Part shown: one piece after another, positions 1 to 35,052 of the stretch
How positions within the stretch are numbered: the first letter of the stretch is position 1
Layout of the letters: each line of letters begins with the position of its first letter
NCBI GenBank assembly: GCA_001823575.1
Contig: MHUW01000013.1
Coordinates: 1-35,052, forward strand
Length of the DNA stretch: 35,052 bases
From: Candidatus Yonathbacteria bacterium RIFCSPLOWO2_01_FULL_47_33b
GTDB lineage: Bacteria; Patescibacteriota; Minisyncoccia; Phycocordibacterales; UBA1550
Reading direction: 5' to 3'
Made by a program: the position numbers and the translations under genes
Notes under the pieces: generated by a model
Told to the model about the DNA's origin: nothing
What the model saw: only the letters and a program-made list of their open reading frames with translations
Databases searched by the model: none

Positions 1-279
1 GAGACCGAGCGTTCTCAAGAACAGAACCGCGAAAAAGCAGTACAGATTCTCAAGGGTAAACTTTATAAAAAACAGGACGACGAGCGCAAAGTTGCCGAGA
101 GTGGTATGTATATTAGTAAGACAACAGAAATTGAGTGGGGGAACCAAATCCGCTCGTATGTCATTCATCCTTACAAAATGGTCAAAGACCACCGTACGGG
201 CGTCGAGACGAGTAACGTGGACGCGGTACTTGAAGACGGGGACTTAATGGAATTTATTGAGGCGGAAAAGGAGCTTTAA
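1..279 (+). CDS. prfB: Peptide chain release factor 2, C-terminal part (truncated by window edge)
   Basis: Frame 1 reads ...[52 protein letters not shown], the typical RF2 C-terminus. Confidence 0.9.
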
Positions 280-344
280 ACTTTCATATTTTCGTAATTC
301 AAAGTTTCATAGACACTCCACATTCCATATGGTACGATACGCCT

Positions 345-2510
345 ATGGAACAACTGCCGCAAAGACTATCCGTTGAAGAACTACATGATTTGTCCGATGA
401 AAAGAAGCATACGCGGGGTGCTTTGAGCGACCTCAGTGCGGAGAAAATGCCACAGGAAATGAGTGAGGATCTTTCCGAAGAACCTCGTGGAATTTTGGAA
501 ACCTTGAAAGAGAAATCACAAGGTCTCATTGAGTCCTACGGCGGAATATCAAAGGTGAAAGAAGCTCTCCGTGAACGGCACTCATTTGATGTTCTCTCCG
601 CACATTTTGAAAAAGATGCGGTGCAGAATCTCAAAGAACACACGGAGGCGAAAGAAGTGTACGATACGCTTGCCATCAAGCAGATCAAAAGGAATGTTTC
701 TCTCGGCGGGTCTTCACCGGTCGCGCAAAACATTCTCAACAGATATCAAGAAGGCGCACAACACGAAGAAGAAGCGCTTAAAACTATCCAAGAAAACGAG
801 CCGATCCTCGCTCGCGCGCACGAGCTTCTCTCGTACCAAGAGGGGCTGTCCAAAGAGGGGCACATCTGCCCGCTTCCTTCTACCGTCGGCTACATCAAAA
901 GCATAGAAGAACGAATGATTACTGGCAAACCCGTGTTCCTCCACGGAGCGACCGGCACTGGGAAGACTTCACTTGCTCGCTATGCCACAAAGGAGTTGAC
1001 GGGCAAGGATGCTGAAATGGTGTACTGCTCACCACAGTTTCGCGAACAGCAGGTATGGTCCACGACGGGGCTTCGTGCGACCGAAGACGGCAAGGGTGTG
1101 GAGACGGTCGTCATCTACGGTCCGCTCGCTCGCGCAATGCGTGAGGGTAAAGCCATCATTTTTGACGAGTTCACGACATTGCCCAAAGAACAGATGGCGT
1201 TCATCAAGGGGGTGTTCGGGGTAAAGATTGGCGACAAGATTACTGTTCCCGGGAATGGCGAAATCGCCGTACAAAACGGGTTCCAGATGATATTCACCGC
1301 CAATCTGAAGTCCGAGAAAAATCAAGAACGAAGCGACCTCCCTCCAGAAATGGCGAGTGAGTTTGAGCAGAACAATATGGAGATTGGGTATGCAAGCACA
1401 GAGGAAATGTATGACACGATACTCGCGCGTCTCATCGACCGTAAAGGAAACCTCACGCTTTCATACGAGGATTTGCAAGACACGCTTCCCAAGTTTGTCT
1501 CAGCTATAAAAGAAGTTCAGATTGCATACGCAGGTATCTTGCCCGACGACGAAGCAAAAAAACTCGGCGTAATGGAAGCCAATGGAAGAGTGCAGGGACT
1601 TAAAAAGTTTGTAATGAGCCAGAGGTCCATCGAAGCGATCCTTGAAAGATGGAATGTTGAACAGACGAGAAATGCCGATGCAAACTTCAGAAACTTTCTC
1701 GACGATGCGCTCCAGACAGGCATCACCTTCAAAGAATATCCGGAAGCAGATCGCGAGCTCGTCGCAAAGATATTCGCCACAAAAGGATTTTTGAGGACCA
1801 AGAGTGAAAGCGACCTCGGGCTCAAGAGTGGTTCACTCAAAGGGCTCCACTCAACAGGGCAATACGAAGAGGTAAAAAAGCAGACGCTTTCTATAAAAGA
1901 TGTTGCCACGCTGGACCCGTTTCACACGAGAAAATCCAAAGAGCAAGAAGAGGCTGAGTCATTTGTTAAGGAAGAAATAGGAACAGAATCAAATCCTGAA
2001 GAACTCGAGTCCACCATCGCTCGCGTCCGTGAAGCAGGATTCCTCGACGCGTCATTTGAAGGTAAAGAAACTCATCGCCTCGCTATTGAAGCACTCCCCA
2101 AAGAAGAAGCAATCGAAGCATATCGAAAGAGTGGTGGTGAAACATATATATGGGCAGAGCTCGAAAAGAACATGCCCTACACAACACCAAAGGCAGAAAA
2201 GCTCGATGTGATACTCCTTGGCTTTGGTAAATCGGTCACAAGTGATGAAGCTCTTGCAGAAATGGAGAGACTTGGTGTTCGCCCCCTCACCTACGAGGAG
2301 CTTATTCAATACGGTATCGTAAACCCAGAAGCTCAGAAGAAAAACCCCCACGTTGCATTGGGAAGTAAACATTCCCTGGGCGGCGGTCCTCGCGCTCCGA
2401 TCCTCCGCGTCGGCGACGGCGGGCGCGGCCTGTGCGCCCTCCGTTGGGGCGGTGGCTGGGGCGGGGGGGTGCCGTTTCCCCGTTGTCCGCAAGTAGTGCT
2501 TTGGCTTTAG
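345..2510 (+). CDS. MoxR-like AAA+ ATPase with DGR-diversified C-terminal domain (DGR target 1)
   Basis: Walker A GATGTGKT, Walker B AIIFDEF, MIFTAN sensor-like motif. The C-terminal ~150 aa are homologous to the 29702-30352 product and end in VR1. A +1 G shifts the last ~15 codons; without it the gene would stop at 2496 with ...WGGGCRFPVVRK*. Confidence 0.88.
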   Translation: MEQLPQRLSVEELHDLSDEKKHTRGALSDLSAEKMPQEMSEDLSEEPRGILETLKEKSQGLIESYGGISKVKEALRERHSFDVLSAHFEKDAVQNLKEHTEAKEVYDTLAIKQIKRNVSLGGSSPVAQNILNRYQEGAQHEEEALKTIQENEPILARAHELLSYQEGLSKEGHICPLPSTVGYIKSIEERMITGKPVFLHGATGTGKTSLARYATKELTGKDAEMVYCSPQFREQQVWSTTGLRATEDGKGVETVVIYGPLARAMREGKAIIFDEFTTLPKEQMAFIKGVFGVKIGDKITVPGNGEIAVQNGFQMIFTANLKSEKNQERSDLPPEMASEFEQNNMEIGYASTEEMYDTILARLIDRKGNLTLSYEDLQDTLPKFVSAIKEVQIAYAGILPDDEAKKLGVMEANGRVQGLKKFVMSQRSIEAILERWNVEQTRNADANFRNFLDDALQTGITFKEYPEADRELVAKIFATKGFLRTKSESDLGLKSGSLKGLHSTGQYEEVKKQTLSIKDVATLDPFHTRKSKEQEEAESFVKEEIGTESNPEELESTIARVREAGFLDASFEGKETHRLAIEALPKEEAIEAYRKSGGETYIWAELEKNMPYTTPKAEKLDVILLGFGKSVTSDEALAEMERLGVRPLTYEELIQYGIVNPEAQKKNPHVALGSKHSLGGGPRAPILRVGDGGRGLCALRWGGGWGGGVPFPRCPQVVLWL
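2375..2492 (+). repeat. DGR variable region VR1
   Basis: Aligned by hand to TR 2862-2978. Mismatches fall only at TR adenines (24 of 26 changed: 20 to G, 2 to C, 2 to T) plus one inserted G. Confidence 0.96.
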
Positions 2511-2861
2511 ACACTATGCTTTTGCTTTAAATTTTTGACTTTTGGTCGCGCTTCAATCGACACTGCGCGACATGATTTTGCAAAATCAAAAGTTTTTGGC
2601 ATGCTATATCTTGAGAGTAGATATAGCGTATACGGATAGTGATGTTTGTATGCCATCGAAATCAGTAGGCTATGGACGAGAGTTTTTGTGCGCATGTTGC
2701 ATAGAAAGAGTGTCTATAGTTTCTCTAAAAAAGAAATCTACTTGGCGCATACATGTTGGGTATTGTTATCCCAGTAGGTCATTCTGCTGAATGAGATACC
2801 GACTTAAATACAATGCTTGGTTGCGACTGGGCATGGTGGTCTGCACGCATATATGCGAAAT
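2510..2861 (+). ncRNA. Putative structured leader of the DGR template RNA
   Basis: No convincing ORF. Several stems, e.g. GCTATATC-ttgagagta-GATATAGC, TCGCGC...GCGCGA, GGTAT...ATACC, TCATTC-tgct-GAATGA. Confidence 0.45.
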
Positions 2862-2978
2862 CCTGGACGGCAATCCTCACGCTCCGATCCTCAACGTCAA
2901 CGACGACGAGCGCAACCTGAACGCCAACCATTGGGGCAATGACTGGGACGAGAGGTACCGTTTCCCCGTTGTCCGCAA
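2862..2978 (+). repeat. DGR template repeat (TR)
   Basis: Adenine-rich AAC/GAC/AAT codons; the non-A scaffold is identical to VR1; lies upstream of the RT gene; ends in the shared TTTCCCCGTTGTCCGCAA block (IMH-like). Confidence 0.96.
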
Positions 2979-2987
2979 CTTTATTTC

Positions 2988-3410
2988 TTACTCCCGCGCT
3001 TTTGCGCGGGAGTTTTCTTTTTCTGTTTGCGCAAGTATCTGGTTGTGCCAGCCACCGAGCATGCGCCCTACTTCGAAAAGCTTTTCAGAGAGCGCAATGA
3101 ACTTTTTTGCATCGAGTGCGTCGACTTTGTTTGCGACACGAAGGAGGAGTTTTACCGTGTCGAGTAGCTGAATTGCTTTTTGAATGTGAACGGTCTTGTG
3201 TTCCTTTTTTACAAAAAGTGCCGAGGATATATAGCACATGATTTCACACAAGAGAGAGTCTATTTTTGCACCGAGTGAGTAGCGGTGGATTTTTGGAAAG
3301 TGTAGAATGTAGGAATGCCACAAAGTATACGCAACTTCAATCTTGAGAATGAGGGGTGGGATGTCTGTGGGTATACGGGGGGGGGGTGGACATAAAGGAA
3401 AGTATACCAT
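2988..3410 (-). CDS. avd: Avd-like DGR accessory protein (four-helix bundle)
   Basis: HFPKIHRYSLGAKIDSLLCEIMCYISSALF...KAIQLLDTVKLLLRVANKVDALDAKKFIALSEKLFEVGRMLGGWHNQ matches the Avd/four-helix-bundle pattern; the start codon is uncertain. Confidence 0.82.
   Translation of the reverse strand: MVYFPLCPPPPRIPTDIPPLILKIEVAYTLWHSYILHFPKIHRYSLGAKIDSLLCEIMCYISSALFVKKEHKTVHIQKAIQLLDTVKLLLRVANKVDALDAKKFIALSEKLFEVGRMLGGWHNQILAQTEKENSRAKARE
2990..3013 (+). terminator. Strong hairpin immediately downstream of TR
   Basis: ACTCCCGCGC-TTTT-GCGCGGGAGT followed by TTTCTTTTT. Confidence 0.7.
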
Positions 3411-4320
3411 ACAGAATGTACCCAACGCCCGTTCTTTTGAAGAAATCATCTCATACGAAAATTTATTGCGCGCGTGGGAAGATTTTATAAAAGGAAAGCG
3501 TGGCAGGAGAGACGTGGATATGTTTGCTCGTACATTGTCAGATAACTTGTGGCAACTTCACTTTGATTTAAAGAATAGCACTTATGCGCATGGAGGGTAC
3601 CATGAGTACACTATTTGTGATCCAAAAAAACGTACGATACACAAGGCAAGTGTGAGAGACAGGGTGGTACATAGACTAGTCTACAATGCTCTCTATCGGT
3701 ATTTTGATAAGCGGTTCATTCATGACTCGCACTCATCGCGAAAAGGGAAGGGGACACACAGAGCGCGCGACAGGTTTCGGCTTTTTGCGCAGAAAGTTAG
3801 TAAAAATTATACAAAGCAATGTTTTGTCTTGAAATTTGATATACAGAAATGTTTTGCGAGTATTGACCAGACAACGCTTTTGGAAATTCTTAAAAAACAT
3901 ATTGCTGATGATGAGGTGTATGACATTGTTGCTATAATCATTGGGAGCTTTAAATGCGGGCTTCCGCTTGGGAACCTCACTTCCCAACTTTTTATCAATG
4001 TGTACCTCCACGAGCTTGATTGGTTTTGTAAACATACCATTCGCGCAAAATATTATTTGCGTTACGCTGACGATGTTGTTATTGTATCGGATGATGAAGA
4101 TGAGCTCGACGTTGCGTACAGAATAATCGCTGATTTTTTGTTAAGCAAACTTTATCTTACGACCCACAAAAAGAGTGTGGCTACCATTTACCAAGGGGTT
4201 GACGTGTTGGGCGTGATATTCTTCCCCCGATATGGTATTTTAAGGAGAAGGACGAGGGTGCGGATGAGGGTGCGAGAACAACATGGAAAATATCTTCAAA
4301 CAAGAAATGGCGCAGAATAG
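3343..4320 (+). CDS. DGR reverse transcriptase
   Basis: HKASVRDRVVHRLVYN, DSHSSRKGKGTHRA, LKFDIQKCFASID, GLPLGNLTSQLFINVYLHELD, YLRYADDVVIVSDD, GVDVLGVIFFPRYGILRRRT; the exact start is uncertain. Confidence 0.95.
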   Translation: MRMRGGMSVGIRGGGGHKGKYTIQNVPNARSFEEIISYENLLRAWEDFIKGKRGRRDVDMFARTLSDNLWQLHFDLKNSTYAHGGYHEYTICDPKKRTIHKASVRDRVVHRLVYNALYRYFDKRFIHDSHSSRKGKGTHRARDRFRLFAQKVSKNYTKQCFVLKFDIQKCFASIDQTTLLEILKKHIADDEVYDIVAIIIGSFKCGLPLGNLTSQLFINVYLHELDWFCKHTIRAKYYLRYADDVVIVSDDEDELDVAYRIIADFLLSKLYLTTHKKSVATIYQGVDVLGVIFFPRYGILRRRTRVRMRVREQHGKYLQTRNGAE

Positions 4321-6181
4321 CTCGAAGGACGGGGTTGTTCCGCGTGAGGGTAAAGACATCAGTACCGAGTATTTTAATACGCACCGGGACTTTTTTGAGA
4401 CTTATGCGCGTGGCGGGGTGAAGGTGGAGCCGGCTCCAGTAGGGCTTGACACCTTTGCGTTTAATCTGGAGAAAAACACGATTTATGTGAACGATATGTT
4501 TTACCGAGAAGGAAGAGGGTTTAGCGACGAGAAAACCGCTTTTGCAGTGTGTCACGAGGTAGAGCATTTTTTTGAAAAAAAGATGATGCTTACGGAGAAG
4601 GGAGGTGGCGAATACTTTTCAAAGTATTTGGAAAAAATTGGAAAGTCTCGCGCATATGGGCTTTTGGATAATTGTGTCGCTGATATTCGAGAAAACAGAT
4701 CGGTTGTGGAAAAGACTGGCAAGGAGTTTAGGAATACTGAAGAAAAAATGTACCGTGAGGATTTATTTCCGAGTGCCGACTTTCGGGATGCTCCGCTCCA
4801 TATACAATTTGCGCAGGCGATACTGCGTGAACGAAGACTACCCGATGAGCAATGCCTGGTGGCGGATGAGGTGCGCGCAAAACTCGATGCACTTGATGGT
4901 ATTGTAAATAAAAATAAAGTAAAACTTCTCGACGCAATGACGGGTACTAACGTGCCTATGTCGCTTCGGCTGAAACTCCTTGATCAATATGTCGTGCCGA
5001 TGATGGAGGAGCTTAAGAAGAAGGATCTGGAAAACGAAAAGGAGAAAAGTAAAGAGAGAGGGGAAAGTGGCGATAAGAAAGAGGGAGGCGAGGAACAGGC
5101 AGGTGCTCCGAAAGATGGCGAAGGAGAGCTTGACCCGAACGAGGTCTTCAAAGAAGCATATGAACGGGCGGAAAAAGGCACGCTCGGGTCGGTTCCTCAC
5201 GAAGCGGAGGAAGCGACATTTAAGGAGTGGCAGAAGGGAGAAAAAGAAAATAGTGTTGAAACACGCGATAAAGAATACGCGGAGTCTTTGGGTGTGAGTG
5301 AAAAAGCACTTGATGATTATCGCGCTATCAACAAGACGCTGCAGAATGTCATCAACCCCGAAACGAACCAGTCTGTCGTGGATGACTTGCGTGAACTGTT
5401 CAGGAGGATTATTGCCAAGAGAAAAAAGAAATGGATTGTTCCGAAATATCCGCTTGAGGAAGGGGATACTTTAGATGACCCTGTGGGCGCGTATGTGGAG
5501 GGGATGCGGGGGAATTTCAAACCGAAGGTTTGGGAGGAACAGGAGATCAAGGAAATTCGTGGAAATAAATGTGGCGAGGTGGAGATATCGTTTGTGTGCG
5601 ATGGCTCTGGAAGTATGAACGACGGAGGCGGATTGAAAAGGAAAGAACAGCAGAGAGCGATGGTGCTTGCGATGGAGGCGCTCAAGGATTTTAACGATAT
5701 GGTGGATGAGGAATCGGGGTCGCTTACTGAGCCCATTGATATAAAAACGGAGGTCTACAAGTTTCAGGGTGAGCAAAGTGACAGTGAACCTTTGAAACAA
5801 ATGGGGCGCGAGCTTTCCGAAAAAGACCGGATAACGGTGTGTGGCGAGCTCTCGAGTACGCCGGGGAGTACGACAGATTTTGTTCCGCTTGAAACTATCA
5901 ACATACAATTGCCCGATGAGTCTCTGGGCAAGATACGCGACGGGGAGTTGAAAAAGATTGTCATTGTGTTGACGGACGGGGAGAGTGATGATTCGCGGAG
6001 GGTTAAAGATACCATAGCATCGCTTCGTGAGAAAGGGGTCGTGGTGGTCGGCTTGGGGATTACGAGCGCGGGTGGGGCTGTCCTGGAAACATACGCCCCC
6101 AACGCTCTCGTCGTGGAGGATGCAAAAGATCTGCCAAGAATGCTCGGCGAGCTTTTGGAGGATCATTTGAAGGAGTTGTAA
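4283..6181 (+). CDS. VWA-domain protein with N-terminal metallopeptidase-like HEVEH motif
   Basis: VWA MIDAS ISFVCDGSGSMND and IVIVLTDGESDD; AVCHEVEHFFEKK (HExxH); low-complexity charged linker between them. Confidence 0.85.
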   Translation: MENIFKQEMAQNSSKDGVVPREGKDISTEYFNTHRDFFETYARGGVKVEPAPVGLDTFAFNLEKNTIYVNDMFYREGRGFSDEKTAFAVCHEVEHFFEKKMMLTEKGGGEYFSKYLEKIGKSRAYGLLDNCVADIRENRSVVEKTGKEFRNTEEKMYREDLFPSADFRDAPLHIQFAQAILRERRLPDEQCLVADEVRAKLDALDGIVNKNKVKLLDAMTGTNVPMSLRLKLLDQYVVPMMEELKKKDLENEKEKSKERGESGDKKEGGEEQAGAPKDGEGELDPNEVFKEAYERAEKGTLGSVPHEAEEATFKEWQKGEKENSVETRDKEYAESLGVSEKALDDYRAINKTLQNVINPETNQSVVDDLRELFRRIIAKRKKKWIVPKYPLEEGDTLDDPVGAYVEGMRGNFKPKVWEEQEIKEIRGNKCGEVEISFVCDGSGSMNDGGGLKRKEQQRAMVLAMEALKDFNDMVDEESGSLTEPIDIKTEVYKFQGEQSDSEPLKQMGRELSEKDRITVCGELSSTPGSTTDFVPLETINIQLPDESLGKIRDGELKKIVIVLTDGESDDSRRVKDTIASLREKGVVVVGLGITSAGGAVLETYAPNALVVEDAKDLPRMLGELLEDHLKEL

Positions 6182-6220
6182 ATATTTCCCCCCGCGAGAA
6201 AAATTTGATAGAATAAGGAA

Positions 6221-6901
6221 ATGATTTATTTCGACAACGTCTCCAAGGTCTACCCCGATGGAACCGTCGCTCTCGAAGGGGTGACCTTCTCGGTAAAGCA
6301 GGGAGAGTTCGTGTCTATTGTCGGACACTCAGGGGCAGGCAAAACAACGTTGATTAAACTCCTTCTTGGTGAAGGGGACTGCACCAGCGGAAGTGTGTCG
6401 TTTGACTCGGTGGATATTCAAAAAGTGAAAATGAAGGATATGCCAAACTTGCGCCGTCGCATTGGTGTCATTTTTCAGGATTTCCGCCTCCTTTCTAATA
6501 AAACCGCTTACGAAAATGTTGCCTTTGCTATGGAGGTTGCAGGAAAGACCGATGAGGAAATCGCCTCTGATGTGCCGCACGTCCTTGAGCTCGTCGACCT
6601 TTCGAAAAAAATGTGGAATTTCCCACGCCAGCTTTCGGGTGGTGAGCTTCAGCGTGTGGCTATTGCGCGTGCCATTGTAAATCACCCTGACCTCATCATT
6701 GCCGACGAACCAACCGGGAACCTCGACCCCATCAACACGTACGAAATCGTCCAGATTTTGAAAAAGATTAACGACCTCGGCACGACTGTTATTTTGACAA
6801 CCCACAACAAGGGCGTCGTCGAGGCCCTTGGTAAGCGCGTAATCACCATGGATCACGGCCGGGTGACACGTGACGACTCTACGGGGAAGTATGCATTATG
6901 A
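6221..6901 (+). CDS. ftsE: Cell division ATP-binding protein FtsE
   Basis: GHSGAGKTTLIKLLLGE, LSGGELQRVAIARA, ADEPTGNLDP; followed by ftsX. Confidence 0.95.
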   Translation: MIYFDNVSKVYPDGTVALEGVTFSVKQGEFVSIVGHSGAGKTTLIKLLLGEGDCTSGSVSFDSVDIQKVKMKDMPNLRRRIGVIFQDFRLLSNKTAYENVAFAMEVAGKTDEEIASDVPHVLELVDLSKKMWNFPRQLSGGELQRVAIARAIVNHPDLIIADEPTGNLDPINTYEIVQILKKINDLGTTVILTTHNKGVVEALGKRVITMDHGRVTRDDSTGKYAL

Positions 6902-7090
6902 GTCAAAAAGTTAAAAGTCAAAAGTGTCTTGGGCCAAGCCTGCGTCCAAGACATGAATTTGCTAATTCAGAATCAGCTGATTCGAAAGCGGACCCAGGAA
7001 TTCATATTTTGCGGGCATCACCATCGTGTGTGATATAATGGGTGAAAGTTTGCGGGCGTTTACTTTTAGACTTTTGACTTTCAACTTTAC
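6902..7090. repeat. Palindromic intergenic element between ftsE and ftsX
   Basis: Outer inverted repeat GTTAAAAGTCAAAAGT / ACTTTTGACTTTCAAC (1 mismatch) and central GAATCAGCTGATTC palindrome; blocks shared with 24272-24311. Confidence 0.6.
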
Positions 7091-7101
7091 GACTAACTAT
7101 T

Positions 7102-8031
7102 ATGCTCTGGATAACCATAAAAAGAATCATCAAGGCGGGCTTCGTGAGCTTTTGGCGCAATGGTAGCGTCTCGCTTTCCGCAGTCTTTGTGATGGTCATT
7201 GCTCTTTTTATGATTGGTTCGACACTGCTCCTTACGGCGTTCCTTGGTACGGCGCTCCGGGACTTGCAGGACAAGATTGATATCAATATCTATCTTTCTA
7301 TTACCGCACCCGAGAACTCCATTTTCGATCTCAAGAGCAGAATTGAAGCACTTCCTGAAGTAAAAGCAGTTACCTATATTTCTCGTGAGCAGGCACTTGA
7401 GACATTCCGTGTTCGCCACGAAAATGACCACCGTATCATTCAGGCGCTCGACGAGGTAGGTACGAACCCTCTGACGGCCGTCCTGACCGTAAAGGCAAAG
7501 GAGCCCGCACAATACGAGGGCATCGCAAAGTTCCTTGAGAACAAATCCTCTCTTGCCCCTGACTCACTCTCTATCGTTTCAAAGGTTAACTACAACGACA
7601 ACAAAGTTGCTATCGAGCGCCTCTCGCGCATTATGGCTGGCGTGAAAAAGCTTGGCGGTATTATCACCGTGGTTTTGATTGGTATTTCAATTCTCATCAC
7701 CTTTAACACCATTCGCCTCGCTATCTTTATCGCACGTGATGAGATTAGTGTCATGCGTCTTGTGGGGGGTAGCAACGAATACATCCGTGGACCGTTTGTG
7801 GTTGAGGGTATGATATATGGTCTCGTGTCGGGGCTTCTGACCGTTATTTTGTTCTACCCGATAACCTATTGGCTCAAGGCTACCACCGAAGGCTTTTATG
7901 GTGGTATCGACCTCTTGCACTATTTTGTCGCAAACTTCATTCAGATATTCTTTATCATTATGCTCTCGGGTATCGCCCTGGGTGCCGTGTCCAGTTATTT
8001 AGCAGTGCGCAAGTATTTATCAACGAGGTAA
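7102..8031 (+). CDS. ftsX: Cell division permease-like protein FtsX
   Basis: FtsX-type N-terminal TM, extracellular domain, C-terminal TM segments with RDEISVMRLVGGSNEYIRGPFVVEGMIYG. Confidence 0.93.
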   Translation: MLWITIKRIIKAGFVSFWRNGSVSLSAVFVMVIALFMIGSTLLLTAFLGTALRDLQDKIDINIYLSITAPENSIFDLKSRIEALPEVKAVTYISREQALETFRVRHENDHRIIQALDEVGTNPLTAVLTVKAKEPAQYEGIAKFLENKSSLAPDSLSIVSKVNYNDNKVAIERLSRIMAGVKKLGGIITVVLIGISILITFNTIRLAIFIARDEISVMRLVGGSNEYIRGPFVVEGMIYGLVSGLLTVILFYPITYWLKATTEGFYGGIDLLHYFVANFIQIFFIIMLSGIALGAVSSYLAVRKYLSTR

Positions 8032-8065
8032 AAAAGATAACAAGCAAGGCGACATCAGATTTTTT

Positions 8066-8207
8066 ACCCAGTTAAATGATTTCAAATTATTAGTTTAGTT
8101 ACATTTTATGACAAAATCACACAAACGCAATAAAAAATTCTCAGTAGGTTTAACAGAGAATTTGAAATCACGATTTGAGGAGCTCCTCAAATCGTATTTA
8201 ACCGGGT
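8066..8207 (+). promoter_or_regulatory. Nested inverted-repeat leader upstream of pyrG
   Basis: ACCCAGTTAAAT/ATTTAACCGGGT, GATTTCAAATT/AATTTGAAATC, and the 26-bp perfect palindrome ACGATTTGAGGAGCTCCTCAAATCGT (8170-8195). Confidence 0.6.
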
Positions 8208-8249
8208 GTAGTTTTACTAAGTTCGCTTCGCTCACTAAGAAAAATTAAC

Positions 8250-9902
8250 ATGAAAAAAACACGTAAGTATATTTTTGTGGTGGGTGGTGTGATTTCCGGT
8301 GTCGGCAAAGGCATCACGACTTCATCCCTCGGCAAAATACTCCAGTCACATGGCTACCGCGTGACCGCCATGAAGATTGACCCGTACGTAAATGTTGACG
8401 CGGGTACTATGAACCCCACCGAGCACGGCGAGGTTTTTGTTTTAAAAGATGGCGACGAGACGGATCAGGACATGGGCAACTACGAGCGCTTCCTCGGCGC
8501 CTCGCTTACCCGTGACAACTATATGACGACCGGCCGTGTGTATCAGTCGGTTATCGAAAAGGAACGCGCTCTCGCGTACAAAGGCAAATGCGTGCAGGTG
8601 GTGCCGCATATTCCGTACGAGGTCATCGAGCGCATCGAGCGCGCGGGAGACAAGGCAAATGCCGAGATTGTCATCATTGAAGTTGGTGGGACGGTTGGTG
8701 AGTACGAGAACATTCTCTTTATCGAGACCGCGCGTATGCTCAAGATTAAAAAACCTGACGACGTGCTCTTTGTGATGGTGTCATATCTTCCGACGCCAGC
8801 AAAGGTGGGTGAGATGAAGACCAAACCAACCCAGCATGCGGTACGTGCACTCAACAGTACCGGTATCCAGCCTGACTTTATTATCGCGCGCTCCGATGTT
8901 GCCCTTGATAACAAGCGCAAAGAAAAACTCGCGCTTTTTTGTAATGTGCTCCCCGAGAGTGTGATTTCAGCGCCTGACGTCGATAGTGTATACGATGTCC
9001 CAGGCAATTTCGAAAAGGACAAGCTCGGTGAAAAAGTTTTGAAACGTCTCAAGCTCAAGAGTCGTGGCAAGACCGAAGGATGGAAAGAGTGGGAGAGTTT
9101 TGTACGCAAGGCACACAAAGCAGAGGATGAGGTACGTATCGCGGTTGTCGGCAAGTATTTCGACACGGGAGATTTTGTCCTCTCGGATTCGTATCTCTCG
9201 GTTATCGAGGCGCTCAAGTACTCGGCAATCCACCAAGGTAAAAAAGCAAAACTCGTGTGGCTCTCTGCGGTGGATTATGAGGGCAAGAACCCGCCCCTTG
9301 CTGAACTCATTGGGTTTGACGGCATTCTTGTTCCAGGCGGTTTTGGGACACGTGGCATCGAGGGAATATTGAACGTCATTCGTTTTGCGCGTGAACACAA
9401 GATTCCGTACTTCGGTATCTGCTATGGTATGCAGCTCGCCGTCATCGAGTACGCCCGCAACGTCCTCGGACTCAAGGATGCAACCTCGCGCGAGATAAAT
9501 CCAAAATCAAAAAATCTTGTCATCGACATTATGGAATCGCAAAAAGAAATTATTGCGAAAGCAAAGATGGGGAACAGTATGCGTCTCGGTACCTACACCG
9601 CAGCTTTGAAGAAAGGGACAATTGCTCGTGCCGCATACGGTGCTGACAGTGTCGAAGAGCGTCACCGTCACCGCTTTGAGGTGAATAATGCGTACGTTGC
9701 AGATCTTGAAAAAGCAGGCCTGGTGTTCTCTGGCACCTCACCTGATGGACACCTCATGGAGATTGTCGAGCTTCCACAAAAGGAGCACCCATTTTTCCTC
9801 GGCACACAATTCCACCCCGAGTTCCAAGCGAACCCTCTTCGTCCACACCCTGTCTTCAGCGCCTTCATCAAAGCAGCTATCACGCGCAGTAAGGGAAAGT
9901 AG
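8250..9902 (+). CDS. pyrG: CTP synthase
   Basis: KYIFVVGGVISGVGKGITTSSLGKIL...KIDPYVNVDAGTMNPTEHGEVFVL, glutaminase YFGICYGMQLAVIE. Confidence 0.98.
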   Translation: MKKTRKYIFVVGGVISGVGKGITTSSLGKILQSHGYRVTAMKIDPYVNVDAGTMNPTEHGEVFVLKDGDETDQDMGNYERFLGASLTRDNYMTTGRVYQSVIEKERALAYKGKCVQVVPHIPYEVIERIERAGDKANAEIVIIEVGGTVGEYENILFIETARMLKIKKPDDVLFVMVSYLPTPAKVGEMKTKPTQHAVRALNSTGIQPDFIIARSDVALDNKRKEKLALFCNVLPESVISAPDVDSVYDVPGNFEKDKLGEKVLKRLKLKSRGKTEGWKEWESFVRKAHKAEDEVRIAVVGKYFDTGDFVLSDSYLSVIEALKYSAIHQGKKAKLVWLSAVDYEGKNPPLAELIGFDGILVPGGFGTRGIEGILNVIRFAREHKIPYFGICYGMQLAVIEYARNVLGLKDATSREINPKSKNLVIDIMESQKEIIAKAKMGNSMRLGTYTAALKKGTIARAAYGADSVEERHRHRFEVNNAYVADLEKAGLVFSGTSPDGHLMEIVELPQKEHPFFLGTQFHPEFQANPLRPHPVFSAFIKAAITRSKGK

Positions 9903-9908
9903 GGTTTT

Positions 9909-10412
9909 ATGAAAAAACTCGAAAACAATTACGCGTTCATTGATAGTCAAAATGTAAACCTAAGCGTTCAGTCGTTGGGATGGAAACTTGATTTTGCCCG
10001 ATTCCGCGTCTATCTTGCGGAAAAGTACGGAGTAACGAAAGCATTCCTTTTTATAGGGTACGTAGAAGGAAATAATGACCTATATATGTCCCTACAAGCG
10101 GCAGGTTTTATTTGTGTGTTTAAACCGACTCTTGCCTACAAGGACGGGACAACAAAAGGAAACTGCGATGCCGAGCTTGTGTTGCAAGCAATGATTGAAT
10201 ATCCGAATTACGACAAAGCGGTTATTGTTACAGGGGATGGAGATTTTTATTGTCTTGTGAAATACTTGCTTGAGCACAGCAAGCTTAAGAGGGTTTTAAT
10301 TCCTAATATCTTTAAATATTCAGCACTTCTTAAGAAATTTGGGAAAAGCCAGCTTAGTTTTATGAATGACCTTAAAGAGAAATTGGAGTATAAAAAGAAA
10401 AGGACCCCGTAG
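9909..10412 (+). CDS. NYN domain (LabA/DUF88-like) putative RNase
   Basis: YAFIDSQNVNLSVQ, KGNCDAELVLQAM, AVIVTGDGDFYCLVKYL. Confidence 0.85.
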   Translation: MKKLENNYAFIDSQNVNLSVQSLGWKLDFARFRVYLAEKYGVTKAFLFIGYVEGNNDLYMSLQAAGFICVFKPTLAYKDGTTKGNCDAELVLQAMIEYPNYDKAVIVTGDGDFYCLVKYLLEHSKLKRVLIPNIFKYSALLKKFGKSQLSFMNDLKEKLEYKKKRTP

Positions 10413-10430
10413 GGACGGAACCCTACGGGG
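10405..10430 (+). terminator. Rho-independent-terminator-like hairpin
   Basis: CCCCGTAGGG-acggaa-CCCTACGGGG followed by gacTTTT. Confidence 0.65.
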
Positions 10431-10496
10431 GACTTTTCGTGGTGATACATTGTATATTACCAATCCACATCATTTTGTCAATCGTAATTCAGCCAT

Positions 10497-10817
10497 ATGG
10501 TAAAAACACACGTCAACGAACGGGGGTCGCACACGACGGTCATTGAAGGCTCTCGAGATATTTTGAAGTTGTTCAATAAGGCGGGGGTGCAGGTTTCGCC
10601 GGGTATTATTGAGGCGAACGTCAAGGCAAAGGGGAGGAGCGTAAAGCTCAAAAAGCTCAACAATGAGACCTTCGAAATGGTCGTTGTGGTAAAGAGTAGC
10701 AAGCAGACCTTTAAGGTATACGGCAACGACCAGAAAGGCATCACCAGCGTCATCCAGGGGCTCAAGGGGGCCGGTTGGAACGTCCAAGACACGATGGACC
10801 TCTCAGGTACAGACTAG
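10497..10817 (+). CDS. Conserved small hypothetical protein
   Basis: 106 aa ORF with coding-like composition. Confidence 0.6.
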   Translation: MVKTHVNERGSHTTVIEGSRDILKLFNKAGVQVSPGIIEANVKAKGRSVKLKKLNNETFEMVVVVKSSKQTFKVYGNDQKGITSVIQGLKGAGWNVQDTMDLSGTD

Positions 10818-10893
10818 GCTCTATTTTAGCCCGCGTATTGAAATAGTAGGCCGTTTTTGCTACTATCCCTAAGTACTGATTTAGTACGTATTT

Positions 10894-10964
10894 TGCGGGA
10901 TCGTCTAATGGTAGGACACATCCCTCTGGAGGATGTTATCTTGGTTCGAATCCAGGTCCCGCAG
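10894..10964 (+). tRNA. tRNA-Gln(CTG)
   Basis: Cloverleaf by eye: acceptor TGCGGGA/TCCCGCA with U1-A72 and G73, D arm GTC...GAC, anticodon arm CATCC-CTCTGGA-GGATG, T arm CTTGG-TTCGAAT-CCAGG. Confidence 0.88.
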
Positions 10965-11328
10965 CACTTCGACAGGCTCAGTGCCTAAAATTCTACAATG
11001 GGTTATTTTGTATATATTCTTCTTTGCAATCAGAAAACTTTTTATACAGGGAGCACCGATAATCTAGAAAGGAGAATCAAGGAACATAAAAGCAAAAAAT
11101 CATTTTACACGAAACAGTTTTCTGATATCGAGCTCGTTTACCAAGAGACATGCAAAGGAAAAATGGAAGCTGAGAAGAGAGAGTTTCAGATAAAGGGATG
11201 GAGTGCCGCAAAGAAGAGAGCTCTTATTGGTGGCAACAAGGAACTACTTAAGAAACTAAGTAAAAGCACTGAGTCTGTCGACGTACTGTGATAGAACAGT
11301 GGTGAGCTTGTCGAACCAGTCCCGCAGC
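10956..11328. mobile_element. Candidate GIY-YIG mini-element at the tRNA-Gln 3' end
   Basis: Direct repeat GTCCCGCAGC at 10956-10965 and 11319-11328; inverted TTCGACAGGCTCAGTG / CACTGAGTCTGTCGACG and GTGAGCTTGTCGAA at the ends. Confidence 0.55.
10998..11291 (+). CDS. Small GIY-YIG nuclease family protein
   Basis: GYFVYILLCNQKTFYTGSTDNLERRIKEHKS. Confidence 0.92.
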   Translation: MGYFVYILLCNQKTFYTGSTDNLERRIKEHKSKKSFYTKQFSDIELVYQETCKGKMEAEKREFQIKGWSAAKKRALIGGNKELLKKLSKSTESVDVL

Positions 11329-11340
11329 TGAATTTAAGTT

Positions 11341-11495
11341 TTTTGCTCGACCCAGTAGGTCATTCTGGTGAATGAGAAGCGTTCCTATACAAAAAAGCTA
11401 AAAATCGCGTCGCAGTGTCTCGCCTAGAGACGCAAGACGTGAACTAGGTAAAGGAGCAAAAATCACACCAGGAATGAGAACATTTCTGGTGTGAT
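11341..11495 (+). ncRNA. Putative structured noncoding region
   Basis: TTTTGCTC...GAGCAAAA closure, TCATTC-tggt-GAATGA, GTCTC-gccta-GAGAC, then ATCACACCAG...CTGGTGTGAT. Confidence 0.35.
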
Positions 11496-11601
11496 TAGAA
11501 TTAAAAAATTACCAAGTAGTAAAGAGACCACCCGGTAATACTAAGTTGGTACTAACTAAAACGTTTATAGGGTATAATAATACTGAAAGGTATTTAAAAA
11601 T

Positions 11602-12246
11602 ATGGAAAATATAAACATTACAAAAGAGGCTTCTGTTGCAAGTCAGCCTCAAGTGCCAGTAGTATCTTTAGTAAAAGAGCAGGCTATTGCTCCAAACTTG
11701 ATAAATATTCAAATCGGTGGGACCGAAGCGTTGTTGGGTAGCGCTGCGGTTCTCATTGCTGTCGGCGTTGCATGGGGGACCCTCAAGACTCTTGTTTCTG
11801 GTGTTAAAAATACTCTAGATAAAGAAGTTGCTCCTGATTTAAAAAACATAAGAGAAAGATTTGGGATTGTTGAGGATAGGGTTGAAACTTTGTGGAAGGA
11901 CAAATTAGCTCCCGCAAACTCACCAAGGCAATTAAACGAAAAAGGGAGCAATATTTTGGTTGGTAGTGGTATCAAAGAGATTGTCGATGAGAAAAAGGAA
12001 AAACTCCTAGAGCTTGTTAGGGCAAAAAATGTAAAAAACGCATATGATGCAGAAGAGGCAATAGAACAAGTTATGATGGAACTTCCCGATCATTGCCCCG
12101 ATATCGTAGATAGATTAAAGAGCGGAGCGTTTAAAGTTGGTGCCGATATAGGCGGACTACTTTTTGTTGGAAGTATTTATTTAAGAAATCAAATATTTGT
12201 TGATTTAGGGTTTAGTCTTGACGACCTCGATAGACCCAAAAATTAA
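11602..12246 (+). CDS. Hypothetical protein with one predicted hydrophobic segment
   Basis: 214 aa ORF; hydrophobic stretch ALLGSAAVLIAVGVAWGTL. Confidence 0.65.
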   Translation: MENINITKEASVASQPQVPVVSLVKEQAIAPNLINIQIGGTEALLGSAAVLIAVGVAWGTLKTLVSGVKNTLDKEVAPDLKNIRERFGIVEDRVETLWKDKLAPANSPRQLNEKGSNILVGSGIKEIVDEKKEKLLELVRAKNVKNAYDAEEAIEQVMMELPDHCPDIVDRLKSGAFKVGADIGGLLFVGSIYLRNQIFVDLGFSLDDLDRPKN

Positions 12247-12345
12247 TTTATTATTGCCACCTTTGTATGAATGAAAAACCTCCTTGCATGAAATTGAAAG
12301 GTCTCTAGTTCAGCTTTTTTTGACAAAAGCATATTATATATATTT

Positions 12346-12612
12346 ATGAACCCACACATTAGAGAAATATTTCGATATTCAATACTCGCACTTGCTGGGT
12401 ATATTCTTATATATAAAAATTTATGGGATTATTTACCATATTTTGTTATTGCAACTTTTCTTTTTGTGGCAGCGGAAGCTTTTTTCTATGGTGGCAGCAC
12501 TAATCATGAAATAAAATGTCGTGCTACTAATATTAAAATCATTTACTCGTGGGGTATTCTGGGGGTACTGATTGTTGTTGTTTATTTTTTGGGTGGTTTT
12601 AGTAATCTGTAA
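12346..12612 (+). CDS. Small hypothetical membrane protein
   Basis: 88 aa, several hydrophobic segments. Confidence 0.5.
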   Translation: MNPHIREIFRYSILALAGYILIYKNLWDYLPYFVIATFLFVAAEAFFYGGSTNHEIKCRATNIKIIYSWGILGVLIVVVYFLGGFSNL

Positions 12613-12614
12613 AT

Positions 12615-12941
12615 TTGAGCTTATATAAAAATATGAAATTTAATTTAAAAGAAGATCTTAGAAAAACTTTTAAAATTGGGTCTACTGATTTTAAATCGGC
12701 AATAATGGGTATTGTGATACTTTTGATTAGCTTAGTTCTGTTGAGTGGGTTGCTTATCGTGTGGAATTCATTTGGTGAACCAAAATCACAGTACAATTAT
12801 GAGATTTGTACAAAAGGGATTTTATCAAATTGTGTTAAAGTAGATAGATATAATATAAATTCTGCTGGAACTTGTGTTAGGTATTGGGGCGAAAAAGAGG
12901 GTACTTTATGTAAGGAATTCTACATAGAAGAAAATAAATAA
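12615..12941 (+). CDS. Small hypothetical membrane-anchored protein
   Basis: 108 aa, one hydrophobic segment, Cys residues in the C-terminal part. Confidence 0.5.
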   Translation: MSLYKNMKFNLKEDLRKTFKIGSTDFKSAIMGIVILLISLVLLSGLLIVWNSFGEPKSQYNYEICTKGILSNCVKVDRYNINSAGTCVRYWGEKEGTLCKEFYIEENK

Positions 12942-13038
12942 TAGCGAACATAACAGTTGGTTGAGTAATAGAAAATAAAAATTGCCCCTTTCGTCTAGGG
13001 TGTTTTTGTGGTATGGTTGTGGTGACTAAAGCAAAAAT

Positions 13039-13785
13039 ATGAATGATTTTACTAGATCTTTAAGTGATTGGTTTAAAGAAAAGACGAGCAGTTCCTTGTA
13101 TTTTACTTATTTTATTTTCGTTGTTGCTTGGAATTGGGAAACTTTCTATACACTGTTCTTTGAAGACGCCGCACTTTTTAAGTCACCTCGAATTGAATAT
13201 ATTTCAGCTAATTTAAAATTAAATATTTGCACTGAATTTTGGTGCGGACCCCTGGCAGATTTTATAACAAATAGTGTGTGGCACATTGGAGTTCCTGCTA
13301 TGCTCACCTTTTTTGCGGTAAAATATTTTCCTCAAATTAATGCTTGGGCGCATGGAATTGAAGTAAAAAATTACTTTGAAAGAAGACGTGCTTATGATAC
13401 TGAGAGGGTTGCTTATGAAGAGGGGCTAACCATTGCTTTAATGGCTGAAGCAGAACAAAAACAAAAACAAAAAACAGTAAAGGAGTTTATTCAAAAAGCA
13501 CAAACACAAGAAGAAAAATGGGATTTTGAGTTTCAGAAAATTGATGAGGAAGATACGCGGGCGATCCAAAATGGCTTTCAATGTGTTTATGAAAAAAATG
13601 GATATGTTACAACAAATGCATCACAAGCAATTAATACTACTTTTAAATACATTCCCCACGGATTATATGGGCGCCTTGATTCTCTTGGTTTAATAAAGAG
13701 GGTTGAGGGTAGTTCAGGCAGAATAGAGTTTACTGAAAAAGGGAAATATTTTATACGACAATTGCAAAAACAAAAGAAACTGTAA
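13039..13785 (+). CDS. Hypothetical membrane protein with C-terminal winged-helix-like region
   Basis: Two hydrophobic segments, coiled region, C-terminal GLYGRLDSLGLIKRVEGSSGRIEFTEKGKYFI. Confidence 0.6.
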   Translation: MNDFTRSLSDWFKEKTSSSLYFTYFIFVVAWNWETFYTLFFEDAALFKSPRIEYISANLKLNICTEFWCGPLADFITNSVWHIGVPAMLTFFAVKYFPQINAWAHGIEVKNYFERRRAYDTERVAYEEGLTIALMAEAEQKQKQKTVKEFIQKAQTQEEKWDFEFQKIDEEDTRAIQNGFQCVYEKNGYVTTNASQAINTTFKYIPHGLYGRLDSLGLIKRVEGSSGRIEFTEKGKYFIRQLQKQKKL

Positions 13786-13938
13786 GTGTTGACAGTACCC
13801 CCAGGGTGAGTTCTTGGGAAAATTTGTACGTGGTGTAATTTTTAAGGCAACAAAACCCCGACCTTTGTAAAAGGTATCGTGGTACAATGAATCCCAGATG
13901 ATGTTTGTTTGATATTAAATTTTTAACAAAACAAAACT

Positions 13939-14403
13939 ATGAATAAAGTGACGGTTACAGCGACAGCATTGCGTATGCTCTTGGGGTGGCTTATGTTTTT
14001 TGCGGGGATTGAAAAGGTGCTCAATCCTGAGTGGACCGCACAAGGTTTTCTTTTGGGTGCGAAAACGTTTGCAGGTTTTTATGCGTGGTTCGCGCTCCCT
14101 ATGAATACATGGTGGGTGGACCCTTTGAATGCGTGGGGGATTACGCTTGTTGGTGTGGCGCTCTTGCTTGGTATCGCCATACGCCCCGCTGCGTGGGCTG
14201 GCGCAGTGCTGATGATTCTCTATTATTTCCCACAAAATGTTTTTCCTGCAGTACCGCACGGCTACATCGTTGAGGAACACATTATTTATGCAGCGGCTAT
14301 GATATTTATCGCAGTTTTCGCCCCAGCCCAGCATTTTGGCCTAGGCAAAATGCTCCGCGGTACATTCCTCGGACGGTTGCCGGTGGTCGGGCCGATGCTG
14401 TAG
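13939..14403 (+). CDS. DoxX-like membrane protein
   Basis: RMLLGWLMFFAGIEKVLNPEWTAQGFL, 4 hydrophobic segments. Confidence 0.75.
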   Translation: MNKVTVTATALRMLLGWLMFFAGIEKVLNPEWTAQGFLLGAKTFAGFYAWFALPMNTWWVDPLNAWGITLVGVALLLGIAIRPAAWAGAVLMILYYFPQNVFPAVPHGYIVEEHIIYAAAMIFIAVFAPAQHFGLGKMLRGTFLGRLPVVGPML

Positions 14404-14413
14404 TTTCCGCCGT

Positions 14414-14446
14414 AAAAAACACCCTCTTTAAGGGGGTGTTTTTTAC
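14414..14446 (+). terminator. Hairpin terminator
   Basis: AAAAAACACCC...GGGGTGTTTTTT. Confidence 0.65.
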
Positions 14447-14528
14447 ATAAAGGTGTGCTAGTGTTGACTGAAAGATGGCTACGAGTCTCAATTGATATTG
14501 TGGCGTGCTTAAGGAATAAATATTATTT

Positions 14529-15245
14529 ATGGTTTTCAATATAAAAAATGTCAAAGGTGATGTGGTTGTTAGTAATAATCAGTCTGGCGGAGTCACAAGC
14601 AAAGTTAATCACCACACTAGCTTCATTAATGAGCACAAAAAAACACTTGCGGGAGCTGTTGCATTAATTGCTAGTTGTGTCGGGGTCCTCGATTATTTTA
14701 ACATTAACCCTTTCAAAAAAATGGCAGAAGGAAATCAAAACCCAATAAATATCCAGGACATATCTGGAGATGTAACAGTTTCAAATAACCAGTCTGGTGG
14801 TGTGACGGCGCATACTGTAAATATAACTACTGGTTTACATAAAAGAACACTAACAGAAAAGAAATCTTATATTATTCAAGAATTAAAGAAGAAACCTATA
14901 GCAGCATACCGATTGTATTATTCTCCTAATGACCCCGAAATAAATGCTTTCGCGTCTGAAATTAATCAAATATTGACAGAGTCTGGATGGAAGGAAATTA
15001 GTCCAATAAAGATAATGGCTGGCACAAGCTTACCTCCAGGTGTTACCGTGGTTGTTTTAAAGCCTGAAGAGCCGATGGTCACGCTCATCGATCAGGTTTG
15101 GAATGCCCTTGGTCACCAAGGAGTAACAGGACAAATCCTGCCCGACGTGGAAAATGTATTTACTGTACGAGGTTGGCCCCCCGTTGAGTTGCCTCAAGGC
15201 ATGAATGGAACAGTAATTTTTATAGGACCAAATCCATTAAACTAA
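14529..15245 (+). CDS. Hypothetical protein with duplicated GDVxVSNNQSGGVT motif and a TM segment
   Basis: NVKGDVVVSNNQSGGVTS and DISGDVTVSNNQSGGVTA; TLAGAVALIASCVGVLDYF. Confidence 0.7.
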   Translation: MVFNIKNVKGDVVVSNNQSGGVTSKVNHHTSFINEHKKTLAGAVALIASCVGVLDYFNINPFKKMAEGNQNPINIQDISGDVTVSNNQSGGVTAHTVNITTGLHKRTLTEKKSYIIQELKKKPIAAYRLYYSPNDPEINAFASEINQILTESGWKEISPIKIMAGTSLPPGVTVVVLKPEEPMVTLIDQVWNALGHQGVTGQILPDVENVFTVRGWPPVELPQGMNGTVIFIGPNPLN

Positions 15246-15266
15246 GAAAGCGTAATAACTGAATAC

Positions 15267-15503
15267 CTACGCCTTCTTTAAGAAGCAGGCTTTGAGCATG
15301 ATGCCTTTGACGCCGTCGCCGCTGCCCATGATGTGCTCGCCGTCGTCTTCGAGGGTGATGTTCTTGACCTTGGTGCCTCGTTTGACGACCGAGGATCCGC
15401 CTTTTACTTTTAGGTCTTTGATAACAACAACCGTGTCACCTTTGCTCAAGACGTTCCCGTTGCTGTCTTTTATTACTACTACGTCGTCTTCGTCTTCATC
15501 CAT
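15267..15503 (-). CDS. PhnA/YjdM C-terminal-domain-like protein
   Basis: VVVIKDSNGNVLSKGDTVVVIKDLKVKGGSSVVKRGTKVKNI. Confidence 0.85.
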   Translation of the reverse strand: MDEDEDDVVVIKDSNGNVLSKGDTVVVIKDLKVKGGSSVVKRGTKVKNITLEDDGEHIMGSGDGVKGIMLKACFLKKA

Positions 15504-15533
15504 ATTTTTGTTGTATTAGCGTTTATTATTTCT

Positions 15534-16544
15534 TTATACCAGATATTTTCCATTTTCAAAAATCACTTCACCATCGGCGAGAACACGGTCAACAACGGGG
15601 AAGACGTCGATGTGAAACTTTGACTTGTGGGCGGTGATGCCTTCCTTTTTGTAGACACTGTGCTTTTCGCCGAGTGAGAAGTGGAGCCCGACCAAGCGCT
15701 CAAAGGCGGTGATGTCCTGCATATAGCGCTCGCGGGTGATGGCGCGATTGAGACCGAAACCAATCTCGCGAATGAGTGGGCGCTCAAACTCTTTTATGTT
15801 CTCAATAATTTTTCCAAATGATTCTGGTGCATCGTCTTGCCAGCCGACGATGAGACCTTCTTTTACATCCACGCGGAACGGTATGTGCATATTGATAGAA
15901 AAGTCTGAACCCGCGTACGCATAGATCATAAACGAGCCGTTCATCTGTGCGAAGTCTGCGCATTCGGTAAACACTTCGCCGATGGGAAAGGTGCCACCTA
16001 TGTTTTCCATACCCGCATAGTCACCGATGTTGAGTTTTGGTGAGAGGACGCCGCCCGTGACCACGAGCTCGGCATCGCCCGCCTGAATACGGAGTTCCTT
16101 GATGCGCTCGAGCTTTGCTTTGAGCTTGGGGCCGATGCCGCGATACCAGTTGATGTCGTACTCGAGGGCGTTGATATACACATCCCATATATCCTCGGTA
16201 TTGCGATGGAGGTGGAGGTGTTCGATAACTTTCAGCTTTTTGTTAAAGAGGTGCAAGCGAATACGAAAAGCGTCGAGGAGGAAGTTTGAAGACTGAATGA
16301 GTACGACGAGGTCGCCGGGGCGCATAGCGTCGAATGCGGCGATGACTTCTTCTTTGCTCACCGCATCAAAGTCTACAAAGCGCGCATCGGGGAGCGCTGT
16401 GCGATAGGCGGCGGTCAAAATATCGGTGAGACCATAGCGTGTGTCGTACACCACCAAGGCTTTTTCGTTTGGTTTTTTCTCTATCGCGAGGTTCACGATG
16501 TCGGTGACGTTTTTGGTCGCGAGGGCGAGTAAATCTTTGTTCAT
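15534..16544 (-). CDS. Aminopeptidase (M29/leucyl aminopeptidase T-like)
   Basis: GGTFPIGEVFTECADFAQMNGSF and FGLNRAITRERYMQDITAFERLVGLHFSLGEKHSV; start set at MNKDLLALATKN. Confidence 0.7.
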   Translation of the reverse strand: MNKDLLALATKNVTDIVNLAIEKKPNEKALVVYDTRYGLTDILTAAYRTALPDARFVDFDAVSKEEVIAAFDAMRPGDLVVLIQSSNFLLDAFRIRLHLFNKKLKVIEHLHLHRNTEDIWDVYINALEYDINWYRGIGPKLKAKLERIKELRIQAGDAELVVTGGVLSPKLNIGDYAGMENIGGTFPIGEVFTECADFAQMNGSFMIYAYAGSDFSINMHIPFRVDVKEGLIVGWQDDAPESFGKIIENIKEFERPLIREIGFGLNRAITRERYMQDITAFERLVGLHFSLGEKHSVYKKEGITAHKSKFHIDVFPVVDRVLADGEVIFENGKYLV

Positions 16545-16586
16545 ATATATAGAGCCTAGCTCAAAATGAGAAAAAAGCAAAATACT

Positions 16587-16630
16587 CGCCGTCAATATAA
16601 GGTGACGGCCGTCACCTTATATTGACGGCG
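16587..16630. repeat. 44-bp perfect palindrome
   Basis: CGCCGTCAATATAAGGTGACGGCCGTCACCTTATATTGACGGCG; both 22-nt halves are exact reverse complements. Confidence 0.95.
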
Positions 16631-16655
16631 AAGAAAGTGTATCGTGGTGGGGTTG

Positions 16656-17288
16656 TTACGTCCGCAGGTTGTCTTTGCTCCACTCGGGGATGGAGCAGGC
16701 TTTGCGTTCGACGGGGGAGGCGGGGCGGATGTGGTGTTCGTTGCCGGTAGGGATGAGCGGAAAATGGATCACCGTGTCGAGGGCTTCGGCAATATGAGAG
16801 AGGTTTTCCTCTGCGGTTATCCAATCAGTCCCAAAACGTTTGAGTGAGACGGGGCGCGAATAGCCGCGCAATGTTTTTTCGCCATTCGTCACGAGGAAGT
16901 ATTCGTGAAAGTACGAGAGGGCGAGTTCTCGTACTGTTTTGTAAATAGGGTCTCGGTAGCGGAGCACAGCATGGTTGGTTTTTGAGATGGCGCCCCAGTA
17001 ACCGTTCTTTTTGTAGAGTGCGACGACATGGTCAGAATCAATCTCGATGTTCACCGTTTTGAGGTCAAGAAGAAGCGGACGCTCACCTTGAAGCCAGAGT
17101 GCGACGGCTGCAAGGAGCGCTCCTTCGATGCAGTGTGCTTTTTGCTCGCGGAGAACACGGCGTGGCGAGAGATATGTCTCACCATTTTTTTCATGATTTT
17201 GTGGAAGTGCATCCAAATAGTCTTGAATCTTTTGTGGCGTCGAAAGTTTCTTTAAAACCGCAAGCTCTTCTTTTGATAGTCCGAACAT
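16656..17288 (-). CDS. Hypothetical protein, possibly transglutaminase-like
   Basis: AHCIEGALLAAVALWLQGERPLLLDL ... DHVVALYKKNGYWGAISKTNH (Cys/His arrangement). Confidence 0.6.
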   Translation of the reverse strand: MFGLSKEELAVLKKLSTPQKIQDYLDALPQNHEKNGETYLSPRRVLREQKAHCIEGALLAAVALWLQGERPLLLDLKTVNIEIDSDHVVALYKKNGYWGAISKTNHAVLRYRDPIYKTVRELALSYFHEYFLVTNGEKTLRGYSRPVSLKRFGTDWITAEENLSHIAEALDTVIHFPLIPTGNEHHIRPASPVERKACSIPEWSKDNLRT

Positions 17289-17321
17289 AAGGATAGTATG
17301 ACAGAGATTAAGATTTTTGTC

Positions 17322-17951
17322 CTATAAGAGTGATTTCAAAAACGGCAGAACAAAAAGACCAAAGATAGCCCATTGCACAAAGAGTGCCAACGCAGCAAGA
17401 GGGTAGTGCCAGATCTTGCGAAGAGTGCGCGCAGTACCAAAGCGTTCCTCGGTAACGAGATATGCGAGGAACGGGAAGAGTGCGTAGACGACAGCAATCA
17501 AGAGCGCGAGGGGTATACCAAGAGGGGTAGTAAAAACACCAAAGAGAATAGCACCCCCTTGTTCGGTGGCGACACCAAGAAGTCCCGTAAGTACAAAGAC
17601 ATCTGTTTTTGAAAAACTTATTTTTCTCAAAAGAAGGTACCACGTGGTAACAACAAAAAAGTAATAGAAGAATCCCAGGAATAAATCAGTGAAGGGGTCG
17701 GGGCTCAAAAGAATGCGTTCGCTTGCGGGGAGGGGGAGGTTGTTTAGAATAGCGAATGTTTCAATAAGGAGTCCAAAGAGTACTCCCGAACCGATAAACG
17801 CTAAAGGAAGAGACAAGGGGCTTATCAGAGAACTTATTTGCTTGCGATAGAGTGCAACAAATATCCAGAGGGGCCAAATAAAGAACATCGGGTTGTTGAT
17901 GCCGAAAACGAGCAGGATGATTCCCAAGAAGAACAGAGTGTTCCTTTTCAT
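17322..17951 (-). CDS. Polytopic membrane protein of unknown function
   Basis: Multiple hydrophobic segments; start set at MKRNTLFF. Confidence 0.65.
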   Translation of the reverse strand: MKRNTLFFLGIILLVFGINNPMFFIWPLWIFVALYRKQISSLISPLSLPLAFIGSGVLFGLLIETFAILNNLPLPASERILLSPDPFTDLFLGFFYYFFVVTTWYLLLRKISFSKTDVFVLTGLLGVATEQGGAILFGVFTTPLGIPLALLIAVVYALFPFLAYLVTEERFGTARTLRKIWHYPLAALALFVQWAIFGLFVLPFLKSLL

Positions 17952-18047
17952 GTGCACATAATACCAGCCGAACACGTTGACAAAAAGGTAAAAATATGCT
18001 TATCTAGTATGAGATTTTACTTTTAGTTACTTGAAAAAGGAGTTGTT

Positions 18048-18437
18048 ATGAGCGCACTGTTAACACGAACGAAAGTCAGGAATGCTTTGTGGAACTATGG
18101 TAAAGCATGGGAAACTCAAAATCCCAATCTTATTCTTTCGATATTCACCGAAGACGCCACGTACCAAGAAGGACCATTCGCTGAGCCGATGGTTGGCTGG
18201 GATGCAATCCGTGCCTACTGGGAAAAGAAAGTTGTTCAAGAACAAAGAGATATTCGCTTTCACGTGGAGAATATTCTCATCGAAGGTAATGTCGCCGTCG
18301 TGGAATGGATTGCGGACTTTGTCGATGTGGTCAAGAACGAAGGAGCCCATCTTTATGAAGTCGCGTTTTTGGAATTTTCGGGTGACCACATTAAATCCTT
18401 GCGAGAAACATGGCGTTCGGAGCGCACGCCGCTCTAG
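18048..18437 (+). CDS. SnoaL/NTF2-like protein
   Basis: VRNALWNYGKAWETQNPNLILSIFTEDATYQEGPFAEPMVGWDAIRAYW. Confidence 0.8.
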   Translation: MSALLTRTKVRNALWNYGKAWETQNPNLILSIFTEDATYQEGPFAEPMVGWDAIRAYWEKKVVQEQRDIRFHVENILIEGNVAVVEWIADFVDVVKNEGAHLYEVAFLEFSGDHIKSLRETWRSERTPL

Positions 18438-18553
18438 GGTGTATGTGATAGCTTTCAACCACCTCTTTATGGGGTGGTTTTTTGTTTGCACATAATTTTG
18501 TTGTGGTACAATAAAGAAGTCTAGTTTTAATAGTTACGTAACACATTTTTAAT

Positions 18554-18790
18554 ATGTTGAAATTTGCAAAGTTTATGGCGACGGCACCGGGAAGGATTAT
18601 CCGCGTTGTTGCTGGGGCAGCAATTATTTGGTGGGGAAGTATGATCGGTGACACCACCACCGGAATGGTTGTCATTCTTGTTGGCGCAATTCCATTTTTT
18701 GCAGGGATCCTCAACCTCTGCATGATCGCACCATTCATCGGTGTACCATTCAAAGGAAAAGACATTTTGGCGTTGCCTGACGCACAGTAG
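18554..18790 (+). CDS. DUF2892/YgaP-like small membrane protein
   Basis: ATAPGRIIRVVAGAAIIWWGSM...GAIPFFAGILNLCMIAPFIGVPF. Confidence 0.7.
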   Translation: MLKFAKFMATAPGRIIRVVAGAAIIWWGSMIGDTTTGMVVILVGAIPFFAGILNLCMIAPFIGVPFKGKDILALPDAQ

Positions 18791-18802
18791 GTAGAAAGTA
18801 GT

Positions 18803-19093
18803 ATGAGCACACCCAATAAAGTTCATCCAACAACGGTAGGTGGTCTTGATGCAACAAAAAAGCTCGGCGTCATGGTCGGGGAGTTGCGCTACGATCTTCT
18901 CGTAGAGGTTTTACAGGGGCTACACAGTGAGCTCATACGACAGCGCGATAGCGATGAAGGGAAGGGTCGAGCGCGCCTTGCTTCCATCCTCGACGAGGCC
19001 GCAGGACAGCTGGAGGGGACCATGGATTCCCTCGATAAAGCTGTTTCTATCTGTCAGCACTATATTGACGAAGAAAAGAAGCTCGCCCAGTAA
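18803..19093 (+). CDS. Hypothetical protein
   Basis: 96 aa ORF upstream of the ABC-F gene. Confidence 0.55.
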   Translation: MSTPNKVHPTTVGGLDATKKLGVMVGELRYDLLVEVLQGLHSELIRQRDSDEGKGRARLASILDEAAGQLEGTMDSLDKAVSICQHYIDEEKKLAQ

Positions 19094-19160
19094 CGCCTTG
19101 TTTTTTGGGCACTAATACCGCGCGCCCTTGGCCTTTTTGTGAAAATGAGGTATGGTGTGA

Positions 19161-19356
19161 GAGCCTACCAAAAAGTTTAATGCTTTTCCAAAGACTCAAA
19201 TTTCTAGGCAAAAACCGCGAAGAACGAGAAGCCGTATCGGGATACGGCGACGAGTGATGAGCGGTTTTGGACAGGAATTTGAGTATTTGGGGATGCAAGC
19301 CCCTTGTCGAAAGACAAGTTTTTGATGATTTTGCGGTTAAACTTTTTGGTAGGCTC
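19161..19356 (+). ncRNA. Multi-stem structured element upstream of the ABC-F gene
   Basis: 20-bp perfect closing stem GAGCCTACCAAAAAGTTTAA/TTAAACTTTTTGGTAGGCTC plus at least 4 internal stems. Confidence 0.6.
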
Positions 19357-19361
19357 ATACT

Positions 19362-20837
19362 ATGGCCGCAGGCGACGTTGTTTTACGATTTGAAAATGTC
19401 TCGTTTGAATACGGGCACAATAAACCAATCCTCGAAGAGGTGAGCTTTCCTGTGCGTCGCGGATCAAAATTAACCCTCATGGGGCAGAACGGCGCGGGGA
19501 AGTCTACGATTTTTGGTCTCATTACGGGGAGCCTCAAGCCCGAGGACGGAGACATTCATATTTCACGAGGCGTCTCTATCGCCATCTCACGCCAGGTCAT
19601 TCCTCGCGACCAGATGGAGCTTACCGTGCGTGAATTTTTTGAAAAATGTTTCCCCAAGAAGATTTACGACATCGATCCTAGAATTGATACCGTGCTTGAA
19701 GTGGTAAACCTCAAGGGGCATGAGAAGCTGCATGACCGCATTATCAAGTCATTTTCGGGCGGACAGCAGGCGCGTCTCCTTCTTGCATCGGCGCTCATTC
19801 AGGACCCCGATGTACTCCTTCTCGACGAACCAACCAACAACCTCGACAAGGCAGGTATCGCACACCTCACTGATTTTCTTAAAAAATACGAAAAGACCTG
19901 TATCGTAATTTCCCATGATGCAGATTTTTTGAACTCGTTTACCGAAGGGGTGCTCTATCTCAACATTCACACGCGCAAGATTGAACAGTTTGTCGGTGAC
20001 TATTTCGATGTGGTAAAACAGATTACCGCGCAGATTGAAAAGGAAAACATGAAGAATGCACAGCTCGCGAAAGAAATCCAGGCAAACAAAGACAAGGCAA
20101 ACTTCTTTGCGATGAAAGGAGGACAGATGCGTATGGTGGCAAAGCGTATGCGCGAAAAAGCGGAGGAGATGGAAGAGGCAAAGGTTGATGTCCGTAAAGA
20201 AGACAAAACTATTCGTGCTTTTGTTATCCCCTCACAACCCGAGCTCACCGGAGAAATCCTTGGTATCTCATCATTCACCGTGCTCAAAAATCACCAGCCC
20301 GTAGAGCGCACCACAAAAATATCGCTCAAAAAGAAACATCACTTACTTCTTGCAGGTCCAAACGGTATCGGCAAGTCCACACTCCTTGAAGCGCTCGCAA
20401 CGGGCAAGGCAAAGGGCACCAAAATTGCGGACGGCGTGCGCATTGGTTACTACCGCCAAGATTTCTCAACCCTTGATTTTAATGACACGGTTTATCAATC
20501 CCTTGCACGCGCTATTGAGTCCGTCGACGGCAAGCTCGACGAAGAGCGTATGCGTTCGGTTGCCGCAAGTTTCCTTATTACGAGCGATGTCATCTATACC
20601 AAGATTGGCAGCCTCTCGGAGGGGCAGAAGGGGCTCGTGGCTTTTGCACAACTCGTCCTCGAGCGTCCTGGTCTCCTCATCCTCGATGAGCCGACGAACC
20701 ATATCAACTTTCGCCATTTGCCAGTGATTGCCAAGGCCCTTAGTCAATACGAAGGTGCGATGATTCTCGTTTCTCACGTACCAGAGTTCGTGAAGCAGAT
20801 CCGCATTGATGAGGTGCTGGATTTGGAGAAAAATTAG
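19362..20837 (+). CDS. ABC-F family ATPase
   Basis: Two ABC domains (GQNGAGKSTIFGLITG, FSGGQQARLLLASALIQDPDVLLLDEPTNNLD; GPNGIGKSTLLEAL, LSEGQKGLVAFAQLVLERPGLLILDEPTNHIN). Confidence 0.93.
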   Translation: MAAGDVVLRFENVSFEYGHNKPILEEVSFPVRRGSKLTLMGQNGAGKSTIFGLITGSLKPEDGDIHISRGVSIAISRQVIPRDQMELTVREFFEKCFPKKIYDIDPRIDTVLEVVNLKGHEKLHDRIIKSFSGGQQARLLLASALIQDPDVLLLDEPTNNLDKAGIAHLTDFLKKYEKTCIVISHDADFLNSFTEGVLYLNIHTRKIEQFVGDYFDVVKQITAQIEKENMKNAQLAKEIQANKDKANFFAMKGGQMRMVAKRMREKAEEMEEAKVDVRKEDKTIRAFVIPSQPELTGEILGISSFTVLKNHQPVERTTKISLKKKHHLLLAGPNGIGKSTLLEALATGKAKGTKIADGVRIGYYRQDFSTLDFNDTVYQSLARAIESVDGKLDEERMRSVAASFLITSDVIYTKIGSLSEGQKGLVAFAQLVLERPGLLILDEPTNHINFRHLPVIAKALSQYEGAMILVSHVPEFVKQIRIDEVLDLEKN

Positions 20838-20902
20838 TCGCAGTTGACAAGGCCACAGGAGAGGCGTACGCTTTATTTTAGCAATTCTTTAAGGAGAGAG
20901 TC

Positions 20903-21247
20903 ATGGACAAGCAGGCCAGTTCTTCAGAGGATTTTTTTACATATTGGTCAAACCTTGCAAAAACGGACCCCAAACGTTTCGAACAGGAACGTAAGGAGGC
21001 GACGGAAGCAGTTATTTTGAGCGCACGACCAGAAAAGCAACAACGCTTAAGGGGTCTTCAGTGGCGTATTGATATGGAGCGCTTGCGTGCAAGCAACCCG
21101 CTTTCGGCCGCTATCCGCTTGCACACGATGATGATGGACTTTATCTTTTCTGATAAAGGTTTCCCGCGCATCGCATCTTTGTTCAAGCAAACAATCGTCA
21201 TCGCTAAAAATATGGAGGAAGAATTGTCGCTCCTGCCTAAAAAATAG
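20903..21247 (+). CDS. Hypothetical protein (DUF3135-like architecture, tentative)
   Basis: 114 aa: FFTYWSNLAKTDPKRFEQERKEATEAVI...QQRLRGLQWRIDMERLRASNPLSAAIRL. Confidence 0.6.
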   Translation: MDKQASSSEDFFTYWSNLAKTDPKRFEQERKEATEAVILSARPEKQQRLRGLQWRIDMERLRASNPLSAAIRLHTMMMDFIFSDKGFPRIASLFKQTIVIAKNMEEELSLLPKK

Positions 21248-21301
21248 TTGAAACAAGTTAAACCAGCCATTCCATGGCTGGTTTTTTGTACAGACGTTTA
21301 A

Positions 21302-21643
21302 ATGAGGTATACTTACCTTATGGAACAATTTCATTTTGAACAGTCACCAGAAAAAGAACCACTTCCTCTCGAGGGGCGCACGGAGGTGATTAGTTCTCCT
21401 CAAGATATCGAGGGGCAGCTTGATGCTTCGCAGTCGCACTACGAAGAGGCGTTGGAAAAGTTGCGCGCAGGAGACCGCGGTGATATTGAGTATCTTGAGG
21501 AGATGCAGATAAATCTCATTGCGTGGAAAAATGTATTTGATATTCGTTTCGGAACGCTCAGTAACGAGAACGCCGTTGTTCATAATGCGGTACTCGTTCG
21601 TCTTGATGAGGTCTCGCAGGCTCTTGAGGACGCAAGAAAGTAG
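21302..21643 (+). CDS. Hypothetical protein
   Basis: 113 aa ORF, coding-like. Confidence 0.5.
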   Translation: MRYTYLMEQFHFEQSPEKEPLPLEGRTEVISSPQDIEGQLDASQSHYEEALEKLRAGDRGDIEYLEEMQINLIAWKNVFDIRFGTLSNENAVVHNAVLVRLDEVSQALEDARK

Positions 21644-21646
21644 AAC

Positions 21647-22216
21647 ATGGATATTTTTTCTCACGGACTATGGGCAGCAGCTGCTGCGAAGGGCGTGAAC
21701 CAGGCGCAAGATAAGCGCCGTGTTAACATTTGGGCAGCAGCGCTTTGGGGAGTGTTTCCTGACCTTTTTGCTTTTTCGATACCATTCCTCTGGCTTCTCT
21801 GGTCGTTTACGTTTGGCGACCTTCCTATCGCAAGCCTTCAGGCTGACAGGCCTCCTCTTGGTGAGCCTATAGGGCGTGACTCACTATGGATATTTCAACT
21901 CTCTTCGGCTCTTTACAACGTAAGCCACAGCCTCATTATTTTTACCGTAGTATTTTTAGGGGTGTGGGCATATTTTAAACAAGCACGCCTCGAGCTCATT
22001 GGCTGGCTTCTTCACATTCTTACTGATGTACCAACGCACACATACGCATTCTTTCCCACGCCCGTATTTTGGCCACTCTTCGACTGGAAGTTTGACGGTT
22101 TCGTATGGGGGCAGCCATGGTTTATATTGCTCAATTACTCATTGCTACTCCTTGTCTTTGCATTTTTGTGGAAACGGCATCGAACGCTATCCTTACACAA
22201 GGAAGTAAAAGAATAA
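21647..22216 (+). CDS. YdjM-like membrane-bound metal-dependent hydrolase family protein
   Basis: MDIFSHGLWAAAAAKGVN..., multiple TM segments, LLHILTDVPTHT. Confidence 0.65.
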   Translation: MDIFSHGLWAAAAAKGVNQAQDKRRVNIWAAALWGVFPDLFAFSIPFLWLLWSFTFGDLPIASLQADRPPLGEPIGRDSLWIFQLSSALYNVSHSLIIFTVVFLGVWAYFKQARLELIGWLLHILTDVPTHTYAFFPTPVFWPLFDWKFDGFVWGQPWFILLNYSLLLLVFAFLWKRHRTLSLHKEVKE

Positions 22217-22443
22217 AAGCTCCATCATGGAAAGGTAGGGAAGGACACCAAAATATTTGACAAAAAAGTCAATATGGTATATACTTGTCGTAACTTCATC
22301 TCACGAGTTTTTGTCCCGTAAGGTTGTCCTAATGTCCTGTAAGCAGGCCTCAAAAGCACATTCTTCAGTAGCGCACAGAGGCTTTTCGAGAATTTAACGA
22401 AGAGTAATCAGGGCCCGTTTGTACGGGTTCTTTAGAATAATAT

Positions 22444-23685
22444 ATGGAACAGAAACGTACATTTAGTAGAAATTCGAGTGCTGGTCGTCCACCGCTTAGC
22501 GGTCGTCGTACCCCTGCGCGCGGCGGTACTTTCGGCGGATCACGCCGCTCCCCTGCTCGTGGCGCTCGCAAAGGGCAACACATCGATATTTCTCGATTTA
22601 TCAATAAGACCGTCATTACCGAAGAGGCAGTGGTTTTTGTGCCTGAACATTTGTTCAAGGACTTTAATATTGACGCACGCTTGAAAGCGAACATTCTTAC
22701 GAAAGGATACAATGAGCCAACGCCGATTCAGGATCGCGTTATCCCGCACATTCTCCATGGTCAGGACGTAGTAGGTATTGCAAACACCGGTACTGGCAAG
22801 ACCGCGGCATTTCTTGTACCGCTTATCAATAAAGTTCTCGCAAATCCAAACAAGGAAAAGGTTCTTGTCCTTGCACCAACACGTGAACTCGCTCAGCAGA
22901 TTGAAGCAGAGCTCAAGGAGTTTGTAAAAGGCCTCAAGATTTTTTCAGTATGTTGTGTTGGTGGTGCGCCTATTGGTCGCCAGATCAACGATCTTCGTTA
23001 TCACAACAACTTTGTTATTGGTACCCCTGGTCGTATCAAGGATCTCATCGAGCGCAAGTGCCTTGATCTCTCAGGGTTCAAGTCGGTAGTACTCGACGAG
23101 GCAGACCGCATGCTCGATATGGGATTCATTAATGATATGAAATTCCTCATGAGCCTCATGTCAAAGGAGGACCGCCACACGCTATTCTTCTCGGCAACGC
23201 TCTCGAAAGAGATTGAAGCGCTCATCAAGGACTTCCTTAAGGACCCGGTTATGGTCTCGGTAAAGACACAGGACACGTCAAAGAACGTTGAGCAGGACGT
23301 GGTGCACATCAAGGCGGGGGAGGACAAGATTGAGGTTCTTCATAATCTTTTGATTCAGCCAGAATTCAAGAAAGTATTGATTTTCGGCCGTACAAAACAT
23401 GGTGTAGAGAAACTTTCTCATTCCCTCGTACAACGCGGATTCAAAGCGCAGTCAATTCACGGCGACAAGAACCAGGGACAGCGTCAGCGCGCCCTCGACC
23501 TCTTCAAGAAAGATGTTGCACAGGTGCTCGTCGCAACGGATGTTGCTGCCCGCGGACTCGACATTGCCGGCGTATCTCATGTTATCAACTTTGATATCCC
23601 TGAGACCTACGACGACTACGTACACCGCATTGGCCGTACTGGTCGCGCCGGCAAGAGCGGCAAGGCGTTGACGTTTATTGGGTAG
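22444..23685 (+). CDS. DEAD-box RNA helicase
   Basis: ANTGTGKTAAFLVPL, PTRELAQQ, TPGRIKDL, VLDEADRMLDMGF, SATLS, VATDVAARGLDI, HRIGRTGRAG. Confidence 0.97.
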   Translation: MEQKRTFSRNSSAGRPPLSGRRTPARGGTFGGSRRSPARGARKGQHIDISRFINKTVITEEAVVFVPEHLFKDFNIDARLKANILTKGYNEPTPIQDRVIPHILHGQDVVGIANTGTGKTAAFLVPLINKVLANPNKEKVLVLAPTRELAQQIEAELKEFVKGLKIFSVCCVGGAPIGRQINDLRYHNNFVIGTPGRIKDLIERKCLDLSGFKSVVLDEADRMLDMGFINDMKFLMSLMSKEDRHTLFFSATLSKEIEALIKDFLKDPVMVSVKTQDTSKNVEQDVVHIKAGEDKIEVLHNLLIQPEFKKVLIFGRTKHGVEKLSHSLVQRGFKAQSIHGDKNQGQRQRALDLFKKDVAQVLVATDVAARGLDIAGVSHVINFDIPETYDDYVHRIGRTGRAGKSGKALTFIG

Positions 23686-23770
23686 GTATTTCACAAAAAA
23701 ACGCACGGACTAGTCCGTGCGTTTTTTTGTTTGTTACTGCGACTGACTTTTTTCAATGAAAAACTAGTGC

Positions 23771-23798
23771 TTGACACTGTGCGCACAGTGTATATACT
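23771..23798 (+). promoter_or_regulatory. Promoter with embedded palindromic operator of the toxin-antitoxin module
   Basis: TTGACA-16 nt-TATACT with CACTGTGCGCACAGTG palindrome in the spacer. Confidence 0.75.
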
Positions 23799-23807
23799 GA
23801 ATATATT

Positions 23808-24071
23808 ATGAATACAACCGTCAATGTGCGACTTGAAAAGAAGATAAAGGCAGAGGCAAGCAAGACTCTTTCGGGGCTTGGACTGGATATGTCTACGGCA
23901 GTCAAAATGTTTCTTTATCAGGTGGTTGCCGAGCAAGGCATCCCTTTTGTTCCTACAAAAAATCCAGCTGCCATACGAGCGCGCTGGGACGCACAGGTGG
24001 CAGAGGCGCTCAAAGGTCCTGGATATAAAACTGCAGCTGAACTTCATCGAGCACTCGCTAAAATAAAATAA
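23808..24071 (+). CDS. RelB/DinJ family antitoxin
   Basis: MNTTVNVRLEKKIKAEASKTLSGLGLDMSTAVKMFLYQVVAEQGIPF. Confidence 0.92.
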   Translation: MNTTVNVRLEKKIKAEASKTLSGLGLDMSTAVKMFLYQVVAEQGIPFVPTKNPAAIRARWDAQVAEALKGPGYKTAAELHRALAKIK

Positions 24072-24073
24072 CA

Positions 24074-24380
24074 ATGTATCTCATCCAGCCCACAAAAGAC
24101 TACGAGAGGTCTTATATGAAATTGCTGAGATCTGGGACAAAGAAAAAAGTTTTTGATGATATTGCGCTTGTCCTCGACGTACTTGTTTGCGGAGAACCAC
24201 TGGATGCAAAATATCGCGACCATAAACTTCAAGGAGACTATGCAGGGTATCGGGAATGTCATATACGGGCAGACAAAAAGTTTAGGGCCAAGCCCCGAAT
24301 CAGCTGATTCGCAAATTAGGGAGAAATCATTCGTTCTGGTGCTTATGGACCTAGGGTCGCATGCGTATTTGTTTGAGTGA
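24074..24380 (+). pseudogene. YafQ/RelE-family toxin, disrupted near the C-terminus
   Basis: YRDHKLQGDYAGYRECHIRAD then KKFRAKPRIS*; the expected tail (EKSFVLVLMDLGSHAYLFE*) is in another frame after a ~45-nt repeat-like segment. Confidence 0.75.
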
Positions 24381-24440
24381 TTGCCATAATGACTCACTAG
24401 TTTCTTTAAAAAAGGATAGCCACGTGCTATCCTTTTTTAT

Positions 24441-25058
24441 ATGTCCACACGACAGGTCGCTTTTTTGGGATTTGCAATTTTGATATTGGCGCCTATTTTG
24501 TATTTGGTGTTTCGCGGTGACCGTATTACCAACTATCCACCAAAGAATCAAACCATTGTTGCGTTTGGTGATAGTTTGGTCGAGGGCGTTGGTTCGACAG
24601 CAGGAAATGATTTTGTGTCGGTCGTGGAGCGTACGCTAGGGGTGAGTATTGCCAACAAAGGAAAAAGCGGGGATACCACGGCGAACGGAATTGCGCGGGT
24701 AGATGAAGTCCTCGCCGAAGACCCGGGGATTGTCATCGTGCTTCTGGGTGGGAACGACGCACTTCGTCGTATATCGAAACAAGAGACCTTTGCAAACCTT
24801 GGTACTATCATTGAGCGGTTTCAGTCTGCAGGTGCTGTGGTAGTGCTCCTGGGTGTGCGTGGGGGTATCCTTGGTGATGGGTATGCGAATGAATTTGAAG
24901 CACTTGCGGAAACATACCACATGCCGTACGTTTCAAATGTTTTGGAGGGGCTCATCACGAATCCAAAGCTTATGTCTGACGGCATTCACCCCAACGATCA
25001 AGGGTATGCTATCGTTGCCGAGCGTGTCATCGAGATACTCCAAGAAGTATTGCGTTAG
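24441..25058 (+). CDS. SGNH/GDSL hydrolase (TesA-like esterase)
   Basis: IVAFGDSLVEGVGSTAGNDFVS...LLGGNDALR...DGIHPNDQGYAIVAERV. Confidence 0.93.
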   Translation: MSTRQVAFLGFAILILAPILYLVFRGDRITNYPPKNQTIVAFGDSLVEGVGSTAGNDFVSVVERTLGVSIANKGKSGDTTANGIARVDEVLAEDPGIVIVLLGGNDALRRISKQETFANLGTIIERFQSAGAVVVLLGVRGGILGDGYANEFEALAETYHMPYVSNVLEGLITNPKLMSDGIHPNDQGYAIVAERVIEILQEVLR

Positions 25059-25179
25059 AACCTGCCTAGAAGTTATACACAGTTTCTGTTCCCAAGGAGG
25101 TTGCACCAGAGTATACTATAGGGAGCAGGGTGAACTCACTCTGCAAAGGTCGTGAGTAGAGAGAAAGCATCGCATTTAT

Positions 25180-25395
25180 ATGAAAGCATTACACGTGCTC
25201 GCGTTTGTACTTCTCGTTGTTGGCGGTTTGAACTGGGGCCTTATGGCATTTGGTTACAATCTCGTCAGCATGCTTGTCGGCGCATGGCCGGCGGTAGAGA
25301 AGATTGTGTATGTCCTCGTGGGACTTTCAGCCGTATATTTTGCCGTCACACACAAAAGCGACTGCAAGATGTGCTCGCCAGGAATGACCGCATAG
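25180..25395 (+). CDS. DUF378 family small membrane protein
   Basis: LVVGGLNWGLMAFGYNLVSMLVG...VLVGLSAVYFAV. Confidence 0.88.
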   Translation: MKALHVLAFVLLVVGGLNWGLMAFGYNLVSMLVGAWPAVEKIVYVLVGLSAVYFAVTHKSDCKMCSPGMTA

Positions 25396-25453
25396 TTGCG
25401 TTTTGTGAAAAATGCCGCGCTTTACTACACGGCATTTTTCTGTGAAATAATTC

Positions 25454-26464
25454 ATGAAATATTTTTTTGCCACATTCCTCTTATTTTTTTCTCTTGCCTG
25501 TTCAGTGTGGGCAGCAACGGATACCCCCGTTCAAAATGCAGGTTTCGCACCTGCAAATATTTGGTATTCGGTTGACCACTTTTTTGCGGGAGACAATATT
25601 CGTATCTACACGGTTATCTTTAACGGAAGCCTCTACGACCTTGTGGGTACGGTCGAGTTTTTTGATAACGGAATCCTTATTGGGAAAACTGATTTTTCTG
25701 TTTCGAAGGGCGGACATGTGCGTGATGTATCAGTCCCATGGAAGGCAACCGAAGGCAAGCACTTGATTACGGCGCAAACAACCGCTGTCTCTATGATTAA
25801 GGACGGCAAAAAGGTTCCCGTGATGCTTGAGAATGTTGATGCCGGGAAAAGCGAGCGACTGGTCGACCTTGATACTGATGGTGATGATATCGGCAACAGT
25901 AAAGACATTGATGATGACAATGACGGCATCTCTGATGTTGACGAGGTGCGCAAAGGGACTGACCCGTTGAAGAAAGATACTGATGGTAATGGTGTTTCTG
26001 ATAAAGAGGAAATAGAACTTGCAGAAAAACGCGCCGCTCTAGAAAAAAGCGCAACAACGACACCACTCTCACCAAAAGGAAGTATCGCGGGCACTCTTGA
26101 AACCGTAGAGGGTGCAATTCCTGCGCCAGTAAAAGCAGGGGCCGTTTTAGGGGCAAATATTGTTGAGGATTTTCGTGTTGGAGAAGGGTATCAGTTTCGC
26201 CTCGCAAAAGAGGAAAAAGCGCGCGAGATAGTTTCTCTTAAGGCACAGCAGGCAGCGAGTGCCACAAGTACCAGCAAGCAAAGCATCGCAGGGGCTACCG
26301 ATAGGATGCTCAACGTGGCAGAGAAGCCATTTGCGTATGTACTTTTTGCCATCTTTGCGGTACTGCAATATGCATTTGAATGGCAGATTGTCTTTTATGG
26401 AATTATCTTATACACCTTGTACCGCTTGCTTAAATGGGGAATTAGGCGTGCGCGTGACCGGTAG
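25454..26464 (+). CDS. Secreted/membrane protein with Ca-binding thrombospondin-type-3-like repeats
   Basis: Signal peptide; DLDTDGDDIGNSKDIDDDNDGISDVDEVRKGTDPLKKDTDGNGVSDKEE; C-terminal TM. Confidence 0.8.
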   Translation: MKYFFATFLLFFSLACSVWAATDTPVQNAGFAPANIWYSVDHFFAGDNIRIYTVIFNGSLYDLVGTVEFFDNGILIGKTDFSVSKGGHVRDVSVPWKATEGKHLITAQTTAVSMIKDGKKVPVMLENVDAGKSERLVDLDTDGDDIGNSKDIDDDNDGISDVDEVRKGTDPLKKDTDGNGVSDKEEIELAEKRAALEKSATTTPLSPKGSIAGTLETVEGAIPAPVKAGAVLGANIVEDFRVGEGYQFRLAKEEKAREIVSLKAQQAASATSTSKQSIAGATDRMLNVAEKPFAYVLFAIFAVLQYAFEWQIVFYGIILYTLYRLLKWGIRRARDR

Positions 26465-26465
26465 G

Positions 26466-26611
26466 GCTTGCCCTCACACCTATTTTTGCATTGTTGGGCC
26501 GTGTTTTTACCCATTTATTCAGCAGAAGTAATACCTCTTCGGGATAACCTGATTTCTTCGGCGGTATTTGCAACAAAAAAAACATCATGCGAAAATAGGT
26601 GTGGGGGCTTG
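26466..26611. mobile_element. MITE-like element copy 1
   Basis: TIRs CCCTCACACCTATTTTTGC / GCGAAAATAGGTGTGGGGG flanked by direct repeat CTTG. Confidence 0.6.
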
Positions 26612-26702
26612 CTATTTTTACATTTTTCTGCTATAATTACAGGTAGAAGTAAGGGTGGCGAAAGCCATTTTTTTTGTTAACTAACCCAATAGGGGGTGGA
26701 AC

Positions 26703-27542
26703 ATGAAGTACGTTAAAAACTTGGTGATTTTTCTTACGGCAGCGATGACAATGTTTCTTTCTGGCTGCGAAGGCGGCATGAGTAATATCAAGATCGGCGG
26801 TGGTGATGCAGGGCCTATTTCTGGTTCCGCAGCCTCAACGGGCGATGGGAACAAGACGGCCAGCAAGGGCTCGAATGAACTCAAGCGGTGCGACCGCAAC
26901 TATGGCCGCATTGCTATCGAGGAGAGTCAGGTTGATCCACAAATGATGATGATGATCTCTCGTTCGGGAATCTCGTCGTTCAATCCGAAGCCACTCGCGC
27001 AGCATGCAATTTTGCAATCCGGCTGCTTTACGGTTGTTGACCGTGGTGCTGGGTTTGCAATGGGTGAGCATGAGCGCAAGATTGCCGGCGAAACGGGAGC
27101 TTCAACTGCTCGTCGTACCTCGATTGCGCGTTGGGCACTTCGTATTGAAATACCGCAACCAACAACGCAAACAGGTGCTGGTGTTGCAGGGCTTGCCAGT
27201 TTCATCCCTGGCCTCGGCGGTTTCGCAGGCGGTATTGCGGCAGTTGCTGGATCGATCCAGTTCTCCGAAGCGCAGGTGTTGTTGACGGTTGTTGACTTGC
27301 GTACGAGCGAAGTAGTTGCTTCGGTGACGGGTACCGGCAAGAGTACAGACTTTGGGGTAGGCGGGGCATTGCTCTCCGGCATTTCGGCGGGCGGTGGCTA
27401 TTCAAGCAAGTCTCCTGAAGTGAAAGTGATTGCGGCCGGGTTTGTGGATGCCATCAACCAGCTCGTGCCTCTTATGGGTACCGTGGAAGGCGCAACGGCT
27501 GCTCCCCAGTCTGAGGCCAAGAAAGTCGTCAAGAAGAAATAG
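26703..27542 (+). CDS. CsgG-like lipoprotein
   Basis: Lipobox FLSGC; RNYGRIAIEESQ...ILQSGCFTVVDRGAGFAMGEHERKIAGETG; VLLTVVDLRTSEVVASVTGTGKSTDFGVGG. Confidence 0.7.
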   Translation: MKYVKNLVIFLTAAMTMFLSGCEGGMSNIKIGGGDAGPISGSAASTGDGNKTASKGSNELKRCDRNYGRIAIEESQVDPQMMMMISRSGISSFNPKPLAQHAILQSGCFTVVDRGAGFAMGEHERKIAGETGASTARRTSIARWALRIEIPQPTTQTGAGVAGLASFIPGLGGFAGGIAAVAGSIQFSEAQVLLTVVDLRTSEVVASVTGTGKSTDFGVGGALLSGISAGGGYSSKSPEVKVIAAGFVDAINQLVPLMGTVEGATAAPQSEAKKVVKKK

Positions 27543-27564
27543 GCTTCCTTGTGAAGCAAAACAC

Positions 27565-27595
27565 CTACCAGGTTTTTGGTAGGTGTTTTTTTGTT
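27565..27595 (+). terminator. Hairpin terminator
   Basis: ACACCTACCAggttttTGGTAGGTGTTTTTTT. Confidence 0.65.
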
Positions 27596-27596
27596 G

Positions 27597-28784
27597 CTAT
27601 TTTGTGTCCTTAATCGTGAGGGCGTAAGGGAGTGCCGTGAGCATAATGATACCGAGAACGAGGAAGAGGTAGCGATAGTCGACAAGCGAGAGCACGATTG
27701 AACCGAGCAGGGGTCCGATGATATAGGCACTGGTGCGCATCGTGCGCATAAAAGTGACGAGATGAATGTCTCCTGGCCCAATTTTTTTGTAAAAATAACT
27801 CTCCGTCATGACCTCCACGGCGCTTGCCCCCGTGCGGGTAAGAAAGAGTGCGACCGCCCAAACGAGGACACTTGAGGTGGTAATCCAAGAAAGTCCCGCC
27901 GTGGTAACGGCGGTCAAGAGGAACCCCGCGGTCAAAATTTCTTTTTCACCAAGTTTTGCATCAGCAACCTTGCCAAGACCAACTTCAAAAAGAATGAATG
28001 GCACAAGCATGACCGGGGTGATGATACTCAAAATATCGTTCATCGAGATGCCCATATGTTTGTTGAGATATATGGGTGTGTAAATGACCATCCATGCATA
28101 GAAAAACGCGAGCAGGAAATGCATAAAGATAATCGAGTGAAGATCGTGACTCCCGGTGACCGTGCGGAACGTATCCCTGAATGCGGGCACATGGTAAACA
28201 GGGTCGGGGTGGTTTCTAAAGTTTTTTGCAACCACAAAAAATCCAAGCGCCATAAATGCGGCTGCGGCGAGGTATACCCTCCAAAAGTCGTGGTCGGTGA
28301 GCATGAGGCCCGCCACAAACGGTGCAACCGCGATTGCTACATTGATGACGGTCATAAAGACGCCACGGATACCTCCCGTCTTGCTGTCTTCGGAGAATGA
28401 TTCCACAAAGCTATCGAGGTTGAGAAAAATAATGTTGGTGAGAACTTGATGCAAAACAAACAAGGGAACCACAAGAAGTGGTGACGCCACAAATGCGCCC
28501 GAGCAAATAGCAAGACCGGTAAGTACGGCAACCTCAAGCCCCATCGTGGTGAGGGTGGCGCGGTAGTTGCCCACGCGACGCAAGAAGCGAGGGAAAAGGA
28601 ATGTGGTGATTGCCGTAAAGACCGCCGCAACAGAAAAGATGAGGCCCACCAGGTGCTCAGTAGGGAGAAACTGAACGATGAATGACGACTCGATATAGAG
28701 GGGGAGTGCGTAGTGGAACGAATATAAAAAGCTCGAGAGGTACACAAGGAGAAACAGGGTTTTTCGGGATAATGGTTTGGGCAT
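27597..28784 (-). CDS. MFS transporter
   Basis: ~395 aa with about 12 hydrophobic segments; LIFSVAAVFTAITTFLFPRFLRRVGNYRA. Confidence 0.88.
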   Translation of the reverse strand: MPKPLSRKTLFLLVYLSSFLYSFHYALPLYIESSFIVQFLPTEHLVGLIFSVAAVFTAITTFLFPRFLRRVGNYRATLTTMGLEVAVLTGLAICSGAFVASPLLVVPLFVLHQVLTNIIFLNLDSFVESFSEDSKTGGIRGVFMTVINVAIAVAPFVAGLMLTDHDFWRVYLAAAAFMALGFFVVAKNFRNHPDPVYHVPAFRDTFRTVTGSHDLHSIIFMHFLLAFFYAWMVIYTPIYLNKHMGISMNDILSIITPVMLVPFILFEVGLGKVADAKLGEKEILTAGFLLTAVTTAGLSWITTSSVLVWAVALFLTRTGASAVEVMTESYFYKKIGPGDIHLVTFMRTMRTSAYIIGPLLGSIVLSLVDYRYLFLVLGIIMLTALPYALTIKDTK

Positions 28785-28858
28785 AATTGGTATATTGTAG
28801 CACGAAATCCTTACACAAAACTACCGCAGACACTCCATTATTTTTTGCTCATATTGAG

Positions 28859-28906
28859 CAGGTATCTACTTATAGCATACTATAGTACGCTATAAGTAGA
28901 TACCTG
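28859..28906. repeat. Near-perfect 48-bp palindrome, copy A
   Basis: CAGGTATCTACTTATAGCATACTATAGTACGCTATAAGTAGATACCTG, one mismatched pair. Confidence 0.93.
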
Positions 28907-28972
28907 GATACTATGTAGGAGGTCTTAGGTGGTGATTAGCCTGATTTTTTAATGTAGTCAGTAAAAATGAAA

Positions 28973-29521
28973 TTACAAACCAAAGTGTTTTTTGATTGGG
29001 TCATCTCCCTCTAGCTCTTTAGCGGTAATTATTCGAATGTGACGGCGTACGCTGAAGCAGTCTGCCGCAAAATCAATTTCTTTTTTGCATGGGTAGGGGG
29101 TAATGAATACTGATTTTTGATACTGCACACACCCTAGTTTTTTAAGGGCTAGATTTATTGCCAGGCGAGCTGTGCGCTTGTCTTCAGGGATATCAAACAT
29201 AACGATTCTCCACAAACCATCCCATTTGGGTTGCTCGGCAATCTTCATTGAAAAAAGATGGTATCGCATAGCACGCACCTTGCCTGTTTCGGTGAGTATG
29301 TATTGTTCCTCGCCCGCAACCACTCTCTTTTTGATAAACTTACTTTCTTCAAGCCTTACCATAGATCTTTTGATTTTCCATTTATCCTTTGTATTTTTTG
29401 GATCAAAATATTTAAAAAGCTGCACCGCGTTCGGAGCAGTAACGGCGATAGTGAGAAACCCAACGACAAGGATCGTTGAAAGCAAAATCTCGCTGACTTC
29501 GTTTTTAGTAAATTTTTTCAT
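28973..29521 (-). CDS. PaaX-like regulator with Cas2-like C-terminal domain
   Basis: N-terminal TM and wHTH-like region (IKRSMVRLEESKFIKKRVVAGEEQYILTETGK); C-terminal DGLWRIVMFDIPEDKRTARLAINLALKKLGCVQYQKSVFITPYPC. Confidence 0.75.
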   Translation of the reverse strand: MKKFTKNEVSEILLSTILVVGFLTIAVTAPNAVQLFKYFDPKNTKDKWKIKRSMVRLEESKFIKKRVVAGEEQYILTETGKVRAMRYHLFSMKIAEQPKWDGLWRIVMFDIPEDKRTARLAINLALKKLGCVQYQKSVFITPYPCKKEIDFAADCFSVRRHIRIITAKELEGDDPIKKHFGL

Positions 29522-29546
29522 GTTGGTTGTTTGCGGGTAATTTAAT

Positions 29547-29592
29547 TACTATCTACTTATAGCATACTATAGTACTGTATAAGTAGATAGTA
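29547..29592. repeat. Near-perfect 46-bp palindrome, copy B
   Basis: TACTATCTACTTATAGCATACTATAGTACTGTATAAGTAGATAGTA; shares 26 contiguous nt with copy A. Confidence 0.93.
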
Positions 29593-29637
29593 GGGGAATG
29601 AAAAAGTTGGGATTTTGCGATTAGTGAGCACAAGGGC

Positions 29638-29668
29638 TTGACGCGAGACTCGGGGGGGGGGCTATACT
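29638..29668 (+). promoter_or_regulatory. Predicted promoter with G10 tract in the spacer
   Basis: TTGACG - 19 nt including GGGGGGGGGG - TATACT, 34 nt upstream of ATG 29702. Confidence 0.65.
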
Positions 29669-29701
29669 ATAGGGATTAGTAATACGTAGCCACCAAATAT
29701 T

Positions 29702-30352
29702 ATGGAATCAGCACCGCAACATCATCGAGAGGGAATTCAGGAACTTTTGGATAAAGCGTATGACGAGGGTCACCGCGATAACGTCGCGATGAAAGAAGGT
29801 GAAGTAGTAGAAGAAAGAGTCGGGCATATGGATGACAAAGAAATGCATGGCAAGTCTTCACAGGAAAGAACTTTGAGTTTTCTTCGTGATAGGGGCTACC
29901 TCGACACCTCGTTTGAAGGAAAGGAAATCCACCACCTTGTCGTTGAATCACTCTCTAAAAAAGAAGCGTTTGATCGCTACTGCAGTAGCGGCAGGACATC
30001 TGTATGGGATGGGTTGGAAGAGAATATGCCCTACATGACGCCGGAAGGGACAACACTTGACGTGATGATTATGAAGTTCAACAAAGTCATTGGAAGCGAT
30101 GAGGCAATCACCGAAATGGCAACTCTTGGTGTACGCCCTCTCACTTACGAGGAACTCATCCAGTACGGTATTGCATACCCAACACACCAAGAAAAAGACG
30201 CTTTTAACGGGCTGGGAAGCAAACACACCTTTGAGAACGGCAATGTGCTTACCCCGCGTCTCGTCTTGAGCGGTGGCTATCGTGTGCTGTGTGCCAATTC
30301 TTGGGACAGCGATTGGAGCGAATGGTGTCGTTTTCCTGTTGTTCGCAAGTAG
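29702..30352 (+). CDS. DGR-target-like protein (paralog of the MoxR target C-terminus, carrying VR2)
   Basis: LRDRGYLDTSFEGKEIHHLVVESLSKKEAFDRY...LGVRPLTYEELIQYGIAYP...GLGSKHTF...WDSDWSEWCRFPVVRK* parallels the 345-2510 C-terminus. Confidence 0.9.
   Translation: MESAPQHHREGIQELLDKAYDEGHRDNVAMKEGEVVEERVGHMDDKEMHGKSSQERTLSFLRDRGYLDTSFEGKEIHHLVVESLSKKEAFDRYCSSGRTSVWDGLEENMPYMTPEGTTLDVMIMKFNKVIGSDEAITEMATLGVRPLTYEELIQYGIAYPTHQEKDAFNGLGSKHTFENGNVLTPRLVLSGGYRVLCANSWDSDWSEWCRFPVVRK
30234..30350 (+). repeat. Diverged VR-like region (VR2)
   Basis: Codon-by-codon alignable with TR/VR1 but with many non-adenine differences. Confidence 0.75.
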
Positions 30353-30363
30353 TGCTGAAAACA

Positions 30364-30404
30364 AAAAACTCCGCCGTTTTATGTAAACGGCGGAGTTTTT
30401 TGTT
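30364..30404 (+). terminator. Hairpin terminator after the VR2 gene
   Basis: AAAAAACTCCGCCGTTT...AAACGGCGGAGTTTTTTG. Confidence 0.75.
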
Positions 30405-30520
30405 TTACTTTAGAGTGAGGCAAGTCCTTTTCTGGTGCCTTGCACAGCCTGACGAGGCGAGCGGAGCAAATTTTTAACAAGAAATTATGCGTGCAGCAGA
30501 AAAGGAGCTTGCCGAGCGGG

Positions 30521-32557
30521 CTACACTCCCAAAATTACCGGAATCACGATAGGACGCTTTGCGGTCTCCTGGAAGAGGAGGCGCGCTACGGCGTCGGTGA
30601 CGTGGTCCTTCACATAGTCAAAGTCGATTTGCTTTGACCCGCCGGTCATATCTTCAACCGTTTTCTTGGTGAGGAAGCGTGCTTGGCGGAGAAGATCCTG
30701 TGATTCACGAAGGTAAACAAATCCGCGTGAAATAACGTCAGGGGATTTGGTTACTTTGCCGGTCGCGAGGTCGAGCGTGGTGATGATAACAAAGATACCG
30801 TCTTGTGAAAGCATCTGGCGGTCACGGAGAACTACTTCTTGCATGTCACCGACCGAGAATCCGTCCACGAGTACGAGGCCATGAGGTGCCGTTTCTTTGA
30901 GGGATACAATCTTTTTGCCTTCCTCTTGAATTTCAATAATCATACCGTTGTCAGGGATGATGATGTTTTCATCAGGGAGACCTGCTTCACGAGCAATGTC
31001 TGCATGGACTCGGAGCATGTAGTGGTATCCGTGTACGGGCATAAAGAAACGTGATGCGAGTTTCTTGTGAATCCACAAGGACTCGTCGTGATGTGCATGG
31101 CCCGAAGAATGCACTTTGGCATTTTCGTAATGAATAAGGTGTGCACCTTGGCGTGAGAGGTTGTCCTTGAGCTTTTGAACGCTGCGTTCGTTGCCCGGCA
31201 CTACTGATGATGAAAGGAGAACGGTGTCACGCTTGTTAATTTTGAGGTACTTGTGTGCCTTGTTGGCTGCGCGCATAAGTGATGCAAATTCGTCGCCTTG
31301 CGCACCGGTCACCAGGAGAATGATGCGGTCAGGCGGGTACTTTTCCATATCCTCGATAGGGATAAAGGTCTCCATACTTGCCTTGAGGAGTCCTGCTTCG
31401 CGCGCAATCTCGACATTGTTCTTCATACTGCGACCGTCGAGGATGATTTTTTTCCCGAGAACCTCAGCGACATCGATAATCTTTACGAGACGCTCAAGAA
31501 GCGACGCAAAGGTTGCAACGATGATGCGGCCTTGGGTTGTACGAATAATTTCCTCGATGTTGGCAAGCACGGTGCGCTCAGGGAATGAGTAACCAGGACG
31601 CTCGACATTGGTCGAGTCGGCCATAAGGAGAAGTGTGTTGCTTCCCTTGGAAATCTTTTCGAACTCGTCCTCTTCTTCCATCGTAGGAACGCCGTTCACA
31701 TGGTCGAGCTTGAGGTCGCCGGTGTGCACAATGTTGCCGTACGGTGTTTCAATGATGATACCCATTGCATCAGGAATCGTATGGGTTACCGCAAAAAAGC
31801 GAACTTTGAAATCACCCATCGTTACACGGTCATTTTTTTCAATGATACGCATATCGAGTGGCGGTAAGTGTGAAAATTCTTCCTGACGCTTTTGAATCAT
31901 GAGTGCGGTGAGGTTACGGGTGTAGAGTGGTGGGTTGCCAATCTTGTCCATAAGGTAGGGGATACCGCCCGTGTGGTCGAGATGTCCATGGGTAATCATA
32001 ACCGCCTTGACCTTACCCTTACGGTCTTCGAGATATTTAGTGTTCGCGAGGATATAGTCGACACCAGGGGTGTTTTCCTCTTTGAACTGCAATCCTGCGT
32101 CGATTACCACAATCGAGTCTTTGAATTCGATCATGGTCATATTGCGGCCGATTTCCTCGACACCACCAAGTGCGATGATGCGGATGTCGCCGTCCTTGAG
32201 AGGAGGGATGATTACATTTTCCTGATCCCTTGATGGGTAGGGTGCCATCATACGGCGCGAGTCTGCCTTTTCGCGACCTGTCGAGTGCTTAACACGAGTT
32301 GAAGTGCTCGGTGCTGCTCCTCCAGGTCCACGCATGGGAGGGCGCGATCCTTGTGGGCGAGGTAGTACGCCGGTCCCTGGCTTGCGGGGTCCCTGGCTGC
32401 CTTGAGCGCCTCCTTGGTTGCCATAATTTGCGTTGCGGTTTGCCGAGCGGTTTACCGCGCTCCGGGGACCTCGGGCGTTACTGTCTTTACGAGGGAAGCG
32501 GCGTGCGCTGTATCCCTCTTTTTTTACACCCTCATCCTTTTTTGGTTCTTCATTCAT
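30521..32557 (-). CDS. rnj: Ribonuclease J (metallo-beta-lactamase/beta-CASP)
   Basis: VMITHGHLDHTGGIPYLMDKIG, VHTGDLKLDH, HSSGHAHHDE; disordered basic N-terminus; start set at MNEEPKK. Confidence 0.95.
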   Translation of the reverse strand: MNEEPKKDEGVKKEGYSARRFPRKDSNARGPRSAVNRSANRNANYGNQGGAQGSQGPRKPGTGVLPRPQGSRPPMRGPGGAAPSTSTRVKHSTGREKADSRRMMAPYPSRDQENVIIPPLKDGDIRIIALGGVEEIGRNMTMIEFKDSIVVIDAGLQFKEENTPGVDYILANTKYLEDRKGKVKAVMITHGHLDHTGGIPYLMDKIGNPPLYTRNLTALMIQKRQEEFSHLPPLDMRIIEKNDRVTMGDFKVRFFAVTHTIPDAMGIIIETPYGNIVHTGDLKLDHVNGVPTMEEEDEFEKISKGSNTLLLMADSTNVERPGYSFPERTVLANIEEIIRTTQGRIIVATFASLLERLVKIIDVAEVLGKKIILDGRSMKNNVEIAREAGLLKASMETFIPIEDMEKYPPDRIILLVTGAQGDEFASLMRAANKAHKYLKINKRDTVLLSSSVVPGNERSVQKLKDNLSRQGAHLIHYENAKVHSSGHAHHDESLWIHKKLASRFFMPVHGYHYMLRVHADIAREAGLPDENIIIPDNGMIIEIQEEGKKIVSLKETAPHGLVLVDGFSVGDMQEVVLRDRQMLSQDGIFVIITTLDLATGKVTKSPDVISRGFVYLRESQDLLRQARFLTKKTVEDMTGGSKQIDFDYVKDHVTDAVARLLFQETAKRPIVIPVILGV

Positions 32558-32672
32558 TCTGTTTTTTTTAATTATTATTTTTCTATTAACTTCATGAGAA
32601 CTTATCTCAAAAATAATTACGAGGCACACGCATTTGGCTCATCTTTATTTTTGAAACAAGTTCGGCTTTATT

Positions 32673-34469
32673 CTATGATTTTTGTGGAGAGGGCGTAAAT
32701 ATCTTCCAGATACCGTCGGTATTAATATACCATTCATAAATATTGAGAAAACGTTCCGAAGGGGCTGTGATGGACCCGAGTTTGAGGCCACGTACCTTTT
32801 TCGGGACGATGTACAAAAATTCCGGGGCATAGATGAATACGGCAGGGACGTCCTTGGCAACCTCGTTTTTAAATGATTCGTAGTAGGCTACACGTTTTTT
32901 GTGGTCAGTCTCTGTGCGCGCGTCATCCAATATCTTGTCAACGCGTTGGTTGGTGTAGGACGCAATGTTGAGTCCCGGGTCGAGACGCTGGCTTGAGTGC
33001 CAGAAAGGGTAGGGGTCACCGTCACGGCCGAGCACTTGCCCAAAAAAGAGCGCATCAAATTTGCGGGGGCGCACGACGGTTTCTTTGAGGTCGCCGGTTG
33101 CAAAGACACGCACCTCTACCTCCACACCAAGCTCCTCCCATGAAGTCTTGAGCTCTTGTGCGACAGTTTTCAGTTCAGGTGCCTCAGATGTTGAGAGGGC
33201 GAAGCGCAGGGTCGTTGTTTCTTTCTTTGATTTTTTAGTCCAGGTGTTGCTGGTCTCGTCAAATTTCCACCCTGCCTTGGCAAGAATGTTCCGCGCCTCG
33301 GCGAGTCTTTCTGCGCGCGGGCGTTCTGGTGTTGAGTCTTTGTATCCAAGGGAGACAGGCGGTATTGGTGAGTCGATAGCAACGCCGTACCCTGCGAGCG
33401 TTTTGTCGATGATTGCTTGTTTGTCGACAGCAAGCGCGAGTGCTTTACGAACAGCAAGTTCAGTAAAGATCGGCGCTTGGCTTTGGTTAAAGAACACGGC
33501 GAGTACGCGGGGGAGCGGGGTGTGCTCAATGCGAGATTCGTTGCCTGCAAGGGCGCCTGCCCGCGCAGGCGTAATCGAGTTGATTGCCTCAACACTTCCG
33601 GACTTGAACGCTTTTACGAGCTCGTCTTCACTTTGATAAAAGACGGTTTTGATGGTGTTGATATACGGTTTACCCAAAGCGAACCCTTTGAATGCCGTGA
33701 GGGTGTATGAAACAGGTATCTCGTCACCGTCTTTTGTGGTGGTTTTAATCGAGTCCAGTTTATAGGGACCAGAGCCAATCGGTTCACGATTGTATTTGTT
33801 GGTGTCAAAACGATTGAAGTCGATCGTTTTCCAGATGTGCTCAGGCAGGATACCCATCGTTGTATTCTCGATGAAGGGCGCATACGGCTTGGTGAGAGTG
33901 AAGCGCACCGTGAGGTCGTCTACTTGCTCAACTCCAACACCGTCCCAGCTCGCACGCTTGGGGCTCTTCATACGACTGTCCTGAGCTTGTGTGACGGTAA
34001 AGACTACGTCACTCGCGGTGATATTTCTTCCATCATGCCATTTCAAATCTTTTTTGATAGTAAAGGTGTACACGAGGCCGTCGCGGGAGACATTGTAGTT
34101 CTCGGCGAGGTCGGGGATAAAGCCTCCTTTGCCATCAGCGCGCAGGAGTCCTGAATAAATGAGCGCAGTAAGATCACGGTCTGCCTCAGAGCCAATCTCT
34201 CCCGTGGCAAGAAGAGGATTGATGTGTGCCGGCGTGTTGAGTACCCCTTCGACGAGGGTGCCACCTACTGCGGGAATCTCGACAATGAATGCGCGGTTAA
34301 CTCCTATCAAGAGCACGATAGCGGTGCCGACGAATACGCCCATGGCAACAAAAAACACCTGTTTTTCTTTATCAGAAAATGCTTTGAGTACGAGGGCAAA
34401 ACGCCCTTCGAGCGGAAAGGAGAATCGTTTGCTTAAGAGCGTATTGAGTGATGAAAGAAATTGCTTCAC
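32673..34469 (-). CDS. Peptide/oligopeptide ABC transporter substrate-binding protein (SBP_bac_5)
   Basis: GGTLVEGVLNTPAHINPLLA...DLTALIYSGLLRADGKGGFIPDLAENYNVSRDGLVYTFTIKKDLKWHDGRNITASDVVFT. Confidence 0.93.
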   Translation of the reverse strand: MKQFLSSLNTLLSKRFSFPLEGRFALVLKAFSDKEKQVFFVAMGVFVGTAIVLLIGVNRAFIVEIPAVGGTLVEGVLNTPAHINPLLATGEIGSEADRDLTALIYSGLLRADGKGGFIPDLAENYNVSRDGLVYTFTIKKDLKWHDGRNITASDVVFTVTQAQDSRMKSPKRASWDGVGVEQVDDLTVRFTLTKPYAPFIENTTMGILPEHIWKTIDFNRFDTNKYNREPIGSGPYKLDSIKTTTKDGDEIPVSYTLTAFKGFALGKPYINTIKTVFYQSEDELVKAFKSGSVEAINSITPARAGALAGNESRIEHTPLPRVLAVFFNQSQAPIFTELAVRKALALAVDKQAIIDKTLAGYGVAIDSPIPPVSLGYKDSTPERPRAERLAEARNILAKAGWKFDETSNTWTKKSKKETTTLRFALSTSEAPELKTVAQELKTSWEELGVEVEVRVFATGDLKETVVRPRKFDALFFGQVLGRDGDPYPFWHSSQRLDPGLNIASYTNQRVDKILDDARTETDHKKRVAYYESFKNEVAKDVPAVFIYAPEFLYIVPKKVRGLKLGSITAPSERFLNIYEWYINTDGIWKIFTPSPQKS

Positions 34470-34493
34470 GGAATGATTCCGAATTTCTGAGAG

Positions 34494-34775
34494 TTACCTC
34501 TGGATGAGGATAAGCACGAATGCCGAAAGAGCGAACAAAATCGCTACAATAATTGAGAGGTAAAAAAGTACCTTCTCCATGCCACGGCGCGTAGAACGCA
34601 TACTCTCGTCGCCACCTCCGAACGCACCGCCAACACCCGCTCCTGTTTGCTGGAGAAGGATAGATGCACCGAGGATGATAGACAGAATGATCTGCGCCCA
34701 CGGCAAGATCAACAGCACCTTTTCAGTCAGAAATTCCATAGGTATTATCATAGCAAAAAAGGAGAAGTGGTGCAA
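34494..34775 (-). CDS. secG: Preprotein translocase subunit SecG
   Basis: ILPWAQIILSIILGASILLQQTGAGVGGAFGGGDESMRSTRRGMEKVLFYLSIIVAILFALSAF. Confidence 0.93.
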   Translation of the reverse strand: MHHFSFFAMIIPMEFLTEKVLLILPWAQIILSIILGASILLQQTGAGVGGAFGGGDESMRSTRRGMEKVLFYLSIIVAILFALSAFVLILIQR

Positions 34776-34889
34776 GCCCCCACACCTACTTTTACATTTT
34801 TACATTGTGCTTTTCGTTGCAGATATACGTAATAGGATAAATTGATTGTAGTTGTCAGTTAGGGATATAAAAGTAGGTGTGGGGGCAAG
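34773..34889. mobile_element. MITE-like element copy 2
   Basis: TIRs CCCCCACACCTACTTTT / AAAAGTAGGTGTGGGGG flanked by direct repeat CAAG. Confidence 0.6.
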
Positions 34890-34991
34890 TGTCGGTGTTG
34901 CGATATGCTCCTTTATGGATAAACAAAAAGCCGGCGCACCATGGTGCACCGGCAGGTTATGGAATTGTTTTTTTGTAAGTACTGCATACCG

Positions 34992-35052
34992 TCATTCCTC
35001 GTAAACTTTTGGACGAGGAGCTTTGTCGGTGCGACCGTCGGGGTTTTTGGTA
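34992..35052 (-). CDS. 3' end of an unidentified CDS (truncated by window edge)
   Basis: Minus-strand reading ...TKNPDGRTDKAPRPKVYEE*. Confidence 0.4.
   Translation of the reverse strand, partial: TKNPDGRTDKAPRPKVYEE

Follow-up and report, generated by a model that had tools for sequence, protein, structure and literature searches.

The closest described counterparts of the locus reported here are the diversity-generating retroelements (DGRs) of Patescibacteria/CPR placed in clade 2, in which a reverse transcriptase (RT), a bAvd accessory protein, a template repeat (TR) and a C-terminal variable repeat (VR) changed specifically at adenines are found in cellular hosts, with targets of C-type-lectin-like fold (PMC8144416). 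The genetic parts and the kind of host recur in the window, the whole 35,052-nt stretch of DNA that was analysed, a target of such a fold is suggested by weak model matches, and the window differs from the clade 2 DGRs in having a homopolymer tract inside avd and at the start of the RT gene; the words homopolymer and frameshift are absent from the main text of PMC8144416. The DGR of the Bordetella phage BPP-1 is likewise similar in its adenine-directed errors, among which A>G is prominent (PMC12875486), but differs in its target, a phage tail-fibre protein. With regard to the tract, the nearest parallels are the contingency loci of Neisseria and Campylobacter, where G/C homopolymers of at least 7 residues lie in 5′ coding sequence or in promoter spacers, as in the window, and where reading frames are random between loci, as in the DGR set compared here (PMC5084427, PMC4965091). 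Those loci switch surface structures, whereas the element that would be switched here is a targeted mutator.

On the + strand, the cassette is ordered as the AAA_5 target gene with VR1, the TR, avd (on the minus strand), the RT gene and a VWA gene. The target gene (345–2510, +), taken from the ORF list, codes for an AAA_5 (MoxR/dynein-related) ATPase (PF07728, E = 3e-12) with a C-terminal variable domain, and the 118-nt VR1 (2375–2492, +) occupies the C-terminal end of this gene. The 117-nt TR is found at 2862–2978 (+), followed directly at its 3′ side by a GC-rich hairpin and a T-run, recognized by eye, which form a possible terminator (2992–3016, +). The avd gene (2988–3449, –), divergent from the RT gene, encodes a bAvd-like accessory variability determinant: PF22296 scored 45.2 bits, above the Pfam gathering score of 40, which identifies an Avd-type accessory protein of the kind that belongs to DGRs, and NF033474 scored 55.2 bits (E = 7e-15), under the curated NCBIfam cut-off of 80. 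The RT (3343–4320, +; PF00078, RVT_1, E = 5e-20) presents the motifs LPLGNLTSQ and YADD, which are kept in its relatives and correspond to the SQ in motif 4 and the YxDD of DGR-type RTs. The tract, ten Gs on the + strand (G10; C10 on the avd strand) at 3377–3386, overlaps the 5′ ends of both rt and avd, and is proposed below to be a phase-variation tract.

This locus is a genuine and complete chromosomal DGR of Paceibacteria (Parcubacteria group), whose host is an ultra-small member of the Patescibacteria, because substitutions relative to the TR fall on adenines only (24 of 24 in VR1), the RT and bAvd families are both present, and a second VR, on contig C1, carries 15 changes, all 15 at TR adenines. 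The assignment of the earlier note, which had read the region as a DGR, is thus borne out by RVT_1 with LPLGNLTSQ and YADD, by bAvd and by the A-only substitutions from TR to VR. It also fits the predicted fold of a homologous target of 216 aa: the variable domain had a mean pLDDT of 83 in its AlphaFold model, and all 50 matches listed in a Foldseek search of the PDB were C-type-lectin-like, if weak (best E 0.012). A matching cassette of TR, avd (–) and RT (+) was found in a relative of the same genus (G011), behind another AAA_5 protein bearing the same variable domain and adjoining a CobT-type VWA gene. The AAA part of the window target had no homologue among 15 genus relatives, and no viral relatives of the window RT were found in a single-sequence search. 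In the window, a VWA-domain protein (4283–6181, +; PF00092, E = 8e-9) adjoins the AAA target region, so that, of the three components of a MoxR-VWA ternary conflict system (a MoxR-type AAA, a VWA protein and a VMAP-type third component), AAA_5 and VWA are present according to Pfam. These neighbours suggest a MoxR-VWA type module surrounding the DGR cassette, in which the VWA protein is likely the functional partner of the AAA target. AAA/VWA conflict systems with DGR-diversified parts are said to have a comparable layout, with an NTPase target and a VWA partner next to a DGR; the window differs from them in its unicellular, ultra-small host and in its AAA_5 rather than STAND NTPase.

The alignment of TR with VR1, computed with a scoring matrix that leaves TR adenines free, revealed that 24 of the 28 aligned TR adenines were changed in VR1 (20 A>G, 2 A>C and 2 A>T) and four unchanged, with no substitution at any C, G or T position of the TR; the chance of 24 substitutions all falling on the 28 adenines of 117 positions is about 4e-21. 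Within the core, 24 of 26 TR adenines were changed, and the counts made by hand in the earlier note (24 of 26; 20 G, 2 C, 2 T; no other base substituted) came out the same. Its full-length alignment was right in its coordinates, but the alignment is not free of gaps, and one extra G in VR1 had been overlooked. This nucleotide lies in a G7 run (GGGGGGG, 2463–2469, +), where the TR predicts six Gs if every A became G, and it shifts the frame of the AAA+ target by +1, replacing the conserved RFPVVRK end. As assembled, VR1 has the terminal residues VPFPRCPQVVLWL, and the target runs to ...WGGGVPFPRCPQVVLWL*, ending at 2510; without the extra G, the frame would end in ...CRFPVVRK with a stop codon at 2493–2495, matching the end of the C1 VR. 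Other family members, namely the C1 VR, the second target gene of the window and the G011 target, also have RFPVVRK or a similar sequence at their ends. The Gly/Arg-rich peptide of the earlier note is consequently correct up to the extra G at 2463–2469 and wrong beyond the frameshift. VR1 is a copy with an extreme mutation load and, in the assembly, a frameshift, and its extra G may be a homopolymer consensus error.

When 134 DGRs were scored alike for the share of changed core adenines, VR1 had the highest value of all (0.92, against 0.85 for the next and a median of 0.58), in agreement with the unusually high mutation load that had been claimed for it; together with the frameshift in the assembly, this speaks for the over-mutated allele that had been offered as one reading. 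Gaps in the core were seen in 15 of the 134 VRs. The A>G share of VR1, 0.83, ranks in about the top ten of the 134, so the strong bias to G was rightly described as high and is not unique, given that the 2,268 changes pooled from the class comprise 1266 to G, 411 to C and 591 to T (56%, 18% and 26%). The mutation load of VR1 is thus extreme and its direction ordinary. In the reconstituted BPP-1 DGR, A>G is also the commonest change, with misincorporation of C predominating (PMC12875486). The other reading, taken as that of a specially evolved G-rich variable face, was rejected, as A>G dominates the class pool and the frameshift of the allele removes the conserved C-terminus.

The earlier note had named substitutions at non-adenine positions and a lack of VR diversity as observations that would speak against a DGR; there were none of the former, and the same genome holds a different second VR. 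Contig C1 (L004 1–212) starts with 98 nt identical to window positions 2287–2384 and then continues into this VR, which has 15 substitutions, all of them at adenines, and an insertion of 3 nt that keeps the frame. An insertion of this length is comparable to the indels in multiples of three at AAC repeats of BPP-1, for whose 3-nt forms an origin by slippage was proposed (PMC12875486). Judged from its sequence, the C1 VR uses the same TR as VR1, which gives the window TR at least one further VR. VR1 and the C1 VR could instead belong to a single gene, as two alleles present in a mixed population, in keeping with the exact 98-nt identity, which resembles a branch of a de Bruijn graph, and with the finding that no other contig of the MAG enters the shared sequence. 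We hold this to be rather unlikely, as the downstream DNA is wholly different, TR and RT in the window and type IV pilus genes on C1, where the VR lies just upstream of pilC and the contig breaks. Moreover, pilB directly precedes pilC in the closest relative, while in the present genome pilB is on contig C20, with a PaaX-like gene and a long gene behind it, the latter reaching the end of the contig. This long gene, which we take to resemble CPR DGR targets, makes an insertion between pilB and pilC likely, and a second target gene at that place is favoured over an allele of the AAA target.

Runs of at least nine Gs are rare in this genome, with seven separate tracts, three of which are at DGR parts: the first RT, the second RT and the promoter of the second target gene of the window. 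A discovery look at 63 DGR loci of the class found G8–11 at the corresponding place in 23 of them, as well as RT genes whose frame is lost precisely at a G9/G10 or (GA)n tract. A fixed test was defined for simple-sequence repeats (SSRs), namely G/C runs of at least 8 and dinucleotide repeats of at least 6 units (3–5-mers repeated at least 5 times were added in the script), in an RT interval reaching from –160 to +950 about the ENLLRAW motif, which is conserved. Since the tract hypothesis arose from the discovery set, the position of the tract is tested only by the other two, a replication set and a third set. Under the fixed test, the discovery set had an SSR in the RT interval in 35/63 loci, at 21 times the density of the flanks; the 36 new loci of the replication set had one in 16, at 20 times the flank density. 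In the third set, 73 distinct loci from named Patescibacteria genomes, SSRs were present in 68, with a single SSR in 473 kb of flanks; as these loci were picked for RTs similar to the intact ones of the window's clade, this proportion (93%) describes the clade, and the class-wide one is nearer one half. Taking all sets together, 119 of 172 Patescibacteria DGRs had a tract (G8–13 or (GA)n) in the RT interval, at 20–400 times the density of the flanks, and 53 had none by the fixed definition. Among 64 distinct DGR-type RT loci on viral contigs, a tract was found in three; these three DGR RTs with a G tract (L325, L326 and L331), filed as viral, may be misfiled Patescibacteria DNA. Lengths ranged from 8 to 13 across relatives and differed even between the most similar loci (four of seven close pairs; G10 in the window and G9 in G011). 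As in contingency loci, a long tract occupies a 5′ coding or regulatory position, at a density that greatly exceeds the background; its length is variable, and its gene is seen in on and off frames across genomes.

Alternatively, sequencing or assembly errors in homopolymers could have produced the tract lengths, the random frames of avd and the additional G in VR1. This view draws on the nature of the data, all of which are assembled MAGs with error-prone homopolymers, on the place of the extra G within a G7 run and on the gapped VR cores. It is, in our judgement, very improbable, as such errors would not concentrate long G/C tracts at one and the same place, in about 100 divergent loci, when 1.3 Mb of flanks are almost free of them, and they leave the RT breaks at (GA)n repeats unexplained.

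The relation of the tract to avd was uniform. In the 96 tract loci where avd was found, it lay on the strand opposite the RT, and the C tract ended a few codons 5′ of the conserved avd domain in an open frame (96/96 for both). The tract fell within the avd reading frame in 95 of 95 testable loci, and an ATG-led frame existed at tract length n–1, n or n+1 in all 95, against 36 ± 5 with shuffled upstream sequence. At the assembled length, however, avd was in frame in only 29–30 of the 95 (in-frame ATG within 75 nt), whereas avd genes without a tract had such an ATG in 45/51 cases, usually 18 nt before the domain (p = 8e-12). The 29/95 does not differ from the one third expected (p = 0.59); this statistic pools all three sets and treats loci as independent, which those of the same genus are not. 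As for the RT, 8 of 9 genes with an SSR inside the coding sequence were frame-broken, as opposed to 2 of 163 others, the break sites being read individually for six genes. Tracts of (GA)n were located inside seven RT genes (L083, L095, L099, L107, L122, L208 and L237), most of them just before motif 4 (about +500 to +527) and that of L083 at +361. In 68 of 98 relatives an in-frame RT start codon lies downstream of the tract, which leaves the RT frame unaffected there. In the window, the RT frame is intact at G10, beginning with the ATG at 3349, and avd is open both at C10, with an ATG 24 nt 5′ of the tract, and at C9, with one 7 nt 5′ of it, and closed at C11, so that its present phase cannot be called off.

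An ordinary DGR whose homopolymer has a constant role, in ribosome binding, RNA structure or a poly-proline start of Avd, and switches nothing, would account for the purine-rich composition of the tract on the RT strand (120 of 121 SSRs) and for its frequent position 5–30 nt before an RT ATG, a position at which G-rich sequence might serve as a kind of Shine-Dalgarno element. On the other hand, if the tract had a fixed function in protein or RNA, avd would not be out of frame in two of every three loci, a need for poly-proline would not demand a pure C tract, and the (GA)n and G tracts inside RT coding sequences break the frame exactly where they stand. This explanation is accordingly regarded as improbable.

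It is instead probable that Patescibacteria DGRs are phase-variable mutators, in which a tract in avd and/or rt randomly switches hypermutation on and off, mainly because the one third of avd genes in frame equals the expectation for random tract length. The evidence consists of MAG assemblies and of lengths compared between species, some of which may be homopolymer consensus errors. According to the proposed mechanism, the RT and Avd would miscopy adenines of the TR RNA, and the resulting cDNA would replace the VR at the end of the AAA+ ATPase target. With G10 (C10 on the avd strand) placed in the first avd codons and at the 5′ end of the RT gene, slipped-strand changes of tract length within populations would alternately restore and destroy the frame of avd, as well as that of rt in some relatives. 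Off phases would presumably lose Avd, only part of the population would have an active mutator at a time, and populations would alternate between diversifying and frozen states. The explanation as a whole, a complete DGR with an over-mutated, frameshifted VR1 and a machinery that is most likely phase-variable, is considered quite probable.

In the literature on DGRs with phase variation, SSRs or slippage, and on phase variation in CPR, no description of such a system was found, although a mention by Paul et al. (2017) is possible. Slippage-prone repeats are reported from a CPR surface protein in which no DGR is involved (PMC6851277), and Roux et al. discussed alternating phases of diversification and selection for DGRs (PMC8144416). 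Such an alternation bears on the question of how useful variants escape destruction by DGRs, and a slippery tract, if it acts as proposed, would supply a simple genetic mechanism for it. The tract would also add a second layer of programmed variability, with one mutability controlling another, and the apparent breakage of many avd and some rt genes in assemblies would reflect an off state instead of decay.

Tracts were also found at target genes and elsewhere in the genome. A second target-family gene of the window (29702–30352, +; 216 aa) has a diverged, VR-like end, which was rejected as a VR of the present TR for its many non-A differences. A G10 tract (29652–29661, +) lies between the –35-like TTGACG and the –10-like TATACT of this gene, with a spacer of 19, and the same layout recurs in the G003, G013 and G002 loci. 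A uniform –35/–10 promoter around the RT tracts was considered and dismissed, as no consistent –35 was present, so the promoter-spacer model is restricted to the target genes of the window and of those three loci. In the region 28973–30352, a PaaX/Cas2-like gene is divergent from the second target, and a palindrome and the –35/G10/–10 promoter are placed between them; the PaaX-like gene after pilB on C20 is likewise next to a possible DGR target. A genus promoter of the form TTGACA-N8/9-G8-10-TACAAT, with a spacer of 17–19, was noted at L035 7556, L036 6725 and L198 1268; the L035 and L036 genes behind it belong to the target family, and those two genomes yielded no relative of the window RT.

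A second DGR of the genome is split between contigs C15 and C10 (L079 1–2100 and L080 1–370), with a 71-nt overlap at the contig break within its RT gene. It has a divergent avd with G10 at its start, a candidate TR/VR pair and a 201-aa target, with a stretch of N in the VR of the latter. The other G9–G11 tracts of the genome (L143 1501, that is, contig C1:15610; L191; L192; L156) are located before or near gene starts. The occurrence of G9–G11 tracts at apparent secreted, surface or sensor genes suggests wider phase variation in this lineage.

Follow-up and report, generated by a model that had tools for sequence, protein, structure and literature searches.

A frame-shifting simple repeat at the start of avd as a candidate phase-variation switch on the DGRs of Patescibacteria

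The DGR of the window and its G tract

The window analysed here, a stretch of 35,052 nucleotides from Candidatus Yonathbacteria bacterium RIFCSPLOWO2_01_FULL_47_33b (contig MHUW01000013.1), contains a genuine DGR, with a reverse transcriptase (RT), an adjacent Avd, and template and variable repeats (TR and VR) that differ at TR adenines. The RT gene (3343..4320, plus strand; candidate starts TTG 3343, ATG 3349 and ATG 3361) matches the Pfam profile PF00078 at 4.8e-20 and avd, on the minus strand, matches PF22296 (bAvd) at 1.4e-11, both exceeding the curated cut-offs. The latter gene covers 2988..3393 from its better-supported start, ATG 3393, or 2988-3410 from the alternative start ATG 3410. 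Comparison of TR (2862..2978, plus strand) with VR1 (2375..2492, plus strand), located within target 1, an AAA+ ATPase-like protein (345..2510, plus strand, PF07728 match), revealed that 24 of the 28 TR adenines are substituted and none of the 89 non-A positions is changed, with one G inserted. This extra G belongs to a G7 run at 2464-2470, produced by A-to-G changes and one G longer than in TR, and as a consequence the C-terminus of target 1 is frameshifted (..GGGVPFPRCPQVVLWL and not of the ..FPVVR type).

The divergent avd and RT genes meet at a simple-sequence repeat of exactly ten bases (3377..3386), to which no strand is assigned and which reads as G10 for the RT and C10 for avd. An earlier note on this DNA had suggested that this tract, placed at the shared 5' ends of both genes, was a possible translational or transcriptional switch, and the geometry it described was confirmed in the sequence: G10 is in frame after ATG 3361 of the RT (likewise after ATG 3349 and TTG 3343), the minus-strand ATGTCCACC (ATG 3393-3391) misses the avd frame by one base at C10 and matches it at C9, and an extended -10 TGGTATACT (3401..3409, minus strand) is found, whose TATACT (3406-3401) ends exactly 7 nt before ATG 3393. 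Computed from this ATG, the products are of 18 aa at C10, 134 aa at C9 and 135 aa at C12. A further minus-strand ATG (3410-3408), absent from the earlier note, reads into avd in register when the tract is C10, for a product of 140 aa.

Shine-Dalgarno-like motifs preceded none of 113 putative avd ATGs, where about 5 were expected by shuffling, and a Shine-Dalgarno start was consequently dropped and a leaderless geometry of -10, 7 nt and ATG adopted. In 43% of the putative avd starts, compared with 6% of other same-strand ATGs, a -10-like TANNNT hexamer is found at a distance of exactly 7 nt ahead of the ATG, as in a leaderless transcript. The geometry seen at ATG 3393 recurs in three relatives (L010, L031 and L032), and on account of this recurrence and of its -10 at 7 nt, ATG 3393 is favoured as the avd start. 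With this start avd is probably OFF in the window as assembled (C10) and would be ON at C9, whereas from the candidate start ATG 3410 avd would be ON at C10, with avd and RT both ON at ten bases. Annotation pipelines will often miss or mis-start avd in these genomes.

Throughout the 719-kb genome (22 contigs) there are just 7 tracts of nine or more Gs, every one at the 5' end of a gene, and the tract of the window is far beyond chance. A second DGR of the same genome (contig C15) carries G10 at the matching RT/avd junction; its RT is cut by the contig end, and its target gene (L241, about 1500-1530) has an N gap inside the variable region, which suggests a diverse population at assembly. Elsewhere in the window, a G10 (29652-29661) lies between TTGACG and TATACT, with a 19-nt spacer, upstream of a 216-aa ORF (29638-30352, plus strand) whose C-terminus resembles a DGR variable region, and the whole looks like a second DGR target that is phase-variable through its promoter spacer. 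The same Gn-CTATACTA flank is seen at contig C1:15610 (L243:1511-1519), where G9 lies within the 18-nt spacer between TTGCCA and TATACT, followed by a protein of 229 aa whose N-terminus resembles a signal peptide. Two paralogous large proteins (L245:2623-2633 on contig C3 and L240:1562-1570 on C16) bear poly-G within a signal-peptide-like N-terminus; at the assembled lengths, G11 and G9 respectively, both seem to be out of frame, and hand reading puts them in frame at G10. Another G11 (contig C1:67569, L244:2070-2080) closely precedes the gene of a histidine kinase that has Cache and PAS domains.

A simple repeat at the avd/RT junction across the phylum

The RT loci of 397 genomes were collected in an order-wide survey, which yielded 146 distinct loci, or 143 scorable ones once three at contig edges were left out. 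A perfect simple repeat is present at the junction in 134 of these 143, and by type the repeats of the 146 loci are 124 tracts of G6-G14 on the RT strand, 8 dinucleotide and 2 tetranucleotide arrays, (GTCA)n and (AACC)n. Tracts of G7+ or C7+ number 119 in 11,043 nt of junction, whereas the other 316,741 nt of these loci contain a single one. Outside the order, 54 of 80 further loci sampled from the phylum have a repeat, namely 36 mono-C tracts, 14 dinucleotide arrays (CT, CA, GA) and, more rarely, one (CAAT)7, two pentamers of the AGGAC type and one 8-mer (two copies only). No convincing array with a 3- or 6-base unit was found among the order and phylum loci, the lone AATx3 call in the phylum sample being at background level. 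The repeat units are thus of 1, 2, 4, 5 and possibly 8 bases, all of them frame-shifting, and the tract of the window belongs to a pattern of the RT/avd junction that spans the Patescibacteria. A G-specific structure such as a G-quadruplex was rejected, since some loci have (CT)n, (CA)n or (CAAT)n in place of G.

The length of the tract varies from 6 to 14 in relatives, which was one of the checks that the earlier note had asked for; the outcome that it regarded as fatal, with both proteins starting downstream of the tract or with an invariant length, did not occur there. The nearest relative, Parcubacteria bacterium GW2011_GWA1_47_8 of the same genus (RT 76% identical), has G9 compared with ten in the window, and it was the sole match in a scan of the genome contigs for relatives. 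Related DGRs may also differ in the unit itself, as three of them (L133, L185 and L117) show different tetranucleotides at one place (AACC, CAAT and GTCA), L133 and L185 being very near on the RT tree (distance 0.1).

Register of avd and RT and its possible causes

The repeat sits within the 5' coding region of avd, and 130 of 131 order-level loci have an ATG at 3-75 nt ahead of it; the avd start codons are putative, and part of the ATGs within 75 nt is expected by chance. In an ordinary gene this ATG would share the frame of the avd body. At the observed repeat length, such an ATG is in frame with the avd body in 54 of 185 repeat loci, about one third. The controls behave differently: repeat-less divergent loci of Patescibacteria have an in-frame avd ATG in 26/26 cases (Fisher p=5.7e-13 against the repeat loci), co-directional DGRs of phages and viral contigs in 43/45 (the other two start with GTG or TTG, hence 45/45 with any start), and divergent loci of viral contigs in 9/9 without a repeat versus 0/3 with one. 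As expected of a contingency locus, a repeat unit not divisible by three in a 5' coding region is here combined with a length that varies among relatives (C6-C14) and with partial register. Loci with a unique frame solution divide into 36 in frame, 44 that need one unit more and 74 that need one less (or two more), a bias toward one OFF frame (chi-square p=4e-4) which pure randomisation of the frame does not predict and which counts against the proposed switch.

When frame state and repeat type were mapped on an RT tree of 212 loci, frame state required 69 changes, against 66.9 +/- 3.0 with shuffled labels, so that it carries no phylogenetic signal, as expected of a state that turns over far more quickly than species arise. 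The distribution of repeat types agrees with the RT tree, yet with at least 16 changes among repeat loci, which indicates that the repeat is maintained while its sequence gets replaced. Moreover, avd is full length in OFF loci, and its dN/dS is 0.05-0.18 in five OFF/OFF pairs, similar to pairs with an ON member; a further OFF/OFF pair (L071/L082) gave 0.37, with a near-saturated dS. A permanently silent gene would decay, and since the OFF avd genes are intact and constrained, permanent silencing is unlikely. No MutS was detected in the assembly of this genome (~92% complete), with the control positive in 11/14, and slippage would be raised without this protein.

For the RT, the situation is less uniform. 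The earlier note had proposed that a length change could alter both divergent genes, a claim with strong comparative support for avd that holds only in part for the RT. Of the 131 order-level loci, 96 have an in-frame ATG between the tract and the RT core, which makes the RT frame independent of the tract. Conversely, no ATG, GTG or TTG occurs between tract and RT core in 22 loci, including the window, L010, L031 and L032, and with no canonical start downstream of the tract the RT of the window and of the three nearest relatives examined is probably frame-dependent. In the window, ATG 3349 and ATG 3361 lead to a full RT solely at G10 (mod 3).

Other causes of the register pattern have to be weighed. 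The tract could mainly be a promoter-spacing element or a 5'-UTR rheostat of the RT, like the poly-G of porA, its place in avd being incidental. A -10-like TANNNT hexamer 5-9 nt before the RT ATG abuts the tract in 23 of the 60 loci having such a hexamer, the window not being among them, and poly-G also stands between -35 and -10-like elements elsewhere in the genome (29652-29661 and C1:15610), so an effect of the tract on RT transcription is possible. However, the abutting hexamer follows a loose consensus, no enrichment of a -35 at the correct spacing from it was found, and a rheostat leaves unexplained both why avd is out of register in repeat loci only and why 3-base units are lacking; as the main role of the tract we hold it to be unlikely. 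Alternatively, the C tract could be a site of programmed slippage by RNA polymerase or of frameshifting by the ribosome, and some in-frame Avd would then be made at any genomic length, with no switching of the DNA. RNA polymerase slippage can arise on homopolymers of 9-12, and the purifying selection on avd in out-of-frame loci agrees with such a programmed event. Nevertheless, the GTCA, AACC, CAAT and AGGAC repeats found at the same place are not expected to support RNA slippage, and start and body are not separated by a constant offset, the loci being spread 36/44/74 over the three frames. For this reason and for the tetra- and pentanucleotide units a programmed frameshift was rejected, and we hold this family of explanations to be very improbable.

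The start codons themselves could be misleading if avd truly began downstream of a noncoding tract, at a non-canonical codon. In many loci the distance from the tract to the avd core is indeed just a few codons, and in 28 of 131 the core is preceded by a TTG, but the codon at that position is merely Leu, Pro or other (TTG, TTA, CCT, CCG, CTG and so on), and for this lack of conservation TTG was rejected as the start. Besides, the observed avd frame is devoid of any ATG, GTG or TTG in 61 of the 131 loci of the order, and all repeat-less relatives have an ATG at the corresponding place, so that we give a downstream start only a slight chance. Errors of homopolymer sequencing or assembly might also create apparent frameshifts, and assemblers do struggle at the tract: of the 13 N runs counted over 491 kb, 3 coincide with it, in three loci. 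No length polymorphism within a species was seen among the loci compared, which counts against the switch; in the sole near-identical pair (L148/L149, RT 99.9%) one member has an intact C9 and the other a 19-N assembly gap at the tract. Such trouble may in turn reflect real mixtures of lengths, and since no error can put a repeat at one junction phylum-wide, or generate di-, tetra- and pentanucleotide arrays there, this is the explanation to which we grant the least, close to none.

We favour, with considerable confidence, slipped-strand phase variation of Avd, by which this targeted hypermutator would be turned ON and OFF stochastically. Replication slippage in living cells would alter the number of Gs at the tract, as at other contingency loci, and thereby put the start codon and the body of avd in register or out of it; an out-of-frame tract would mean no Avd, and no Avd would mean no DGR activity. 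In the reconstituted BPP-1 system, inactivation of bRT, Avd or TR drops repair (DGR activity) to about 1e-9 (PMC12875486), and because Avd is the RT partner that retrohoming needs, the tract would be a switch on retrohoming, giving heritable, reversible and stochastic control of targeted hypermutation. In the window one tract may shift both genes, with avd ON at C9 and RT ON at G10. It thus seems likely to us that, in the DGRs of Patescibacteria, targeted hypermutation is itself phase-variable through a frame-shifting repeat in avd that has been replaced convergently, most cells keeping stable receptors and a minority diversifying, and that in some lineages, this one included, the tract also sets the RT frame, where avd (C9) and RT (G10) could be mutually exclusive if the proposed starts are right.

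Proposed phase-variable hypermutation and known systems

Contingency loci and DGRs are two classic ways in which bacteria localise mutation. If the proposed switch is true, one of these systems controls the other and so turns a mutator on and off, in a phylum for which genetic tools are scarce, and the activity state of a DGR would become readable from the length of its tract in existing metagenomes. Roux et al. 2021 described a DGR clade 2 that is confined to Patescibacteria, found cellular clades to have a slower amino-acid turnover and left open the control of RT activity (PMC8144416). The main text makes no mention of Avd, homopolymers, frameshifts or phase variation (PMC8144416), and our loci resemble its clade 2 in being DGRs of Patescibacteria. 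A phase-variable Avd offers a testable answer to how cellular DGRs avoid continuous mutation and why those of the Patescibacteria type turn over slowly (PMC8144416).

Simple-repeat contingency loci and DGRs are each well known. A literature search, covering few subscription journals and no preprints, found no report that joins DGRs with simple-repeat phase variation, and a phase-variable DGR appears to be new. Like the DGR of Bordetella phage BPP-1 (mtd-avd-TR-brt), the locus of the window has RT, Avd and a TR/VR pair with adenine-specific substitution. Six phage DGRs with a scoring avd profile differ in that their avd is co-directional and shows no repeat at its start, whereas the Patescibacteria form is divergent and, in our reading, repeat-controlled; the avd of BPP-1 and ANMV-1 was not detected by the profile and falls outside this six-phage comparison.

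The resemblance to the contingency loci of Neisseria, Haemophilus, Campylobacter and Helicobacter is a close one, given that poly-G/C, di-, tetra- and pentanucleotide arrays occur there too in 5' coding or promoter sequence, with frame-shifting units and, in many genomes, a start codon that is not in register with the body. In the divergent promoter of hifA/hifB of Haemophilus influenzae, one TA repeat is common to two divergent genes. In porA of Neisseria meningitidis a poly-G is placed in the promoter (PMC3639595). Unlike both, the repeat described here lies inside the beginning of the avd coding sequence, avd being one gene of the divergent pair. Most of the known loci govern surface structures or DNA methyltransferases, whereas in the Patescibacteria the gene concerned is part of a targeted hypermutation machine.

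Follow-up and report, generated by a model that had tools for sequence, protein, structure and literature searches.

Among the described systems closest to the locus considered here are the GIY-YIG-encoding insertions in CPR rRNA genes, which are not intron-like and lie mostly at the tops or bases of stem-loops (J Bacteriol 2024, PMC11270868); they are sparse, were judged to fall outside spread by homing and stand unexplained (PMC11270868). These insertions and the element present in our window (by which we mean the whole stretch of 35,052 nucleotides that was analysed) have in common a GIY-YIG gene within a structural RNA gene in the same bacterial group; the element differs, however, in its tRNA 3'-end target, its fixed target repeat and its hairpin termini, and the main text of that study mentions neither tRNA nor repeats (PMC11270868). 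SegB of phage T4 is a free-standing GIY-YIG homing endonuclease encoded in a tRNA region (PMC2988022). The likeness consists in a GIY-YIG nuclease gene among tRNA genes, whereas SegB is a phage homing enzyme that spreads by homologous repair. We know of no terminal hairpins and no target repeat associated with SegB. The Tsy transposon, which encodes YRec, TnsF and a GIY-YIG nuclease whose removal impaired transposition although it is not essential (PMC10293859), resembles the element in having a GIY-YIG nuclease gene in a site-specific transposon, but its recombination is performed by tyrosine recombinases (PMC10293859).

Other comparisons concern the termini and the target. REP/RAYT systems likewise feature imperfect palindromes of short length, many of them solitary and some flanking an enzyme gene as inverted pairs; the element nevertheless carries a GIY-YIG rather than a Y1 gene, its hairpins have a TTCG...CTCA apex, one clade has a tRNA target, and the linked Y1 (HUH) transposase that characterizes REP/RAYT systems is absent from the element. 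Elements inserted in tRNA genes by tyrosine integrases leave the tRNA intact and repeat its 3' end, as is the case here, but the element of the window has no integrase, measures only about 0.4 kb and consists of a single gene with hairpin ends; neither a tyrosine nor a serine integrase lies between the repeats of the family, whose spacing of 363-432 bp accommodates the GIY-YIG ORF only.

The window belongs to contig C13 of a genome of 719 kb in 22 contigs, which we place in the Patescibacteria. The initial annotation had proposed that a lone small GIY-YIG gene lies here between duplicated tRNA-Gln ends, and this is what we find. The target gene, a tRNA-Gln(CTG) on the forward strand at 10894-10965 (ARAGORN; 58.5 bits for the Rfam tRNA family), is kept intact, and its last ten bases, GTCCCGCAGC (10956-10965, forward strand), recur as an exact match at 11319-11328 on the same strand, 363 bp away, no third copy being present in the window. 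Enclosed by these direct repeats is an inserted element of 353 bp (10966-11318, forward strand), a delimitation that agrees with the layout of related elements, and within it lies a forward-strand gene of 97 codons at 10998-11291 whose product matches PF01541 with an E value of 2e-15. Residues Y6, Y16, G18, R26, H30 and E62 are invariant across 17 aligned relatives, and the domain together with these conserved residues places the protein in the GIY-YIG superfamily; its relatives in the PDB are the UPF0213 proteins 1zg2 and 1ywl. Further GIY-YIG relatives, all below 50% identity, occur on viral contigs (5) and in plasmid and phage records (11).

Hairpins flank the gene on either side. The left terminal hairpin, GCACTTCGACAGGCTCAGTGC (10964-10984, forward strand), has the structure GCACT-TCGACAGGCTC-AGTGC and can also be given as TTCGACAGGCTCA; it is recognized by its sequence, its fold and the covariation of stems across the family, and the final bases of the tRNA form part of its outer stem. 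On the right, an outer hairpin, TGGTGAGCTTGTCGAACCA, folded as TGGT-GAGCTTGTCGA-ACCA, occupies 11300-11318 on the reverse strand, is the same in the sister genome G006 and near-identical at loci L190 and L193. The inner right hairpin, GCACTGAGTCTGTCGACGTACTG (11266-11288, reverse strand), repeats the left terminus in inverted and decayed form, is better kept in G006 and overlaps the 3' end of the ORF, so that the protein tail STESVDVL is encoded on it; the claim that one of the inverted termini codes for the nuclease tail (STESVDV) is thus borne out. The counterpart in G006 ends in STEPVEVL, encoded on GCACTGAACCTGTTGAAGTGC, and in several members of the clade described below an inverted counterpart of the left hairpin likewise overlaps the tail, which ties the gene and the end of the element together.

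Taken in isolation, the window offers little to distinguish its hairpins from chance: its 13-mers have three matches with at most two mismatches against 0.88 expected, a number that 6 of 100 shuffled sequences reach, and chance plausibly accounts for the two 13-mers when they are judged from the window alone. Neither the left nor the right hairpin is unusual in the stability of its DNA fold; stability being uninformative in this case, we take stem covariation as the evidence for hairpins instead. It is therefore comparison with other loci, not the window's own 13-mers, that sets the pattern apart from chance.

When 84,980 species genomes were scanned using an alignment of four GIY-YIG proteins of this kind, 80 loci distributed over many phyla emerged, and the best matches share one layout, namely a tRNA end, a hairpin, the gene, a hairpin and the repeated tRNA end. 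The proposal that REP-like termini use a tRNA end as target is supported, and the same layout recurs at many tRNAs in one protein clade: the targets comprise tRNA-Gln(CTG), Gln(TTG), Asp, Glu, Ser(CGA), Ser(TGA) and Asn as well as intron-bearing tRNAs. Twelve members have a repeated tRNA end, exact in the window, in G006 and in eight others and near-exact at L189 and L196. The long exact repeats, whose boundaries the initial annotation had singled out for examination, measure 16-18 bp and extend from just after the T-loop TTCG or TTCA to the end of the tRNA, with TCCG preceding the first copy in one case and a start one base further at L188 and L190. Each repeat matches its own tRNA and is hence made at insertion rather than carried along. 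The distance from repeat to repeat is 363-432 bp (444 bp in G006, where it includes a further repeat module, M), the inserted length is about 350-415 bp across the family, no gene other than the GIY-YIG ORF lies within the repeats of the clade's elements, and most members have their hairpins precisely at the junction with the tRNA. The repeat of the window itself is shorter (10 bp), and comparison with TTCGAATCCAGGTCCCGCAGC suggests that it was once longer and lost a few bases by small deletions.

In a tree of 84 proteins, which is built on a short alignment and leaves many forks open, all twelve repeat-bearing members fall in a single clade of 18 rows with support of 88/86. A member from the Planctomycetales sits inside this clade among Patescibacteria, a placement that suggests transfer between phyla, and six of the 18 members have no clean tRNA repeat, their repeats being decayed or lost. 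Two of the target tRNAs hold group I introns (L196 and L202), missed by ARAGORN and found by Rfam. At these loci (about 2698-2892 and 2500-2878, respectively) the GIY-YIG element is situated at the 3' end of the intron-bearing tRNA gene; the intron is in the upstream tRNA and not around the GIY-YIG gene, as it would be in group I intron homing, and the window has no intron match.

Close relatives differ in whether the site is occupied. The sister species G006 shares with the window the same tRNA, the right hairpin and GTCCCGCAGC, and its GIY-YIG gene is 88% identical; module M, of about 100 bp, there separates the tRNA from the GIY-YIG gene, whereas in the window M follows the second GTCCCGCAGC (11329-11445, forward strand), outside the GIY-YIG element, so that the order of element and module differs between sister genomes. 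G009 has the tRNA, then M, and then what appears by eye to be the dead remains of a left hairpin and gene start. In G006, G009 and G014 the tRNA-Gln is syntenic, being preceded by pyrG and a gene of 106 aa, and at this site in G014 there is no hairpin, gene or repeat 3' of the tRNA. By synteny, G014 represents a site without the insert, though this could reflect loss rather than a site that never gained it. In G055, of another family of the same order, a GIY-YIG gene 57% identical to that of the window lies at a different tRNA-Gln (TTG), in the order tRNA, left hairpin GCACTTCGGCAAGCTCAGTGC, gene, hairpin CCCTGAGGATATCGAAGGG and the tRNA end repeated over 17-18 bp; in G028, G436 and G019, whose tRNA-Gln sites are related to that of G055 and not proven orthologues of it, the tRNA is joined directly to the flank found 3' of the second repeat in G055. 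The comparison of occupied and unoccupied relatives consequently shows a site filled in some and not in others. The empty tRNA-Gln sites that the initial annotation had called for can accordingly be pointed to, and of the two outcomes it had named as contrary to its reading, occupation in all relatives and repeats that do not track with GIY-YIG genes, neither was found.

Module M deserves mention in its own right. It consists of CGATTTTAAGTTTTTTGC...GACGTGAACT, has two hairpins and a DNA fold z of -2.7, and recurs in the genus, both behind the ends of tRNAs and within leftover tRNA halves (the window, L069, L072, L082, L083 and L090); it is probably a mobile hairpin element of its own.

The association of the hairpins with GIY-YIG genes was assessed on the 80 loci, for whose selection nothing but protein similarity had been used. 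The core TTCGRCARRCTCA, with at most one mismatch, occurs 67 times in the 26.6 kb adjoining the gene as opposed to once in 265.7 kb lying more than 1 kb away (2.52 versus 0.0038 per kb), and hairpins defined by a TTCG...CTCA apex and a stem of at least 3 bp number 120 in 34.2 kb versus 10 in 265.7 kb (3.5 versus 0.038 per kb, an approximately 90-fold enrichment); in 58 of the 80 loci at least one such hairpin stands within 200 bp of the GIY-YIG gene. This enrichment leads us to reject chance as the origin of the 13-mers, and it answers affirmatively, across many phyla, whether other GIY-YIG genes have these termini. Among 113 distinct sites found by the core alone, stem pairing at positions 1-4 is far above that of shuffled partners and involves several pair types, so the stems covary and the sites form genuine hairpins in which the apex is fixed and the stem variable. 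Conversely, when 109 ORFs adjoining core-found hairpins are classified with no family singled out in advance, GIY-YIG is the top Pfam family, with five members (including L171, added by hand, and the window's own gene) versus two for the next best. Across 286 genomes of the phylum the core 13-mer far outnumbers its reversed control, and about 95% of solitary TTCGACARGCTCA hairpins have no adjoining GIY-YIG gene; these solo hairpins may spread by other means too, or be leftovers. Only three of 124 core sites, the window's among them, lie just downstream of a tRNA, on which ground a general preference of the hairpins for tRNA ends is rejected; it is the GIY-YIG clade that has the tRNA target, given how little tRNA preference the solo hairpins display.

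Hairpins and GIY-YIG genes also meet in other configurations. In the tRNA array of L117 (G222, about 2000-2500), a GIY-YIG gene of another clade lies beside a tRNA-Cys, some 33 bp of the tRNA 5' end are duplicated, and immediately downstream of the CCA of two tRNAs stand TTCGA...CTCA hairpins with a stem that pairs with ACCA. At L281, L293, L296 and L297, all from Patescibacteria, GIY-YIG genes of other clades stand directly after or between tRNA genes, some with hairpins of different sequence. At L149 and L191 the hairpin upstream of the GIY-YIG gene is interrupted by the palindrome CCTGCCTGCCGGCAGGCAGG, which suggests nested repeat insertions.

In our judgement the window's copy is probably one of a family of miniature mobile elements, each composed of a single small GIY-YIG gene between REP-like hairpins, that insert at tRNA 3' ends and leave the tRNA intact, the nuclease cutting the tRNA gene and repair duplicating 16-17 bp. 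The regular content, the fixed target, the target-specific repeat and the terminal hairpins are what lead us to read these loci as mobile elements, and the nuclease is the simplest candidate for the mover, since it is the sole protein in the element and retains the conserved residues. Anatomy, target, direct repeat, the link between clade and target, insert-free sites and hairpin covariation are all shown by comparison; that the GIY-YIG protein acts on the hairpin ends and drives movement, the self-contained character that the initial annotation had proposed, is what we infer from them, and the cut positions, their order and the mode of transfer (cut-and-paste, copying or homing-type repair) are likewise conjectural. 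Under this model the nuclease would recognize the T-arm and 3' end of the tRNA gene, with its loop TTCG/TTCA-A, and would cut or nick near the T-loop (after TTCR57) and just past the last base of the tRNA; the element, whose hairpins would mark the ends of the moving DNA, would be recognized by them and joined at the opened tRNA gene, and repair would then duplicate the 16-17 bp lying between the cuts. The TTCGA that begins the hairpin apex resembles the tRNA T-loop, and given this likeness one recognition module might serve both the tRNA target and the hairpin ends. The overhangs left by GIY-YIG homing enzymes are generally considered to be short, and short overhangs alone do not explain a repeat of 16-17 bp, which counts against insertion driven by the nuclease.

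The best surviving alternative, though an unlikely one, is a free-standing homing endonuclease gene, comparable to SegB, that cuts alleles without the gene and spreads by recombination, hairpins and repeats being incidental. In classical homing the flanks are copied through homology and no target repeat arises, whereas the repeats described here are 16-18 bp long, match each its own tRNA and have reached tRNAs of several kinds rather than homologous alleles only; nor, to our knowledge, are terminal hairpins a feature of homing genes. What speaks for homing is the GIY-YIG fold itself and the fact that the gene of SegB, likewise a GIY-YIG homing enzyme, has tRNA genes on both sides (PMC2988022).

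Slightly less probable still is that we are looking at the remnant of a tRNA-targeted island, in which a tyrosine integrase made the repeats as attL and attR, most of the island was deleted and the GIY-YIG gene was a passenger. The repeat is indeed placed where integrase att sites lie, and integrase islands commonly duplicate tRNA 3' ends; yet content and size (363-432 bp between repeats) stay the same across members of different phyla, without an integrase, the trait tracks one GIY-YIG clade, and in most members hairpins occupy the precise junction with the tRNA. With no integrase and a fixed size, the island remnant is disfavoured.

Movement of REP-like hairpins by a Y1/HUH transposase such as RAYT, with the GIY-YIG gene as cargo or frequent neighbour, seems the least probable of these alternatives, and we reject it as the mover: the hairpins do look REP-like and mostly lack an adjoining GIY-YIG gene, and some Y1_Tnp match occurs in five of eight genomes, but G082, G186 and G211, each at least 97% complete, bear hairpins without any Y1_Tnp match, a Y1 gene lies within 200 bp in only one of 90 hairpin loci (one query sequence) and there has different ends of its own, and it is GIY-YIG that is the commonest hairpin neighbour. 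We also set aside the idea that the repeat derives from the tRNA duplications common in the genus, the layout recurring at other tRNAs and in other lineages.

Those duplications form a separate observation. The tRNA-Gln genes of the genus show tRNA-in-tRNA duplications at L080 (G005), L090 (G006), L096 (G010), L073 (G007), L075 and L084 (G004), L083 (G013) and L088 (G012). At these loci a complete tRNA-Gln is accompanied by what is left of a tRNA: its 5' part (evident at L080 and L090), its 3' half from about position 29, or both. Inverted-repeat arms on either side of the complete gene often lengthen its acceptor stem. They occur without GIY-YIG and look like a separate insertion process.

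These results point to a kind of mobile element that has not been described, a claim of novelty that rests on the failure of the tested features of known systems and on searches of an open-access library, in which no link between GIY-YIG and REP-like hairpins was found. More tentatively, and with somewhat less than even confidence, we propose that these are transposable elements of a new class: a lone GIY-YIG nuclease would mobilize TTCG...CTCA hairpins, one clade would target the tRNA T-arm and 3' end by mimicry of the T-loop, and the same pairing of enzyme and hairpin would explain the widespread REP-like repeats of many phyla. If true, this would define a class of minimal mobile elements made of one nuclease of fewer than 100 aa and hairpins, provide a likely source of the hairpin repeats in Patescibacteria and many other phyla, furnish a naturally occurring enzyme with selectivity for tRNA genes, and offer a possible reason for the unexplained GIY-YIG insertions in the rRNA genes of these bacteria.

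Follow-up and report, generated by a model that had tools for sequence, protein, structure and literature searches.

In the window, as we call the whole 35,052-nucleotide stretch of DNA analysed here, a small gene encoding a winged-helix and Cas2-like protein is bracketed by two near-identical palindromes. This palindrome-gene-palindrome unit (28859 to 29592, minus strand, 734 bp) is probably a minimal autonomous mobile element accompanied by non-autonomous palindromes, with a layout like that of REP/RAYT and a Cas2-like protein. Dispersal of the palindromes is well supported, and we infer from linkage and covariation that the family protein drives it. At the level of sequence, the picture is made of private matched pairs, their link to one gene family, boxes that vary together with the proteins, solo palindromes, empty sites, amplification within a lineage, and purifying selection.

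The unit and its protein

A preliminary description of this DNA had placed a 182-aa gene of PaaX/Cas2 fold between two near-identical, near-perfect palindromes of 46 to 48 bp, one downstream and one upstream of it, and this arrangement was confirmed. Palindrome A (28859 to 28906) is 48 bp long with 23 of its 24 pairs complementary, and palindrome B (29547 to 29592) is 46 bp long and about 87% complementary. Each contains a 40-bp unit, at 28863 to 28902 in A and 29550 to 29589 in B; these are 95% identical and in direct repeat. The outer arms are CAGG/CCTG in A, absent from B, and TAC/GTA in B. As the gene (28973 to 29521) is on the minus strand, A lies just past its stop codon, at a distance of 66 bp, and B just before its start codon, 25 bp ahead. 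Both palindromes fold better than all 200 of their own shuffles, and in the whole home genome the 40-bp unit of the window is found only as A and B. The unit has as neighbours an MFS gene (27597 to 28784) and the promoter region of a gene of unknown product (29702 to 30352). No cas1 or other additional gene was found between A and B, nor any tandem (CRISPR) array nearby.

The protein was characterised with Pfam, NCBIfam, AlphaFold2, Foldseek and the dN/dS of its relatives. Its sole two Pfam matches were PaaX_M (PF20803, E value 1.6e-19) and Cas2 (PF09827, E value 5e-4). The winged helix spans approximately residues 5 to 95 and the Cas2-like ferredoxin domain residues 104 to 167, and the AlphaFold2 model (mean pLDDT 83.6) shows these two folds in the same order. 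Foldseek matched the model best, among PDB entries, to E. coli PaaX (8a39, E value 1e-4), then more weakly to winged-helix proteins and to Cas2 structures; a search of solved structures by sequence gave no significant match. The curated Cas2 cut-off of NCBIfam was narrowly missed (TIGR01573, 24.4 versus 24.5), the Cas2 Pfam score was also below its cut-off (20.7 versus 23.8), and the full-length PaaX score was far below (NCBIfam TIGR02277, 22.8 versus 264.55). No Y1/HUH transposase domain (PF01797) was found in the protein by Pfam or fold comparison. Values of dN/dS between 0.04 and 0.10 across close family pairs indicate that the protein is maintained by purifying selection.

The protein resembles the PaaX regulators by its N-terminal wHTH domain followed by the Cas2-like domain that is the middle one in PaaX. 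However, the chain ends after the Cas2-like domain and the C-terminal domain of PaaX was not found (182 aa, against 305 for 8a39); no phenylacetate genes lie near the locus. With Cas2 and the VapD-type small nucleases it shares the Cas2-like ferredoxin domain, in which the conserved Asp (Asp110, FDIPE motif) is kept, but these differ from the family protein, which has a wHTH domain and belongs to a unit without cas1 or CRISPR array.

Palindromes with and without the gene

The home genome, which belongs to a Patescibacterium (718,629 bp, 22 contigs), contains six copies of the family, the window gene included, and the other five paralogues are 39 to 68% identical to the window protein. All six are bracketed by palindromes of 38 to 60 bp, whose sequences differ from one paralogue to another. 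Five of the pairs are closely matched, and in the sixth (C17) the two copies are alike mainly at the core. When all 962 ORFs of at least 120 aa in this genome were taken as a control, a matched pair was present at only 6 of them, namely five family genes and one terminator-like pair. Within the genus, 10 of 16 genomes have 1 to 6 copies of the gene and the others none; across the order 120 of 297 genomes have it, with up to 11 copies, as do 120 of 380 across the phylum.

A pair could be read at 51 of the 67 family genes of the first sets, the other 16 including genes at contig ends, palindromes broken by an assembly gap, lone palindromes and genuine absences. Over 14 nt of arm, agreement at the 51 loci was 12.4/14 within a gene's own pair versus 5.5/14 across loci, and the best match was the palindrome's own partner in 41 cases. 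Loci that had not been used for pattern discovery yielded a matched pair at 6 of 14, and fresh loci across the phylum at 14 of 28, against a mismatched null of 0 of 756 for the latter (matched meaning at least 24/34 identities; the cut-offs were set by us). The pattern is therefore phylum-wide, and weaker outside the home genus. Palindromes are not absent around orthologues, an absence that the preliminary description had held, together with a lack of binding by the protein, to count against its proposal: pairs are found in most congeners and about half of the distant relatives. Strict palindrome scoring missed the imperfect pairs of L054 and L055, which were recognised by eye. At L024, L027 and L030, runs of N lie inside or beside the palindromes, which suggests that many more have been lost or broken in metagenome assemblies. 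Similarity between boxes tracked similarity between proteins, with a Mantel r of 0.35 against a maximum of 0.12 in 2000 permutations (kinship of both being ignored), which is what recognition of the box by the protein would produce.

The anatomy of the palindromes was examined over the same 51 loci. Counting outwards from the centre, identity between the two copies of a pair is down to background by pair 20, hence the 40-bp unit, whereas complementarity stays above chance out to about pair 25, so that the outer arms are palindromic yet unshared. The orthologous solo C21:4716 likewise has an identical core in G000 and G005, although its outer arms differ (TC/GA versus TATTT/AAATA). Such arms could result from hairpin selection, or from arm copying during replication. 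Insertion into older palindromes was also considered as their origin and discarded, as it does not agree with the gene pairs, where the side facing the gene is palindromic as well in both copies. The centre is near-perfect and loopless, and the relative orientation of the two copies is inverted at 12 loci, direct at 9 and symmetric at 30. Arm mismatches comprised 32 G-T and 21 A-C, without clear strand bias and thus with no sign of RNA function.

A scan of the home genome (713,557 bp) for long near-loopless palindromes returned 60, many of them terminators, and the same scan returned 0 on block-shuffled sequence, which keeps only local base composition. About 15 solos, that is palindromes without the gene, share or resemble family boxes. 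For some of them the identity with a gene-bound copy extends over 34 bp (solo C11:653 with a C20 copy, and C1:13831 with the C1:8083 copy). The solos are intergenic; C1:13831 alone, located between convergent genes, falls in an ORF call, probably a spurious one, that overlaps two ORFs of annotated size. Two orphan boxes, C16:2702 and C1:47734, correspond to genes known only from congeners. The preliminary description had proposed searching for the palindrome with and without this gene, and gene-free solos do exist, for the window's own box as well. With up to 3 mismatches allowed, a search of 317 genomes of the order found this box in 4, each of which belongs to the home genus (reversed-pattern control, 0): two copies in the home genome, and solos in G003 (2), G006 (1) and G015 (2). 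None of these solo loci has a family gene, and G006 has none anywhere in its genome.

Two further palindromic features were noted. A perfect 46-bp palindrome with centre CGGCCG (TCGCCGTCAATATAAGGTGACGGCCGTCACC...), at 16586 to 16631 in the window, coincides with the start of the 15534 to 16595 ORF; it is probably a candidate orphan solo of the general type, and the same centre is present at L022, L068 and L077. At C1:27068-27190 of G000, two palindromes with a common centre (TGTAGTCAT) are separated by about 40 bp, an arrangement that resembles a REPIN doublet or a unit that has lost its gene.

Several sites are occupied in one genome and empty in another. The G008 gene unit at C6:21744 is absent from G009, where the equivalent flanks are separated by some 60 bp of palindrome-free DNA. 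Among the solos of G008, C3:8911 has no counterpart in G009, and in G007 another palindrome stands in its place. C4:76931 is missing from G007, in which the orthologue of C4:59242 has decayed. Neither G005 nor G011 has the solo found at C16:7682 in G000. The empty sites are diverged rather than base-clean, and no exact junction or target duplication could be read, the closest genomes differing by 10 to 20%. At the window locus itself, the MFS and RNase J genes of several congeners are separated by a terminator alone; in G008, G009 and G003, extra genes have entered and solos of other families are found in place of the unit.

Amplification is seen in G263, in which nine copies group as a single clade although their loci are scattered. 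Near-identical recent gene copies were not found, the closest within-genome pair being 87% identical at the DNA level, and several gene units are syntenic across species, which implies that movement is rare or slow. A given intergenic place may hold different box families or units according to the species (C1:13831 of G000 versus L142; L155 versus L163; the window locus versus L092-L094; L034 versus L038, L054 and L055), as if these were hot spots or the boxes had been swapped. Viral spread was considered and set aside, as no relative of the family was found in IMG/VR.

Mobile element or regulator

In the mobile element that we favour, the two 40-bp palindromes would be recognition sites of the protein encoded between them, a dimer of which may read the box in each palindrome arm via its winged helix. 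Extrusion of the palindrome would give a hairpin or cruciform, for instance on single-stranded DNA at the replication fork, and both ends would then be processed, with the Cas2-like domain, which has the conserved Asp110, as candidate nuclease or scaffold. Such processing could lead to the copying of the unit, or of a lone palindrome, to another place, and the lone palindromes would be non-autonomous repeats spreading into intergenic DNA. Several observations go against this reading. The protein fold is most like that of transcription regulators (PaaX), no Cas2 or PaaX fold is known to transpose DNA, some relatives are without a detectable pair (16/67, 8/14 and 14/28 in the three sets), neither exact junctions nor target duplications were read between genomes that differ by 10 to 20%, near-identical recent copies are lacking, and several units stay at one place across species.

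The closest known parallel is the REP/RAYT system. RAYT genes have two flanking palindromes, whose copies are scattered outside genes, with complementary mutations and agreeing phylogenies (PMC2817692), and the RAYTs of one genome are distinct single copies (PMC3116915). Here too a single small gene has two matched flanking palindromes, extragenic copies of the same palindrome occur elsewhere, compensatory changes preserve the palindromes, palindrome and protein relationships agree, and each gene of a genome has its own palindrome class. On the other hand, the Y1/HUH transposase is replaced here by a wHTH and Cas2-like protein. The palindromes are near-loopless, about 40 bp long, not always inverted and without conserved head beyond, unlike the flanking palindromes of RAYTs, which are always inverted and have a GT(A/G)G head, and solos are far fewer (about 15 per 0.7 Mb). 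As the system has REP/RAYT-type features and no Y1/HUH transposase, we propose that it is analogous rather than homologous; the REP/RAYT-like alternative put forward in the preliminary description is well supported as a layout and as a population pattern of matched pairs and gene-free solos. IS200/IS605 elements are likewise tiny, with a single gene and a hairpin at both ends, but the present unit has no Y1 transposase, and its palindromes are near-perfect and placed right at the two ends of the gene.

A broader proposition, to which we lean less readily, is that these units may represent a new type of mobile DNA, whose winged-helix and Cas2-like protein has no kinship with known transposases and moves the palindromes of its own unit without Cas1, the REP/RAYT lifestyle having arisen independently and extended across a phylum with reduced genomes. 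In the open-access literature, which was the scope of our search, no report of a palindrome-bracketed Cas2-like family was found. The apparent novelty of the system is drawn from that search and from comparisons in which the protein fell outside every family considered. The genomes of Patescibacteria are very small, yet some have up to about ten copies of the unit plus solos. If the protein moves the palindromes, this would be a type of mobile element without known transposase, and the Cas2/PaaX fold would gain a role in DNA mobility, with a bearing on the origin of Cas2. If the protein acts as a regulator instead, paired self-specific sites that diverge with each gene copy would also be unusual; under either reading a predicted DNA substrate accompanies each gene.

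The regulator is the main rival, although we find it rather unlikely. The protein would be a PaaX-like transcription factor, the upstream palindrome its autoregulatory operator and the solos the scattered operators of a small regulon, none of them mobile. This agrees with the wHTH fold, with PaaX as best structural match, with the position of B 25 bp ahead of the start codon and with the intergenic location of the solos. PaaX itself represses its own promoter and binds the inverted repeat TGATTC(N27)GAATCA (PMC9493321), similar in total length to the 40-bp unit. However, many loci have a second matched copy that sits right against the stop codon or overlaps it, the solo C1:13831 lies between convergent genes, solo sites are not kept between close species, and the window box exists in G006 without any family gene. 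Moreover, an operator does not need unshared palindromic outer arms, and no sigma-70-like promoter was found in 28700 to 29800. The autoregulated operator pair, also envisaged in the preliminary description, thus leaves the stop-codon copy, the solos and the empty sites unexplained.

It is improbable that the palindromes are ordinary REPs moved by a Y1 (HUH) transposase, between which the Cas2-like gene merely sits or which it uses. Y1_Tnp (PF01797) is indeed present in 14 of the 16 genus genomes, and one such gene, L195 (G005:C27), is flanked by matched GAGGACCGCCCTCCGTATACGG palindromes; it is likely an ordinary REP/RAYT unit within the home genus, and a natural comparison. But its pair (GAGGACCGCCCTCCGTATACGG...) is unrelated to the boxes of the Cas2-like family, a matched pair is missing at 15 of the 16 Y1 genes examined, the private boxes go with the Cas2-like gene, and G009 has a family gene and a solo with no Y1 detected (assembly 91% complete).

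Less credible still is a target-site duplication, whereby a palindrome already present would have been duplicated as the gene entered it, just as a CRISPR repeat is duplicated when a spacer is inserted beside it. The near-identical copies on either side of the gene, their common 40-bp length and the Cas2 fold would fit, but the site of the G008 unit is palindrome-free when empty in G009, empty window loci have a terminator only, related proteins go with related boxes at different loci, and the unit has no Cas1 partner inside. Finally, it is very unlikely that the palindromes act as RNA hairpins on both sides of the transcript, as terminators or mRNA ends by which it is stabilised or insulated, since, although A and B are both predicted to fold well as RNA and some solos are near terminators, no T run follows A or B and the terminator scan made no call there, the sense strand has no clear G-U bias (32 G-T against 21 A-C), the palindromic centre is loopless and near-perfect, and no Rfam family exceeded threshold.

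Other features of the window

Runs of 7 to 11 G with a promoter-like motif directly after them (GGGGGGGCTATACTA...) are present at 29652 to 29661 and 3377 to 3386, at C1:8174 of G000, and elsewhere. The home genome contains 17 G runs of at least 7, many of them ahead of genes, and these may possibly be phase-variable promoters. The preliminary description had also suggested that the unit might affect the VR2 gene downstream. A link between G tracts and palindromes was looked for and judged not convincing, as 2 of the 17 tracts are near such a palindrome versus 0.5 expected. The window also contains a reverse transcriptase gene (RVT_1, 3343 to 4320) and two related segments, at 2042 to 2500 and 29899 to 30356, which are 64% identical in DNA sequence and about 27 kb apart; together these look like a diversity-generating retroelement with two targets.

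Follow-up and report, generated by a model that had tools for sequence, protein, structure and literature searches.

The window, that is, the whole stretch of DNA analysed here (35,052 nucleotides), is contig C13 of a 718,629-bp assembly in 22 contigs from a relative of Candidatus Yonathbacteria (Patescibacteria), and the protein discussed below likewise has its GTDB relatives among Candidatus Yonathbacteria. One of its genes, here called 'VR2', is preceded by a predicted promoter of the sigma-70 type with ten consecutive Gs (G10) in the spacer:

29638–29643, + strand: −35 hexamer TTGACG (TTGACA in two sister orthologues)
29644–29662, + strand: promoter spacer of 19 nt, containing G10
29652–29661, + strand: G10, the candidate contingency tract, inside the spacer (the orthologous sites of two sister species have G8 and G10)
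29663–29668, + strand: −10 hexamer TATACT, with one C between tract and box (TACAAT in orthologues)
29702 (ATG)–30352 (stop), + strand: 'VR2' gene, 216 aa, with a C-terminal C-type-lectin-like domain related to the VR1 protein
30360–30404, + strand: terminator-like hairpin 3' of the 'VR2' gene

The promoter lies exactly where the original prediction had placed it, with TTGACG, a 19-nt spacer that includes G10, and TATACT, and the distance from TATACT to the ATG at 29702 is 34 nt. It is absent from a standard promoter scan because such a scan admits spacers of 16–18 nt only. A homopolymer between the −35 and −10 boxes is the arrangement of the porA/fetA type, and Neisseria fetA and porA are the precedent for the spacer mechanism that the prediction had invoked as established (PMC5320596). 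In Neisseria, a spacer run of G or C determines by its length how far apart the −35 and −10 boxes lie, and thereby transcription (PMC5320596; PMC5084427). The 'VR2' promoter resembles those of Neisseria fetA (frpB), porA and opc in this respect. It differs in belonging to an uncultured member of the Patescibacteria and in preceding a C-type-lectin-like gene without a detectable signal or membrane family; moreover, its tract variation is known here between species, and we infer the effect on expression. Replication slippage at G10 would add or remove Gs and so change the distance between the boxes, which is 19 nt here and would be 17 nt at G8. Different cells of one population would then transcribe the C-type-lectin-like gene either strongly, or weakly or not at all.

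Orthologous promoters support the candidate phase-variable promoter, including the predicted correspondence of G8 with a 17-nt spacer. In Yonathbacteria UBA12043 the promoter reads TTGACA-AGTGTTGTA-G8-TACAAT, with a spacer of 17 nt, and in Yonathbacteria UBA11698 the boxes and the left half are identical to these, with G10 and a spacer of 19 nt. Thus, the tract is retained in close relatives, and its length shifts by two bases between otherwise similar promoters, exactly the step from a 17- to a 19-nt spacer; this is a difference between species, each represented by one genome, and the lengths come from short-read assemblies with a possible error of one. The sister boxes, TTGACA and TACAAT, are sharper than TTGACG and TATACT of the window, and the leader downstream of the promoter (AGTAAT...) is likewise conserved among the orthologues. 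The assembly RIFCSPHIGHO2_02_FULL_44_14 has N9 in place of the expected tract and −10 box, the promoter of a more distantly related homologue (G015) has TTGACA and TATACT but no poly-G, and a search of IMG/VR for tract alleles of the 'VR2' promoter found none. Although a 19-nt spacer still serves some promoters, it is unlikely that this is an ordinary constitutive promoter with a fortuitously G-rich spacer drifting in length without function, since the tract has kept its place in sister species while differing in length by two.

The order-wide enrichment of the −35/poly-G/−10 architecture also argues against such drift. Among 299 genomes of the order, the pattern TTGA-N7..15-G8-N0..2-TANNNT has 24 matches (23 distinct sites), compared with three for the reversed pattern, and the spacers of these promoter-plus-poly-G matches range from 15 to 21 nt. 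When 53 tracts were chosen without regard to promoters, eight were found to be surrounded by a −35/−10 pair scoring at least 9/12, against a mean of 0.59 and a maximum of four in 500 shuffles. TANNNT stands at offset 0 or 1 behind 12 of the 53 tracts, and further offsets have about one each.

At the other end of the window is a DGR (2375–4320) with an RT, Avd, a TR and a VR1 whose substitutions are adenine-specific, all of which, together with targets of the C-type-lectin type, are also features of the Patescibacteria DGRs of clade 2 (Roux et al. 2021, PMC8144416). In its main text, the paper mentions neither phase variation nor homopolymers, slippage or promoters. The parts of the DGR are as follows:

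2375–2493, + strand: VR1, the current target (24 of 25 substitutions relative to TR at adenines)
2862–2981, + strand: template repeat (TR)
2988–3449, − strand: avd (bAvd), on the opposite strand to RT
3349–4320, + strand: DGR-type reverse transcriptase (RT)
3377–3386, + strand: another G10 tract, situated where the 5' ends of RT (+) and avd (−) overlap (the orthologous site in genome G001 has G9)

The last 160 residues of the 'VR2' protein match the AAA-domain VR1 protein (49%), and the protein as a whole has no Pfam or NCBIfam match. Its AlphaFold2 model (pLDDT 80) has C-type-lectin domains as top PDB matches (best E 0.0096), and on these hits, weak in E-value and consistent in identity, the variable domain is predicted to have a C-type-lectin fold. 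Among 'VR2' orthologues the body is conserved and the C-terminal stretch divergent, as expected of a former DGR-target domain. The original prediction had taken 'VR2' for a DGR-related remote target, and this part of it must be abandoned. The 45 substitutions between TR and 'VR2' comprise 16 at TR adenines and 29 at non-A positions, far from a difference almost only at adenines; no TR matching 'VR2' was found elsewhere in the assembly; and two sister genomes that carry a 'VR2' orthologue (G008 and G003) gave no RT hit. On the strength of the substitutions and of the search for a TR in the assembly, we reject the idea that 'VR2' is a current remote target of the DGR in the window.

The + strand of the window contains exactly three runs of seven or more Gs, namely G7 at 2463–2469 (VR1), G10 at 3377–3386 (start of RT and avd) and G10 at 29652–29661, with a jump in length from 7 to 10; no C run of seven or more was found in the window. 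Thus, the prediction that all such runs lie in DGR-related loci is correct for the window, but it fails for the genome, where tracts also occur at non-DGR genes (two fibre-like paralogues, in the signal peptide, and a gene for an exported protein, in the promoter). The whole assembly contains 11 tracts of at least eight Gs, seven of at least nine and five of at least ten. Those outside the window are listed below, with gene names read from the translations unless a family search is named:

G9: promoter of an exported protein, TTGCCA-18-TATACT
G11: upstream of a histidine-kinase-like gene (two sister genomes, L094 and L048, share G11 at the equivalent site)
G11, L004:2023–2033, − strand: signal-peptide codons of an exported fibre-like paralogue
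G9, L006:2062–2070, − strand: signal-peptide codons of an exported fibre-like paralogue
G10, contig C15: start of a second DGR RT
G8, four tracts: three in gene bodies (phosphoketolase-like, peptidyl-tRNA-hydrolase-like and a proline-rich stretch), one in a promoter spacer (TTGACT-16-CATAAT)

All seven tracts of at least nine Gs lie in promoters, upstream of genes or at gene starts, so that the genome does not show the many tracts at unrelated loci that would have spoken against the prediction. An order-3 Markov model, in which long runs were shortened in training, gives expectations of approximately 2.3 for G≥9 and 0.5 for G≥10, but this excess alone is weak evidence, because models that keep the runs or are of order 5 give quite different numbers. 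This dependence on the null model leaves some room for a constitutive promoter with a chance G run. Against it, similar tracts elsewhere in the genome occur where length decides the reading frame. In the two exported paralogues the signal-peptide codons are near-identical apart from G11 in one and G9 in the other, and the long ORF (692–707 aa, cut at the end of the stretch) exists only at 7, 10 or 13 Gs; both paralogues are therefore closed as assembled, at different lengths. We put the probability at about 0.78 that G10 at 29652–29661 is a contingency tract of a sigma-70-type promoter and one of a genome-wide set of poly-G contingency loci, to which the repeats at avd/RT junctions are related; slippage within populations and its effect on expression, both here and at the junction, are deduced from sequence comparison.

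Two further observations concern the neighbourhood of such tracts. The histidine-kinase-like gene behind G11 (L003:2112–2300) is interrupted within the first transmembrane segment by an in-frame stop that the L094 orthologue lacks. At L041, L042, L047 and L092 the tract has a recurrent context, with a TTATCCACA-like box approximately 30 nt upstream followed by TTGC-Gn-CAACATAAAGG, and in sister genomes this context precedes genes for small proteins that are exported or membrane-bound.

RT genes preceded by poly-G first surfaced in the order-wide promoter search. In a survey of positions −120 to +60 around the RT start, G7–G12 was found at the avd/RT junction of 65 of 90 RT loci (200 genomes of the order), and approximately 105 kbp of the same loci contained no other run of seven or more Gs. 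Beyond the order, the tract is present in all three loci of the class and in at least 11 of 22 loci sampled from the rest of the phylum, the latter being a lower bound because three of the 22 were imprecisely located. It was found in none of eight DGR RTs from IMG/VR, two of which have an imprecise RT start and loci without any G or C run of seven. It is extremely improbable that these tracts are sequencing or assembly artefacts, such as the spurious G runs that two-colour chemistry produces at the ends of reads. In the wider survey some tracts do lie at contig ends (G028:C27:1–9 and G010:C34:19–27), but those of the window are in contig interiors with both flanks conserved, and tracts recur at the same place in independently assembled genomes.

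The junction tract coincides with the start of avd (bAvd), on the opposite strand to RT. Directly behind it, mismatches by codon position amount to 0.44/0.23/0.62. Tract lengths are spread evenly modulo 3 (23/22/20), and at 79 of 79 loci one or more of the three phases has an in-frame ATG in the 60 nt that precede the tract, many of these ATGs being the complement of a conserved RT His codon. GTG or TTG codons behind the tract, at about half of the loci, are candidate avd starts. On the RT side, an ATG lies behind the tract at 46 of 69 loci and a GTG or TTG at nine, and 14 have none. When 87 junctions were re-scored, 61 had poly-G and 17 were free of repeats; at the other nine the repeat was (GA)n, (CTGA)n or (TTGG)n, and one of these nine also had G8. 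The four repeat units, G, GA, CTGA and TTGG, are all indivisible by three, and the lengths cover all phases. The avd frame is joined to an ATG at only 18 of the 70 repeat-bearing junctions, compared with all 17 of the repeat-free ones, which were scored by a looser criterion (an ATG within the first 25 codons was also accepted, although nearly all had one near the RT start); the Fisher P value of 9e-9 is a guide only, because the loci share descent and are not independent. Thus, the place of the repeat is conserved, its length and type vary, and the joined frame is lost in most assembled alleles. The loci with (CTGA)n, (TTGG)n or (GA)n in place of poly-G are L105, L119, L122, L124, L136, L145–L147 and L149.

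In the window itself, the in-frame ATGs of RT at G10 are at 3349 and 3361, and those of avd begin at 3449 and 3410, in each case ahead of the tract in the direction of the gene. RT and avd would both be joined to an ATG at n = 9 and n = 10, and neither at n = 11. The RT of G001, with G9, has an in-frame ATG 62 nt ahead of the tract.

TANNNT stands directly behind the junction tract at 22 of 56 loci, and a plain RT promoter spacer (Gn-TANNNT-7nt-ATG) is a possible reading of the junction. We prefer the avd-frame reading because avd is encoded there on the other strand and because other repeats replace the Gs. The repeat length would then decide whether avd has a start codon in frame, as it would for RT at some loci, so that avd, together with RT in one group of RTs, would slip in and out of frame. 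Avd is required for mutagenic homing in the Bordetella phage system, and the junction repeat would thereby switch the whole DGR. This arrangement suggests an on/off switch of DGR mutagenesis.

Two other explanations of the repeats bear on this reading. The first is that slippage of RNA polymerase or ribosomes at the avd/RT repeats gives a constant low level of product without any on/off switch. Transcriptional slippage is possible at long homopolymers, and avd is open and conserved behind the tract even though in 52 of the 70 assembled alleles no ATG is joined to it. We nevertheless regard this explanation as improbable, since (GA)n, (CTGA)n and (TTGG)n lend themselves more to replication slippage than to transcriptional slippage and the tract of the 'VR2' promoter, which lies outside the transcript, would be left unexplained. 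The second is that the G run acts as a structure (an RNA or DNA G-structure) or as the binding site of a regulator, and was selected for its sequence and not for slippage. The position is very constant at both the promoter and the DGR sites, and the first bases behind the junction tract are conserved as well. Such an element is very unlikely, because GA, CTGA and TTGG repeats at the junction share with poly-G only slippage with a unit indivisible by three, lengths run from 7 to 12 and are even modulo 3, the 'VR2' run lies between the −35 and −10 boxes and outside the transcript of that promoter, and the site has no Rfam element.

Translational contingency loci with intragenic homopolymers include HmbR and HpuAB of Neisseria and the G/C tracts of Campylobacter, and both promoter-spacer and intragenic switches of this type are best known from animal-associated bacteria. 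The two exported paralogues and avd are similar to these loci in having a frame-deciding repeat near the start of the coding sequence. The DGR junction repeat is different in that it sits where the 5' ends of two divergent genes overlap and in that its type changes between lineages (G, GA, CTGA, TTGG). No earlier description of a repeat at the avd/RT start was found, and the part of the literature that is open-licence in PMC yielded no prior report of phase variation in Patescibacteria or at DGRs.

On the strength of these comparisons we consider it probable, more so than not by a fair amount, that a stochastic switch acts on Patescibacteria DGRs through the avd/RT repeats, and that related poly-G promoters switch a lectin-fold paralogue of a DGR target and exported proteins. 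If so, only some cells, and not always the same ones, would undergo targeted hypermutation, which offers a testable explanation of how an organism prevents a mutagenic retroelement from acting in all cells. Conserved switches on a lectin-fold protein and on the DGR machinery would also unite on/off switching and targeted hypermutation, which are usually discussed apart.

Three minor features of the genome were also recognized. The G run of VR1 (2463–2469) has one extra G relative to TR, and the last residues are frame-shifted, with VPFPRCPQVVLWL replacing CRFPVVRK; A-to-G mutagenesis created the run, and slippage may have lengthened it. Other DGR pieces sit at contig ends, namely a second RT with avd (G000 C15:1–588), an RT fragment (C10:12–452) and the end of a VR-like gene (C1:3–209), so that two or more DGRs, fragmented in the assembly, are probably present in this genome. 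Finally, near-identical 40-nt palindromes (28863–28902 and 29550–29589) lie on either side of a PaaX/Cas2-like gene (28973–29521, − strand), and these may be its operators, because similar sites occur in the sister genomes G003 and G015.

Follow-up and report, generated by a model that had tools for sequence, protein, structure and literature searches.

Does the small gene at 29702..30352 (+ strand) still receive new sequence from a diversity-generating retroelement (DGR), or has it left the diversification cycle? The window, i.e. the complete stretch of 35,052 nucleotides that was analysed, is contig C13 of an assembly (G000) of 718,629 bases in 22 contigs that is 92% complete. The gene, referred to here as the orphan target gene, is an intact ORF of 216 aa with an ATG start that consists of an N-terminal motif (HHREGIQ..LDKAYDEGH), a core domain shared with another gene of the window, and a C-terminal VR-like region of 39 codons, VR2 (30233..30349, +), an eroded homologue of a TR. 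Its site is bordered to the left by an MFS-type transporter (27597..28784, - strand) and to the right by an RNase J-like protein (30521..32629, - strand), both family names having been assigned by reading and not by a family search. A PaaX/Cas2-like gene (PF20803; 28973-29521, - strand) also lies in this interval and is flanked by two copies (28863-28902 and 29550-29590) of the palindromic repeat TATCTACTTATAGCATACTATAGTAC.

The left end of the window carries a complete DGR that consists of a target, a TR (TR1), an Avd-type protein and an RT and is followed by a vWA protein. The target is a MoxR-type AAA+ protein (345..2510, +; AAA_5, E 3e-12) with the same C-terminal domain as the orphan protein and with its own variable region, VR1 (2376..2493, +). 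TR1 is located in frame at 2863..2979 (+), the Avd-type accessory protein at 2988..3449 (-; PF22296 bAvd, 45.2 bits, over the cut-off), the reverse transcriptase at 3343..4320 (+, approximate start; PF00078, E 4.8e-20) and the adjoining vWA-domain protein at 4283..6181 (+; PF00092). VR1 differs from TR1 at 24 of 26 A sites and, if an extra G is skipped, at none of 88 non-A sites; its adenines are replaced mostly by G. The extra G sits in a G run and shifts the frame so that the conserved FPVVRK end is replaced, and it represents either a real inactive variant or an assembly error.

With 49% identity (E 1.9e-45), residues 51-212 of the orphan protein correspond to the last 162 aa of the MoxR-type target (1995-2480). 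This bears out the homology that had been proposed from the sequence and makes the orphan a homologue of a variable protein with a C-terminal VR. No Pfam match was obtained for the orphan protein, in agreement with the suggested lack of the AAA+ part that is recognised as AAA_5 in the product of 345-2510. The two variable regions are in a very different state. In a codon alignment VR2 differs from TR1 at 16 of 26 A sites but also at 30 of 88 non-A sites, among them 18 of 38 non-A third positions, and the silent changes ttt/ttc, cct/ccc and gtt/gtc are present. The view that VR2 is no recent copy of the TR is therefore confirmed by 30 of 88 non-A differences versus 0 of 88 in VR1 and in a further copy on contig C1 (see below), and the A-specific transfer from TR1 into VR2 that would have spoken against it was looked for and not seen. 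Where VR2 and TR1 encode the same residue, 7 of 16 codons are silently different; in the flanking core of the orphan and the MoxR target this applies to 36 of 69 same-residue codons. In the live VRs the number of silently different codons is zero. As the silent divergence of VR2 equals that of the flanking domain, no TR1 cDNA has landed there since the two paralogues split. Judged by its silent sites, VR2 is as old as its flanks.

Other templates of the genome fit no better. A second DGR was found with its halves on contigs C15 (positions 1-2096) and C10 (3-527), the RT being split by the contig break; it comprises a target of 201 aa, a TR (TR2), an Avd-type protein and an RT that is 46-49% identical to RT1. 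A run of Ns is located exactly inside the VR of its target, as is to be expected if this VR is hypervariable in the population. TR2 does not match VR2, and a search of the 718 kb assembled genome with the VR2 DNA returned only VR1, the VR on C1, the terminator palindrome of the orphan gene itself and trivial matches, i.e. no cognate TR. VR2 thus corresponds to no TR of the assembled genome in the way of an active target, whose VR equals its TR except at adenines. The non-A differences rule out a rewriting of VR2 in trans by TR1 or TR2, and no third TR was found in the assembled contigs; the suggestion that VR2 might be the target of another TR did not hold up in this search. The related idea of a remote target of TR1 has to be divided: such a target seems to exist, but on contig C1, and it is not the orphan gene. 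Contig C1 starts inside a near-identical copy of the 3' end of the MoxR target (positions 1-209, cut by the contig end) that is followed by different downstream sequence, the next gene being type II secretion/pilus-like. Its VR differs from TR1 at 15 of 26 A sites and at none of 88 non-A sites and contains one inserted codon. This copy is likely a trans target of TR1, the alternative being a strain variant of the TR1 target that was joined to other sequence.

The sequence that follows the variable regions points in the same direction. As originally noted, AAGTAGTGCT (30347..30356, + strand, in the orphan gene) follows both VR1 and VR2 and is absent after the TR. It is the remnant of a longer 3' block, as the live targets share approximately 39 nt from the GTAG after the VR. 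VR2 keeps the first 8 nucleotides of this block and then 11 of 31 (shuffled sequences average 7.9), whereas 23-27 of these 31 are kept in the C1 copy and in two congeners, G002 and G011. Over the whole block, identity to the MoxR target amounts to 34/39 in G002, 31/39 in C1 and 31/39 in G011 (here beyond an inserted palindrome), compared with 19/39 after VR2 and 19/39, 16/39 and 9/39 in the homologues of the congeners G003, G013 and G004, respectively; most of the block of the live targets of the genus is thus missing after VR2. In BPP-1, homing needs sequence just downstream of the VR (PMC3240598), and by analogy the 3' block may have a similar homing role here. A BPP-1-like hairpin was not found in the live block, as no stable DNA fold is predicted after VR1 or in G002 (z ~0.6). 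The strong hairpin of 20 pairs after VR2 (30360..30404, +) lies between the convergent orphan and RNase J genes and resembles a terminator; a hairpin is present at this place in the syntenic orthologues, too.

If the orphan gene is not rewritten today, was it ever a target? Residue changes between VR2 and TR1 affect 15 of 19 codons that contain A but only 5 of 19 other codons (p=0.003), and the same pattern relative to TR1 is found in the G003 gene (15/19 versus 4/19) and the G013 gene (17/19 versus 7/19). Because the differences concentrate in codons with A in TR1, a past diversification of the orphan gene by a DGR is probable, although part of the bias may stem from selection on the exposed face used for binding. 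Ordinary selection of this kind could also produce the bias alone, and this leads to a first alternative: the orphan would belong to an older, fixed C-type-lectin-like family that was never a DGR target, and a DGR would later have captured the domain in the MoxR fusion and derived its TR from a copy of the VR. Standalone members at a conserved site in genomes without RT (see below) would be well compatible with this order of events. Two observations speak against it: AAGTAGTGCT is retained after VR2, as in live targets, and the VRs of the orthologues from RT-less genomes have most of their differences at codons with A in the TR. We consider this alternative unlikely.

The distribution of the gene in the genus bears on a second alternative, in which a third TR/RT, absent from the 92%-complete assembly, still rewrites VR2 as a remote target. 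Homologues were detected in six of 15 congeners searched, and an RT (protein search and PF00078) in only G000, G011 and G002 of 16 genomes. In G003, G013 and G004 the gene adjoins RNase J on the side of the MFS transporter and is oriented as in the window, and these orthologues share the N-terminal motif HHREGIQ..L.KAYDEGH with the orphan gene; G013 and G004 have other small genes in the interval. These three genomes yielded no RT, and nothing in them matched the MoxR paralogue in its AAA+ part. With the VR DNA of G013 and G003 as query, no TR was detected in G013, G003, G004 or G001. A homologue is thus kept without cognate RT or TR, and as G013 and G004 are near-complete (100% and 99%), the gene persists without RT. 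The assumption of a third TR/RT is favoured by the remote targets that seem to exist here (on C1) and do exist elsewhere (PMC10907252, PMC4891356), as well as by the strong differences of the VR region between species: among the syntenic genes VR identity is 13-33%, compared with 52-58% for the core. A third system may lie in the unassembled part of G000, which is much less likely for G013 and G004. The near-complete congeners that keep the gene without RT, the G013 and G003 VRs without TR in their own genomes and the lost 3' block render this explanation decidedly improbable. The third and weakest alternative, in which the diversified MoxR-type protein would have the orphan as its fixed partner or as a decoy, fits the shared domain and the co-occurrence in G000 but hardly the retention of the gene in G003, G013 and G004, which have neither an RT nor a MoxR AAA+ match, and is very improbable. 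A viral origin was also considered and rejected, as no relative was found in the collection viral_contigs.

The history of the site is less clear-cut. The border genes are adjacent, without the orphan, in G005, G006 (RNase J 93% identical), G008, G009, G010, G012, G014 and G015, and also in G002. Three changes are needed to place the presence of the gene on the RNase J tree, which would fit a single gain followed by losses, or several gains. A tree of the shared core (119 columns) has no starred branch, and the shared derived letters at TR-A sites comprise too few sites to show one common retirement. The core of the VR2 gene is nearest to that of the G011 MoxR target (69%). G002 has an orphan elsewhere in its genome that is less eroded (15 of 88 non-A differences from TR1); the TR of the DGR of G002 itself is unrelated, as far as can be told from reading the sequence.

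Together these data favour the interpretation that the orphan is a retired DGR target that now serves as a fixed C-type-lectin-like binding protein, expression of which is possibly switched by a poly-G tract; we would put the probability of this reading at roughly two in three. Retirement had been among the possibilities of the original prediction and is now supported by the silent divergence, the RT-less orthologues at the same site and the loss of the 3' block. The orphan gene shares its domain with a MoxR-fused target that is still rewritten by TR1, and it was probably once diversified itself. Mutagenic homing into the gene has meanwhile ceased: silent sites have diverged as far as the flanks, the 3' block is mostly lost and the assembly contains no cognate TR. 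As an intact 216-aa gene it persists between RNase J and the MFS transporter in several species, three of them without detectable RT. The likely function is ligand binding through a single, fixed C-type-lectin-like surface. An AlphaFold2 model of the orphan protein (six sequences; mean pLDDT 73.7) has pLDDT values of mostly 74-92 in the shared domain, lower around residues 171-180. The PDB matches listed for it are overwhelmingly C-type lectin folds at modest Z scores of 4.7-6.5 (below Z 8), and Foldseek alone gave no significant match. As far as the model can be trusted, such matches fit DGR targets in general.

The putative switch is found upstream of the gene, where a promoter-like element (29638..29668, +) was recognised by eye: TTGACG and TATACT are separated by a 19-nt spacer of 8 nt, a G10 tract (29652-29661) and a C. 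A consensus promoter scan allows spacers of 16-18 nt only and does not list this element. In G003 the order is TTGACA, 9 nt, G8 and TACAAT (spacer 17), G013 has the same with G10 (spacer 19), and in G004 TTGACG is closely followed by nine Ns where the tract would lie. Thus, with hexamers assigned by eye, a homopolymer lies between -35 and -10 in G000 (G10), G003 (G8) and G013 (G10), which suggests that slippage of the tract could render expression of the orphan phase-variable. A G9-G10 tract is also present at the 5' end of all five DGR RT genes examined, two from G000 and one each from G011, G002 and G042 (window 3377-3386; L012 602-611, - strand; L048 8679-8687; L053 7296-7305; L060 6187-6196). 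At 3377-3386 the tract falls into the overlap between the 5' end of the RT and that of the Avd ORF on the opposite strand. It is G10 here and G9 in G011, and a change in length could put either ORF out of frame. The idea that poly-G tracts mark DGR genes exclusively was rejected: G000 has 11 G tracts of at least 8, several of them in other promoters, and this count is close to that expected from composition (0.6 per 35 kb in shuffled sequence). The tracts stand out by their length, with five of at least 10, and by the conserved promoter position. At a series of further loci (L111-L128, from G000, G013, G003 and G011) poly-G precedes a -10-like TANACT/TANAAT or ATAAAGG ahead of several secreted or receptor-like genes, and poly-G promoters might possibly form a genus-wide phase-variable class.

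The fate of DGR-diversified genes after homing has stopped is little known. The genus offers a graded series, from a live cis and a probable trans target through the less eroded orphan of G002 and the strongly eroded orphans that RT-less genomes have at one site to the empty site, so that the fate of a 'chosen' variant becomes readable from sequence. A tentative extension, which we consider less likely than not, is that retired targets form a stable lineage in Parcubacteria in which the binding surface is frozen and expression is phase-variable through the poly-G spacer, the DGR RT genes having poly-G at their 5' ends as well. One receptor family would in this case be controlled in two ways, by diversification of its sequence and by stochastic on/off switching. 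If the poly-G promoters switch, two separate routes to receptor diversity would exist in genomes of ~0.7 Mb.

DGR remnants as such are already known; new are the syntenic orphan lineage in RT-less Parcubacteria and the G8-G10 promoter tract in three species. Phase-variable promoters with homopolymeric spacers occur in Neisseria and Campylobacter. The tract described here is likewise an intergenic homopolymeric G tract (compare PMC8355987) and is positioned between -35 and -10; in contrast to the Neisseria and Campylobacter promoters, the length differences seen in it are between species, and its switching is putative. Thiohalocapsa PB-PSB1 has degenerate and remote DGR loci with MoxR/vWA-associated targets (PMC10907252); ternary systems are described in PMC7159879. 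MoxR- or vWA-associated targets, degenerate loci and trans targets that match the TR at all non-A sites (here C1) are common to both, whereas VR2 matches no TR at non-A sites and the MoxR protein of the window itself carries the variable domain. Treponema denticola isolates without RT and TR retain remnant DGR target genes (PMC4891356), a situation that resembles the present one in that target genes are kept after the loss of RT and TR; the present orphan differs by its separate syntenic location, by the heavy erosion of its VR and by the presence of a live paralogue and DGR in the same genome. The cyanobacterial CLec paralogue all3226 shows remnant TR-VR homology without a proximal RT, and its authors suggest that the diversification parts are removed once a good variant has been found (PMC7517822). 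Like all3226 the orphan is a dispersed paralogue of a variable protein, but it belongs to another phylum, four species carry it at one and the same site, and its divergence at silent sites has been measured.
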